Origin: Verpa conica
Lineage: Eukaryota > Ascomycota > Pezizomycetes > Pezizales > Morchellaceae
Assembly: GCA_033030425.1 (NCBI GenBank)
Contig: JAUFSD010000001.1
Span: 1-64,000, forward strand
DNA length: 64,000 nucleotides
Reading direction: 5' to 3'
Shown in pieces: positions 1-64,000 of the stretch. Position 1 is the stretch's first letter. Each line of letters starts with the position of its first letter. The notes under the pieces were generated by a model. The model was not told the origin of the DNA. It did no database searches and saw only the letters and a list, made by a program, of their open reading frames with translations. A program made the position numbers and the translations under genes.

Positions 1-149
1 CACGCGCGAACCACAAAAAACACGCGGGTCCACGGGGTAACGGGTGGTGCGGCGGGTTTTGGAGGTTTCTCGCCTAGAGGTTCACCCCCTGCGCTGGCCT
101 GCGCCAGAGAGGGGCAAGGTCCCAGCAAAGGTGCGCCGAGAAAAGGGAC

Positions 150-1110
150 CGAGTGACAGCCCGTGATGCAAGCGTGAGAAGTACCAAGACAGCCAGAGGA
201 GTCACTGGACACACAGAGTACTGTCAGGGGGCGAGCCCAGGGAAAAACACCCACACTCCAGTACTCACAAAAAGAAATCGAGAAGAAAACCGAGTGATAT
301 CTCATGACTCGTGCCAAAGCCCCAAGAGACAAAAAGCAAGCGGCGCCACAGCAAGCCTGACAAGCAAGCAGGCAGGTAGGGGGTGCTAGGGCAGACGTGG
401 GGTCTCTGGCGCAGGGGGGGGTGGGGGTGGGGCGCAGGCGCAGGTTGCTGGCAGTCAGCGAACGCCTGGGCGAGAACCGTACCGTGGCAAGGGCCGAGGT
501 CCAGGTGCCGAGAGAGAAGTACCTGGACTTGCAAGGGTGAAGAAGAGAAGTCACAGGACATCAACTCCACTGTCAGTCAGGCCCCACAAAGAAAAAAGAC
601 TGCACTCCCCTACTCAAAAAAAGAAACCGCGACGGAAATCGAGTGATTTCTCATGATTCGCGCAGTCGCCCCCCCCACCAAGCGCAGCAAGCAAGCAAGC
701 CTAGGAGCAGCGCCACAGCGACTGCAGGCAGGCATGCGGTGCTAGGGCAGACGTGGGGTGCCTGAAGTAGGGGGGTAGGGGTAGGGCGCAGGTTGTCAGC
801 AGTCAGCGAAATCACGAGTCGCGGCCGCAAAGTGGCAGCGGTCGAGGTCCAGGTGCCGAGAGAGAAGTACCTGGACAAGGGGAGGTGCATACAAAGGATC
901 TCAGGACATCTAGACTACTATCAGCCAGGCCCTACTGTGAAAAAGGATTACACCTCCCCACTCAATAGTGGAAATCGTGACATATGTCGAGTGATATCTC
1001 GTGACTCGTGCGACTGCGCAAGCAAGCAGGCAATAGGCAGGCAATAGGCAAGCAAGCAGGCAAGCAGGCGACGCCACAGAGACGTCAGAGAGAGACCCCA
1101 GGCAGCTAGG
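150..1110. repeat. Degenerate tandem repeat, unit about 348-356 bp
   Basis: Shared blocks recur at a constant offset. The motif CGAGTGATATCTCATGACTC or a close variant starts near 291, 640 and 988. The block CCAGGTGCCGAGAGAGAAGT starts at 501 and 849. The block GCTAGGGCAGACGTGGGGT starts at 385 and 741. This gives at least three diverged head-to-tail units, rich in CAAG/GCAG simple sequence. No coding function is seen; the short ORFs here do not resemble proteins. A related single motif occurs near 15225-15250. Confidence 0.75.
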
Positions 1111-1449
1111 CAAGCTGCAAGGTGTCGCGCAGGTCAATATGCAACTCTGCACTGCGTGCCATGGTCCAGAGCTCACGGTGTTCGGGCAACCTGCAGCAGC
1201 GCGCAGCCGAGAGGCAAGCGAGGAAGTACCCGACCATGTCCAGGTACATGAAGAGAGAGCTTATGACCGCCAAGACCTTGTCTGATTGTCCCTCTCTAGA
1301 AATAAAGATACACAGGGGGCTACAAAAGTCGCCAAAACCTCGCTACCAGCCGAAAACCGCCATAGATCGGGCAGGTCCCACGGCTGCGCAGAAGCAACGC
1401 CACAGCGACGTCTGCAGCAGGCGCCTAGGCAGGTGGGGGTAGGGCTGAA

Positions 1450-1525
1450 GCGCAGGGGGGTCTATATGGGGGGGTCTATGGGGGGGTCGATATGGGGGGT
1501 CTATAGGGTTGATATCAGGGTCTAT
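1450..1525. repeat. G-rich GGGTCTAT-type short tandem repeat
   Basis: Runs of five to seven G followed by TCTAT or TCGATAT are repeated about four to five times. The strand asymmetry (G-rich on the plus strand) could favour G-quadruplex structure. That is inference from composition only. Confidence 0.6.
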
Positions 1526-1559
1526 TGATTGAGTAAATCGCACAATGGGAAATGATTGA

Positions 1560-1810
1560 AACTACATGAAACGCGGTAAAGAACGCGATCTGAATCGCGG
1601 AAATCGCGGGAAATGATCTGAATTGCAGGAAACGCGGTAAAAAAACGCGATCGATCGGAATCGCAGGAATCGTGGGAAATGATCAGGATTGCAGGAAACG
1701 CGGTAAAAAACGCGGGAAATGATCGAGATTGCAGGAAACGCGGTCAAAACGCGATCGAACGGAATCGCAGGAAATGATCACAATCGCAGGTTTTAGGTAA
1801 AAAAAAATCT
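1560..1810. repeat. Cluster of short GATC/CGCG repeats
   Basis: Degenerate repeats of the words AAACGCGGTAAA, AACGCGATCG and GGAAATGATC recur about every 40-65 bp (AAACGCGGT near 1569, 1630, 1695 and 1736). The cluster ends where the LINE fragment begins. No gene is seen in it. Confidence 0.6.
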
Positions 1811-1852
1811 TGCGATCGATCGGTAATACGCTGCGTATTACCATGAAGCGTA

Positions 1853-3358
1853 GTGACAGACAAAGCCGACCTCCTCTATTTGCTACCCACCACCAGCAAT
1901 AGTAACCCACCCACCGTGACAGTCCCACTATATCAGAAACCCATAGCCCCGAAGGAGGTAATTAAAACCCTGGGGGTACACATAGATCAGAAGTGTACCT
2001 TCAGGGAACAAACCAGCAAAGCAGCCTCTAGAGCCACCACCATCACGGCCATGATTCGAAATTTTTCCAAGAATCAAAACATCACTCCCTTAACGGTGCA
2101 TAAGCTAGTTCAATCCCTTCTGATCCCAGCGATATTGTGGGGTTCGGAATTGTGGTGGACAGAAGCGGGTCACATCATTAGAAGGATAAGGCCAGCCTAC
2201 TTCAGAGCAGCCCGCCTCATTACCAGCCTCCCGGTCCGCACAAGCACTAAGGCAGTGCTAAGCAAAGCAGGACTCCCCACACTGGAAAATTTACTGGATT
2301 CCAAGACGGTCAGCTACAGGGTCAGAACACTCCTTAGCCCCGACTCCAACAGCATTAAACAAGACCTAATCCAACTTCTCAAGAAACCCACAAAACGCAT
2401 AGAATTCGGCCTGGAAAGAGTAGCATATCTCCTCCAAACAGCGACCCACCAACTCACAATTGAAGATCCCAGGGATGTATCCGCCCCCTGGCTCCCCCAA
2501 AGTCACATACACATAGCAACAACGGACAAAGAAGCGGAAAGCCTACAACACCAGGAGTGGGTAACCAGTCACCCAGAAATTTACAGAATTTACACCGACG
2601 GATCAAAAGAAAGCTCGGTCAGCTCGGCCTGGGTTTCCATTGTAAACAACACCATACAAGACAAAGGCAGCCTCAACTTAGGACGCTTCGCAGACATACT
2701 GGACGGGGAGCTGAAAGCAATAGCCCTAGCGCTTCACCATCTCCTGAACATCAATATTGTTAACACACCTATCTGGCTCTGCGTAGATAATCAACTCGCC
2801 ATCAGACGTCTCGGAGGAGCCCCGGCCCCAGCAGTGGAGGCGGTCCAGAGGTCCCTAACACTAATTCAAAAACTGGAACACAAAGGGTGCTCAGTAAACG
2901 TGAGATGGACTCCCTCTCACGTAGGCATCAAAGGCAACGACCTAGCGGACAAGCTCGCCCGAGACGGCCTGCAACTCCTTTGTACGAAACCCATGGCTTC
3001 CCTCACTTGGGTGAAAGGCCTATCCCATCAAATCAGACACGCGGGTCTCCCACATCACACACCTACCCCACATCTGGCAACAGTTAACAGACGAACGGCG
3101 GGAATAATGTGGAGAGTCAGAAATTCAGTCACCCATCTAGATCCCTCCCATTACAACCCATCCCCAAAATGCGAATGCGGCGACAAGTTATCAAGCAAAC
3201 ACATACTGCTCGACTGCCCCCGTTATCACCAACAGAGGAAATCCATGATCGATGAACACTACCCCACACACTCATGGGATCAGCTAATTAGCGATAGCAA
3301 CTGCTATCCCCTTATTCGGTTTATGCTCGGAACGGAGCTTAATGCTAGGAGGAAATAG
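1853..3358 (+). pseudogene. LINE ORF2 3' fragment: RT thumb plus RNase H
   Basis: This open frame of about 500 codons has no real start: a stop lies just upstream and the frame opens where truncation occurred. The first ~200 residues resemble the post-palm region of LINE reverse transcriptases (KTLGVHID, PAILWGSELWW). An RNase H domain follows with the expected acidic residues: YTDGS (Asp about residue 249), DGEL (Glu about 286), VDNQ (Asp about 312) and GNDLADKLA (Asp about 363-366), and HVGIKGND holds the conserved His. Near the end a CxC...H...C pattern (CECG...HILLDC) matches the terminal zinc-knuckle-like motif of these elements. The frame is intact over its whole length, which suggests fairly recent insertion. 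It is non-functional on its own because the polymerase active site is absent. Confidence 0.85.
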
Positions 3359-3540
3359 GAAAAACGGTGACCTGCGCGGAGGAAGCTTTTCTTTTGTATG
3401 CAGGCGGGAGAGAATGCGCTTGGGATTTTCTTTCTTTACTTTCTTTTCCTTTGTTCTATATATTTTGTTAGGGGACGCTTTAGTGTAGACGGTCGCTTAG
3501 CGACTTACTTAGTGGGCCACGGGCCTAGATAGGAAATAAA

Positions 3541-3564
3541 TACTACTACTACTACTACTACTAC
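3541..3564 (+). repeat. (TAC)8 microsatellite, LINE 3' tail
   Basis: Eight perfect TAC units directly follow an AATAAA-containing stretch. Position and orientation fit a LINE that ends in a simple repeat instead of poly(A). Confidence 0.8.
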
Positions 3565-3685
3565 TTATATTGTTACCATACCTACCTTGTCTCTGAGTTC
3601 CTAGTCTCTCGATACTAGCCTTGCCTTGTGATTATCGCCTGCTGTTCCCCAATAGGTGATCGGTTTTTACACAATGCCACAAAAA

Positions 3686-4040
3686 GCTGTCGCCCGACAA
3701 GAAGCAAGCGCCAGAGATGTACCCATATATTGTCACTTGACAGTAACCTGCAGCCCCCCAGAGACATAGAAGCTGTCGTGCAACAACCAAGTACAGGCAG
3801 CAAAGTCTCCAGTTGCTGTCGAGCGACAATTACCCGTACCCAGCAAAGGCCCAGATAGCTGTCGGGCGACAATATCTGACATCTCGAGGAGGAGGATGTT
3901 TCTGTCGGGCAACAGACAGCAGCAGCCCGGCACAGGTCCAGTATGGTCGAGCGACAGAAAGCTGCAGGCATATAGAGACAAAAGCTGTCGTCCGACAGCT
4001 ATTATTGACAGCAACTCTTGTCTTTTTGTCGAGCGACAGT
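3686..4040. repeat. Array of nine regularly spaced 12-bp palindromes (43-bp period)
   Basis: Nine copies of the inverted repeat TGTCG-NN-CGACA start at 3688, 3731, 3774, 3817, 3860, 3903, 3945, 3986 and 4027. The first six are exactly 43 bp apart; later steps are 42, 41 and 41 bp. The spacers (31 nt, then 30 and 29 nt) are not obvious copies of each other; only faint purine-rich words such as CAGCAAAG are shared. Several copies extend to GCTGTCGNNCGACAA. The two central bases vary (CC, CT, TG, AG, GG, TC), while deviations in the arms are mostly CG to CA or TG. The layout looks like a CRISPR array in form, but this is eukaryotic DNA with no cas-like gene, so CRISPR identity is not claimed. 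Phased binding sites for a dimeric protein, or a decayed minisatellite in which only the palindrome is conserved, are alternatives. Confidence 0.85.
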
Positions 4041-4707
4041 TGACCCTAACCCAGGTCACATACCAGGAAAAAACCGTATAATTAGCCCGGACCAAATCCT
4101 TATTTGGCCTCACCTTAAAAATTATTAGAAGAGCCTTGTTTCAAAGATAGGACGGTTTTTAAGGGATCTCTGGGGCTGTAGGGTAAAAAAAGGAGTATTG
4201 GTTTTCACTTGAGCTTCTTGGGCTTGCCTGGGGTCCCATCAAATAAGTTGGGCTGAGCTGGGCCCATGATGAGGTGGGTCAGGTCGGGCGGTGCCAGTGC
4301 CTTTTTTTGGCCGGGGTTGCCTACTGGAAGGCCTGGTCGCCTCTGTGGTTCTCTGTTCTACGGGAATCTTTTATTCTTCTATTTCTTTTATTTCTTTATT
4401 TAATTTAGTCTTAGTGGTGCTGTGCCGCAGCAAAAGTCTCATACTCAGACCGGGTCCCATAAAGCTAATATCGACAAGCGGAGAGGTAATACCCTAGCAA
4501 AGATTCATTTATCTAACTCACTACCCCTGGTACCTATATATAAACGTAAAATGAGACCCTATGTAGGTCCTACAAGTGAAATTACTAGGGGTTCGTATCC
4601 TCGTATTTCGGTAGTGACTATGGACATGAGCATTCTGTTAATGGTCACATGACTTGGAAAGTGCTCACCTCATCGCCTATATGGAGAGACGGGGGTCTAT
4701 TTCTCAG
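4041..4707. other. Intergenic, no gene seen
   Basis: The stretch is AT-rich with scattered stops in all frames. The small open frames at 4291-4652 lack recognisable features. Confidence 0.5.
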
Positions 4708-5847
4708 TCAGTACAAGTAAATATATATGTTAAGTGGTCTAGTGTAGAAATACTTAAGGATCCAGCTTTGACTTCCCCCCGTGTGAACGAATCTCTTGTT
4801 ACAACAATCTAGAGCTACCCCACTATTGAAAGGGGTTTTTGTGGATTGTAGTAGACAGCCGGACTTGCGGTTGATAATCTTCCAGTTACATGATGCATCC
4901 AATTCCAGCTTCCACTTGAGACCTTCATCCTGCTCTTTAGCATTTTCTAGTTTTATATTTCCAAAACGATGATTTAGGTGGGCTCTTGTGCGCCGGTTGA
5001 CAATATACCATGAGTTGATTTCGTCAGCGGTCGAGGGCTCAAAGCATTTCGAGTGAGCTAAGGTCCACTGGAATTCCCACCCCTCTAGGTGTTGGGATTC
5101 TTTTTGGGAGGTCGGAGGTGGGAGTAATATAGGTGAGTTATACACATAATTCTGCCTCAGTAAATCTCCGGTCCCAACATTTTGAATGTGGAGCCACCCA
5201 GATGGAAAAGCTACGACCGGGATCAAAAGATCCCAGTAGTGTTCATGCCGGCCGGGAGCAAACTGTTTGCCAGTAACTCTCGCACCAGGTGGGGGGTTGT
5301 CACCAACTGTATCAACTACTTTATCGTTGAAAAAGTTGACAATATTATAGCAAACCTCGCTAAGAAACGCATTTAGTATAAATTTTGAATGGAACGCCAA
5401 ATTGTAACCTACCCCTGCCAACCTTCAATTACTTTCTTCAGCCTCCACCGCTGCCATGGACGTCCGTGGTGAACCCAGGTACACACATTCTCTATTTTCC
5501 GCGCCCTTTCCTTAGCATCCCATAGATAAACATTGAGTAGAGCTGCCTTCCGTACCATCACCTGGATTCATGTCTAGTGATCTACCACTTGCGGGATTAG
5601 TTATAGAATATACCAAACCTTCCTCGGGCTTGGAATCTTCACTGCCATAGTCGGCCAGTGGTTCAATCCACCAGATTTGTTGATCTTTTAAATTGTTTTC
5701 ATCTTGCTTGGACGCTAATACATGAGAACCATCCCTATTGGCATCAGCATGCTCCATGTGTAGGACGGTGGATGTTTTTCGGTTGCGGATGACATATGCG
5801 CCCGCAGAGAGTGTGCCTGTGAGTTCCGAAGATGGTTCCTGCGCCAT
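4708..5847 (-). CDS. Ricin-B-type beta-trefoil lectin-like protein
   Basis: Two exons fit: 5847-5556 and 5414-4708, joined in phase 1 (donor GTACGG, acceptor GGCAG), giving about 332 aa. The protein shows repeated beta-trefoil signatures: YVIRNRKTSTVLHM near residue 17, SITNPASGRSLDMNPGDG near 80-97, NIVNFFNDKVVDTVGDNPP after the splice, and WYIVNRRTRAHLNHR and WKIINRKSGCLLQS towards the end. These match the (I/V)xNxxSgxxLDv pattern of ricin-B/RICIN folds, which bind sugars. No signal peptide is visible, so a cytoplasmic lectin is likely, as with many fungal defence lectins. The usual QxW motifs are weak (HEHYW, WKLEL), so carbohydrate binding is unproven. The gene lies tail-away from the jacalin-like gene 1.6 kb to the right. 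Confidence 0.7.
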
Positions 5848-7422
5848 TGCTGACCTTGTTACTGTTGTTTCCGAGTTTTCTCCTCAAACTCGCTTTCAGG
5901 GTTCCGTTGTTGTGAGCATGAAAGAACCCCGCATCATGTGGCCCTGCTTGGCAAGGCAACCACTCAAAAACTTATCCCACCGTTGATAATTATATAATCA
6001 CTTCATGAATATAAACACCAATGACCCCATAGAACTCGAACTTTCTAGACCTCAAGGCTTTTTCTAACTATTTACAGATGAAAGGCGAGACCCATACCGT
6101 ATGTGGACGGGAGTATTGAGCTTGGTCACCTTTTCCTTACGAGAGCTATATTGGACTTAACCTATCTTGGCCAACAGACGATATTATTCATTGATACCAC
6201 TACAGATATGATCTACTAGGTCATCAGACTACATTGTTTGATGTAAACTTGGCCATTTAGACCTAACCAATATTGTTCTCAAGAGTCACTTCTCTTTTTT
6301 TAATCACTTTTAGGATAAGAAATTATTTCTGCTAGCCCAGTGAGTATAGCTAAATCCTCTTGCTAGTCGGGTCTAATCAATCCTCGGGTAAGCTTATACC
6401 AGGCTCGAGCTACTAGAAGTCATACTACAAGAACATTATGAATAATTGAACGTTAAGAGACGACAGGGACCAGGTCAACCTGTTAGATGATACTATCGAT
6501 CGATCAACCATCGATACAGAAGAGAGAAGGAACCCATAGTCCTATATGTTAGTGTTCAATAGGAATATAATCTAATCCCGTCGTGATCTTCTCACGTGAC
6601 ATTGCTTTTGCGATACAAGTGCTTTGCTCTCATACTATAGCACGTGTATTTGAAGACAGCTGTAGGATAACCTAATTTGTCATCGGGGCTGGAAGTCAAA
6701 CATAAATAGGGTAGATGATTTAAAGTAGGTTCTTTTTAGGTAGTTTCTTCGTGGATATTTATGCCAAAGACTACTTCTAGATGCTATACACCCGTAGTGC
6801 AATGAGACCCAAATTCAGCCTGCCCGCATGGTCCGTCACCCAAAGGATCTCCCAGGGATATGATTAGTACTATATACAAGGGTGAGCATCTATAACCAAA
6901 ACTGATAATCGTTACTGTACATCTCTCAAACTTAAAATTTCTTTCTCGTCCGGTTCCTATTGTTTAGTACTGTTCGGTTGAAGTAGTACTAAATATCTTT
7001 TTTAGGTTCTACAGTAGTGTGGGGGTACCGATCCCCGGAAGGAAAATGTACTATCTTACATGCCTGTAGGCCCTTTATCAACGGGCTAACCCGCCAAGAC
7101 GTATGTTCCATACCCTGTCCTTAGTCATATTCTCTCTCCCACAGTAGCTTGGTACAAATGGCCTCCCCCAGGGTCATCGACAGTTCGTTCCTGTAAGAGA
7201 CAGGAAAGAAAATATACGAAGTCCCCAACATCGCCTACTAGTGGGCAGCGATGGGTGTAATAAATGAATAGTCTATCTATAGATATCTGCTAATAACTTG
7301 AGATTGTGCACAAAGTCTATGGTTGTAGATCAGGGCTAGGGCTGACCAAGATACATAAGCGAGCGATTAAAAGTGGGGAATAACTCGACTGAACTATAAA
7401 ACCTTTACCAACAGAGTTAGTT
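5848..7422. other. Intergenic between the two lectin-fold genes; nothing found
   Basis: AT-rich DNA with stops in every frame. No splice-supported reading frame, RNA gene or clear repeat was seen. It probably contains both promoters, since the ricin-B-like gene is read leftward and the jacalin-like gene rightward. Confidence 0.5.
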
Positions 7423-7958
7423 ATGCCCCCGACTCGCCAACTTTTCACTACCAAGCAATATGGGTGTACCGGGCATAATGTATTCCAGGATGAGAGTCTC
7501 ATCGGAGATCTGGATGAAGCAGCCATCCGCCGAATCACTGTTGGGCACGACCAGTATATTCGCTCATTAACGGTATAACTTTTAACCTGGAATCTTCATA
7601 CCCACTATCCCTAAGTTTTGATCTCGGCAGGTATACTATACACCAGAGTCTATACTACCTGTTAGACGTGGAGGGCCTGATGGTAAGATTGGTGACATGC
7701 GCTTGGAACCGGATGAGTATATTACAACAATTGAAGGGGCTGTAATAGCTGGTGTCATCGGGCACTTGGAATTTAAAACAAACAAACGTAAATTAGCTAA
7801 CTTCTATCGAACTTGATATTTGTTATTCTAACTCCACAGGTTCCTACGGTCCATTTGGAGTTAAACAAACATCAGGAGCCTTCACGTTGTGTGCCACTGG
7901 CCTAGCACCGACAAGCCTGGTACCGTACATAAGGCTGCTTTACTTTAGTGGCCAATAG
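7423..7958 (+). CDS. Jacalin-like lectin domain protein
   Basis: Three small exons, 7423-7572, 7631-7787 and 7840-7958, join in frame to a 141-aa protein, the size of a single jacalin domain. The splices are phase 0 (GTATAA..GCAG) and phase 1 (GTAAAT..ACAG). Family signatures are clear: GDLDEAAIRRITVGHDQYIR, a middle GGPDGKIGDMRLEPDEYITT strand pair, and the hallmark TNKRSYGPFG reconstituted exactly across intron 2. The final strands (PYIRLLYFSG) close the beta-prism. The Gly-rich N-terminal loop of the sugar site is not obvious, so specificity is open. There is no signal peptide. The nearby ricin-B-like and BTB genes may mean a locus for recognition proteins, but that is inference. Confidence 0.8.
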
Positions 7959-8226
7959 TGAGTCTGGTCCATCTATGATGGTAGTAAGGGAAACTAAGCC
8001 TTTCTCCTCAGCTCAAATAATGGGTACATAACTGCAATACAAGCTACTTTTGCCGGGCGTGCTGCTCTCCCAACCCCCAGGAGACTGGTAAAATACGAAC
8101 ACACTAGCGACAACCCTGCACCACCAGCGCCAGCCCGCCTTTCCGGATTCGCTAAGTAGTTTCCCATTTCTGAGAATTTTAACTAACTTAACCCCTGGAC
8201 TAACCACTTGATCCATTAGGAATCTC

Positions 8227-8835
8227 ATGTCTCCTATCGTGATCCTTCGTGTAGGGTCAGAGAAAATTGAGTTTAGTACGAACCAGGATACGCTCTTCCA
8301 GCTCCCTTTTTTTCGTGCCGCACTCCAAGGACAATTTCGAGAAGCCTCAGAGAAGACCATCTCTATGCCAGAAGATGATCCGGGTATCATCTCTGCCTTA
8401 ATCGAGTTCTTGTACATCGGTCGCTATACATATATATACCACCGCAACACATTAGGTGGAGAAAATAGTAGTGACAGCTCAGATACCCCAATTAGCGATT
8501 CTACAGAGGGGTCATTTCATGCTACTTTATATGCTGTTGCGTCGAAATATGACTGTCAGGAGCTTGCCGATATTGCATTAGGAAACTTTAAATGTGTTTT
8601 GAACGAGCTAAAGGGTTTTGAGGTTATCCAGCTTTTGAAGGCTGCATACACAAATGAGTTGTTTTTGTTTGAACTTGATACTGATACTGAGCTAGCAGAA
8701 TTCAGGCAGCGTTTGCCAGAACTCATTAGTGGGCTGTATGCTACCCATCGTGAAGAGATGGAAAGGATAGTGGAAGAATATCCGAAACTGGGGAGTGACC
8801 TTTTATGTCTTGTGGCTCGCGGAAAGCTGGCCTAA
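8227..8835 (+). CDS. BTB/POZ domain protein
   Basis: A single open frame of 202 aa. The first ~110 residues follow the BTB fold: VILRVGSEKIEFSTNQDTLF, then LPFFRAALQGQFREASEKT, then MPEDDPGIISALIEFLYIGRY, the classical S/C-x-FF and E-DDP...YTG-Y pattern of fungal BTB proteins. A Ser/Asp-rich insertion (about residues 78-93) precedes the helical LYAVASKYDCQELADIAL segment. The rest is helical. Such proteins dimerise and often act as adaptors, for example for Cul3. The start is the first in-frame ATG; a short upstream exon cannot be excluded because the usual N-terminal lead-in is short. Confidence 0.8.
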   Translation: MSPIVILRVGSEKIEFSTNQDTLFQLPFFRAALQGQFREASEKTISMPEDDPGIISALIEFLYIGRYTYIYHRNTLGGENSSDSSDTPISDSTEGSFHATLYAVASKYDCQELADIALGNFKCVLNELKGFEVIQLLKAAYTNELFLFELDTDTELAEFRQRLPELISGLYATHREEMERIVEEYPKLGSDLLCLVARGKLA

Positions 8836-8943
8836 ATCTGTAAGCAAGAATACTGAGTGATGGCTGGTGTATGAGATAGCTATGTTACTGAAATTCAAAT
8901 CCGGCTTATGCCTGTTTTCTATTATAATCTTTTATCTGATATA

Positions 8944-9188
8944 TGGTTGATGGACACAGCGACCCGGAACCCCCGAGGTATATGGCAACCAAATTAATCT
9001 CTATAATCAACACAGAATTAACCTTGGGAACTAATGGAATCTCTGAACTTGATCTAGAATGGAATTAGAGAAATACTATTATACTTTAAGCCCTATCAAG
9101 TGCTTTTTGTGGAAATTATTACTCCGACTTGGTTGCCAATCATGCATTGGGTACCTCATGGGTTCCGGGTCGCTATGACCACCAACCA
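8944..9188. mobile_element. MITE-like element, 245 bp, TA target duplication
   Basis: The left end TGGTTGATGGACACAGCGAC and the reverse complement of the right end share TGGTTG-TGG-CA-AGCGACCCGGAACCC. Similarity continues inwards to GAGGTA and GGCAACCAA, giving terminal inverted repeats of roughly 60 bp. The ends are flanked by TA (8942-8943 and 9189-9190), as in Tc1/mariner-type insertions. No coding sequence fits inside, so this is a non-autonomous element. Confidence 0.75.
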
Positions 9189-9288
9189 TACGACCTGGGT
9201 TAGGGTTAGCAATGACGTTATCGAAAACCCCAGTCCGGAATGTGTAAAGACGGAGTAACCGGTTTTTTAACTTCTTCTGACTATAATA

Positions 9289-9479
9289 CAGTAGAAGCTC
9301 TCTATAAGAATACGTTCGGGACCGAGAATTTATGAGAATATTCTTATAGAGAAAGTATCCTAACCCAATAGGGTTATTTTAGGCGGAATACTTGCCAAAT
9401 TTCGCCTAGTGCGGCTCTTCTTGGAGTTTTCTAATAAGAATATTCTTATAGAGAGTATTCTTATAGAGGGCTTCTACTG
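9289..9479. mobile_element. MITE-like element, 191 bp, TA target duplication
   Basis: The left end CAGTAGAAGCTCTCTATAAG and the right end inverted (CAGTAGAAGCCCTCTATAAG) match at 19 of 20 positions and extend to GAATAC. TA flanks both ends. Further inverted copies of CTCTATAAGAATATTC occur inside, so the element can fold into a long hairpin. End sequence and TA duplication fit pogo/mariner-type DNA transposons. Confidence 0.85.
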
Positions 9480-9979
9480 TAGTAATTTACAGTCGTAGAT
9501 TCTTCAACTCCACTACTTGTATACCATGCTCCGGCCCATATTCTAAAACAAGGAGTACCTATGTGATCCATTATCGGCGCTTTAAGGAGTATAGCTCTCG
9601 AGTCATAAGAGTAAAGCTACTACTCTAATAACGACCGCTACTTATGACATCGATGTTTTCCGATATTTCCATACAATAAAAAGAGGCATCAACTCTTCAA
9701 CGTTAAGGCCTTTCAGGACCGACTCAATAGAATAGGCTCCCACCTGAAATTCACGGAGGACATCGCGGATGAGACCCATAAGAACGACGCCAAAAACCAG
9801 AACCCTCCAAAGCACGTTAAGCTTAATCCAATTTTTTACGCTCAGGTCTCTACGATTAAATAGGGTTTCTGTCTCATTCGCTACCCCTATCTTGTATTAT
9901 CGCCTCTCTGGCTGTCATCGCAGCAACCGAACCTAATATAACCTATGGCATCGTCGACGAGGGTCCCCCAGCCGCGGCA
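9480..9979. other. Intergenic, nothing found
   Basis: Short AT-rich spacer between the second MITE and the decayed membrane-protein gene. No open frame or repeat stands out. Confidence 0.4.
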
Positions 9980-11815
9980 CTTTGACCATTCTCTATAGCT
10001 ACACTCTCACCCTCTGCATCCATACCGCTGTCCACCCCAGCATCGCCTGCGAATGCAGCGACCTCAAGCGTCTCCTTCAGAAAGTCTACTTCTTCATCAC
10101 CATCGTCTTTCGTCTTCCCCGGCAGGATCGCGCTGAGCGCATACGGACAGTTGCGTGAAGCAAAGATGCTACATGAGCTATTGTATAAGCATCTTGAGAT
10201 CGAGGGAGAGAACACTCCTTATGGTAATGAGAGGGTTTCGTGCGGGTGTAAGGGAATCAGTTTTTCCAGGGATATTGACGGGACAGGGACTACTAGAGAT
10301 GGTGAGGTGGGTTTATAGAGCCTAGTTTGAATGAGAAGAAGTAAATTGCAGATAAGGGGGATACAGAGGGTTTAGGAAAGACGATTGTGTGTTTACGCGC
10401 AGGGCGGATGATAGCACAGTGTTAAGTAGGTGGATATGCAATCTGCCAACCACAATACTGGAGGTACATATGCTCTTTGCAGGAATCATGTACATGTTCT
10501 TGTGGCATAAACGGCTAGATATTGTGGGGCCAATTACGCTGATTAAGGACCCGAATCTAGCAGCTATATTATCTGTGTCATGCGACGACTACCACACTAT
10601 TGATTTCGAGATATACCCGGAATATAGAGCCAGAGCAGAGGATAGGAATGCAGAGGTATCTCGAGAGTCTGGGGCTTTGTTAGTGAAGGGATTCATGGCG
10701 AACCAGCTGGTATCCGGCACCACGCCGGCTGATCCCATCACGTTACGCCCGCCGAAACCTAGAACTTTACCGATGGATTAAATCATAGTAGATCCGCAGG
10801 AATCCGGATCCATGCTGGACGACCAAACCTCAGGGGTCAAAGCCTTTACTACACCTGCATTCTTTTATGTTAGTAGTGACTCGGGGACCAATCGAAAGAG
10901 ATTCTCGGGGCGGAGTGTGAAGGCGGCTATCTTTACTCTCGTGACCGTCGAAGAGACTTTACCCCTGTTTGGACTCTAAGTCGACTTGTATCATAGTCTT
11001 GTGTATTATCCCAACGTATAAACAGAGAATGCCGCAAAATGAAGGAACACGGATCAGGAATGATTACCATCCTTCATGGAGAAAAGCTTGTCCTTGAAGG
11101 CGGGTATCCCGTTGCTTTCAACATTGACCCTCCAACCGGAACCCGGCCACCCCTATTTCTAAAATCTAACGATCTCTCTATCCTCCAACAGGTAGCGGAA
11201 GCAGCACGCAGCGGACAGTACCAAAAGTATTTTAGACAGTTAACATCCGGTAACTTTGCCTTGTATACGCCTTACACTGACATGTTGAGATATCACCCAG
11301 TAGTAGCCTTAGAGAGGCCGGCACATGGGCTGGCGGGATAGACTTTCTATCTAAAATGGATTTCGCTGCCATATCATTGGTTTTTGCTATTTGTTTTTTA
11401 TTCTCGACAGTGCTGGTCATACGACTGCGTGGAACAGCTACTTTCCAACCCCTTCGGATCGATGCATATGGAGAACATGCTGTATTATGATCAGCTTACC
11501 AACATTAACCTTCTGCATCAACCCCGAAATCTCAACGCGGAGGAAACATGGAAAAAAGTTGCCTGAAGACAGGGAACAGTTTCTCCGCAGTGGTGATATA
11601 CCTGTACATAAAACGTTCTTGCATGCTGACCCGTAGTTCTGGGAAGTGAATTGCACGGTTTTGGTATTCCCTTATATTGTTTAGGGCTACTGCTAGGTTA
11701 TTTATTATTGTCGAGGCATTTGCGAGTCTTAGGGCTATGCCGGGGTGTATTTGAGACAGTTGGCTAGGAAGGCATCTAGGCACATGCGGGGTAGATATTA
11801 GGGAGTGTTTAGTGA
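9980..11815 (+). pseudogene. Decayed fungal multi-pass membrane protein gene
   Basis: Separated coding pieces in the same order and strand resemble one hypothetical membrane-protein family common in Ascomycota. The family resemblance is from memory and was not searched. Near 9996-10150 there is LYSYTLTLCIHTAVHPSI followed by a helical stretch. At 10389-10781 there is LPTTILEVHMLFAGIMYMFL with WHKRLDI. At 10782-10976 there is a continuation after an in-frame TAA. At 11039-11341 there is a segment beginning MITILHGEK. At 11391-11560 there is TTAWNSYFPTPSDRCIWR, and near 11690-11750 RLFIIVEAFASLRAMPG followed at once by a stop or frameshift. Multiple stops (after LPMD, FGL and PGCI) and frame changes indicate loss of function. 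The minus-strand open frame at 9943-10215 is the shadow of the first piece. Confidence 0.55.
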
Positions 11816-12076
11816 ACAGTTACATTAGCTGGTCCTTATAGGGTTAGGGTTATACAAACCCCGTTTCCGAGATTTATGTCCCTTACCCAGTTATAATATA
11901 ACTATTACACATTTGACCATTTCAAATCATATCGTGATATCTAATTGCTGGGGTGAAACCAAATATTGTCAGGTATCAAGCCTCCAGACAATATTTAAGT
12001 ACAACAAAGTCTTATAGGTACCTGGATGACTAAGGGCATTTTTGCTGAATAATCAGCCTACTCTAACCACAAGACA

Positions 12077-13515
12077 ATGCGCGGTGCACACATCAACTCA
12101 ATGGATAACGTCCCCTCGCCCTCGCTGCCACCCTCCTCTCCTCCTCCACCCTTCTCCTCCCCCCCACCACCTTTCTCTCCCCCACCACCTCTCTCCCCCC
12201 CACCACCTCTCTCCCCCCCACCTCCCTCCTCTCCCCCTCCAGCGCCCTCGTCTCCCCCTGCCATCCTCCGCAGGCTCCAGTTCCCCCGTCCCAGCTGGCA
12301 CAGCCACGATCACCTATTCCGAAAAATCAAAAGCTTTCTCCATTACGGATACTTTTTTGATTCGGAAGACCTTGTTATTCCTCTCATCTGTTGTGGTGGT
12401 GGTGCATTTTCTGCCTTCCAGGATGAGTTGCAGAATCACAGAATCTTGACTGAAGCGGAGGCTGTCTCCCTGAAGTGAGTTTCTACCCGCTACACCGTAT
12501 CGCCCGCGTATACTTAATTACTTTCATGCAGGTACGATTTCGACCCAGACTCAACAACCCTCACGATTCACTGCATTTGCACACCAGTTCACGATGCCAT
12601 AATACACCTTGTCATCTTCATGAAGGAGGAGATGATCTCCCGTGGCTTTCTAGCCGGCAGCGAGATTAAGAATGTGTGCCATATATTCGGCACAAGCGTT
12701 GTTCTACCAAGGCCTCCTCAATCCCCAGAAGACGCCCAAGGTAAGTCAAGGGAATCAACAAGCGTAGCAACGCCGGATGCTGCATTCGTCTTCGCCGACC
12801 TGACAGGTCTAAACCGGAAGTCCATCCTCTTCCCTCAGGTTATATTTGAGGTGGCTGTCTCGCAGAGTTATGAGTCCGTCGTTGAGAATGCTAGACAGTG
12901 GTTGCTCAGGGGGCTGGGGTTTATCAAAGTTGTCGTTGTCATCAAGTTATACGAGAATGAGCAGGAATCGGAGAATATTGACCCTAAAGACCCTAGCTCC
13001 GGACTAGATGAGCAGTGTCCGGTGGAGGAGAGTGAACCGGATAAGCATTGTGCGGAGGATGTGAATCGTAGTAGCGATCATGTAGACGATGCGGCAAGTT
13101 TACCCCCACAGCTATACTCATCCGGCACCCCCGATACCGAGGGGTTGCTTGCTGAAGAGGCGACACCGGCCAGCGCAATATCCGGGTTTATGGAGGTATA
13201 CCGCTACAACGAGGCGACAAAGTCCGTTTTCAAAGACGGCGATCGATTTGTAAGTAGCCCTGTTCTACTAGTCTACATTCCCTCTTACGACTAACATCCG
13301 CTACCAAGTAGGATATATTTGCTACTGATATTGGTCCTGCAATCAAGATCAAAGACCTTCTCCCTAGCGACTACATCACTGGCAACGACAATCGTTCATA
13401 TACTATCCCACTCCCTATCTACCGTCAATATATCAAGGTCGGCAGTCAGCTCGCGCGGGTCCGTAAAGCGTTAGAAGACAAAAGGGTGGGGAAGGGTATT
13501 GATCACAACAAGTAG
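12077..13515 (+). CDS. Proline-rich protein with Uma2/PD-(D/E)XK-like core (hypothetical)
   Basis: Exons 12077-12474, 12532-13249 and 13312-13515 join in frame (439 aa; introns GTGAGT..GCAG and GTAAGT..GTAG). Residues about 13-65 are a Pro/Ser tract of SPPPP and SLPP units. The core reads FADLTGLNR...PQVIFEVAVSQSYESVVENA, then LLRGLGFIKVVVVIKLYENE. This resembles the E-V...S-Y...A-x-x-W...KVVVxIK pattern in fungal hypotheticals that I associate with Uma2-like PD-(D/E)XK nuclease folds. An acidic linker (about 280-330) and a C-terminal segment ending KGIDHNK follow. The catalytic Asp and Lys are not assignable with confidence, so enzyme activity is only a guess. The gene model itself is well supported by frame continuity over both introns. 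Confidence 0.65.
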
Positions 13516-16094
13516 GTTAGTGCGGAAGAACAGGGAGGTGCGAAACGGTTGAACTATATAGTAGTAGAAATCTAGCTAGAGACTAGCTCAGGCCGGCAAG
13601 CGATGGGATATCACGGGAGTAGTTTTGTCTTGGATGTCCGCCCGTTGGCAGCTTTCCTTTGTTTTATTATTACAGCTAGAGCGTCTATACTGATAATATA
13701 TATTTATCTTTAGTGACTTCTAATTGTTGCAACGTGGATCTAGAGTTTTGAAAAGATTATAGTTGGACCTCAATTGTAGCCCATAGTACACTGATTCGAA
13801 TTCCTCAAAGCTGCACTTCCATCACTCAATCACGATATATAACCTACACAAGCACAACTTAGAATGCACTACGGCAGCTAAGTGCACGTGCGAAAGAGAT
13901 TGTTTCCAGAATGTTGATCAGTGCTCTACCGAGCACTTTTAGGACGTCAGCTGTTAGCAAGCCCTGTATTTAAGCACCTGGAAGACTGTTTCTAGCCTTA
14001 TCTTAGTAATTCTAGCTAAAGAAATTCGTCAACAAGAACTTAGTCTCAATAACAGTGCCCGGTGCAGTTTCTCAAAATTAGCCAAACAATTCTTCTACAA
14101 ACTGAAAGCTATTAACCTACTTGGGTGCATGAGAAGATATTTAGCTGCATCAATACGCCAGATATCACATATACGCCTAGCGAGTCAACCTCAATATATC
14201 TAGTTAGAAAAAGGTTGTTGATTGATTCTCTAAAGTAAGCTATCGATATATCAAAAGAAAAGACCCCTATTCCACAATCCACCTAGATCTAAGAGGACGT
14301 TTACTACTAATTTCCAAGCAAGCAGTTAAAATACTGTCTTCTCTCTATTTCACAATAGATATCGTAGCTACATCTACGATATAGTGACCTATGACTGTTG
14401 AAATTTACAGGGTTCTATATCGAAGAATAAGAAACAGCCATAGAAAAACCCACAATAAACATTCACTAAAGTTTCTTTGCCAAGAACCATGATAGGATAT
14501 GTTTTTCCTTGTGTACGGTTATCATACACAGTATTGGAAACAAGGTAGTCTATCCATTCCTAGAGGTAGACTATGGGTGTTAGGATACATCATTTAAAGT
14601 CAGACGCCCTAATTAGTATAAAGCAAAGATACGTGCTGTAACCCTTACAGGGATTAAAATGCGATATCGCGCAGGCCCTGTGGGGTATTTTTGTGGGGGC
14701 TGTGGATATTACTGGCGGTAACTTAGTCATTAACTTTATCAATAGCGTCTCGATGCTTTTAAGCGCGCGGTATTAAATACTACTGATCGTCTGCATAAAT
14801 TTTAAATCAAGTCATTAAGCTAGATTTCCCTTACGCTAGAAGAGTGTTACAGCTTACATTGACTGAAAACAAATCTTAAGTAGGGTATAATTATCGCTAG
14901 CTGTACCCCAAAGGCACTTTTATCTTTCTGTCAGTGTGCTGCGATAGCGCCATATGACCCTTAGTATATCTAGTGAAATATTCTAGCTAACTAATAGGTA
15001 GTCACGTGCCCAGTGCTACGCGCAAAAAAGAAACTGGGGATAGGGACGAGACCAGTGGGGATTTGCTCGAATACCCACCCTCATGATTAGCAGGAACTTT
15101 GAACGATGACACCGTCAAGATGACAGGTCCCAAGGCCTATGAATAGTATCTAGAAACTCCACCCTCTACTTACACCCTCAAATAAAGAGACTAGATAACG
15201 GGATGGGGATGGAGTTGGGAGAAAACCGGGTGACATCTCGTGGTTCGAGCAATTGCACAACAAATCTAGTTTATTAGCAGCACTAAAGAAGAACAGACCG
15301 TAAAATTTTGTACAGGGATATAAAAAAAGACCCTGCTCCGGCGTTGAGACCCGACCACACTCTTAACAAAGATATTTTGTGGCATATGCATCGATTTAGC
15401 CACCACAAAGCCGAATAATGGACATCCCAGAAGACACAAAAGAATGTGACAAGTAACATAGTGATGCCGCTCAAATGAAGAATAAGCCAGCACAACTCCA
15501 AAAGCTATACAACGAAGAAAAGGGGTGTTGTCATTTATTCTGAGCTTGATGCCGGGACAACTATTTCTCTGGCACTCCCTCGTGTATGCATCAGCGCTAA
15601 ATTCAATATGCATAAATCCCCATACAATTGTATATATATAAGATCATGAAGTTGGAGTCACTGCAGCGAATCCTCTATGAGTTATAATAAGACATTAGAG
15701 TCTGATACCATTCACAAGGCATTCATCACACCCTAATTTATTTAAGCTGCCTCGGCTCCTATTATGTAGAGGCCGCGGTAAAAGATAGGAGAACCTTTAA
15801 ATTACTATAGTGGCGCATGGGACAGCGAATGGGAGACCTAGAATTATTCAGGCAGCCTACTACGGCGTCCTCCGCCGTCAGAACTAGAGCGGTTAGGCAA
15901 CATACCTAGTGCCCCATGCATACGGGGTAGGGCGGCCCGTCCCGCAATGATGTGGGTCGGCGGATAAAGTTGAGTGAGAGCTTACGAGAATATCTGAGCT
16001 TTTACCTATAAGGGAAGGCAAAATCACAAAGTCTTAGAGTTCTACCATACCTCTACCATTTTCTTGATTCCTATTCTTTTCATCCCGTACAGAC
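13516..16094. other. Long AT-rich intergenic region
   Basis: No gene was found over 2.6 kb. A near-perfect palindrome lies at about 14355-14385 (ATATCGTAG...CTACGATAT). At 15220-15250 the sequence ACCGGGTGACATCTCGTGGT resembles the conserved block of the tandem repeat at the left end of the window, so one dispersed copy may lie here. The minus-strand open frame at 15266-15613 shows no family features. Confidence 0.5.
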
Positions 16095-17993
16095 ATGCAG
16101 ACTCACAGTGCGCCCAAAAGTGGGGAAGCTGATAACCATAAAATATACTCTATTCTAGGTGGGGCTGATTCCAAGAGAGCATTTAGCAATGACCGCTGGT
16201 ACTCGGCGTCCTCGCTGGTAGATATCTTTGAGATTAGAGGCTCCAGGGGAGGTATGTACTATTCATGCCGCATGCTTAAGAGTTCTTAGTTTTTATACTT
16301 TGAGGCTTATGGGTTACCTTTGCTAAAGAAATGCGACGCAACTTGTGTGATGATGAAATACGTACACAGCTAAAGGTCAGTACGTGCTCCCTAGATATCT
16401 CTTGTTATTTAATGCTCACGCCAAGAAGAAAGATTCAAGAAACACATATGAGCTAGGAAAAGAGCCAGTACAGACGCGTATTATGTTTGCTCCCTAGCAT
16501 TATTAAACACCTTTGTATTCCAGAACTAACAAAACAATAGCTTCATTGATGAAGTTAAACAGGATATGGATCGCCTCCATGTCACGTCTAACCTCCTACA
16601 AGATATATTCACAACCTACAATATTTCTCCCCGATTCGCGAGCCTCCTCGAGCGGCAGCAAATGCCTGGTCGGGTTGTGCAGTATGACCCCACTAATCAA
16701 AAACCAATCCACCATCGTGAGGAAGCCTCCTGCGGCATTGCAAACTATAACTATTAACAACATCGAAGCGCTAACTCACATCTATTTCTGGTTTTAGAGT
16801 TCTGGTACTCAGCCGTCATCCGCTCAAGAGAACCTGTTCTCTGCTTAGATTCATCTAAGTCAGTTCTAGGCTGGAGGCGGTTCTGTATTTGGGCAGGCCG
16901 TGATCTCTCTGCCGGCGTAACCTCAATCCTGGCCCTGAGATGTCCCGAGAATATAAAACATGAGCTCGTTGCAGCTTTCGCAAATGCAGGGGAGATGGTA
17001 AAGCAGTATCCAATGCTTCTCCATGCATTCTTCGCGCAGGGTGCTCTTTTATTAGCGGATAAATTTTCCGAAAGCTGGGCGGATCCTATTTATAAGTGGG
17101 TAGGTATCAACCCCCCCTATGAACTTGAGTCTCTGCTGGAAGCTCATGGAGTTTCTGGAATCAGATCAGAGCATACATTTTCTAACCTTAATAAACAGGA
17201 GCTAGAGATAAATTATGAAAAAGGTTCTACGGCAGATTTCACGGAGCGAACTCGATCTTTCCTCACTCTTTCGCGTCAAATCACACAAGTAGCTACGGAT
17301 TACGATGTCCTCCTGCCAACCCTTCGGCATCTGAAATCCGAACATGAGTGGATTTGCGCACAATCTCATCTCGGGAGTCATAAATATGACTCGCGTTCTA
17401 GTAAATCAGACTCGGCCCTTGGTGATATCTGGGACGTTTATATTTCGGAGTGCCAGCTCCTACAAACTTATTCAGACTTATACAAAACAAGGACAAAACT
17501 TGGGATCAATGAAGTATAGACCCACTCATTATGACACTTCCTGATACCTGGCTAAGTTGATATAAACTGCTAGTGCTTCGCAATGGTGAGTCAGCGGGAC
17601 TCGGAAGTGAACATTCAAATGGCAACAGAAAGTACACAGATCGCTCGTGCGAGCCAGAAAGATGGAAAATCACTCCGTACCATCCAAATACTTACTACAA
17701 TCTTCCTTCCAGCTTCTTTGTTTAGTGTGAGTTCTAGATTATATTATGGGTAGCTTGCCGCCTAGCGCTAATCTCCCATACAGGGTATCTTCGGTATGGG
17801 CTTCTTCAATACTAGCCTCGATGATAAAGGCAATACCAATTTCTCAATTAGTGGTAATTGGTGGTGGTATCTTGCACTAACTATACCAATGACGACTATA
17901 ATATTGATTAGTATGAGTGGGTTGCAGGCCTATGAAAGGTGGAAAGCAAGTTTGCGGAGAATTAAAGATAGTGAAACGAGCAAGGAAGTTTGA
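16095..17993 (+). CDS. CorA-like Mg2+ transporter family protein
   Basis: The multi-exon gene has exons at 16095-16251, 16329-16375, about 16545/16553-16716, 16798-17513, 17574-17726 and 17784-17993. The last four join cleanly in frame. The acceptor of intron 2 is ambiguous (AATAG at 16544 or AACAG just after), and one small exon might be missed there. The long cytosolic part is helical, typical of fungal CorA-like proteins (DRLHVTSNLLQDIFTTYNIS, SLLERQQMPGRVVQ, EHEWICAQSHL). At the C terminus a helix (VNIQMATESTQIARASQKDG) leads into TM1 (ILTTIFLPASLFSGIFGMGF) and TM2 (WWWYLALTIPMTTIILISM), the two-TM topology of the family. The signature after TM1 is GMG instead of the canonical GMN. Cation transport is inferred from family only. 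Confidence 0.7.
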
Positions 17994-18505
17994 TTATGGT
18001 AGTGATATGTATGTGTACCTAAGTGCTTCTAATTCAATTAGTCTTAAACTACAGACCTCCCATAATTTGTAAAATTTGTCGTGAACAATGCTTTAAGGAA
18101 GAGCGACTAAGGAGGAGTCTTAGGATTTACGGAAAGAACATAGCACGGAGTAATTGAGAACGTGAGACGAACAACCCTAACCCTATAGCTCTCTAAATAA
18201 AATTAAAGACCCTTACCCATCATGGCCCACTTGCTTTAGAGCATCAAAATATACAAATTAATCTCTTTATAGCCAATTCCCATCATCTACCCCTCATCAT
18301 AAGCCCATAATACACCCCTTCTGATCCAAGATTCATGCCAAGACGCACGATTCTTACTGTATAGCGGCCAGTGCTGAATTTTATTGGAGAAAAAGCGGCC
18401 AATCAAGAGTGCCATCAACCCTTTATCTTTCCGAGGGTATCTTGTGTGGCACAAAATGCTCCATCTATCTCCACTACTCCATCCACGCTACCTCCCGCTC
18501 CCAAC

Positions 18506-18995
18506 ATGAAATTCTCACATCTTTCCTTCCTGCTCTTCGTCACATTAGGCAGTGCCGCCCTAAACGACCGATGCGAATACGCGGATGGGGTTACCGGCAT
18601 TTGTGTGAAAACCACGACATGTACGGCCGCCGGTGGCTCATCAGTTAAGCGCCGCTGTCTCTCAGACCCGGTAGACGTCACATGCTGTACTAAGAGCTAT
18701 TGCGGGGCTGGAGGGTGGGGTTCTTGTACATGGCCTGAGGATTGTCCTTGGAATAGATTATCCGGTTAATATTCCACTTCTACCCCTTGTTAATATAGTG
18801 TTGTAAATATGACTTACGTATAATCTCTATTCTTCCCATTGTGGGTGGTGTATAGGTGAATGTCCTGGCCATCTTGATTTTAAATGCTGCATATGGGGTG
18901 AGGGTGGAGTTGCTCGGAGTGAGCTACATACACAGGTAACCTGTGACTTTATAAAAGATTTTCTGACTGGCTACCTGCCCTTTACACAGCCGTGA
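18506..18995 (+). CDS. Small secreted cysteine-rich protein
   Basis: The start MKFSHLSFLLFVTLGSAALN is a clear signal peptide. It is followed by a Cys-rich module with repeated pattern CEYADG..GICVKTTTC, RCLSDPVDVTCCTKSYC and CTWPEDC, then after an intron (18765-18855) CPGHLDFKCCIW. The DPxDVxCC and CPGxxxFxCC words are typical of a disulfide-rich module in fungal secreted proteins. The first exon (18506-18764) is well defined. The second runs to a stop at 18993-18995, but the tail after CCIW has no family features and a further short intron may cut it. A role in secretion, wall binding or host/microbe interaction is plausible but not shown. Confidence 0.6.
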
Positions 18996-19784
18996 TTTTG
19001 AGGCAGCAGTAACTTACTTCTGGTCCGCTAGGGTCTACGAATGGTCGGAAGCCAGTGAGAGGTGAGGAGCGGTAGTGACCTAGAGTGGATACAAGTTATA
19101 GGAAGTAAAACCGGAACTATATGTACATCCAGCTATCATTTTGCTCTAATGTTACTACTTGATCACACAGAAGAAACTTCCTTTTCTGTTCTATAAATAG
19201 TACTATCAACAATCTTGCAAACCATAGCTCCTAAGCCCTAGTAATACCCTGTAGTACTACAAAAAGGTTATAAATCCCTGAATATAGGTCGGAAATCTGT
19301 ATCCTCGGACTTAATACGTAGAATCACAACTCCCCAGTACATATAGATCGGATATTCTTATTCCCCGTGATATTGTGAGCATGTTAAGAGAAATAGTCTT
19401 TGTGGCAACCAAAACCGGCGAAGGCATCATCACCACAGAAACAGGTGGCACGAACACACCCCCGAATTTAAATTCATCATAGTACCACCATTTAAGACCC
19501 CCTATCCAGGTCTAACATGTCCAAAATCCAGTCTATAAGAACCTATTAAGGCACTACTTATCTAATAAGTATATATAGATAGAGAAAGGTGGGAGGACAG
19601 GCTTACTCCATACTGGAATATATATAGATATAGATCGTTTTGTTTTGAATACCAGTAAATTCTGGGTCTCCAGCCTTCGGCCGGATATCCACTTGTAGAA
19701 AAAGATCCCTATTCATCACCGAAAGCTATAGGGTCAACATGATATTCCTATATAGAACTAATCTCCATAGTGAGTATTCTATTA
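18996..19784. other. Intergenic, nothing found
   Basis: AT-rich with stops in all frames; short TATATAGATA repeats near 19565-19635. Confidence 0.4.
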
Positions 19785-20042
19785 TCCCATACACCGGTGT
19801 TGCTGCCCTTTTTCCGTGGGGGCCAAAACCGCGGGTAAGTCAGTAGTGAGAGGCAATGTCCTACTAATGACTTTAGGTGGAAGATTCAATAAATACAGTG
19901 TAAAGATTAAGTTTATTATATTCTATAGAGTTACTATCTAAGTACAAATTGTGCTCTCTGACTTAGTTGCCACTTAATTCACCTAACCCACGCTTTCTGG
20001 CCCCCACACAAAAGGGGCAGCATTTTTCACCGGTGTATGGGA
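19785..20042. mobile_element. MITE-like element, 258 bp, TA target duplication
   Basis: The left end TCCCATACACCGGTG and the inverted right end are identical for 15 bp. After a small indel they continue as GCTGCCC..TTT..GTGGGGGCCA, giving imperfect inverted repeats of about 45 bp. TA dinucleotides flank both ends (19783-19784 and 20043-20044). There is no ORF inside. The ends differ from both MITEs at 9 kb, so this is a third family. Confidence 0.85.
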
Positions 20043-21729
20043 TAGAAGTGAGCGCTGGTGAATAGATGTCCTGGTTTAGCTAGAGACCCAGCGTGGAACT
20101 GTAAAATTCGTGGCTTGAAAGCCCTCCTGGGTACACCTCATAGTACTCCTTCAAAGCCAACAGGGTACAGTGTAAAATGATACTTCCTCTACTAAATCCT
20201 CGGCCCAAAAGTCTATGAGAACCGTAGAGTATGGCGTCCGAACAGGTTTAAAGGAGCACCATGGAATCTTTCCACGATAATTAACTCTTTCCACTTCAGA
20301 AATCACCCGGTAAACATATTTCTTAGGTGCCTTACCTCTTCTACTTTATTAAGACATCTTCCCACCTCCTAAACGACTGCCTGACTTCTGAGTGCATGAA
20401 AGGCAGTCTGAACTGCCAAATAGCAGATTACCCCGGATGTAGAGTAGTTAGGGTAGAGTTATTGGAACGCTAGTGTATAAGTAGATGTGTCGTCATCAAG
20501 AGATAAGAAAGGGGTTCAAGACTGAGACCCGACTCTCTCATCATCAATACAGATAGTAATGAATAGCTATACATACTACGCCAGAGGTTTTTTGTAGTAA
20601 CGATGCTGCCACTATTGTACGAGCAGAGATAGGATGATTATAATAGACCGATGATGGATGGTTTGGTGTAGTCAAAGGAGTGAGGCCTAATGTTACTAGA
20701 TAGTGGTAGGCGGGGTGAGGTGAGGTGAGGTTTGACTCGAAATATACGCATAGAAAATCACTCGGTTGAGCGATTATGTCACCCACTCACCGCCTAGCCG
20801 TTCTAGATGATAATATGACCCATGACATAACGCATTATCCTACATCGTAATTAGGAGGATAACAGTATTGGCAATTATAGGATAAACAACCGTAGGATAG
20901 AGGAAATATCCCGTCTATTTTCAGAGTGATGGCAAGAAGTTTCTATTCCGAAAAGTTAAACATGTATGTATCAACAATAGCGGGATAGATGGGATGCGGT
21001 CTGGTGGATGATGCATTCCCAGTTATAAAGCACTGAGAAACATAACGGTACAGCGGCTCTGCGGGTGTTCCCGTGCACGATAACCGAGCGGGATATTGCT
21101 TCATATGCTATGCGGCGATAGAACCAATCCACATCTTCAGTTCAGACCAGAGCTATCAATGTCCCTGATTCAGGGCTTGTAGTCGCGCAAAGTAAGTATA
21201 ATTTCTACCACTTAGAGGCTTTTACCAAAAATCCACCAAGAATATCCGAGACACGAGTGACAGTTCATGATGTGTTCAATACAGTAGAAGTAAGGCACGT
21301 GTACCAGTCAGGCAAACCCGTGCCCTCAATATATAGATATATCTCCGCTGATCAATATACGCTCTCATGACATATGCTCCCCTCTACTGGTTACTAGATA
21401 TCTTTGCTATGACACCCCATCGTTCAGTGGCATATACCTCCTAGGGCAGACTGCATCTAGATACGGCAGCAGTGAGTGATATCCTATGATACGTGACGAG
21501 TGCACATGCCTCCGAGACCCCGAATTCTAAAGGCGAAAAGGCCATTATCCCTGTGAATCGACTCAGGAGGGCACTGTGACACGAGGCTCGGCCTTTTATC
21601 CAGAAATGCCTGAATAGCATGACCTAAGTTTCGTCGCACATAACCCTACCTCCCTCGTAAACACCGAGACCCTTCTTCCCCTCACTCCCTCCACAGATAC
21701 TCACCCTCCTGTAGCCAAACAAACAAATC
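20043..21729. other. Intergenic, no gene seen
   Basis: No convincing frame. A GGTGA pentamer repeats near 20710. Near 21440-21500 words resembling the 1-1100 repeat (CTAGGGCAGAC, GAGTGATATC) reappear. The last ~130 bp before 21730 are CT-rich (CCCTTCTTCCCCTCACTCCC), as expected for the 5' leader of the next gene. Confidence 0.45.
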
Positions 21730-22935
21730 ATGGCCGTTCACTACATCTGCGATGGCTGCACCAAGCGCATTTTCCCAGTCACCGCCCGTTTTCATTGTCT
21801 TGTCTGTGCCGACTACGACTCTTGCCAAACTTGCCATCTAGGAGGGCGATTCTCCCACCCTCATGAGGCAGCGCATCCCTTTCACATCATATATGTCCCT
21901 TCAGAGTCTGCGCCAACAGTCCAGCCGACAATAGCAGCGGTAGTGGCAAATACCATACCTCCACCTCCACCTCCACCGCCTCTACCTCTAACAGCGCCAC
22001 CAACAATAGTCCCGGTACCTCTTCCACCCCCTCCACCAGCGCCACCAGCAGCAACCTCAGCACCTCCTCCGCTTCGATTCAAGCCTACCCAACCACCCCC
22101 ACTACCCCCCCGAAAGCTACCCCCCCGAGCACCATCAACCGGCACCACTCCAGACCAATACTGGGGCTCCCTCATCACACCAAACAGCACCGCATCACCA
22201 CTTCTCTCCCGACTCGCCGATGCAACATTCACCCACTTTGCATCAACCACCCAGGCACTCACACCCGAGCAGCTATCTACATTCTACACCTCCATGAACC
22301 GAACCGGCGCCCAAAACTTCCCACAACTATTCCAATCCCTCATGGCGCAGTACGACGCAACACTTGATCCTGCAGATGAGCAGATCGCGTTTGTATTCCG
22401 CGAGTACGGGTACGAGCACGTCATGACAACCAGAACACCGGTGGAGGGACACAAGCCAGTTATAAACGGAATGCCACTCCTCATGCGGGAAGGTTTCCAC
22501 AAGATGCTTCTGGATGAAGTTCTCGAGGCTCCTGAAGAGGCGTATATCGGCTTCAACGCACTGTTAAGGAATATCCCGATACTGGTGGACCCTGTGAATG
22601 GGACAATGTTTGAGCATAAAGAGATCCCGCGGGTGTGTTTTCCAACAGACTCTGATCCAGTGGCGAGGGCGAAGGGAGATATGATCAGTGCTGCATTGAT
22701 GCAGCGGTCGGAGGCCATGTTTGAGGATTTGGCGAATGCTGTAAAGAGGAGGGAGACAAAAGCGGCGGAGCTGAAGAGACAGGAGGAAGATTTAGAGGCC
22801 GAGGCGGCTGCGAGGGAAAGGTTGGCTGCGGTTAAGGCTCGGATTGCGATGGAGCAGTATGGGCGAGATAATATACTGGGTGGGTGGAGGGTTGATAGCT
22901 TTGGGGATCGGTATTATGATGCGGGCCTTATTTGA
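21730..22935 (+). CDS. ZZ-type zinc-finger protein with DUF7514-like C-terminal domain
   Basis: Single-exon gene of 401 aa. Residues 6-52 form a ZZ zinc finger: CDGC, then FHCLVCADYDSCQTC, then the His pair in HPHEAAHPFH, the C-x2-C...C-x2-C...C-x2-C...H-x-H order of the fold. A Pro-rich linker (about 60-140) follows. The domain starting DQYWGSLITPNST and running through LTPEQLSTFYTSM and FREYGYEHVM resembles the fungal DUF7514 module (YWxxLF...P). The C terminus has a charged helical segment rich in Lys/Glu/Ala (about 330-375), a probable coiled coil. ZZ fingers bind peptides or modified histone tails; the role here is unknown. Confidence 0.85.
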   Translation: MAVHYICDGCTKRIFPVTARFHCLVCADYDSCQTCHLGGRFSHPHEAAHPFHIIYVPSESAPTVQPTIAAVVANTIPPPPPPPPLPLTAPPTIVPVPLPPPPPAPPAATSAPPPLRFKPTQPPPLPPRKLPPRAPSTGTTPDQYWGSLITPNSTASPLLSRLADATFTHFASTTQALTPEQLSTFYTSMNRTGAQNFPQLFQSLMAQYDATLDPADEQIAFVFREYGYEHVMTTRTPVEGHKPVINGMPLLMREGFHKMLLDEVLEAPEEAYIGFNALLRNIPILVDPVNGTMFEHKEIPRVCFPTDSDPVARAKGDMISAALMQRSEAMFEDLANAVKRRETKAAELKRQEEDLEAEAAARERLAAVKARIAMEQYGRDNILGGWRVDSFGDRYYDAGLI

Positions 22936-23506
22936 TATGAGAACGGTAGCTAGTTCCTACAGAGGGTTTTCCAGCAGTATTAATAGGTGTTTGTTTCTAA
23001 TCTGGAATATACAAACATTAGTAGCGATATTTACTATGTATATTAGGTGCAAATAGAACATAAGTGATAAAGTCAGATTAAGGTGAGGCTCTATATAAGC
23101 GACTGGCAGCGCCGCAAGAGAGGCGCTAGCTCTAATTAATAGGGCTGAGACGTAATCAGGGGAGAGCTTCAGTAGGCCTTGCATGGAAATCCGAACCGAG
23201 TAGGCAAAGAGGTACAACGTACTGTGCTTCTGAAGTCTATCTCTCTTTTACTCACCTCTGATAGCTATCTAATACTTCGCATGAGCAAAGTCCCAAACGT
23301 CAACTCAGGTACTTTCTCACAGCCCTACATAATATTTGTCCCAATCCGGCCAATCGGGTAGCATTCTACTTGCAGCTCTTTTAAGCCCCCAGGCTTATTA
23401 CAGTAATATTCAGATGGCGTGACATGAGCCTTATGTTTAAGCTCTCTGTCCACCGTGAACAATCAATCGTAAAAAAACGCATCAGCTTCATCATCAACCA
23501 CCCACG
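22936..23506. other. Intergenic, nothing found
   Basis: Spacer between two head-to-tail genes; no open frame with features. Confidence 0.4.
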
Positions 23507-24715
23507 ATGCTCCTAAAACCTACCAGCCTCATCGCTGGAGACACCGGTTGTGTCGCTGTGGCGCTCACGTTTCTTCCACTACTCCCAGCTTCCGAACCTC
23601 TTTATGATCTTATCCCTATTGAGGTTCCCATCTCCTATTTCTGCGCTGCAAGGCTCCCACTCCCGTATCTCATCCCGGTCATCAAAAAAGTCGTCCTTGC
23701 AAGCGTAGACTTGACCGTAAGACAGATACTGGGACTCCCGGGGGTGACTGTAGCGCCAGAAGTACAGCTAAGAGCTACTACAAAACATATTGAGATTATC
23801 GGCACGAGCGATAACCCCAATACAACCACCTATAAGAGGACCTGGAATGCACCCTCTAATCCAGACCCCTACGACTCTATAAACAATACTCTTGACACCG
23901 TCAGAGTCAATGATCGTATCGATTTCTCCCTCCACCCCAGTGAAGACCAAGTTGGCGGAGAACGTGTTCTCACAGTAGACAGGATCTTCTCCAACCAAAA
24001 CGGCAAACTCGTACTCCTCGGACAAATCTCCACACCCGAACAGCATCACCCATACACCATCAGTAAAACACACAACAAGACCCCCCCAACCCCAACCCTC
24101 ATAGTAGCAAAACTTCGAACATCAACCGACGAAGCAGAGTCATTCCGAGAACACACAAACGAGCTAGAGATGCTCAGACTAGTCACAAAATCACCGACTC
24201 ACGGTATGTTCCCAAGACTAGTTGGGTGCGGAGAGGTACGTATCCAGGTTTCTTCTGATAAAATTATCATGGTTCCCCTATTGCTCATGTCGCATCTGCC
24301 TTATCCAACGATCACGGACCTTCTTCGCGAGTCCCGGTTTCTACCGGATAACGCTTATAGTACTGGTGATAAACGTGTTTTCCATAATGACTTGGTCTTG
24401 CGTGAGGGGTTGGATTGTGCGGTGGCTGCGTTGCGGTTGTTGGGACTCAGGCATGGGGATTTGAAGAGTGGGAATGTGGTGTATCGTGTTGGGACGGGTT
24501 TTCTAGGAGGGTTAGGGAGTGCGGGGGAGGGCATGGTGGGTGCGAAGAAGGGGAAAGTGTGGCTTATTGATTTAGAGAGTGTTGGAGCTGTTGTCCCTGA
24601 GTATACGGGACAGCATGAGGTCTCGGCAAAGGAGGAGAAAATCCGGGATAGAAAAGTAGTCAAAGATATCATAAGTGATTTCTGGAGATATGAACTATGC
24701 TGTGCGCAGGGTTGA
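23507..24715 (+). CDS. Atypical protein-kinase-like protein
   Basis: Single exon, 402 aa. The C-terminal half carries kinase-fold landmarks: LIVAKLRTS (beta-3 Lys about residue 201), NELEML (alpha-C Glu candidate), the catalytic loop LRHGDLKSGNVVYRV (His about 316, Asp 318, Asn 323) and WLIDLESVGAVVPEY in place of DFG. HGD with a DLE metal motif is seen in many lineage-specific fungal kinase-like proteins and in aminoglycoside-phosphotransferase-type folds. The N-terminal ~190 residues are hydrophobic or beta-rich and unrecognised. The glycine-rich loop is not evident. Activity is possible because the key Lys, Asp and Asn are present. Whether it phosphorylates proteins or small molecules is unknown. 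Confidence 0.7.
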   Translation: MLLKPTSLIAGDTGCVAVALTFLPLLPASEPLYDLIPIEVPISYFCAARLPLPYLIPVIKKVVLASVDLTVRQILGLPGVTVAPEVQLRATTKHIEIIGTSDNPNTTTYKRTWNAPSNPDPYDSINNTLDTVRVNDRIDFSLHPSEDQVGGERVLTVDRIFSNQNGKLVLLGQISTPEQHHPYTISKTHNKTPPTPTLIVAKLRTSTDEAESFREHTNELEMLRLVTKSPTHGMFPRLVGCGEVRIQVSSDKIIMVPLLLMSHLPYPTITDLLRESRFLPDNAYSTGDKRVFHNDLVLREGLDCAVAALRLLGLRHGDLKSGNVVYRVGTGFLGGLGSAGEGMVGAKKGKVWLIDLESVGAVVPEYTGQHEVSAKEEKIRDRKVVKDIISDFWRYELCCAQG

Positions 24716-26998
24716 GAGGTTTAATCCATTATCGTAGCGCTTAGATATGAGATACCCCCTAGATCCTAGAAACCAATTACTCATATAACCTCTAAACTTA
24801 GTAGAACCCCTCTCGTTTACACTATTTCTTCTGCTGTGTAGCTCTCTAGAGTCCCGCCAGTGTTATGAAGTAAATGGTCTATAAACAGAGACATATGCGA
24901 TGTGGAAATAGTTGAGCATACAGTGTTCAAAAGAGGTAGGGATTGCATAATCAACGCTGAGTACTTCTGAATAGAGAAAGGTTGAACAAAAACAAGTATC
25001 ATATTGCTTACTAGAGAAATATCCTCAGCCACAGAGCACAGAACAAAAGGATAGTAGACGTTAATTTTAGGCCGTCTATTGACCCTCTATACACACCCAT
25101 CCCTAGTTCTAGGTTTCTTCGGATATCTATAAAAGCAAAGATACTATAGTACGGACCCAAAACTGTCTATCCCATCATTAATCTTTCTTTCCAGTAACTC
25201 TAAGAATAACCACTATCAGAGTACCATATATCTAAGTGAATACCCTAATGTGCAAATAACCTGGCTTCATAAAGACACTTCTATATCTCCCCCAATAAGT
25301 TCTTAATAACCTCTCATATACGCTGCTTTTGGTCAGAACTTGCCATCAAAATCACCGCAAAACTCCCGAGAAGGCTCATAAACACTAGGTTATTGGTCTC
25401 CGAGGTTATTATCGCGCCAAAAGCTGCGTCCCGTCTAAAATTATAGCACACATTTCCCTTTACCGAGAACCATATTGACCCGCGAGTCCCAGAGACTTTT
25501 GTAGAACTGCCTAAACACAGTACCCCTACTATCCAAGAACCTTCAGGCGATGGTGGTCTGAAGTAGAGGGGATAAGCTTGGCCCGTTGAACAGTAACGGT
25601 TTCCTTATCGATAGTAGATTACAGGGGTCTTTCACCGGAACAATTTTTTCCCGCCTACAGTTAACCACGTCTTCTTAGCAAGACCGCGTGACAAGCCACT
25701 TGAAGCTGTACTGGCGGGAGACTGTCGTGACTGATAATTCACTAAAGTTGCGTTAATACTAGAAGCAACACCTATACTAGACTAAGAAAAGACAGGTAAA
25801 GTAAGACATCGTGAATTTCATAAAGACAACTCACCCACATCATGGCTCAAACCCGCAAAGACAATTCGCCCAAATTACAACCCAAGCCTGTAATAGACGT
25901 AGGGTATGTAAAATTTCGCCGATAGGATAATTTATTAAGCCAACGGGAAGGGAATCACCCAGTGTTGCCAAAAATTCTGTAATGCCTTCCGGATCACTGA
26001 TCTTATAATTACTGTTAACCGGCGTCAGATGCCGTACGTCAAAGGAGCGAGTGATGATGAATGAACGCCCTTTTTATTCAGATTTACAATGATTAGCAAC
26101 TCCCGGCGTAGCAGGCAGAAGGTTCCCAATCCGCCCGTGCCGTCTCCGAGAAAGAGAAAAAGAATGTGAGAAAAATATTAGTCAGATAAATGAACGATTT
26201 TCCCATAGTCATGAGAGGTTTGAAGAATTTAGGAAACTCGTTTCGGGGCGGGGTTGAATGCCTAGTCATGTATGTATTTGAAAATGCTGGAAGTAACGGA
26301 AGGAATGCCGTGTATAGCTACCGACGCATCCGCTTTCGAGAAGAAAAGTGAAGCATGCACGTAGCAGGTAAAATTCTACAAATACAGTTACCGAATACAG
26401 CTACCGGCACAGCTGAATACCAATCAGAAAAAAAATCCCGGGCCAATCGATAACTTGCTGACTCGCTTGTAGACACTGAGGCGGAGAAACCCTGAAGATT
26501 GTGGGGTTGTGTGGTGGCGTCAGTGCCCTGGAGCCTCACTCAGCATCAGCCTTTTGGAGGGATAAATGATCTCCCGGGGCCGCGAATATCTTCATCTTCT
26601 CGGGTAAATCTTGTACCGAGGCTCGAGGTGCTCAACCACACAGCAAATGCCGAGTCTCAATGCCGGATTTCCGGGGTGCATTTCCACGGTCAGTCCCACA
26701 CTGGTAACTTTGATACTGAGTGCCGGGAGATGGAGATGAACCTTACTTGCATTACTCTGCTTAGTGGCGGTGGGAGCCCCGCAATCTTTTTCATTTATTA
26801 ACCTCGAACTTCCCCTCAAATATGCTCTCAACATCAATCCGCTTTGGACCAGTCCACTTCTATAAAAGAGCTTCCTACAAGATCTTTTCAAGCAGCTTCT
26901 CACAAGATTATAACCACCAACAGCTTTCACCATACACCCATAGCTCACTACTAGCAACTTTTACCCCAAATAATCATCACCCCAGATACTTGTCAACA
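24716..26998. other. Long intergenic region
   Basis: No gene is supported over 2.3 kb. A short ATG frame at 25842 (MAQTRKDNSPKLQPKPVIDV) followed by a GTATGT donor-like site could be the first exon of something small. A basic stretch near 26130-26165 (SPRKRKRM) lies downstream of an acceptor-like site, but the two could not be linked with confidence. Confidence 0.4.
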
Positions 26999-28417
26999 AT
27001 GGCTGCCAAAGTCAACTTGAACATTATTGTCGTCGGTGCAGGACTTGGAGGGTTGGCTGCATCCATTGCACTGAGACGTGGAGGCCACAATGTAACCATT
27101 TTAGAGCAGGCTGTCGCACTAGGAGAGGTATGTCCCATAACCACCCCCGACCCTAAACCAAATAATACAATTCGAATATTAACGGCTTTATTCAGGTCGG
27201 CGCCGGAATCCAAATTCCCCCAAATTCTTCGCGTCTACTTATCAAATGGGGTTTGAAAGAGGAAATGGAAGCCCATGCCGTTATCCCGAAAGCTTTGATG
27301 TTGCGCAGTTACAGGGATGGAAAGGTCCTCTCTACACAGAACCTGGTACCCCACACCCAAGAGGTTTACGGCGGCCCATACTGGCATGTTCACCGTGCCG
27401 ACTTCCACAACACTATGGTCCAGAAGGCGCGCGATCTCGGTGTTAAAAGTAGTCTCCCCTTAACTCCAAAGATGCTTTCCGCGATTCTTTATTAACAATA
27501 AATCAGTTCAACTCAACTCCTGCGTTACAAAGATCGACTTTGAAGCCCCCTGCGTCTACCTCAAGGATGGTGCCCGGATATCCGCCGATCTGATTGTCGG
27601 CGCCGATGGCCTCAAATCCCGCTGCCGTGAAGAGATGGTTGGCAAAGCCGACCCCCCACACCTTACTGGTGATCTTGCTTACCGCATCATCATCAAAGCC
27701 GAGGATATGCGCAAGCACGCAGACCTTGCCGAACTCACCGACGATCCCGCCATTAACTTCTGGATGGGCCCCGACGCACACGCTGCTTGCTACCTCCTCA
27801 AGGGTGGTGGGCTCTACAACATTGTCCTCCTCTGCCCTGACAACCTCCCCGCTGATGTAAACGTTGTCACTACCGGCCCCGAAGAAGTCCGCGATTTTTT
27901 CAAGACTTGGGATCCCAGACTTGGAAAGCTCCTCGGGATGGTACAGGAGGTTTCAAAGTGGCGACTTCAGAACTCTACCGAGATGGAGACCTGGCTTCAT
28001 CCCTCCGGTAAATTTGTCCTCCTCGGCGATGCTTGCCACGCCACCCTTCCGTACCTCGCTCAAGGAGCTGCGATGGCTGTTGAGGATGGTGCAGTTCTTG
28101 GTGGTCTTCTTGAGAGAATAGAGGATAGGAGCCAATTGAAGGGACTCTTGGCCGCATACGAGTCCTTAAGGAAGAAGAGGACTACAAGAATTGTCTTGGA
28201 AAGCACACACCAAAGGGATGTCTTCCATCTTCCCGATGGCAAGAAACAGGAGGACAGAGACGCTACACTATTGGCAGATGACTTGAAGCCCGGCTTCCCA
28301 AACAAGTGGAGGGATCCTGAGTTCCAGAAGTTCCTCTTTGGATATGATGCTTTTGCAGAGGTAGAACAGGCGTGGTCCAAGTTCAAAAGTGAGGGAAGTG
28401 TATCCTCGATGTTGTAA
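26999..28417 (+). CDS. FAD-dependent monooxygenase, salicylate-hydroxylase type
   Basis: Exons 26999-27127, 27196-27448 and 27507-28417 give 430 aa, the usual size. Family motifs of the PHBH/UbiH group are all present. These are the dinucleotide-binding VVGAGLGGLAASIALRRGG at residues 9-27, the acidic end of beta-2 (ILEQ), the DG motif GADGLKSRCRE around 158, and the GD motif LLGDACHATLPYLAQGAAMA around 299-318. Such enzymes use FAD, NAD(P)H and O2 to hydroxylate aromatic substrates, salicylate to catechol being the classic case. The real substrate cannot be read from sequence. The exon 2/3 junction re-forms VKIQLNS in frame. No biosynthetic-cluster partners are adjacent, so a catabolic role is as likely as secondary metabolism. 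Confidence 0.85.
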
Positions 28418-28806
28418 GCTGTGGCGGTAATGAATGATGGCGAAAATGTAGATTTTGGATGAACATTTCTTTTATTTCTCGGTGTTTGGTTTTTTTTATA
28501 TCTATGTATCTATTTTCAATTGATTCCGGCGTTTCTATTCAGTTTGTAAAGATCCCGGCTCCTGTTTTTGTTAGCCATTTACAGGAAATGTCACAAAATG
28601 TCACTCGTCCTAGATGGAACCATTGAACCCCATATAGCCAACAATTAGGTGTGCAAGACCTTTGAAATCATATAGTTGAGAAAGCTATCCAAAGGTCACA
28701 TAGGAGCCTCGAGTGTATCAGCCCATCATAAGATACCTGGTTGCAAGTAATAGTTGAAAAAGCAACTCCACTAGACAAGTAATCGAAATCTAACATGCAA
28801 CCTGGT
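28418..28806. other. Intergenic between convergent genes; nothing found
   Basis: Contains the 3' ends of the monooxygenase (plus) and the ARM-like gene (minus). Confidence 0.4.
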
Positions 28807-29867
28807 TTAACCCTCTGTCCAATGCGACTCACTAGGAAGATTGCTTATGCCTAAAATCCCCTCTTCCCATGCTCCCTGTGCACTCCTCCTCCTACCTGCC
28901 ACATGTCTATCGTCATCTTCATCGTCATCATCATCATCGTCATCATCGTCATCATCATCATCATCAATGCTAGGAATCAACCCAGCCTCGATCATCTGCT
29001 TCCTACCATCTACAGTGTCATCTCTGATACTAGTGACTATCTCCCAAAGGCTAGTATCACTTCTGTCAAATCTTTCCGGATCGATGACAGCCAGCACAGA
29101 TGATTCATATCCTGGAATCTTCAACATCTTGAGCCAATCAATTATCCCAGCCTCCAGCGCCATCTCCCGGGCAGTATAATAATTCCCCATCAGCCGGGCT
29201 AGTATGAACAATGCTTCCTTCCGAGCAGCCATATCTTCGTTCGGCGGGAGAGTATTATTGAGACACGTCACAAGAGCATCAAACACATCCATTTTACACA
29301 GCTCGACAAAGGAGCTTGACTGATAGTAAGCTTCTCGGGCGGTCTGATGAGGATTCCTAGACCGACAAGTAGCCGCGGTAAGACACCGCATTGCTTTCAA
29401 AGCACGTAAACGCGCCGGGGCGCTCCGACTTTCAATCTGGTCGCACAGTAAATCGATATTCTCACAGCTCGTAGCTCGATCGGTGATGATCTTCACGGCA
29501 CTGTTCTTAGTTAGCTTAACCACATTTATGCATAAATACACTCCATGTCACGCAGGGATACACACGCGTTTCTTAGATCGAAATTGGCTGCTGTCGCCAA
29601 AACCTCCAGAGTCTCAAGCTTGATAGCTGCAGGGTCTATAGTTAGTATCTGCTCGGCCATACGCGAGTCTCCCTTGCTACTGCTAGAAGAGAGAGAACCG
29701 TTTTCGGCATCCTTATCAACAGCCGTATTACTAGAGGAATCATGATCCTTTGGTCTAGAAACACAGCGTGCTTTGAAGGTCTTTAGTTGAGACTGTGCTG
29801 TGTAAGCAGCATAGGCAGCCAAAACAGCTGAAGGAATGTCAGCGGGAACGGAAGAGGGGGTTGTCAA
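28807..29867 (-). CDS. Conserved fungal ARM-like protein with poly-Asp tract
   Basis: Two exons are supported: 29867-29566 and 29500-28807 (donor GTGTGT, acceptor AACAG). The junction re-forms FDLRNAAVKIITDRA, a motif I recognise from a conserved fungal family of unknown function with armadillo-like helices. The C-terminal half is alpha-helical (RALKAMRCLTAATCRS, KEALFILARLMGNYY) and ends in an acidic run of about 15 Asp plus Glu. The 5' end is unresolved. The frame stays open upstream to about 29900 without an ATG, while the adjacent frame (ESMTDISGWLVV) looks like the natural lead-in. So either a short intron is hidden or one base is out of register. Role unknown. Confidence 0.65.
28909..28966. 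repeat. (ATC/GTC)n trinucleotide repeat coding for poly-Asp
   Basis: About 19 triplets ATC/GTC on the plus strand read as GAT/GAC (Asp) in the minus-strand gene. Mixed codons suggest the run is not very recent, but it is likely length-polymorphic. Confidence 0.8.
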
Positions 29868-30412
29868 AACGTACCACCAACCACCCAGAGATATCTGTCA
29901 TGGATTCCAAAAGAAAGACTATGGGAAGATGTAGAAGCCATTGCCGAGAGATGAGCTTTGCTATCGGAGATAGCCAAGAGCACATCCAGATGCAGGGCTG
30001 GTTGTTGAAGTCTTGTCCCGGGTATGTGTGTGAGGCTCCACAGATGACGTTGACCAGCACCACGTGGAGTGCACCTATTACCGAATATGCATAAAATATA
30101 GAGTAGATATGTCTATGTAGAGAAATAAATGCATGCAATGAGGAACTTCATACTGTATTCATTAAATACTGACAGAATATCTATACACGTGACACGAGCA
30201 GGCAGAATCTACATTTATCACTCGATTAGGGACCTCCGTCTGCTTAGGGGGATATCTTATGAACCACATTACTGACAGACTAAACCAAAATCTATATGCA
30301 GATGCCACTATCGGTTATAAACCCTATGTTCTTTCTCTCGCATAAAAACAAACAACCTAGATACGATACATGTATGCATATTTACTATTTACATACCCAG
30401 AAGTAGCACCAC
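29868..30412. other. Intergenic
   Basis: Contains possible unresolved 5' coding sequence of the ARM-like gene near 29870-29960 (minus strand); nothing else recognised. Confidence 0.4.
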
Positions 30413-32094
30413 TCACCTTACAGCAATAAGAAAAGAATCAATATCAGCCGTATTGTTTACATTTACACTATTCAAACCCTCAAACATCAAGCTCTGCACA
30501 CGGTCAGGGAACTTGAAGGTATGAATCACAGAAACATTCACAGTTGCTGAATTCCACGGATCGCGCGGGTGCGTAGGGTTGAATGCCACCTGCACCGCCG
30601 GCTGATCCCCAACCTTTAATTTCCCATAGACAACCTTACTCTGATCGTTCTTGTACCGAATAAGGATGCTAGTAAGACCGCGAACAACACTCTTGGTGAT
30701 CCCCTCAATGGTCAGTTTTCCGTTGGTAGGGCCTCCGAGGTTTATAACACCGCTTCCTTTACCCAAGAACCCGTCTGCCTGGACTGCTACTGCGCCGTTC
30801 TCGAGAAGATTCTCGGCTGCTTCGGCTTCATAGACTTTGTCGGATGAGAATGATAGGTCTCCGGTACGTGGGTCAATTGACCATGAGTCGTACCAGGCGA
30901 GGTTCAATGCCCGGGTTGTCGTGTTTAGTTCAAGCGGGAGCCAGATGTAGGATGAGGCACCTAGTCCGGCGCGACTACCCGGGAGCCATCGATCACCCAT
31001 ATAGATGAAGGTTTTCCCGACACGTTGGACATAGGAGCTTTGGGATTGGAACGTCTTTGAGCCTATGAGATAGTCAGCTAATATTCCTAGCGGAACACCG
31101 ACAGCAGATAGTCAATAGCTTGAAATCTTACCAGCAGGTGTAAATAGAGTAAGGTCTAGATGTTGAGTAAGTCAGTAAACCATTACAACTACAGGACTCA
31201 ATATTATGGTACTCACTTGACCAAGGACCAGCAAGGCTCTCAGCCGTCGAATAGTAATTGTCATTTGCAGCCCAACCTTATAGTGACACCTCTTGTTAGT
31301 CTTGATATATGAAAATTATAATACTATCGTGGTTGACTACCCGTCAATTGGGACCCAAGAACATAGTAGACCCCATTATCATCCTTGAAAACAGCTGGAC
31401 TCTCAATATGCTTGTAGAAATTATAAATCTCCGAATCAATGCTGAGAAAGTCATCGGACAGCCTGAAGATAATCAACCCTGTCGGGCGATCCTATACTGA
31501 ATTACCATCGTCAATTCAAAATTCTGAATATAGATTATGACTTGCCTCTCCAAAGAGATAACCCTTTCCATCGTCATCAACATACACAGTCATATCACGC
31601 GATACATACTTATCAAGCGGTCGATAACTCTTCACATACGTATAGTCACCACACACCGTATCCGACCACGCAACACCGGCTCTGGCATACGAATACCCCG
31701 GCTTATCCACATGCATCCACAAAACATACTTCCCCGTCTTTTTATTATAGATAATTTTAGGCCTCTCAATGATTCCCTCAGGGCTAAGATCTGAGTCACC
31801 TTCCGTGGTAGCTTTAAGGATATCGTTTACAAATTCCCACTGAACGAGGTCCTTCGACTTGTAGCAAGCGACTGTCTGGAAGAGATTATCGCCAGGTTTT
31901 GCAGTCTTGTTTTCACCGACGATGTAGAAGGTGTCGTCGACCTTGATCATTCCGGCGCCATGCGCTTGTAGGTGGTTACCGGTGTTTGGAACGGTCCATG
32001 TGGCCCCTGGAACGATCTCGAGGTTCCCAGTCGCGATAACAAGACTTACGAGTGAAGCGCAGTAGAACAGGATTTGAAGAAGGGAGTTCTTCAT
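30413..32094 (-). CDS. Secreted exo-beta-1,3-galactanase-like GH43 with CBM35
   Basis: Five exons fit: 32094-31546, 31491-31341, 31276-31217, 31155-31132 and 31062-30413, giving 477 aa. The first 21 residues are a signal peptide (LLQILFYCASLVSLVIA). The catalytic domain has GH43 subfamily-24-like features: LQAHGAGMIKVDDTFYIVGE, KIIYNKKTGKYVLWMH, SRDMTVYVDDDGKGYLFGE joined to DRPTGLIIFRLSDDFLSID, then ESPAVFKDDNGVYYVLGSQ and a closing YMGDRWLPGS. From about residue 339 a CBM35-type module (YEAEAAENLL...DIDSFLIAV) follows. Such enzymes remove galactose from the beta-1,3 backbone of arabinogalactan proteins. Intron 1 starts with GC (GAG|GCAAGT), the strong consensus for GC-AG introns; using GT two bases later breaks the frame. 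Exon 4 is only 24 nt. Confidence 0.85.
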
Positions 32095-33244
32095 GGTGAT
32101 GATACAGCAGACTTCCTGCCCTTGATTGTGGTACTATCCGGAGAGCTAGAGAGCTACATCGGGGGTGCTTATCTATAGTCATATTAGTGGTGAGGGAGTT
32201 CGAACAGATAGATACTCGGACCAGTCCGAGAGATAGATCTTTTGTTGATTACTACATATGTCAAGGCTACAATTATCAGTTAATTGCGTCTTTACCTAAA
32301 ACGGCTTACCAAATAAGGCAGCGGAAAATCCGGGGCTACTCCGCATCTGCCAGGCACCGGCCAGGATGCCCGGCGCTTTGGCCGGAATATAACATACACA
32401 AATCTTCATCTAAAAACAATCTAAAATTAACTTATATTCGTACTTAGTAGACTAGTATACTATTACATTTCCTGGGTACCTTAGCCTTGGTCTCCATGTA
32501 CTTATAACTAATTCATTCACATGTTCTGGGTTCATATAATATCACTCGACTCTCTTCAAAGGCCTAACCTCGGGCGTAACCACGGGTATTTTTTAACTAC
32601 TTTATTTTAACGGTAAAAGACTACAATAACACGCGAAACCCCTATATCTAGAATGCCACAGAAACCTGGTACAACACACGTGAACAGAGTATCCTATGGT
32701 CTGTAACCGGTCCGCACCCCCAGTAATACGAGTTGTTACCATCTACTTAGAAGTTCTTGGGAAGTCCGAAAGACCTGACAAAGCATATTTATAGGCTCTA
32801 TATAGTAAATATGGTGGTTATTCATAGATAGCTGGTGGGTTATAGTTAAAGTCTAAAGGGAGCTTACGTTCCCAGATATTCCCAATGTGTATATATAGTC
32901 ATAATAGACGTTTTTTAAAATATTTTTCGTACAGTAATATCAAGAGCTATGGAAAAATCCTGAGTCTCTAGGAGTATTATCTTTTAAGTATTAAGTGCCT
33001 CCATAAAATTCACTGTTGCTCTAAACTAGATTATCGTGGATTTATACATACCTTTGTGTTGTGGTTGCCTATCTGCACCAGCAAAACTGCGACCATGGCG
33101 TCAGGTGCCTGCTATTGTCCGTGGGGGTTTCGAGGGCTCGAGGATGGATTCTGTTCGGAGATGTGGGTCGCGGCGGGTATTGTACTTTGTGGGGGCTCAC
33201 AAAGTTGTTCGGGGGAGCTGTGGTCCGCGGCAGGTGTTTCTTGC
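32095..33244. other. Intergenic, nothing found
   Basis: AT-rich up to about 33030, then GC-richer DNA leading into the tandem repeat. The overlapping open frames at 33036-33320 on both strands are a by-product of that composition. Confidence 0.4.
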
Positions 33245-33492
33245 GGAATGTCGAGCAGGTCTTCACACTGACCGACCGCAGCCGGACCAGTGCCCCTAGT
33301 GGCATGACGAGCAGGACTTAACATGGACTGACCGCAGTCAGGTCCACGCCCCAAGCGACGTGAGATGGCGAGTAGTCTTCACACCGACCGACCGTAGTCA
33401 GAACAGTGCCCCGGGATGACGAACAGGACTTAACATGGACCGGCCGTAACCAAGTCCATGCCTCAAGCGACGCGGGATGACGAGCAGGTCAA
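33245..33492. repeat. Tandem repeat, four units of about 55-62 bp in alternating A-B-A-B types
   Basis: Units start with GAGCAGG or GAGTAG/GAACAGG and end ..GATGAC/GATGGC. Type A contains TCTTCACAC(T/C)GACCGACCG. Type B contains ACTTAACATGGAC(T/C)G(A/G)CCG with a longer tail ending CAAGCGACG. The order is A, B, A', B', then a truncated GAGCAGGTCAAC. The alternation implies a higher-order repeat of about 118 bp. Confidence 0.75.
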
Positions 33493-34231
33493 CAAAATCC
33501 CAATGCCGAGGTGGTTGTGCGTCATGACAAAGGGGATCTATATACATTCCGGCAGCTCTCCAGCGAGATGCCGGTCGTCGTCGAAAGTAGTAGAGATCTT
33601 TTGAAGAACTCTAACCCAGGCATTGCCGTATCGGGCGAGAACCACACCCTCGCCGCCGTTCTGAAAGTCAGTAAACTTCCAGTCGGAGTGGTTTGTTTCT
33701 TTGAGGTATTGCTTTCATCGCTTTTGGAGGACGGTGTAGGTTCTTGGGCAGCTGCGGGGTTTACGCGTGTTAGTGGGGGAGACGCGGTGGGGTGGGAGGA
33801 AGGTTTACACGGACGTTGTGGGGCTGGAACTGTTCAGATTGATCTAAACCAATCTGAGGGAGGATGATGATGTAGATTAGGAGTGCTCATCTATGGACTA
33901 AGGCTAGTGTGGTTCTTAGGGCTCAGCCAGTTGTCTGTGCCACAACGTTGTAGTCAGTTACTACAGTACCGCAAAAGTCAGCGGCCCGGATTCTGTCAGT
34001 CTTGGATATATGGGATATTCCGGATGTTGAAGGCAAGTATCGATAGAGAAGACAAAGACGAATCTACCTCTATATTTAGAATCACTAAACTTCATTGTTT
34101 TTATATCCGTATCTCCTATAGAAGTGGTGGACATTTTCGGTGGGGAGAGTCACCATTTTGGCCATAATTAAAAGCGATTCTATAGACGTCACCATGCAAG
34201 GCACGAATTAAAGGCGACTCTAACCAATAGG
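33493..34231. other. Intergenic, no supported gene
   Basis: An open frame of 118 codons (33511-33867, plus) overlaps the end of the repeat and shows no family signature. Its reverse strand also stays open, so neither is trusted. Confidence 0.35.
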
Positions 34232-34505
34232 TGTTGAAATTTTGTCACTCGCCAAGTGGTTGTCACTATGATACCGGCCTCACTTGCCTATTTAGGTAAC
34301 TGAGGACAACGGACTTACGGTGCAACTATTTGACCGACGGATGAATCTGCTCCGATTACCCGGACTGGTATCGGATAGTTTATTGTGCCGGTTGGCTAAC
34401 CGGGTAACTGTTATTTACAAATTTTCTTTGGCTATATAAGGTTTATTGTTTGCCTTGTGTTTTTAGTTCTTTAATTTAGTTCTTTATCAGCGCATTCTTT
34501 CTTCA
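34232..34505. mobile_element. Solo LTR with 5-bp target duplication
   Basis: A 274-bp segment begins TGTTGAAATTTTG and ends TTCTTTCTTCA, i.e. TG...CA. It is flanked on both sides by ATAGG (34227-34231 and 34506-34510), the 5-bp duplication made by retroviral-type integrases. A TATA-like CTATATAAGG lies about 65 bp before the right end, as expected for an LTR promoter reading left to right. There is no internal retroelement sequence beside it, so recombination between two LTRs probably removed it. Confidence 0.75.
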
Positions 34506-34510
34506 ATAGG

Positions 34511-35420
34511 AATATTGCTCCACCCCCCTTCCTTCAATCGCGGGAAATAATTTTCACCTAACCCTCTCCTGCCTACGTGCTAGAACATTACCTTACGGTA
34601 GTGAATGAATGAATTAATCATAAATAACCTTACGTTAGTGGTAGTTCAAGTGTTCTACACCTTCTAGCTCACAGCACACAAACTCGCGTAGAGAACATTT
34701 TCTAAGTCTAAATTATTATTATCATTATACCGCTTCTCTAGTACTATAACCTAAACTACTCATTACTTGTGTTTAGAACAATACCTGTTTCAGCCTGTGA
34801 TTATAGTGTGGTCAATTTAGCGTTTGGCATTTGGTAGCTAGATAAATGCATGCCACCGTAACCTAATAATAAAGTCATGAGAAGTACAAAATTAGTACTC
34901 TTTAAGCTATATAAAACGCTCCTTAAGTATAGTCTTGTAGGAATTGCTACTAGGGATCGGTGGTTGCAGGGAATATCTCTAGGCCCCGGATCGCCACAGC
35001 CACCAACAATATAAGCAAATAAATTACTAGGGGGTTACATGTACTTAAAACTTAATTAAAAAAACAATAAGCGATCCGGAGAATCACCGGGGCCTACCCG
35101 AGTCTAATTTCTACTATGGTGAGGATCACCTTCAAGTGTAGCAATATCGAGGGTTACAACAGCTAGGATAGAAGCCGCAAGCAACCGGCGCAGTTCGCGG
35201 ACTTCATCCGTTAGCTCTTGATTAACCCATATCGCGGTCGCAACCCTCTGTCGTTAAAAGAGATAAAGGTTCAATTACTAACGAGAGTGAAGACCATCAG
35301 CCAACGAAAAGCCATTCAGGGCAATTCCTTGAATTGAAACTGCTGGTTGACAGATAACCCCTCTGGAATGATAGCAAGTCTCAGCCTGACATTAAATAAC
35401 CCCCAAGTCAATTTAATAAC
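34511..35420. other. Intergenic, nothing found
   Basis: AT-rich. The words TTACGGTAGTG and TTACGTTAGTG repeat near 34590 and 34632. Confidence 0.4.
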
Positions 35421-36520
35421 ATGCCCCCATAGGTCTCGATATTATCAATTGCCTTTGCGGCCCTAATCAGCTTTTTGATAGCTCAAGTCGGACCTTTCCC
35501 CGTTATCGCGTCTGGAGCCGCGCCCATCCAGTTCACAAAGACTTTCAACTATGATTTTAAACACCCGGGAATTCTTGACTCCCACGATGATCTCGAGCGC
35601 TTGCGAGAGAATGTTGCTGCGAGCAAGGAACCATGGAAATCCTACTTTAACATCTTCTCGAACCAGACCTCAGCGAGTTATGACGATGTCATGAGCACAC
35701 CAAGGCAAAACATCTCTAGGAACAGTATTACTCAGAGAAACACTTATATACTTTTTGAGTGTGATGCTACCGCTGCCTACTATAATACACTCATGTGGTA
35801 TATTACCCGCGATGAACGACATGCCAATAAGTCCGCCAGGATCTTAAGCCTTTAGGTACTACCTCAAGATCTACGATGGATGGACTAGACACGAAGCTCG
35901 GTGTCGCTAAAGGTGGTATGAGAATGCTCAATGCGGCAGCGATCCTCCGCCATGAATATAGTTGGGTAGAGACCAGAACAAAATAGTAGGGAACTTCAGG
36001 GTTTTCGGGAATAGTATATCGTACTCTTTCCCCTGTTGTGATGGCGCCTAGACAAGGGAACTACGGAATGGCAAGTATTTTGGCTCTGTTTGGTATCGTG
36101 GTGTATATAGTTATGTATAACTATGCCTTGAACGAGCACCAAAGCGGCGTTTTTAGCGGACTCATTAGTACTATAAATCTGAATACCGGATAGAACTCGG
36201 AAAGTGGCCGAGACCAAGGTATGACTTTCAACGCATCTCGCCCAGCTTTACTAACCTTTATTCTCCAGCTCATACACGAGGGGGCACCGGAAATCTCGCG
36301 ATCGCCAGCCAGACAGTCCTCAACCTAGGTGGTGATCTCTATGGGCTTCAAAATGATCTCATACTCAAAGAAACAGAATATCTCTCCAAGTTCAACCTCG
36401 ATGAGACTGTTCCATATATCCAAAATATGCCCGATGCGAAAGTATCCTCACTGTTGGTCTATGGCTAGAGAATTCACGTATCAACCAGAGAGTCGAGGCG
36501 TGGGTTCTAACGATGGTATG
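35421..36520 (+). pseudogene. Alginate/chondroitin-lyase-like polysaccharide lyase, inactivated
   Basis: Coding pieces in one order match the secreted fungal alginate-lyase-superfamily proteins. They are a hydrophobic leader with an early TAG; HPGILDSHDDLERLRENVAA (35571 on); ISRNSITQRNTY; TAAYYNTLMWYITRDERHA; then after a break RMLNAAAILRHEYSWVE, two adjacent TAG codons, GTSGFSGIVYRTL, GNYGMASILALFG, TAG, and NSESGRDQG. After an intron-like gap come GNLAIASQTVLNLGGDLYGL and KFNLDETVPY. At least four in-frame stops and one frame break destroy the gene. The stop codons sit where related proteins have Trp or Gln, so they are explained by TGG to TAG and CAG to TAG changes. The intact ancestor would have cleaved uronic-acid polysaccharides. 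It lies about 3 kb from the GH43 gene. Confidence 0.7.
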
Positions 36521-37704
36521 TAACTATTTCGTGAAGTTGAGGAGAAGGACGGCGAGATGGACTGTGAAGGCGTTTAATTCAGTCAGTGTTAATGCCGGTA
36601 CTTCTGTATAATATTTAGCGTTTACTAGGTAATCTATACATTGGCAGGGGAAGATGGGGCCAAGACCTTTTAATAATTATCCAAGATTATCGTGCTTGAT
36701 ACGTGTCTAGGGCTCAGGGGAAAGAACCCAAACAGCCGACGTGAATGACAAGATATCTAGATGATAATACTAAGATTTCAATATTCCCTTAACCCAGGGG
36801 CAAACACACCAATTCATACCTTGTTAGACCCCAGAGAAATACATGTGCTTCCTTCATTTCAACAGGAAGCAATTATGTTCAAACTCGAGTGACAGACGAT
36901 GAAGCCTGATGGTATCATTATCAGATACCAGCAGCAGTAACCGGTGGTACCTTATAGGGCAGGTTGATAAGAGATCACATTTGGGAGTTGATAAAAGAAG
37001 TGTCTCTACTCACCCAGATAGGAATAGACCTGCAGGGGCTGACGCAGATGATGGCTGGCAGGGATTGCGAGGCTCCGAATCTCAGGAACCTACCGACCGT
37101 TACACCGATGACGGCGATACGATAAGATGATCTTGAACAAGGGAAAGGTGGCCCTGGGCACACGAGCTGAGGTGAACCACATGACGTCATCTCAATAGAT
37201 CCCGTTCCTAAAAGAATAGGCCGGCTACCGACGGCAAAGGACACCATGGCCGAGTCTGATCCATCTGAAGGCTGGGAGAGGTGCGGCTAGCTTGGCCTGT
37301 TACGGCAATTCCCAACACCACACCTGCAATGTATGTTTCCCCTGCAGTGATGATATCGGGCTACATGTGATCCAAATCCTCGGAACTGTTCGAGATAGGT
37401 AGTTGATAGTACAACGCATTTCCCCAACTCTGATAGAGGTGATCGGGGAGGGATAAGGGACCCTGCGTACAATACAAGAGTGAAGCCCTGAGCTCTCTTT
37501 CCCATTCAGGGTCCCTCCCATCAAACCTTTAAACATCCCCTCCTCCCACCCCGCTATTCTTGTCCCCAGAAATACCATACCCCATTAGTGCTACAGCCTA
37601 TTTTCTATCACGCTAATATTCAACGACGTTTTGAAAACATCACCTCCAACCTCAACCCCCAACTCATAATCCATCGTGAATATATACATATCCCATCTCT
37701 AGCA
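36521..37704. other. Intergenic, no gene seen
   Basis: A perfect short hairpin GGTATCattatcaGATACC lies at 36909-36929. The open frames at 36909-37250 on both strands lack family features. The last 200 bp form the likely arginase promoter and leader, with CT-rich stretches. Confidence 0.45.
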
Positions 37705-38905
37705 ATGACTACTCCGCCAACCACCGACTCAAAGTTCCTTCCTGCGAAGGATCAGCTTGGTGTCGTTGCCGTAGGGTTCTCTGGTGGCCAGGTACTCAAT
37801 TCCCTACCCCTCCTCCTATTGGACCCAAGATGGTACTGACTTCCCAAGGCCAAACCTGGTGTTGAGGCAGCACCTACAGCCCTCATTGAATCTGGTCTCC
37901 TTGATTCTCTACGAAATGACCTAGAATTTGTCGTACACCATGATGACAAAGTTCACAGCTACACCGAGTACCTCCCTGCTTCTGACCCACCTCTCAAGAC
38001 GGCCAATGCCCGTGCTCCTATGCTCAACCCCCTTACGGTGTCCAATGTGACACGTGCCATCTCTGACCAGGTTTACGAACATGCTTCGAAGGGCCGCCTT
38101 GTGCTCACCCTTGGAGGAGACCACTCCATTGCTGTTGGATCCATTGCCGGGTCCTCGAAGGCTATCCGTGAACGTCACCAGGGAAGGGAAATGGCAGTCG
38201 TGTGGGTTGATGCTCATGCAGATATCAACACACCTGAGACTTCAGGGTCTGGGAATATTCACGGCATGCCCGTTGCGTTCATCTCGGGTCTCGCAAAGCC
38301 TCCAAAGGAGAACCCGGACGTTTTTGGGTGGATCAAGGACGAGCATAGGATCAACATTTCAAAGCTCGTATATATCGGCTTGAGAGATGTCGATCCGGGT
38401 GAGAAGAGGATTTTGCGCGAGAACGGAATTCGTGCATTCAGCATGCATGATGTTGACAAGTATGGTATTGGCAAGGTCATGGAGATGGCACTGGATTACA
38501 TCAACTGCGGTCCAGGACAGGAGGGAATGCCAGTACATCTTAGTTTCGATGTTGACGCTTTAGATCCTGTCGTGTAAGCTTCCGTCCGAACTTCACCGGC
38601 AATATCTTTGAGATAAAATGCTGACTTTTCCCAGTGCCCCGAGTACAGGTACACCTGTTCGTGGTGGGCTAACCCTAAGAGAGGGTGATTATATCTGCGA
38701 GTGCATCCACGAAACTGGTTGTCTTGTTGCTATGGACTTGGTAAGATTTCCCAAAAAATTTCATGCTAGTAAGGGGTATGATAGATCTAACAATCTTCAG
38801 GTTGAGGTCAATCTCCTAGCAGGTGAGGATGACATTGCCGGAAAGGAGACGATCCGTGCTGGGTGCAGCTTAGTTCGCTGCGCCCTGGGTGAAAGTCTAC
38901 TCTGA
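37705..38905 (+). CDS. Arginase
   Basis: Exons 37705-37791, 37849-38573, 38635-38740 and 38801-38905 give 340 aa with all junctions in frame. The binuclear manganese ligands of the ureohydrolase family are intact: [13 protein letters not shown] (His about 121), [20 protein letters not shown] (Asp, His, Asp about 150-154) and [20 protein letters not shown] (Asp about 262 and 264, restored across intron 2). The enzyme hydrolyses L-arginine to ornithine and urea and feeds nitrogen catabolism and polyamine/proline synthesis. Fungal arginase is usually cytosolic, and there is no targeting peptide here. No urea-cycle neighbour is present. Confidence 0.95.
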
Positions 38906-39945
38906 TTCTTCTTGTGACGCTTGCTTCGGTTATCTAGATCTCCTTTGTTGGCGAACAAATAAAGATGTGTTCCTTTTCGCCTATGCTACATAGATTATCC
39001 AAGGGTTAGACGTAGTCATAGATAATAATTCTAAGAAACCCACTTTTCAGTAGCTCCCGAGCCATTGTGACATTTACCAACCGTGAAACAGACAATTCTA
39101 GCCAAGCACCCCAAGTAGCTCGGTAATTTATTTACCGCTGAGAAAATTGATCCGAGTTAAATTCTTTGCTAATGTAGCCGTATACCTGCGGCACTCCCGG
39201 TTGCCACTAGGAATAAGAACATAAAACCTCACTCGGCTAGCTACTTTACACAAAGGTATTCACTAGTTCCGTACCCGCTGTAGGATGTACATATCCCATT
39301 ATATTTTCCCTCTTCAGAGAATTATGCAGCCGTGTCTAACAAGTTCCCAGAACCCCCCCGGCGCAACCGGTTACTCGAAACTCAGCAACAATCTATTGAG
39401 TTATTATGAAGACAAAAACAGAAAGTAGATAGATGCTAAGTAGCACAGTTCCCTTTTTGTCTTTGAGGGCCTCGGGAAACGTGTTAGACACAGCTATATT
39501 TACTTACATATTCTAGTACCGATTCTATATAATAATATTCTTATCACTGAGACTATATAAAGGGTATAGCTGCTACCTTTCACCCTCGCATATTCGAAGA
39601 ATCTAGAAGTTACAGGTACGGGACTAGTTAAGCCCTGACTTTTTATTTTATTTTCAAAGTCAAGTATATAATAACACATTGCCCCAATTAATCCTCATCA
39701 CTCCCGATAAAGTCTGCAGTTCCCTTCTATACTTAAGGCAGGCTACTTTAATTATATCTGGGAGTATATACTATTTTCTCTTCCCCGGGAATAGAACCAT
39801 TATATAGGTGATACGCAACGACCTTCTCCCCATTTTCTTAATAGTAGCCTCAAGCGACCTGTTAGAAGTCTATTCATCTTCTGTTCCCATCTCGCACAGC
39901 CTATCCACACACAGGAAGGAGGTTCACCCAAAAGCCCAAACAATA
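38906..39945. other. Intergenic with an imperfect inverted repeat
   Basis: GTGTCTAACAAGTTCCC (39332-39348) and GGGAAACGTGTTAGACAC (39474-39491) are inverted copies 125 bp apart. TATA-like CTATATAAAGGG lies at about 39555. The arms could be transposon or LTR ends, but no target duplication was found. No gene is seen. Confidence 0.4.
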
Positions 39946-40398
39946 ATGTTCCGAGCAAGCACAGCTCCCCTCTTCCTAATGATCATAGGTACATCCCCCA
40001 ACTGGCGCGATGCCCTCCCACTCCTCCAAAACCTCTGGTCCGAAGCCTGGGAGCTCGACAAAAAAGGCGAACATAGAATGCTTTTAGATCTTTGCAATGA
40101 CTTTGCAGAAGTCCCTACCTGGAAGAGTGGGTTCTGTAAAAAACAGTTCTCTGCCTACTTCACCGCCAAAGTAGAGGACTGGTTGAAGGCTGTGGATACC
40201 ACTCTTGATGATTTGATAGCCAAGAGCTATATTTTTCCACCTCAGGTGAATCTAGAAAGGCTTGAGAAGCGGATTGAGGAGTTGGAAGAATTTTTCTTGA
40301 GGGAGGAGGGCCCGGTTCATAAAGAACTTTGGAGGCTTGTGTCGAACTTTTTGGAAATTCAGGTGGCGGAGCAGAAACTCGAGATTCAAAGTTGGTGA
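39946..40398 (+). CDS. Hypothetical protein with C-terminal coiled coil
   Basis: From the first in-frame ATG the frame codes for 150 aa. It starts with a short hydrophobic segment (TAPLFLMIIG). The body is helical (LLQNLWSEAWELDKKGEHRM, VEDWLKAVDTTLDDLIAKSY) and it ends in a Glu/Leu-rich stretch (LERLEKRIEELEEFFLREEG) likely to form a coiled coil. No family is recognised. Codon use and length make it more likely real than chance, but an upstream exon may be missing, since the frame stays open further to the left without ATG. Confidence 0.45.
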   Translation: MFRASTAPLFLMIIGTSPNWRDALPLLQNLWSEAWELDKKGEHRMLLDLCNDFAEVPTWKSGFCKKQFSAYFTAKVEDWLKAVDTTLDDLIAKSYIFPPQVNLERLEKRIEELEEFFLREEGPVHKELWRLVSNFLEIQVAEQKLEIQSW

Positions 40399-40556
40399 TA
40401 TGTGGGCTTACGATGTTGTTAATATTATTTATTCCTAACCTACTGCTTTTCTTTTGGCCCTCCTAATTGAAACCGGGTTTCTCAATCATTCCCAATGTCG
40501 TTGCAATTAAGGCTAAGCGCGGCTGTAATTAACAGTCTATGATCAGCAGTTGGTGG

Positions 40557-40664
40557 TTAACTGCCTGTGACTAACTGCCTGAATGTGCGCATGTATCACA
40601 ATACTTGAGGTTAACTGCCTACAATTAACTAACTGCATATGCGCGTGTATCACAATACTTGACC
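40557..40664. repeat. Direct duplication, two copies of about 54 bp
   Basis: The words TTAACTGCCT, TAACT(A)ACTGC and TGTATCACAATACTTGA occur in the same order twice, in copies that differ by a few bases, just before the NLR gene. Confidence 0.65.
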
Positions 40665-40786
40665 AATGGGTAACAACCAACCGTATCGTGAGTCCAGAGT
40701 TGGGCTCAAATAACCCCGCATCCTCTTCATCGATCGTATTTCTGCAGATAACTTTCACTTCAACGAATTTATATTCTATAGCTAAT

Positions 40787-43700
40787 ATGCCTTCGTGCCT
40801 AAGGATCAGAGAAAGAATTGGGATACATAGGTCTAGGTCACCATCTCTCCAACCTACTCAGGCCACTCCAAGACCGACTAGTCCAGCCCCCCAGAGTCCC
40901 TCTCCACAGATAATACAGGCAGCAGTAACAAATAGGTATTTTTATCTACATCCTTCTACAAAAGTGATACTTTTACTCAGTTATTAAAGCTCCAGCACAC
41001 CACCTACATTACCCCCGAACCCTACTCTACAGTCGGCCTTAGCTATAGTTCCTCCAGCTCCTCCGATAATACAAATAACGAATACGTATATCATGCCTCA
41101 CACCTTCCATAACTTGGATATCTACTGAATTCATAAAAATACAGTACGCCAGCTGCTACAACTCCAAACCCCGCTTTTCAATCAGCTTTGGCCAGCCATA
41201 TAAAAAATCTCTCCCCCAAAGAGCAACAAGCGTTTAAAGATGGCAACAACATCTCTATCGATACACTTATGGATCAAATCCGGGAGTTTGATGAGATTCA
41301 CAGTCAAGCAAGTCGCTCCCGCCGATGCGCAGAAAAAGTCGAAGGGTTTTTGAATGTCCTAAACGGATTTTTAAAAGAGCTAATACCCTTTGCTCAACAA
41401 ACCCCTATGATATCACAACTGGTTATTGGAGGCGTAAATCTCATCGTCGATGTATGTATAACATTCCATCCCCCACCATCCACACTTTACGTGAAGTACC
41501 GATCTTTTGACGAATATTGCAGCTTGGCTTAAAATTTGCATCATTTTTTGAGAAATTGACGGATATGATGCGGGGGTTAGGTGAGCATCTAGGGTATCTA
41601 TCTAAATATGCGGAGGGTTTCATGGATTCTCCAGAGGTGCAAAAGGTATTTATTAGGATCCACAAACCATGGACTCGTACGTTTATTGACTATGGTTGAT
41701 TTTTAGGCTTTGTCGTATGCTTATGGCGATCTACTCGAATTCTGTAAGGAGGCGCGAAATGTGTTTACAGACAGTGATGGAAACCAAAGCCGTGAGTACT
41801 AGTTCGCTTTCAATATAGTTAATTCGAATAGCTCATAGTTTCAGGCTGGACGTCTTTCAGGATATTTCTCCGGGTCACGTGGGAACCGTTTGAGGCAGTG
41901 TTTGATGCTATAAACACCCGGTTTCGGGAGCGTGTCGAGATCGTTATTCGAACAGCTAATATTATAGAGCATAAGAGGTTATGTTTGAAGGAAAAAATGA
42001 AAGCGCTGTTAAATGAAGGTAGATCCTTATACGCCCCTCTCTCTCCAAGAATCAATACCTAACCCTAGCTTTAGATAAGGAAAGAAAAGAGATACTAGGC
42101 TGGCTATCTAAGCTAGAATTCGAGGACGATCACGAGACACTTATTTCAAAGAGGCATGGGGATACAGGTAGTTGGCTTGTTGAGTCTCAGCAATTCAAGG
42201 ATTGGCTTAGCGGAAAAAAATCTTGTCTTTTGTGGTGCCACGGGAGCCGTAAGGACACCCCTATTCCAAAATTAGATTAGGCCTATGAACTGACAGTATA
42301 ACAGCTGGTGTGGGGAAATCAGTCCTAGCGTTAGTCCTACTCCTCTACCCCAGAATATTTTGTTTTAATAAAAAAATAGGTCTCTCGTTGTCGATAAAAT
42401 CTCAGCACAATATGCCCTCGACTATTCCACCGGTCTGGCATTTGTGTACTACAAACACCAAAATCGTGGTGAACAAAACTCTAAAAAGATCCTCTCAACA
42501 CTTATCAAGCAGCTTTCTCGCAAAACGGAGGTACTACCCAATCATTTGAAGGAGTTCTACAAGCAATATTCCCGACAAGATGAATTACCAAGTCAGGCGA
42601 AGCTCCAGGCCCAGCTTGTGGAGGTTTCAAAAAATTTCGACCAGGTCTTTATCATCATCGACGCCCTAGACGAATGTCAAGATCAAGACCTATTCTTTCC
42701 ACTCATCACCAGCCTTATTCAGAATTCTTCTATTAAAATCAAGATGTTCGTTACTAGCCGCAGAGAGAAATACATAGTCGACTCTTTCACTAAACTCCGG
42801 TGCCCAACGGTTCAAATCGAGGCAAGAAAGGTTGATCTTGACATTGCGGTTTTCGTTACTTCCGAAATAGACCGACGAACTGAGGACTATCAAGATGGTA
42901 CAATAGACCAGGAGCTCAAGGAAAAGATCAAGACAGCCCTAGTCTCACAGTCTAGTGGAATGTAAGACAGCCTATAAAACACAATATCTAAAGCATATAC
43001 TGATGATCAATAAAGGTTTCTATGGGTTAAATATCAGTTGATCTATATCTATGATCAACCATCCCCCCGAGATATCGAGGAAGCCTTAAAATCACTCCCT
43101 TCAAACATGGAATCAACCTATGATCTAATTCTAAGGAAGATTGACGACCAAGCCCCAGTGATGAAAGAACTAGCAAAACGGGCTTTAATGTGGGTACTTT
43201 ATGCGGGGAGACCTCTACGTCTCGGTGAGCTTGCTCAGGCGGTTGTCATCGAGGATGGAATAGAAAGCACAGAGGAAATAAAGCCATACCGAGATGAAAT
43301 TGTCATCCAAGCTTGTGCCAACCTTCTCACAGTCGAAGATGATATAGTACGCCCAGTCCATTACACTGTCCAGGAATACCTCACTGCAACCCAGTCATAC
43401 AATGGTACGGAAAGTCGGACACTTCTACAGAAGTACCAGATATCCCCGAACGACGCACATGTCAAGATTGCTCAATCCTGCATCCAATATTTACTCTGTA
43501 GAGAATTTAAAGTCCCTACAACCTCTTTTTATGATAGGTATATGGCTTATGAAACCCATAAATTCATCAGATATGCGAATCATTTTTGGGATTATCACAT
43601 TCGTACAGTTGATAAATGGCCCAACTGTCTCTGTGACAGCTTCAAAAGGTTTCTCTCCACCGAGTACAACCTAAGCTTTACATATAGCGCACGTGTCAGT

Positions 43701-44831
43701 AGAGATGCGAATAGTCGGAGTTATGCCAATGCCCTAGAGGATGGTGACACCCAGATAGATGGGTATATTGTCTGTTTGTCCCTCGGGCTCGTTGATATAT
43801 TTCAAAGGTTTCGCCAAGTAGATATCTCAATCCTTGACTCGCAAAAGTATAAAACAGCGCTGCATCATGCTGCCTACGGCGGCTTTATATCTTGCATTCA
43901 GGGGCTTTTGAATTCTGGATTCAGCGCAAACACTGAGGACGAGAAGGGAGTACGGCCATTGTATTATGCCTGCGAAAAGGATCACCATATGGCCGTAAGA
44001 TTGTTATTAGAGAAAGGTGCCGAAGTCAATGCTCAGGGTGGAGGTTACGGAAACGCCTTGCAAGCAGCAGCCTACAACGGCCACGAAACAGTCGTACAGA
44101 TCCTCTTGGATAAAGGTGCCGAAGTCAATGCTCAGGGTGGATATTACGGAAACGCCTTGCAAGCAGCAGCCTGCTGGGGCTACGAAACGGTGGTACAGAT
44201 CCTCTTAGATAAAGGTGCCGAAGTCAATGCTCAGGGTGGAGAGTACGGAAACGCCTTGCAAGCAGCAGCCTGCCGCGGCCACGAAAAGATAGTACAGATC
44301 CTCTTGAATAAAGGTGCCGAAGTCAATGCTCAGGGTGGAGAGTACGGAACCGCCTTGCAAGCAGCAGCCTACCGCGGTCATAAAACGATAGTACAGATCC
44401 TCTTGGATAAAGGTGCCGAAGTCAATGCTCAGGGTGGAGAGTACGGAAACGCCTTGCAAGCAGCAGCCTACTGCGGTCATAAAACAACAGTACAGATCCT
44501 CTTGGATAAAGGTGCTGAAGTCAATGCTCAGGGTGGAGAGTACGGAAATGCCTTGCAAGCAGCAGCCTGCCGCGGCCACGAAAAGATAGTACAGATCCTC
44601 TTGAATAAAGGTGCCGAAGTCAATGCTCAGGGTGGATATTACGGAAACGCCTTGCAAGCAGCAGCCTGCTGGGGCTACGAAACGGTGGTACAGATCCTCT
44701 TAGATAAAGGTGCCGAAGTCAATGCTCAGGGTGGAGAGTACGGAAACGCCTTGCAAGCAGCAACCGTCCAACATCACAAAAAGATAGTACAGATCCTCTT
44801 GGATAAAGGTGCCAAATATGAAATCGAGTAA
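40787..44831 (+). CDS. NACHT-ankyrin NLR-like STAND protein
   Basis: Ten exons join in frame: 40787-40935, 40990-41085, 41145-41451, 41523-41645, 41707-41791, 41845-42018, 42075-42248, 42305-42329, 42380-42961 and 43016-44831 (1,176 aa). The Pro-rich start contains twin motifs (PNPTLQSALA, PNPAFQSALA). A helical N-terminal domain of the kind found in fungal NLRs follows. The P-loop GSPGVGKSVLA (about 367-377) is split over two introns, one side being a 25-nt exon. Walker B is FIIIDALDE (about 467-475). After the NACHT and winged-helix-like part (LALMWVLYAGRPLRLGELAQA) come ankyrin repeats from about residue 850. The last eight are almost identical 33-mers of the type LLDKGAEVNAQGG-YGNALQ. Such proteins are signal-transducing receptors tied to heterokaryon incompatibility and non-self recognition. 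Here all landmark residues are intact. Confidence 0.9.
44016..44807 (+). repeat. Eight 99-bp ankyrin-coding repeats, nearly identical
   Basis: Units start with GGTGCCGAAGTCAATGCTCA at 44016, 44115, 44214, 44313, 44412, 44511, 44610 and 44709; a ninth start at 44808 is cut by the stop. Units differ mainly in two places: the codon after CAGGGTGGA (Gly, Tyr or Glu) and a cluster of six codons after GCAGCAGCC (for example TyrAsnGlyHisGluThr or CysArgGlyHisGluLys). By these variable positions unit 6 equals unit 3 and unit 7 equals unit 2. Confidence 0.9.
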
Positions 44832-46812
44832 AGAGTAGGCTAGCCCCTTTCCAGTAGTAGGGAACGTGTACTAAAAACTATAGCAAAGCAACAATAGAGA
44901 AAGAAGTTACGAAGGCCAATTCCCAGGACTGAAATCGTGGCAACTCCACCCAAAAATCCAGGGCCAGAAGTGGCGATATCAGTTCTTTCTGAGAAACAGT
45001 TAATCTATTAAAACCTTTATACTACAAATAGAAATATATGTAACACTCTTCTTACTTTAATCGCCTCACTTTACTATTAGAGTAGGTTATTTTCCTTTGG
45101 CCTGGATATTCCGTTATATATTCCATTTATACTCTTGTTTCTACTAGTCGATCTCACTTAGCCGAATTTATTTATAAACACCCATATTAGATCTGTCCTA
45201 TGGTAGTTGTATAGCCTATTTGTTTAAGGTGTTTGGCGCATTTCTGGTGGCCAAACGATCCGTAGCAACGAGGAAGAAGGCCAAAACCATCGCTAAACGC
45301 AACGCTAAAGCCGCCATGAGAGCTAAGAAATAGCCGTCCCAAATATCAGGGCTTTTTGAGATAGATCGTGGGTTATGTTACAACATTTTCAGTGTTGATA
45401 AGTGTTTTTGTTTATGGTTGCTACCTTACTAAGGTAACCTAGGGGTTTCATGTCGTTTGGCCACCAACAGTATAGTGACCCTATCATTATCATAGCTACA
45501 CATAACGAGTGACCATCTGTCACACGGATTTATCTCAGCTATTCCCCAGACTATAATACAGAGGATCATAAGGTGCAGCCTAATAAGCGTTAACCAAAAA
45601 CACTCTTCATAGGTCACAGAGAGCACCTCTAGTGTGGGCGATACCCACGACTAACCGCCCAAATATATAGGTTCTTACTCAATAAAAATCTTTATTATCT
45701 AACCTAAATCTTTCCCTGTGTCTTCTGATAACATAAATCGACCTGAAGTTCCCTAAAAATAGTACCGAAATGAACCCCCCATCTTTTGACTACTCCCACG
45801 CTATCAGATATATTAGGGGATATGCTACCGAGTAGATGTGATAAGTACAAGCAGGTTTTGGGCCAATGGCGGAGGATTGAGGAGGCTTAAGTTGTTAGGA
45901 GCGTATATGCATATGCTACGGAAGCACCTAGAAGGGCAAACCCTCTAAATAAGCAATATACTTGTGGCCCACCTTTAAGATAACATGCGTGGTACGAGTG
46001 AGGTTGTGCAATGAAACGATATTAGTCATGTGATGCACGGTTGTGGTAGCCACTTACTAGAGAGCTTTCGTCATCAAGTGTCTCAGGCTCGCAAGCCTCT
46101 TCTCACCAGCCAGCTGAAGAGCCTCATTTATGTCTCAGGCTCGCAGGCCTGGCTTGAGGTTACACACAAATAAGCCTAGCTGTATCAAGGCTTGGCATAT
46201 TACCCGCATCAGCTTGAGTACTTACAACCTCGTGGAAGTAATGCCCACAAGACTCCCGACTAGAGATGAGAAGTTCTAGTTTCTATCGGACTTGTGCGGA
46301 GTAGTCATGACAAAAACTTCACTACGGGTAATTTTATTTTGCGAATTCTTGCGAAGTCCTTATTTCAGAATTAGTCTATTCACAATACTTCAAAGAACAA
46401 AAATGTCAGAGGGTAGATATAACTATATTGTAAATAGAGAGTGAACATGGTGACGGCGAGACCATGCATAACGGCGAATATAATGCGCTGGTAGGTAATT
46501 GTGGGTGGTTTTGAAGGGGATGGTATATAGTGAGGGTGTCCCCCTCCCCCTCTTCCAAAGCTTTCACCATACCTTCTTGCGCCTGGAACCCCTATTTCTT
46601 CATACCACTGCCTATCAAGCCCTCTCTAAATCACCCTTCCTACTTCGAACCCCTGACGTTTCAATTCTGCCTAGTTGTCTCTTAGGACGCAGGCAAAACA
46701 CGCAAAAACCACAGCCTTGGGCTTTTATTAGAAACTTAACCCCTAGCCAATAATATGGAGGGGCACCGAGAAGGTTTTTTTTTTTCGTTTTCTTTTTGCT
46801 GATGTGCGTTAA
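44832..46812. other. Intergenic with a possible transposon relic
   Basis: A 13-bp inverted pair TGGTGGCCAAACG (45245-45257) / CGTTTGGCCACCA (45454-45466) encloses the end of a Lys/Arg/Ala-rich frame (RKKAKTIAKRNAKAAMRAKK, stop at about 45331-45333). That resembles the basic tails of fungal DNA-transposase proteins. The rest is AT-rich. A 20-bp word GTCTCAGGCTCGCA(A/G)GCCT occurs at about 46079 and 46134. Confidence 0.35.
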
Positions 46813-47295
46813 ACTAGACTTATTCGCAACCTGCACTTCCAACAACTGCACCGGGAATTTCATGTACGCATTGACCACCACCCCCTCCGCCTAACCAATA
46901 CCAGCATTAACCCCACCACCCACAGCGGCCCGCACTTCTGTTTCCGAGAACTCAACGTCTTAACCGTACACTGCATCTACAGCACCCAATGCAACTCCAG
47001 CTTTAAATCCAAAAGCGACTTCAACCGCCACTACAAATCCATGCACCTCAACCCCGGAGGACATGCCAATAAACTCGACTGCCCATTCCCAGGGTGTACC
47101 CGTGTTGGTGGGAAAGGCTTCAAGCGTGAAGATAACTTACTCCAGCACCGGAGGAGCGTTCATAAGGAGGTTATCCCCAAGGTGAAGGTAAGGATGAATG
47201 GGAAGACGTCAGTTAGGCGTGTTCAACCTGATGAGGCTGGGGCTGCTGGTGGTGCTGGTGTTGTTGGTGAAGTTTTGCCTGTTGATGGGAATTAG
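46813..47295 (+). CDS. C2H2 zinc-finger protein (5' end unresolved)
   Basis: The open frame runs from about 46813 without an ATG until 47041, directly after an intron-like CTAG acceptor, so an upstream exon is likely. Two C2H2 fingers are visible: CIYSTQCNSSFKSKSDFNRH..H and CPFPGC...GFKREDNLLQHRR..H. The second has the FxRxDNLxxHxxxxH form common in Ascomycota. The tail is Lys/Arg- then Gly/Ala/Val-rich (GAAGGAGVVGEV). It probably binds DNA in the nucleus. The T-tract at 46777-46800 would be the polypyrimidine stretch of the missing intron. Confidence 0.6.
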   Translation, partial: TRLIRNLHFQQLHREFHVRIDHHPLRLTNTSINPTTHSGPHFCFRELNVLTVHCIYSTQCNSSFKSKSDFNRHYKSMHLNPGGHANKLDCPFPGCTRVGGKGFKREDNLLQHRRSVHKEVIPKVKVRMNGKTSVRRVQPDEAGAAGGAGVVGEVLPVDGN

Positions 47296-48503
47296 TAGGT
47301 TGTGGTATACTTGAATGTGCATGTTGAAGTCGTTGGTTTTGGTGTTGCGTATCTACTTTCCTACATATATATCATTTCCCTTTTTTTCCCCTTCTTTACT
47401 CTCGAAGTGTCATTCTTTCATCTCTTTTTTCTTATGTACCTTGGTCACTCGTTACTATCTTAATCTACCCCTGTTCTAGTTCTTCTCCTTTATATATTCT
47501 CTCATGTAAACCACAGTCGTTTATTTTTTTTCTTGAATACCAGTCATTCTTTTGCTATTCTCTTAAACATTCTCTCAACTCGGAAATAAACCTAGGAAGT
47601 GAAAGCCAATTCGTGAATTAAAACTTTAGTACTACTAGCCCAATCCAAGTCCCAACACTTAGTAGCCATTCAACAAGTATCCCTTCTACCCCGGTAAGAA
47701 TAGTACCATACCGGATGTAAAACCTACCTGTAATTGACTCGTTCTCTACATGTACTTTACACTAATGATTTACCATACTCCAGCAAATCGTAATTATATC
47801 ATGATTAATTAACCAAGCAGTCAAACCAGTGACAATACTTACAGAACCCTTACACCAAACCCCTACCCCACATACAAAAGCACTCACAGAAATCAGAATA
47901 CCCACCACCCTCGCCCAAACCCTATAGCACACAACACCCACTATCTCCTCAACAACCCGCCACAAAGTCCATACGACACCCCTTCCCAGCCAAAACGACT
48001 CTCCACATCGACGATCCTCAATGCCGTCATCACGAGAGATGAGATTAAGATAGAGATACAGTTCCAATCTACAGAACAATTTTCCTTTTTAAAAAACCCC
48101 TAATCACCACATAGTTATAACTACTCCAAATGTATCCAATTTTCTTTTTTCATATACCTCCCCTGCATCCCCCATACCCATACCCATCCCCCCCCAAACC
48201 TTAAGCCTATCCTAGCTATAATAAATTCCATTCTCTGCCCCTACCTCCCAACCGCCTTCAAATCCCCGTATAGTCCCACCTCAGCATCCTCAAAGATGAA
48301 AATCAAAAAAAAAAAAATCCGTCCGAAAAAAATGGGGGAAAAAAATGCTATAAAAAAACTCTGATGAAAAGCGCCCTACAAAAAGAAAAGAAAGAAAATT
48401 AACAAGAGGTCTGTAGTGGTACAAATTCTTTGACGGAAAAAAAAAACGTATTCGTTTTTTTGTCCTGATACCCCCCTCCCAGTATTTATGCTAGACCTTT
48501 TCT
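47296..48503. other. Intergenic
   Basis: CT-rich 3' region of the zinc-finger gene, then AT-rich DNA with A-runs at 48301-48360. A minus-strand frame of 105 codons (48079-47762), Trp/Val/Gly-rich with several hydrophobic segments, could be a small membrane protein but has no independent support. Confidence 0.4.
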
Positions 48504-49646
48504 TCAGGTTTGAACATGTTTTGGGAGAGGACCTTGTTCATTGTGCTGTGATGTGAGTGTTAGCCCAGTTGAGCCGGGGGGAGAAGGGGACAGGATATGG
48601 AAAACATACAACATGTGGACCTTATTGCCGAATATAGGCTTCAAAGAATCATCGCAGAGAATATAACGACGATCATCAGGATCCTGCAAGCCGCGTTCTT
48701 TGACATATTGCCATATCCGCTTCACGGTTTCCGGGCGGGAGAGCTATCCCCATCAGTACCAGATGAACAACAAATCCAAAAGAGAGGGGAGGGGGGACAC
48801 TACTTGCGACTCTCCCAAAAAGTTTGACAACGGCTCTGAAAGGATCAATGGTGCATTAAACGGACTATTCGGGTTCACCTTCCTCTTCTTCTTCTTAACC
48901 TTTCCACTATCCGACAGATCTGAATTAACAATCTCCTCACTCTTCTTCCCGGCTCCTCGTTTCTTTGGCGTCGTTTTTGGAACTTTCTTCTTGTGTCTAC
49001 TAGGCCTTCCACTATTCCACTGCGCGTGTAGCTCAGCCGCCAATCGCGCGTCTTCGTCAAGTGATGATGCTGACCTCTTCATCTTCGGCACCGCGACGAG
49101 TCCGTTCTCCTGATCCTCCGCTTTAACGCTGTATGCTACTGCATCATCGTCTTCATCCTCTTCTTCGGGCTTGGCGCTGCTGCTTTCACCTTCGTCTTCG
49201 GCTTTTACATCTTCGTCCGCGTCGTCGCCCGTGTCGTCGTGCGCTGGGTCCGCTTCTGCTTCCTTCTCGGCAAGAACCTTATCGAAGCGCTTGGCGATGA
49301 GGGCGTCGATTGCTTTCTGCGCGCGATAATCAGTAACATCGCGCCTGGGTCAGGGGGGTGAGGGGGGTACAGAGGGGGGTACAGAGGGGGGTACAGGGGG
49401 GGGTTCAGAGAGGAAGAGAATAAGAGGACACATCAGAGTACTACCTTCTGCGGAGTTATATCGTATCCAGCCTGCGATTGTAAACCATTCCGAACCTTCT
49501 TCACCGAAACCGTCGCGAGGTCAGAAGCGTGTAAGATAGCGTCGATAATCGGGATGAACTGCGCGCGCCAGTCAACACAATACTTCGTGAACCATCTTTT
49601 TTTCTTTCTCCCTCAGTACACACCTTGGCCTTTGCTTCATCGGTCA
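48504..49646 (-). CDS. DEK_C / SWIB-MDM2 domain protein (5' end unresolved)
   Basis: Exons 49646-49624, 49558-49445, 49316-48804 and 48743-48504 join in frame; the first is probably preceded by another short exon or a split start codon. The N-terminal part (DEAKAKFIPIIDAILHAS, VSVKKVRNGLQSQAGYDITP, KKAIDALIAKRFD) is a DEK_C-type helical domain. A long acidic linker and Lys-rich, NLS-like runs (RHKKKVPKTTPKKR, KVKKKKRKVN) follow. Then comes the SWIB domain: FNAPLILSEPLSNFLGESQ joined to LSRPETVKRIWQYVKERGLQ, then DPDDRRYILCDDSLKPIFG. Such proteins act in chromatin remodelling or rRNA transcription in the nucleus (yeast Uaf30/Tri1 type). Confidence 0.85.
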
Positions 49647-49689
49647 CTATTCATACGGGAAGAAGGAGTCAGCGAGGATGAACCATATA

Positions 49690-49766
49690 TTTTTTTTTTT
49701 CTCTTTTCTCTCTCCCTCTTTTCTTTTTTTTTTCTTTTTTTTTCTTTTCTTTTTCTTTTTTTTTCC
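49690..49766. repeat. Pyrimidine (T/C) low-complexity tract
   Basis: About 77 bp of T runs broken by C on the plus strand (purine-rich on the minus strand, i.e. the sense strand of the SWIB gene), located in its 5' region. Confidence 0.8.
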
Positions 49767-50124
49767 CATGTCTCTCGTAACTCTTTCATTCCGGATATGA
49801 CAAAGCAATGAATGAAAGAGAGGAAGGGAGGAGGAGCGGGAGGAGGAGGAGGAGCAGGTGGTGGATATGTAGCAGAAAGGAGGAAGAGGTACATGCGGTC
49901 GAAGCCATTTGAGCAGGTCCTGGGATGTTGGGTTGCTTGTCGAGGGAGTATAGGGCATCAAGGAACAATGGTGAGCCCTTGATTGTCTTCTCCGGCGGTT
50001 GATGGTGTTTTGCGATGTTCCAGAAGGTGATGGGGTGCACAGGTGGCTGGGTGTGAGGGCGGGCGGGGTTAGGGCTGGGGGTGTGGCTGGGCTGAGGCTG
50101 GGTGGGAATGGGATATGGATTACC

Positions 50125-50235
50125 TCTGAGGGGTATCTGGTATCACTTCTGAGGGGTGTCTCTGGTATCACTTCTGAGGGGTGTCTCTGGTATCTCTTCT
50201 GAGGGGTGTCTCTACTATCACTTCTGAGGAGACAC
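50125..50235. repeat. 25-bp tandem minisatellite, about 4.5 copies
   Basis: The unit TTCTGAGGGGTGTCTCTGGT plus ATCAC is repeated head to tail with few changes, between the divergently read SWIB and epimerase genes. Confidence 0.8.
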
Positions 50236-50599
50236 TTCTGGACATCCCCCTGGGTATGGACATATCCCCTCTAAAAGACCTCTGATCTGGCCACGATGAT
50301 GTCTCTGGGTAGGTGCAGGAGATGGCCGAGATAAGATAAGACCAGAGCCTCACTCATCACCCCGCAAGCATCACCATCACCATCACCAACTCTACCATCA
50401 GATTAGATCAATTAAAGTAATTAAACATAGAATACATCTGAATAATACCAATTGAATACCCGCCCATATATCCATAAACAATAACCCTGTAATCAACCCA
50501 ATTGCACCGGTGATGTCCCGATGATGTCACAGCTGCAACCACAAGATATAAACCCTCATCTCCCAGATACCCAGATAAAAAACCAATTGCCAAAAAACA

Positions 50600-51519
50600 A
50601 TGACCCTCAAAGTACAGCTCCCATTAAACGAGACCAAACAGCCAGAAACTCACAGCTAACAAATGTCTCCAGACACTCTCCGCAAAGAGTGCAGCAGCAC
50701 TCGACAAAGAGCTCATGAGCTCGGGTGGCTTCTCCATTGACCAGCTCATGGAGCTAGCAGGGTGCGCCCCACACATCACAGCCCTTAGAACCTACTACTG
50801 ACACACCCCAGTCTCTCCGTCTCCCAAGCAGGTACAACCCCTAACCCACCACTCAACAGCCACACCTAACACGGCCAGTCTACAAAGTACACCCTCCCAG
50901 CAAAGGCCGGAGAATCCTCGTTGCATGCGGGCCGTAAGTCACAGCAATCACCTATGTACTCACAAAGACTAACACTGCCAGCGGCAATAACGGCGGCGAT
51001 GGACTCGTCGCCGCCCGGCACCTATACCACTACTCCTACCAGCCCACAATCTACTACCCAAAACAGTCCTCCAACGAGCTGTACACCCGACTAACCACAC
51101 AGCTCAAATCACTCAACATCCCCTTCACCGATGACTTCCAATCGGCGCTCGCATCAACCGACCACGTTCTTGACGCCATCTTCGGGTTCTCATTCAGCGG
51201 GGAAGTGCGGGAGCCGTTCCCGGGGGTGATCCGTGCACTTGCAGAGACAAGGGTTCCTGTTACGAGTGTGGATGTGCCGAGTTCGTGGGATGTGGATAGT
51301 GGGCCGCCGAGTGAGGGGCCTGGAAAGGGGTTTAATCCGGAGGTGTTGGTTAGTTTGACGGCACCGAAGCCGTTGGTGAGGTTTTTTGGGGGTAGGCATT
51401 TTGTGGGTGGCAGGTTTGTGGCCCCGGCGGTGGCGGAGAGGTTTGGGTTGGTGTTGCCGGAGTATGTGGGTGTGGAGCAGGTGGTGGAGGTGGATATAAA
51501 GACCGGGGAGAGGCTGTAG
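50600..51519 (+). CDS. NAD(P)H-hydrate epimerase (YjeF_N family)
   Basis: Five exons, 50600-50611, 50673-50761, 50812-50831, 50879-50933 and 50982-51519, join exactly in frame to 237 aa, the family size. The first exon codes only MTLK and exon 3 is 20 nt. The spliced protein reads TLSAKSAAALDKELMSSGGF, then SIDQLMELAGLSVSQAVYKV, then [20 protein letters not shown] (the nucleotide-binding GPGNNGGDG loop), DAIFGFSFSGEVREPF, and SVDVPSSWDVDSG with the metal/substrate Asp. The C-terminal EYVG-VEQVVEVD strand is complete. The enzyme interconverts S and R forms of hydrated NAD(P)H so that the dehydratase can repair it. An organellar or cytosolic location cannot be decided; no long targeting peptide is present. 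Confidence 0.95.
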
Positions 51520-54470
51520 GTTAGTATAGTATCTACAGCGGTCGTTGTAATTGATGTTTCTTGACGCTAGCCTATGTTTGTGTTCAATCTACTGTATAAA
51601 GTAGGGCGAGCAAACGAGAGGATTAAGGGTCATGGAGGTAACTGGTGTTGGGTAATACGGTTTTATATGTCAATGATCACTACTATGAATATCAAGGGTT
51701 CTATGAATGTGTTCACTATCTAGTAATTAAAATCGAGTTCTTAGAACTCACTACTACCTAGTAATGAAACTGAGTCTATCAGTAAATATATACGTTTATG
51801 GAACCCTAAGACTAAACTTCTACCCACTTTAGATTATATTATTACCGCAATTCTCCAGCTAAACAGTCTTATGGGAGGGTTAGGTGTAATATACTACGTA
51901 GTCTTAGTATCCAGTGTTCTTTTAATCAACCCGCATTTTTGCTTATATCACCAGCATGATCCAGTCTCTTAAGTCCCTTCTCACTAGGTGCAGTTCTCGC
52001 TGTAGGGATGTAGTTTTAAATCCCAACGAGGTTTTCAAGAGGTTTTCATATGCTATGAGTCCACTTCACCTTTCGAAAACTTTCAAAAAATCCCTGGCTT
52101 CTACTATCTTTATCCAGCCTTACACACTACAGTTCCAGTACAGCCCTTAACCCCTCGTGGGTTTACTCGCGCTCATCTCCACCACTTTCTAATATCCTCC
52201 AACAAAAATATAGAAATGAAACCCCCCGACAATAAGCTACAAAAGCCTCCCGTATATATCCCTACCTAACCCTCAAAAAAATAATATACATAAATAAAAC
52301 CTCTAGTACCGATAAACCCTCATGTCGATCCCTTCATAACCTCCAATACAAAAAAAAATAACAAACTAAAAACCCACAGAGATCTATTCACGTCCATCTC
52401 TTCCTGGTAATTTCTAGCCGGGATAGGGTCCATTGAGCCTTCGGTAGTATATCTACAGGGCTATACGGCACCCTAACTCAGCCTTTTCGTTGAACTCACT
52501 GCCACCTCCACAAACTCCGATATTCGTTTCACATAATTCACGCGTATATATACGCTTCAGCGCCCCAGTAGTTCCAGCGTATGGGTCATTAATCAATTAT
52601 TGAAAAACTTGAGTTAGCCCCCCATATTTACAAAAGCTACATTAACATCCACTTTTCACAATAATATTCCAAATTGGTCCTTTATATCTAGCTATTCCAT
52701 TGGGAAACCCCTCTTCCGATGGATGGTGCACCACAATACTCTCTACATATAAGGGGAAACTATACAGTCTGCCCTCACGTAGAATGACACAGTCCAACTC
52801 AACTCTTCATACGGTATACCCAATCGTGAACAGACTAATTGAAAGTAAAGCCCAAAGAAGTACGCATCTCTACATCCTAAAAAATAACCACATCGAGTTT
52901 TGATCCCACGTTAACGAGAAAAAAACTTTATCCACGGACCATAAAGGCCACAAACGAAAATTCAAAACCCCGGATGCGGTTCATTGAATGAATGAATGAA
53001 TTTATCATTAATGCGGTTCATTGATCGTGAGCAGCAAACAATGAAAAGGCAGCGGTATGAGAAGACGAATGATATCCCGACGTCTATTGGATCATCTCAT
53101 ACCAGAACTCACGTAGGCAGTACAATAATAGATATCATTTCCTCTTCCGAACCCTTCCTTCTAGAAATACAGGCATACAACACCCCGGTGGAAATCACAA
53201 CTGCCTGTGGTCAATCATCACGTAGACAGTCTCGGGAAAGCCCCATTTGTGAGTACCCGGCCAAACATAAAGCAGCATCATAAAATATCATCTACTATAT
53301 ATAGCTATGAATAACCAAGTATGATTGGATATCTACAGTAGTAATTGATTATTGAGGATATAACACTGGTGATATAGCTCTAATGACCGAGTACAAGATG
53401 GTGATGATCCAAACCAGAAACCAGCCCCTCTAAGCACACAAACCAATTGATACATACATACAATAAATCCAGAGGAAGGTTTCAATCAGAGCGTTTGTAT
53501 AAAATAGTTGTCAACATCAACAAGAAGTGTTATCTGTGCTTGACTCTATGGTTGTGTTCATCACGTTGAAACCTCCCTCCATACAAAGTCCAACCCATTC
53601 GACCGGGTATCTCCAGCAACAAAGTTACCAGCGCTTTCCATAAGCTACAGACTCAAAAAAAGATGGGGAACCCTCCTCGCATCAAGAATGAGCCCCATTG
53701 TGTTTCCACCCCCCCTCTCCGAAAAAAGAAGGAATGGCAATCGCATATCTATCAAGAAATCGACGAAAAATAAAGTCCACAACCGTCATCATCCCAAGGT
53801 CACCAACTGCGGGCTCATATCTTCGCCACTAGATGAGTGGCTCCCCTATATGGAAATGATGATAAAGATGGTTGGGGAATTAAGGGAAGCTTCTATGTTC
53901 CGCTGCGTTTCCGCTGTGCAACTCTTCAATAAAGAAAAAGCGCAGGTGTGTCCGGGGACTTTCTCCCGAAGCGTGACAAGTGTAGTATCTTGCTTGAGAG
54001 CGCACCCCCCACGAGTGAGGGTGACGCTCTCCGTTTGTGAGCTTCGATAAGCGATTCTTTGAGCGAGGAGGGTTGGAGAAGGGAAAGTAGGAGTAGAGGA
54101 GTGAAAGGTTTTTCGTCTTATTGTAGTGTGCGTCTGTCTGTTACCCGGTCTGTGGGGAATTCTCATCACTGAGTCAGCTGCCAAGAGGGGCATCTCCGGG
54201 GATTCAGCGGAAGACGAGAGATATCTCATTTGCCTTATTGCCTTATTGCCTTGTTTGCCTTATTTGGCCATATCTATGGATACTTCCTGATCGGGGGTTG
54301 AGATAGCCATGGCTGTCTTCTTCAGGCTCTACTCTGAGTTCCAGCAAGGTAAAGGGGATTATCTGTTGTGTAGCATCAACTGCTGCATCTCTCCATCTAT
54401 CCCCCCAGGGTTAGGGTGTATCGCGTCATCCGGCTATCTTTGACTGAATCCCGTCGTCTCCCCGACTGAT
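51520..54470. other. Long AT-rich intergenic region
   Basis: No gene is supported over 3 kb. Open frames at 51956-52150, 52996-53283 and 53688-54050 show no family features. Small structures are the palindrome GAGTTCTTAGAACTC near 51731-51745 between two direct CTA(T/C)CTAGTAAT words, a TGAA/ATGA repeat at 52984-53001, and TTGCCTTA repeats at 54230-54265. Confidence 0.45.
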
Positions 54471-54474
54471 CCCT

Positions 54475-54546
54475 TGTATTTGTATCTTGTATCTTGTATC
54501 TTGTATCTTGTATCTTCTATCTTCTATCTTCTATCTTCTATCTCGT
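54475..54546 (+). repeat. 7-bp microsatellite TATCTTG/TATCTTC in the 5' leader
   Basis: About nine heptamers, the first of type TATCTTG and the later ones TATCTTC, end about 55 bp before the CoA-synthetase start. Pyrimidine-rich leader repeats like this may vary in length between strains. Confidence 0.8.
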
Positions 54547-54600
54547 ATTTCTATCTTATATCCTTCTCTTCTATCTTATATCTCCCTCTACTCTGTCCTG

Positions 54601-56287
54601 ATGCCCCACCCAAAGACAATGGCTACTACCCTCGCAAACTCATTCTGCCCAAGGGCCACCTCTCCAGCTATCATCATCCCTCACACCTCCCTAACCCTCT
54701 CCTATGCGCAACTCCACAACCTCACAACCTCGTTCCAGCGCTCCCTCGCCGACATCGGCATAGCCCCCCACTCGGCCGTCTCCATTGCCCTCCCGAATAA
54801 CCTCGAATTCATCGTCTCGTTCCTCGCCGTCGCGGCCCAGCGCTCAATCGCTGCTCCCCTGAACCCAAACTACAAACAGGCCGAATTCGAATTCTACATT
54901 GATGACCTCAAGAGCGCACTCATCATCGTCCCAGCTGGTGCTGTGGCTGCTGATGCCCCCGCTGTAAAGGCAGCTAGACGCTTCAATGCTGCTATCGCTG
55001 AGGCAGAGTGGAGTGCCCAGAAGGGGGAGGTTGTTTTGGTGCTGAAGGAGAAGGGCGCGTTGAAGGGTGGTGTAAAGGTTGCTGTTGCAGAACCCGAGGA
55101 CGTAGCGTTGGTCTTGCATACCAGTGGGACTACAGGACGGCCAAAGGCGGTTCCATTGACCCATACAAATTTAACGAGGACTATGGGTATGTTTGAATTA
55201 TTCCGGATCTAAGCTTCGTTCTATTCATACAATATGGACCCAAGCTAACAAGATATAGGCAATATCAAAAACACATACAAGCTCAGTCCCGAAGATAGAA
55301 CATACCTCGTAATGCCACTGTAAGCTCGCAGACTCCCCCATATCTGCGCCCACAAAACTAACCACCCCCAGTTTCCACGTCCACGGTCTCCTCGCAGGCT
55401 TCCTCGCACCCCTCCTCTCCGGCGGCACCGTAATCGTCCCCACTAAGTTCTCCGCCTCAGAGTTCTGGAAAGACTTCATCAAGTTCAAAGCCAACTGGTA
55501 CACCGCCGTCCCAACCATCCACCAAATCCTCCTAAAATCCCCTCTCCCCAACCCGATCCCCCCAATCCGATTCATCCGCTCATGCTCCTCCCCACTCTCC
55601 CCCACCACCTTCCACGCCCTCGAAGCCGCACTCCACGCCCCCGTCCTCGAAGCCTACGCCATGACAGAAGCCGCCCACCAAATGACATCCAACCCACTCC
55701 CCCCAGCCGCCCGCAAGCCAGGCACCGTGGGTCTCGGCCAAGGCGTCGAAGTCGCCATTCTCGACGACAACGGCAAGGAGGTCCCCCAGGGTAAAGAAGG
55801 CGAGATCTCGATCCGCGGTATCAACGTGACAAAGGGATACATCAACAACGATAAAGCCAACGCCGAGAGCTTCACCGCAGAAGGCTACTTCCGCACCGGA
55901 GACCAGGGACGTAAAGACGAAGACGGATACGTCCAGATCACGGGAAGGATCAAGGAGCTTATCAACCGCGGGGGCGAGAAGATCTCGCCGATTGAGGTGG
56001 ATAACGCACTTGCGTCGCATCCAGCAGTCTCAGAGGCGGTCTCGTTCGCGTTGGAGAGTGAGTTGTACGGACAGGAGGTTGGCGCGGCGGTTGTGCTAAA
56101 GGCGGGACAGAGCGCTGGTGAGGCCGAGTTGAAGAAGTTTGTGGGTGAGAAGTTGAGCAAGTTTAAGGTGCCGATCAAGATTTGGTTTGTGGAAACTATG
56201 CCAAAGACGGCGACGGGGAAGATTCAGAGACGTATTGTGGCTGCGGAGATGGTGAAGAAGGATGCACCGGTTAAGGCGAAGTTGTAG
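54601..56287 (+). CDS. Peroxisomal acyl/oxalyl-CoA synthetase (AMP-binding, Pcs60-like)
   Basis: Exons 54601-55186, 55259-55319 and 55372-56287 give 520 aa; a second ATG at 54619 is an equally good start. ANL-superfamily motifs are intact: P-loop LVLHTSGTTGRPKAVPLTHT (about 171-190), LVMPLFHVHGLLAG, the Y-x-x-TE motif AYAMTEAAHQ, YFRTGDQGRKDEDGYVQITG with GRIKELINRGGEKISP, and the A10 Lys in MPKTATGKIQRR. The protein ends in AKL, a type-1 peroxisomal targeting signal. Size, motif set and PTS1 match yeast Pcs60/plant AAE3, which make oxalyl-CoA, or medium-chain acyl-CoA, at the cost of ATP. The exact acid is inferred. Confidence 0.9.
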
Positions 56288-58513
56288 AGTGGAGTTGGAG
56301 AGATGGTACGATATATGTATATGGATGTAGTTTCTTTTTTTTGCTTTTTGAAGGCTGTAATGGGAGTATGTGATATGAGCTCGTAGATTCCTTCCCGTGA
56401 AATAAAATACCTTTTCAGCGATCATATTTACTACTGTCTTCTGCTAGTCTAAGACCAGAATACTCCTAAGTAACTTCCTAAGACCCGAGTGACCAGTCAT
56501 GTTCCGAAATCCACAACGGAAGAAAATCAAATACTATCTCAACTAAAGCCCAACATACTCTTCACAACTCACCCCTAAACACATCATACTACATCAACTT
56601 GCACAAGCTGTAACACCTACGCCAAGTACCTACACACCCACAGCTGTCGAAATAAGCTTCACCAGCCCGTGTGTGTGGGACCTGACAGTGCCATGACAGC
56701 TTGGCCAGCATCGACCCCTGCACACCCAAGCCCCATCTCCCTCTTGGAAAAAAAAAGAAGAGTACAGTCACACCCCGCTCCAAGAAAAGCCTTTCTGTAA
56801 AAAAAAAAAAAAAAACTCCCAGATCCGTTCGGATTCTTCCGCACAAAAATCACCCTCTACTATAAGGGACCCCCCCAGAGAAAAAACAAAATCGACTAAA
56901 TACTTAGCGTTTCTTATATACAGTACCAAAAAAGAGGGGTAGGATCAGTACGGTGCTCCCGTAAATATGCTATATAGCGATACGGGAGAAATACAGTATT
57001 AGTACAGTAGTATACCCCAATTACTAATCCAATTCAGTATTTACGACTAGATTCCGTAGTGCTATGACAGTAAATTCACCCCGTTTTTTTTCATACTGTG
57101 TAGTATAAAATATGAGTGATAATCCATGACCTCAATAACAAACAATTTCAAGGACCCCCCCCCCCCAAGCATAGTTTCTGAGGTATATATTTCCTTATTT
57201 TTGTTTCTAGGAAAGCCTGGCCTAACATAACCTAGGATATCTATATAGAACAACACTCCTTCATTCATACTCCCCCGGGTTCATACCCTGTCACTCGTTG
57301 CCATAGCGACCGGAAAGAAAAGCACTCTGTCTGCAACATGGAAAACCCTCCTCCTCGGGGAGTACGTAGATAGAGTATATAGTCCTTTTTTTTACAAACC
57401 TAACATTACAATATAAATACCACAACTTTTGATATCTAATCACAAGTAAAATTACACACACACACATACACGCACACACACACCCAATATGGAACCTACC
57501 GAAGTATATATCTCCAAAACACTCTATTCGAATATTATGCAATGAACCTTCTATGTAGTAATAAGAATACATTTTTAGTCTAAACCTTACTCCCCCCCCC
57601 CCCTAATATTACTCTATATCAACATCGGTTAGCTAACTACCGGATAAAAAAAACATATATAGGTACAACCCGAGTGAGCTACCATGGCACATATACACCT
57701 AACCCTAGTGTTCTCTTTTACCCGGAGAGTTCCCCCCCGTTTTCGTACCACCGCTCCGGAATGACAGTTACCTACCGAAGGATACGCTAATCTTCCAATA
57801 AACCGGGTGCGGCAATCTGTGTAGGGGGGATGGGGTTATGTGGGAAGGTGGGTAAGAATAAACATTTGGGAAGGAGGGGTTGTGAGGGGGGAGGGCAACT
57901 TTTTGCGCGCGCAAAAAGCTTTTTTTTCTCTCTGTCGCGTCTCAGATCAGCTTCACTTTCCCCTCTTACTCTCCCCAGCTTTTATTTAAATATAATTACA
58001 CGCGTACCTACGTCAACATGATGGAAGTGGATTTACAACTATGGACTGTAATTGGGTAGGTGATTACAAAACAAAAAAGAAAGATAGAACCGATGCTGGG
58101 CTGGTCGGTTGGCGACGCGAGTGAATGGTTTTTGCCCCTGTGTGCATCATGTCCGCCGTCAGAAGCGTTTCACGATGCTGATGCAAGGTGTTTCAAAATC
58201 CCGAGAAGCAACTCCTGAGGGTACATGCACACGCATTCAGTTACATGCCAAGCGCAGAACCCTTACGGATTCAATATGCACCTATTTATCGATAGTAAAA
58301 GTCTACAATCCCCAGAATACCACTCACATATTATGGGAAAGACTCACTGCGAGCGTTGATAGGTCGCAACACTGCGCCTAGATAAGCTCCGTAACATCTG
58401 CCGACTACCCCATGTGCATAGAGTACGTACGCTCGTGTCTACATGTACCTATAAATTCTCTTGGCTGGGTACATATGCAGCTCTACTATGAATAACACGC
58501 AATGGTATACTAA
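56288..58513. other. Intergenic, low-complexity rich
   Basis: No gene is supported. It contains A-runs near 56750-56815, poly-C runs at about 57158 and 57589, a CA-rich microsatellite at 57453-57483, and an 8-bp stem CTCCCGTA...TACGGGAG at 56967-56999. The CGCGCGC stretch near 57905 precedes an AAAAAGCTTTTTTT palindrome. Confidence 0.45.
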
Positions 58514-59678
58514 TTACTCCTTTGCCTTCTTCCCCTTTGGCGCCTTCTTCGCGCTTGCTTTCTTAGCTGTAGCTTCGTTCTTGAACGTTTCCACGCTGAC
58601 ATCACTGGCTTTCCACAAGTACCACATGTATAAGCCTGCGAGGGTCAGAACGTGGTTTTATGGCCAATCCCAGAAATGTCATAACGGGTAGGGTTGGAAC
58701 GTACTTCTGTAAGGTCTGAATGGTTCCGAGCGCTCAATCATCTCCTGCTCAGACATGTACTTCCATTTCCCCTTACCCCTAGTCTTCAGCTTATTCACGT
58801 TGTAACCTGCAATTACTGCCTGGCCCCGTTGAATCCCAAGGTCCCCAATAGAAAATACATCCAATCGTTTCAATCCAAACATGAGAAACATTTCAGCGGA
58901 CCAAACTATGTTTCACACCCCCATCAGAAATAGATCCTTCCTAAAGAAGTGTATCAGACTTACCTCCGATTCCTCGGACCTCGACTAGCTTCTGGATTAC
59001 TTCCTCATTAGTGGCGCTTGCAAGAATATCCACCGACAAGTCCCCGCTTGCAAACTTCTCTGCTAATGAGTGTGCGTATTCCGCCTTTCGCGAAGATAGT
59101 CCACCAGTCCGTAGTCTTTCTTGACTGCAATTTAACACCATTTCAGGTGTCGGGAAGGATAGCCCTTCCTTTTCGAGCTCATCCGCGAATAGGCCGATGA
59201 ACTTTGCCTTAACCGACCTGGCCGCGGCCGATGAAATCTGCTGCGATATAATACCACTAATAAGACTATTGAATGGGTCTACTATCTCTGCGAGCCCCTC
59301 CTTGGAAAATGTGGTACATTCATGTTCCTCGACCAACCGGCCAAACTTTGGTTCAACCTTGAGGAGATGTGCAATGCCCTCTTTCAGGATGTCACCTGTT
59401 GTAGACGTAGGAGCTGAAGCGCGTGGCAAAACCGTTAACGAGGCTGGGGGAGATACCAACGGCGCATTTGTAGCCGTTGGGGAGGCGGGGCGGGAGAGTG
59501 GGACGGCATCCTGGAGGTAAGAGGTAACTATAGCTTTCGCGGGCTTATGGCGAGCTATGGGTTTTGGTTTCAAAGCTTTCGTAGCTGAAGATGTCACTTT
59601 TGTTCGTTTTGTAACTCCGCCCTTGGATACTTTGAGCGACTGCGTAAGGACACCTTTTGAACGTGTAGTTGCAACCAT
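58514..59678 (-). CDS. DNA-3-methyladenine glycosylase (HhH-GPD, Mag1-type)
   Basis: Exons 59678-58964, 58905-58705 and 58635-58514 give 345 aa. A basic, Ser/Thr/Pro-rich N-terminal ~95 residues (TRSKG, KRTKVTS, KPKPIARHKP) is probably nuclear or mitochondrial targeting. The catalytic core has NSLISGIISQQISSAAARSV, GLSSRKAEYAHSLAEKFASG and the helix-hairpin-helix LVEVRGIGVWSAEMFLMFGL, rebuilt across intron 1. The catalytic Asp follows in DVFSIGDLGIQRG (about residue 260). The end is Lys/Ala-rich (KKASAKKAPKGKKAKE). The enzyme removes alkylated purines as the first step of base excision repair. Frame continuity over both introns makes the model firm. Confidence 0.93.
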
Positions 59679-62600
59679 GGTGATAACAGGACTGTACGAG
59701 TTCTAGACAGTATCGTAAAATTCTATTGAAAAGTGGGGCTGCTTGAGTATCGGTGCTGGGAACTCGCGTTGTTTTCGCCGGGCCTGGGGTACTTACATCG
59801 CCAAGACACTTAAAGTGTGTCATAGTAGGCAAAATAGGTAAATCAATATCACTCACTTGCCAAGAATATCATGGTTGACCGGTCATACTTCCACAAGGAA
59901 TAAGACATTACGGGATATGTCCGAGAATATTCAGAGTGTCAAGGAGTCAAGGGAGGGTCATCGCGAACAAAACCTAAACTCTACCAAAATATATTTCCGC
60001 GCGCTTTGTTGAAGCCTATTCTTAGTAAATTGCTTCCTTGTGGATCGTGGGACGATGGTAGATGTCAGCTCGGGATGCTCTGCGACGTAATTGTACTTTT
60101 GCTCAAAGAGTCTACCCAAAATACTAAATGTATCCACTGGGCTCTGAGCGTCAGTGCCCAAAGAATTCCCTAATCTGTTCTCGTGACATGTCAAGCGTTC
60201 GTGGGTCATACCATGCAGAATCTCGTGTCTTCAACCTTCTGTAGTAGAACGTTATGCAAGCCTGTCCCGTCAACATTATCGAGCATTGCATAGACTGTCT
60301 TCCCGGGGTGCTCACATATCCCATGGTGCATCACGGGGAAAAGAAAAAGATGTCAGAACCTAAACATACTAGATCAGGCCTGGGTAAGCTTTAACACCGC
60401 GGAGTCACGAGGATGTGATTGTTGACGTGATGGGGTGCCTCTGTAGAATGGTGCCTAGAATTGTCATCACTTATGTCTAAGAGTATTACTGTAGTAATGC
60501 GGGTGCCAATTGGTTTGAGTCTAATATTGGTACTTCTCCATATGGTAAATATTCCCACAAGTCGATTGTACCACAAGTTACCAAATAGTCGGGGTCAGCC
60601 TGCCTCTTCCTGCATTCTTTAAACCGATTGATTTTTTAGTAGGAATCCCGGACTCTTGGTAACCAGTTGTGATACATTTATGAAAGCTTATATATCATTA
60701 GTCTTGAAGAACTTGTTTACTGAAGCCGAGGATATCTGATATGGAAGCCTAGCCATATTGAATTCTAGTATTTTAACATGGAAAATTCTAAGCGGCTCCC
60801 AATGGTACTAGAGATGCAAGGGCGCCCTGCGTGTACTTACCCCAATGCGAGATTGAATGTCAGCTAAGGTTCTTATTGCATGTACCCCTATGTACCGCAA
60901 AATGACGGGCGCCTCATTCAGGGACACGCCAATTGTAAGTGGAGTAGCCCGGGCTTTAAGCATTTTCCCTGGGGACCGGCGAGATTATCTACCTTCGCAG
61001 TATATTGCATTGGCAAGCTTTTAGCCTCTCGGTAGTCAATTAAGGGGTTCCAATTCCAACAAGTTAGGATTTCATTTCGCCCTGCGAACGAGCCGAGCCG
61101 TTATCTTCTAAGAACCATAAAGTTTAAATACCGACCCTAGTGCTTTGTAATCGGGATCTCTCGGAGTCTCTATGAATCTCTGATTGCAGCTTTTGAAATT
61201 CTAGCCAATGGTATACCATTTGACAAGTAACTGAAAGCGTACGAGAGATAACAGTGTTGAGCTTGTAGATACACAAGTGGCAACCACTAAGTCAAAGCCA
61301 GGTTTTAAAACAGCATCGAGGCTAGGCAAGGACAACAAGCCAATGTTCCAGATCGTGGCGATAGCCAAGACACTTTCCCCAGCTGGAATGAAAGTAAAAT
61401 ATATATCGATTCAAATCGTGATTTGTTCTTCCCCGTAGCGAATGGAGGCTCACTGTTAATACGGACTGCAGCTGCAGGACTAGGCTACAAGGCTTAGTGA
61501 ATCTTGACCAAGAGGAAGAACGCAAATGAGCTCTCCAGGTTCGCAAACATCACCGTGACAACTCTGGTTTTGTGTGCTGTGCCGTCATCCGAGACTACAT
61601 GCAGCTCACTAGCCACAGGCGTCAACCATCTCGTGTTAGGCGTCAACTTTGGGGCGGCACAAGCATCCAGACGAGATGCAAGAAACGACGCGTAAATCCG
61701 GAGCCAGCACCAACGGGGGAAAGGATTTTCAGAAACCAGAGTTGGCAGGACCTAGGTAAACATGCCTGCCAAGGTCTATTCCTTCCAGAGCCAAATCTCG
61801 GCTGCTAGAAATTGAAGTAGGAGGAGGAGACAAATAAACACAGGATAGCAGCTCGGGTTTCTCCATCCGAGGCTTGGAAGCGCGTTCGGCTATGGGAGAG
61901 CAACCGAGCTGCTGAAGAGAAGCCACAGGCAGATTGGAGTTGCAGGGGACCACTCTTGCTACAGCAACCGTAGGATCCTGTGGAAGATTCGTGGGCAAGG
62001 ATTGGGGAATGCGAAGGAGTGGGCACTGGCAACTGCGAATGCAAGCGTGCGGCACGGAAGCCGACCAATCACCAGCACGGAAATGGAATATTCGACAGAA
62101 TGAGCGGCGATCAACCACATAGCAACGACCAACTTCCGTGGAAAGCCAGGAATTCAGATCTTGATGGCGGTTGTGGAAACGGAAGTGTGGCACCCTTCCA
62201 GCCTTGGTCGCTGACGTCTGTTTCGCAATTACTATTTCTGACATTACATGCTGTATCATACACGCATCATACAAAAAGTGGGTTATCGAAACACCGAGAT
62301 CGGGGGGGCTATTTGTAGCAGCAGCAGCAGAGATAGAGAAACATTTCTCGGCACGGTTGTATTAGGATTTGCTCATAAACTTTCTACATGTCCACGGGCG
62401 GGTGGGATTGAGTCCAATGGAGCCCCCCAGTAATGTTGGCTGAAGAGATTTCAATACATGTACTTCCTTTTTGCAACTTGTTCATAGAATGTAGTTCTTG
62501 GCCTTGATCGTCTGTCGCAGCACCAGCAGTAGCACCGCAGCAGCACCAGCAGACGGACGAGATTCGTTGAGGTGATGGATAATACAGTGCACTTGCAAAG

Positions 62601-63156
62601 ATAATTCTTGTTTCCACTTTAGAGAGTGCAGATTATGGGAACAGGTGGATATCACGGTCCTTCCAATCAAACACCCCTGACATATGCCGGGCCTGCTCGC
62701 ATTCCGGCGGAGCCACAGACAGCCAGGCACCACCTCTCCCACCACGCTCTGTTCCTTGCCAACAAATCTAACTTTCGCGGCCAGACCACCTGCTATTTCC
62801 GCCGCTATGTCCAATTCCAGCAAGCGTGCTGCGTGTCTTGTCGTTCGCAGTGGTTCTGCTTCCCGTGTGCTCCTTTTTCCCTCCCACGGTCCCCTTTCCC
62901 TCCTTTAGTCCCCGTTTCCGCCACCCTTTTTCAGTCAACACACACGGCTGTCCACTAACGTCGTCGTCGTCTTCTTCTTCCCTTCCTGCCCCCCTCCTTC
63001 TTCCCTTCGTTCTTCACAACGCTTCTTCTTCTTTAACCAGTCTCTCGTTCAGCCTTTCAAGCTTCTACTTTTGTTGATCAGTAGAGTTTGCTTGCCTTTT
63101 GCATCCCGCCATTAAATCAACATCATCTCATCACATTACATCTTTAATAATACAAA
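59679..63156. other. Long intergenic region and probable ECM33 promoter/leader
   Basis: No gene is supported over 3.4 kb. The longest frame (62274-61729, minus, 181 codons) has no family features and overlaps open frames on the other strand. CAG/CTG-rich sequence lies at 62515-62560. From about 62820 to 63080 the plus strand is strongly pyrimidine-rich (CTTCTTCTTCCC, CCCCTCC), typical of the leader of a highly expressed fungal gene, here the wall-protein gene at 63157. Confidence 0.5.
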
Positions 63157-64000
63157 ATGCTTTCCCTCAGATCACTCCTATTGTCTTCCTTTGCCGTTGC
63201 TGGCGTTCTCAGTGGTATGTGCTATCCCATCACTTTGTTTACATTCCAACACCTATTTGCTGCTGCTGCTGCATCTGCTGTGGGAGTGAGGGCATTCTCC
63301 ATCTGCTTATTACAATGGCTAACACATCTTTGCAGCCGATTGTGCCGGTGATATCTCCATTGAGAGTGATGGGGATGTCAGCAAGTTCGGTACCTGCTCC
63401 ACCTGGAAAGGAAATGTTGACGTTGGTACTGGTGTGACTTCATTGTCTATTCCCAGCCTCAAGAAGATCGATGGAGACTTCACCTTGAATGAAGTAACTG
63501 GGATTTCATCGATCTCTGCTCCTATGCTTGGTTCAATCACTGGAAAATGGACCATGCAGAGTTGTACCATTCTCTCAACTCTGAGCTGTCCTGCTCTCAC
63601 CTCAGTTGGGGAGATCAGCTGGACTACTCTTCCTGCTCTTAAATCGCTTGATTTTACATCACAAGTCACCCAATGCAACAGTGTGTTGATTACCGATACA
63701 ATTATGACAACCCTTCAGGGTATCAACTTGGTGACATGTACCGATTTCAATATCAACAACAACAAGTACTTGAAGGAGGTCAACGTTGCGCTTGGCAACG
63801 TTTCCAATGCTCTCAATGTTGAGTTCAACAGCAAGGGCGTCGAAGTTTCGTTCCCTGACCTTGTCTGGGCAAAGAATATTACCATTCGCGATGCTGGTTC
63901 TGTCAGCTTCCCCAAGCTCGAGACTGTCAATGGCACTATTGCTTTCATCAACAACACCTTTACCGATGCCATTTTCCCTGAATTGACTGAAGTTGGTGGA
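63157..64000 (+). CDS. Ecm33-like GPI-anchored cell-wall protein (3' end outside window)
   Basis: Exon 1 is 63157-63214; intron 1 is 63215-63335 (GTATGT..TGCAG); exon 2 is open to the window edge. The start MLSLRSLLLSSFAVAGVLSA is a signal peptide. The mature part starts DCAGDISIESDGDVSKFGTC. It continues with Leu/Ile-rich receptor-L-like repeats (VTSLSIPSLKKIDGDFTLNE, ISSISAPMLGSITGKW, VSFPKLETVNGTIAFINNTF), the pattern of Ecm33/Sps2/Pst1 proteins. These are GPI-anchored and needed for normal wall structure; the C-terminal Ser/Thr stretch and GPI site would lie beyond 64000. Several N-x-S/T sites are visible. The paralogue (ECM33 or PST1/SPS2-like) cannot be decided. Confidence 0.85.

What the first reader, a model, noticed from the sequence alone, without database searches (positions are those of the whole stretch)
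3686..4040. Regularly spaced palindrome array with unrelated spacers in a fungal genome
Nine copies of TGTCG-NN-CGACA sit at a fixed pitch (43, 43, 43, 43, 43, 42, 41, 41 bp), with spacers of 31 to 29 nt that do not look like copies of one another. A tandem minisatellite should keep similarity across the whole unit. Here only the palindrome and its spacing are kept, which suggests selection for phased symmetric sites. About four helical turns separate sites, so they face the same side of DNA. Possibilities are an array of operators for a dimeric DNA-binding protein, a structural or replication element, a transposon internal region, or an array that acquires foreign spacers. I know of no described fungal element of this form.
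Basis: seen in the sequence. Interest (0 to 1): 0.85.

Follow-up and report, generated by a model that had tools for sequence, protein, structure and literature searches.

The report
Telomere-linked element with phased palindromes
The evenly spaced palindromes are the inner end of a repeated piece of DNA found near chromosome tips in a cup-fungus-like genome, and both the palindrome and its spacing look preserved by selection while the DNA in between drifts.

Summary
The array is real (9 sites, pitch 43-41 bp), but its spacers are not unrelated. The same spacers recur in the same order in arrays at other contig ends and again within arrays: a diverged ~43-bp repeat. The array's inner end matches 22 places, all within 39 kb of contig ends, 19 pointing the same way. 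It is the inner module of a telomere-linked element: a fixed end (TATAAT| in 17 of 20 copies) facing the centromere with unrelated sequence beyond, a variably cut end facing the telomere, no target duplication seen. Sister modules and a telomere-specific LINE share the polarity. A second, single-copy array keeps 40 palindromes at 40-43 bp, and in its right half spacers are about as different as shuffles. Best reading: phased sites for a dimeric DNA-binding protein (core TCG-NN-CGA), carried by a HeT-A/MoTeR-like telomere element family. The protein and the array's role are unknown. New variant of a known kind.

The parts
1..567 (+). Constant telomere-side start of the element (CACGCGCGAACCACAAAAAACACGCGGG...) and adjoining repeat region; the contig begins exactly here
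   Evidence: Same start follows telomere repeats at C3:289 and C19:196; 7 pattern hits (<=3 mismatches), 7 of 7 near contig ends and pointing inward
568..1463 (+). Body repeat R1, rich in A and G on this strand; no coding domain recognised in pieces tested from other copies
   Evidence: 84% identity to L020:182-1050; copies in many fetched contig ends; Pfam on three ORFs of other copies, no hit; skews
1454..1508 (+). GGGGGGTCTAT-type minisatellite that links R1 to the inner modules
   Evidence: TRF; similar linker before modules a, b, c and d in other copies
1519..1859 (+). Module b (CGCGGTAAA..CGCG repeats; CGGTAATACG palindrome), ending ...TAGTGACAG|; start approximate
   Evidence: Four copies with different sequence after the end
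1860..3565 (+). 5'-truncated LINE with RNase H and a (TAC)n tail, directly abutting the end of module b
   Evidence: RNase H, E 2.5e-7; (TAC)n at 3541-3565; junction
3640..4082 (+). Module c, cut on its telomere side: the palindrome array of the finding plus its constant end; clear homology from about 3669
3688..4038 (+). Nine phased TGTCG-NN-CGACA sites (starts 3688, 3731, 3774, 3817, 3860, 3903, 3945, 3986, 4027)
4039..4082 (+). Constant inner terminus GTTGACCCTAACCCAGGTCACATACCAGGAAAAAACCGTATAAT|, centromere side
   Evidence: 20 copies aligned at the end motif, no two with the same junction
4083..4140 (.). Flank after the element, not shared at the junction with the other copies

Best explanation
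SHOWN: the array is module c, the centromere-facing end of a multi-copy, telomere-linked element family. The family has a fixed inner end (mostly ...TATAAT), a variably cut outer end and a body whose constant start abuts telomere repeats; elements are chained head to tail at chromosome ends, next to a telomere-specific LINE. SHOWN: palindrome and pitch are conserved well beyond the spacers. INFERRED (about 0.6): each TGTCG-NN-CGACA (core TCG-NN-CGA) is a site for a dimeric DNA-binding protein. Repeats about four helical turns apart let many dimers bind on one face, and whole-unit gain and loss changes the number of sites (15-31 in the eight complete arrays). INFERRED (about 0.5): copies arise by addition of an element's fixed inner end to a broken or eroded chromosome end, in the way HeT-A, MoTeRs and FoTeRs extend ends, probably by reverse transcription of an RNA that starts at the telomere. 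INFERRED (about 0.25): the bound array acts as a regulatory or chromatin platform (promoter/enhancer or end-protecting heterochromatin) for the element and the new end.
For: Location and polarity: 22 matches of the inner end, all within 39 kb of contig ends, 19 with the constant end inward (the tool calls such counts lower bounds); module a 34 matches, 33 checked and polar, one (C24:1269814) on a contig of unknown length; start motif 7 of 7; of seven RT matches within 15 kb of contig ends six belong to one LINE, 6 of 6 polar. Fixed end with unrelated flanks: 20 c, 12 a, 9 d, 4 e and 4 b junctions. The other side is capped by telomere repeats in L027 and by the end of module a in L019, L021, L025. 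Nested-insertion test: 24 of 49 junctions testable, 1 candidate, which looks like the intact start of the upstream element. One sequence is cut at four successive points, each joined to another element copy (L005 and L013 by a, L008 and L032 by c). Palindrome divergence 0.05-0.12 at spacer divergence from 0 to 0.8, 132 units. Second array f: 40 sites, mean 1.275 mismatches against 5.68 +/- 0.16 in 300 shuffles; right-half spacers 0.686 against 0.689 +/- 0.006 shuffled. No compensation between outer arm positions in f.
Against: No binding protein is identified and no binding or RNA data exist. Module-c sites decay at CpG (93 of 172 changes over 254 sites, 121 sites exact), so many copies may be dead. 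My walk along the arrays accepted sites with up to 4 of 10 mismatches and preferred the expected pitch, which favours conserved sites; the unit pairs are not independent; palindrome divergence does rise a little (about 0.09 to 0.11-0.12) with spacer divergence. Pitch has exceptions: a 30-bp step in L025 and interrupted stretches in L006 and L033. Neighbouring spacers in the right half of f differ slightly less (0.63) than shuffles, and f is one locus. Conserved ends also fit a DNA process. Three of 22 copies are reversed. No complete start-to-module-c element was found; the ones that begin at the start motif lead to modules a or b.
Confidence: 0.6

Rival explanations
1. Ordinary diverged subtelomeric minisatellite: unequal exchange keeps the unit length, and the palindrome persists only because exchange happens there or by chance; no protein reads it.
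For: Spacers are homologous and complete arrays differ in whole-unit steps; VNTRs are common in telomeric elements (PMC12857005 section 17).
Against: Palindrome divergence hardly grows as spacers saturate; in the right half of array f palindrome and pitch persist where spacers show almost no similarity, so recent copying does not explain it.
Confidence: 0.2
2. The palindromes act as RNA hairpins in the inner (3') part of a retroelement transcript, as recognition signals for a reverse transcriptase.
For: The array lies in the inner, presumably 3', module, and other modules are also rich in palindromes.
Against: A two-base centre is too small for an RNA loop at full stem length (general knowledge). 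Outer arm positions in f do not compensate (A2/T11 3, A2/C11 10, G2/T11 16, G2/C11 10, C2/C11 1 of 40). In module c, changes that make a wobble pair on the + strand number 51 against 84 on the - strand, which does not favour a + strand hairpin but would be compatible with one on the other strand. Copies with only one or two sites still have the fixed end.
Confidence: 0.1
3. Elements spread as DNA: a chromosome-end fragment cut at TATAAT, or an ALT-like or break-induced copy, is captured by broken ends.
For: Polarity and truncation also fit end repair; subtelomeric sequence is copied to deprotected ends in Pyricularia (PMC8381367, passages) and TelKO elements spread in Naumovozyma ALT cells (PMC12408736, passages).
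Against: Such copying should join at homology or at telomere repeats (general knowledge), whereas here 20 c and 12 a copies stop at corresponding bases with different neighbours, and no two listed copies of one module share the same junction.
Confidence: 0.25
4. An array that acquires foreign spacers, CRISPR-like.
Against: Same spacers in the same order at several chromosome ends, related to one another.
Confidence: 0.01

Closest known systems
MoTeR / FoTeR telomeric LINEs of Pyricularia (Magnaporthe) and Fusarium (PMC12857005: abstract, sections 17 and 19 read; PMC7367193 and PMC8381367: passages)
   Same: Insert at chromosome ends, truncated relics, variable tandem repeats in the element. 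The LINE here has a FoTeR-like junction: element end followed by a short telomere tract.
   Different: The array element has no recognised coding domain in the pieces tested, its inner end is not followed by a telomere tract, and its repeats are phased palindromes. 'palindrom' occurs 0 times in the main text of PMC7367193 and of PMC8381367. A shorter MoTeR2 exists (named); that it lacks a reverse transcriptase is recalled.
HeT-A / TART / TAHRE telomere arrays of Drosophila (PMC5537684 passages)
   Same: Head-to-tail chains with one polarity, 3' end to the centromere, long 3' regions that carry promoters.
   Different: This fungus has telomere repeats and a telomerase RNA-binding domain match; the element's inner end has no poly(A); no coding domain found in the pieces tested.
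Yeast subtelomeric X/Y' (start of abstract of PMC11042809 in a listing) and N. castellii TelKO elements (PMC12408736 passages)
   Same: Multi-copy subtelomeric elements with truncated variants; TelKO can bind the telomere protein Rap1 in vitro.
   Different: Here a fixed inner end with unrelated neighbours, several interchangeable inner modules, phased palindromes.
Iteron-, FR- or operator-type arrays of dimer sites (recalled, no call)
   Same: Tandem symmetric sites at near-integral helical pitch.
   Different: Here no protein is known and the array is part of a repeated subtelomeric element.

Membership tests
Telomere-targeted non-LTR retrotransposon (MoTeR/FoTeR type), asked of the array element | Encodes a reverse transcriptase | tested here: not met
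   No Pfam hit in three ORFs from body copies (L006:329-967, L020:101-622, L013:1903-2445); other frames not searched one by one. The separate LINE (L011:4372-7338) has RVT_1.
Telomere-targeted non-LTR retrotransposon (MoTeR/FoTeR type), asked of the array element | 3' end followed by telomere repeats | tested here: not met
   0 of 20 module-c ends is directly followed by telomere repeats; in L020 the neighbour is a remnant of a LINE end. For the LINE itself: 7 ends and the L020 remnant, all followed by a tract; the search motif included part of the tract, but a looser search (up to 13 of 33 mismatches) showed no LINE end without one.
HeT-A-like head-to-tail telomeric chain (works like) | Single polarity, fixed 3' end inward, truncated 5' end outward | tested here: met
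   19 of 22; 7 of 7; 33 of 34, one unchecked
HeT-A-like head-to-tail telomeric chain (works like) | End addition rather than internal insertion | tested here: inconclusive
   24 of 49 junctions testable, 1 nested candidate; no target duplication noticed by eye in the 13 cut copies printed
HeT-A-like head-to-tail telomeric chain (works like) | RNA intermediate | not testable with these tools
   No transcript data held
Simple minisatellite | Similarity over the whole unit | tested here: met
   For module c spacers are related. For the right half of array f: not met.
Simple minisatellite | No part of the unit more constrained than the rest | tested here: not met
   Palindrome against spacer divergence
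CRISPR-like spacer array | Spacers mutually unrelated and acquired from foreign DNA | tested here: not met
   Spacers related; foreign matches were not searched for

The most novel reading that the evidence does not exclude
A filamentous ascomycete that has telomerase also heals eroded chromosome ends with a zoo of non-coding, RNA-templated end elements (modules a-e, three of them with a TATAAT terminus). Their inner module c is a portable array of phased sites for a dimeric host protein that organises the new end; the same site code is used beside a host gene (array f).
Probability: 0.2. Interest if true: 0.85.

Novelty: new variant of a known kind. Interest (0 to 1): 0.6.

Why it matters
Telomeric retroelements in fungi are known mainly as coding LINEs. 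The element here has no recognised coding domain in the pieces tested, ends at one fixed point against arbitrary DNA, and carries a phased palindrome array. If the array binds a host protein, this gives a natural, countable series (1 to 31 sites) in which to test how site number and phasing set chromatin or transcription at a chromosome end, and a way to find an unknown subtelomeric DNA-binding protein. It also offers a clear test of whether non-coding elements can cap broken ends in an organism with telomerase.

Tried and rejected
Rejected: spacer acquisition. Known structured RNA: no Rfam match at gathering level in the 10 subtelomeric loci given, so no hammerhead of the Penelope type seen there. 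Array as part of the neighbouring LINE in the window: the LINE tail ends at 3565 and about 75-100 bp without clear homology separate it from the array. Array as transposase-bound end beside a transposase gene: the open frame next to array f looks by eye like a coiled-coil protein (no domain search made). Homology between array f and module c spacers: weak at best (first six f spacers 6.3 against 3.6 shuffled, next fourteen 4.8 against 3.0, rest 2.4 against 1.4). Species: no named close match; an acyl-CoA synthetase exon is 82% identical to Rhizina undulata and Tuber indicum and 89% to an unnamed protein, so a Pezizales-like fungus. A full list of the 162 exact palindromes was not obtained: one search listed the first 50 sites (46 in arrays or clusters near contig ends, 4 isolated and interior); its control pattern gave 31. 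A search with the f-type variant TCGAGCGATA (75 places, control 65) showed clustering only on C13. Literature: in six searches I saw no described fungal element with phased palindromes among the titles and abstract starts listed; listings were capped and the library lacks most subscription journals.

Full report
WHAT IS THERE. Nine sites close to TGTCG-NN-CGACA lie at 3688-4038 with pitch 43,43,43,43,43,42,41,41. Shuffled sequence never gave more than 4 such sites in 400 bp in 300 trials. The whole assembly (45.84 Mb, 25 contigs) holds 162 exact copies of the palindrome against 31 of a reversed control. Of the first 50 listed, four are isolated and interior (C2, two on C3, C4); the other 46 lie near contig ends.

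THE SPACERS ARE RELATED. BLAST of the window array against the contig starts I had fetched found it again in L006, L008, L009 (twice), L019, L020 and L021, in pieces of 75-92% identity. Printed unit by unit, the same spacer types recur in the same order in different arrays and again within arrays. Over 132 units of 43 bp the mean pairwise spacer difference is 0.54 against 0.735 when spacers are shuffled. So this is a diverged tandem repeat, and the 'unrelated spacers' of the finding come from seeing one cut copy.

PALINDROME AND PITCH ARE NEVERTHELESS SPECIAL. When unit pairs are binned by spacer difference, palindrome difference is 0.052 in the 21 pairs with near-identical spacers, 0.085-0.093 up to a spacer difference of 0.55, and 0.108-0.118 beyond that. 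Among pairs whose spacers differ by less than 8% the palindrome is even the faster-changing part. Over 254 sites 93 of 172 changes are CpG transitions. Yet these changes hardly accumulate with age, which is what purifying selection in the source copies would give. Two cautions: the pairs are not independent, so I give no p-value; and the walk that collected the sites accepted at most 4 mismatches of 10 and preferred the expected pitch, so badly decayed units are missing.

A SECOND ARRAY MAKES THE POINT MORE STRONGLY. On contig C13 (1509543-1511197) lies array f, with 40 sites at 40-43 bp; a search with most of its right half found no copy elsewhere. Mean mismatch is 1.275 of 10, against 5.68 +/- 0.16 for the same walk on 300 shuffles. 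In its right 20 units the spacers are no more alike than shuffles over all pairs (0.686 against 0.689 +/- 0.006; gapped score -3.84 against -4.21 +/- 0.32), with a slight residue between neighbours (0.63), while the core TCG-NN-CGA is 90-100% kept. Array f ends about 150 bp before the first ATG of a 413-codon open frame that looks like a coiled-coil protein. Changes at outer arm positions 2 and 11 avoid each other rather than compensate (Fisher p 0.04 on 39 units), which fits a dimer tolerating one weak half-site better than a base-paired hairpin, but the number is small.

THE ARRAY IS ONE MODULE OF A TELOMERE-LINKED ELEMENT. A search with the last 180 bp of the array gave 22 places, all within 39 kb of contig ends; four of them match 72-109 bp only. 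Nine at contig starts are on + and ten at contig ends on -; three at contig ends are reversed (C5:2032343, C20:1382634, C22:1344628) (lengths). At the inner end the copies stop at corresponding bases and continue into different sequence: of 20 copies, 17 end TATAAT, two TATAAA and one TATAAC, and no two share a junction. At the outer end they are cut at different points: eight complete arrays have 15-31 sites, the rest 1-11 by the walk, though L025 lists 20 with one 30-bp step. In L027 telomere repeats are joined directly to a cut array; in L019, L021 and L025 the neighbour is the end of module a. In front of the complete arrays that I could read lies the body repeat R1 and a GGGGGGTCTAT linker, in some of them cut short. 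The same body and linker also lead to other inner modules: a, with ACTCCCG-NN-CGGGAGT palindromes at irregular pitch, ending CCCTATAAT|; b, ending TAGTGAYAG|; and d, ending ATTATA|. A further family, e, ends GCATATAAT|. The body's constant start, CACGCGCGAACC, follows telomere repeats at C3:289 and C19:196 and is the first base of this window. Module a gave 34 places: 21 on + at contig starts (up to 70 kb in), 12 on - at contig ends, and C24:1269814 on -, whose contig length I did not get.

A TELOMERE-SPECIFIC LINE IS PRESENT. Of seven reverse-transcriptase matches within 15 kb of contig ends (which scored 150 of 186 candidates), six (C8, C9, C25 on +; C3, C4, C17 on -) belong to one LINE by their 3' ends, and all six point inward; the seventh, C6:60, is in an LTR-type fragment to my eye. 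The LINE end AAAATTCTTAATCACTAACCCTAA is followed by short telomere tracts and then by other, cut sequence in 7 places and in one remnant (L020). Pfam recognises only RVT_1 in its large frame. Its best named relative is a Morchella sextelata protein at 44% identity over 58%. Telomerase seems present: two adjacent matches to its RNA-binding domain lie on C11, one with stops nearby that may be an intron.

HOW IT PROBABLY WORKS. The chain of fixed inner ends landing on cut older sequence, the single polarity, and the failure to find the missing left halves (24 of 49 junctions could be tested; the one candidate, L022:2403, looks like the intact start of the upstream element) fit addition to eroded chromosome ends. 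One subtelomeric sequence is seen cut at four successive points, joined to a copy of module a (L005, L013) or c (L008, L032). Reverse transcription from a broken end is the simplest way to get a fixed inner end without a target duplication, by analogy with HeT-A and with MoTeR/FoTeR, but no RNA evidence exists here. The array's own job is inferred from its form: phased symmetric sites read by a dimeric protein. I think a regulatory or chromatin role at the new end most likely.

AGAINST MY READING. Three reversed copies; many decayed sites; irregular steps in L006, L025 and L033; no complete element running from the telomere-side start into module c; a DNA-based route cannot be excluded; wobble-type changes lean to the - strand (84 against 51), so a hairpin in an outward transcript is not excluded; the constraint argument rests on related units and on one independent array; no protein is known.

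COMPARISON. The LINE is MoTeR/FoTeR-like by position and junction (PMC12857005 abstract and sections 17 and 19 read; PMC7367193 and PMC8381367 passages). The array element fails two defining features of that family (reverse transcriptase; telomere tract at the 3' end), so I do not file it there. It behaves like a HeT-A chain (PMC5537684 passages). Subtelomeric TelKO elements (PMC12408736 passages) are the closest DNA-based analogue. Six searches showed no description of phased palindromes in such an element among the papers listed.

Noticed in passing
G000:C13:1509543-1511197 (L032 and L043): Second array: 40 palindromes at 40-43 bp, spacers without clear similarity in its right half, just upstream of a coiled-coil-like ORF; beside it a large inverted repeat (GTAGCTAACTGGCTAACTGTTGTCCGA arms) at about 1509469.
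   Followed up: partly
L011:2400-8205 and L026, L028, L039, L040, L041, L042: Telomere-specific LINE whose 3' end is followed by short telomere tracts; in L011 two copies are chained, the second 5'-truncated.
   Followed up: partly
L009:1-3030 (C6 start): Telomere repeats joined directly to a fragment of an LTR-type retrotransposon, as if a break had been healed there.
   Followed up: no
L005, L006, L009, L022 starts: Telomere repeat is an irregular mix of CCCTAACTAAA and CCCTAAACTAA rather than plain CCCTAA.
   Followed up: no
L007:1290-1674, L024, L018, L010: Module d carries GGCGCC/AAAGTCGCTTTTAATTAT tandem units and other palindromes before its ATTATA end.
   Followed up: no
L011:1-850, L008:2082-3000, L009:3033-3260: Long AATACAC-type simple repeat family at chromosome ends; in L009 and L011 it is followed further in by another TATAAT-ended module (e).
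   Followed up: no
L006:4347-6071: 575-codon open frame with an HNH endonuclease domain (HNH_2, E 2.6e-8) inside a subtelomere.
   Followed up: no
window 4711-5424 (-): Open frame with a ricin-type lectin domain match (E 5e-6) just inside the array.
   Followed up: no
window 44013-44813: Eight 99-bp tandem repeats, 88% alike, that look by eye like coding ankyrin repeats.
   Followed up: no
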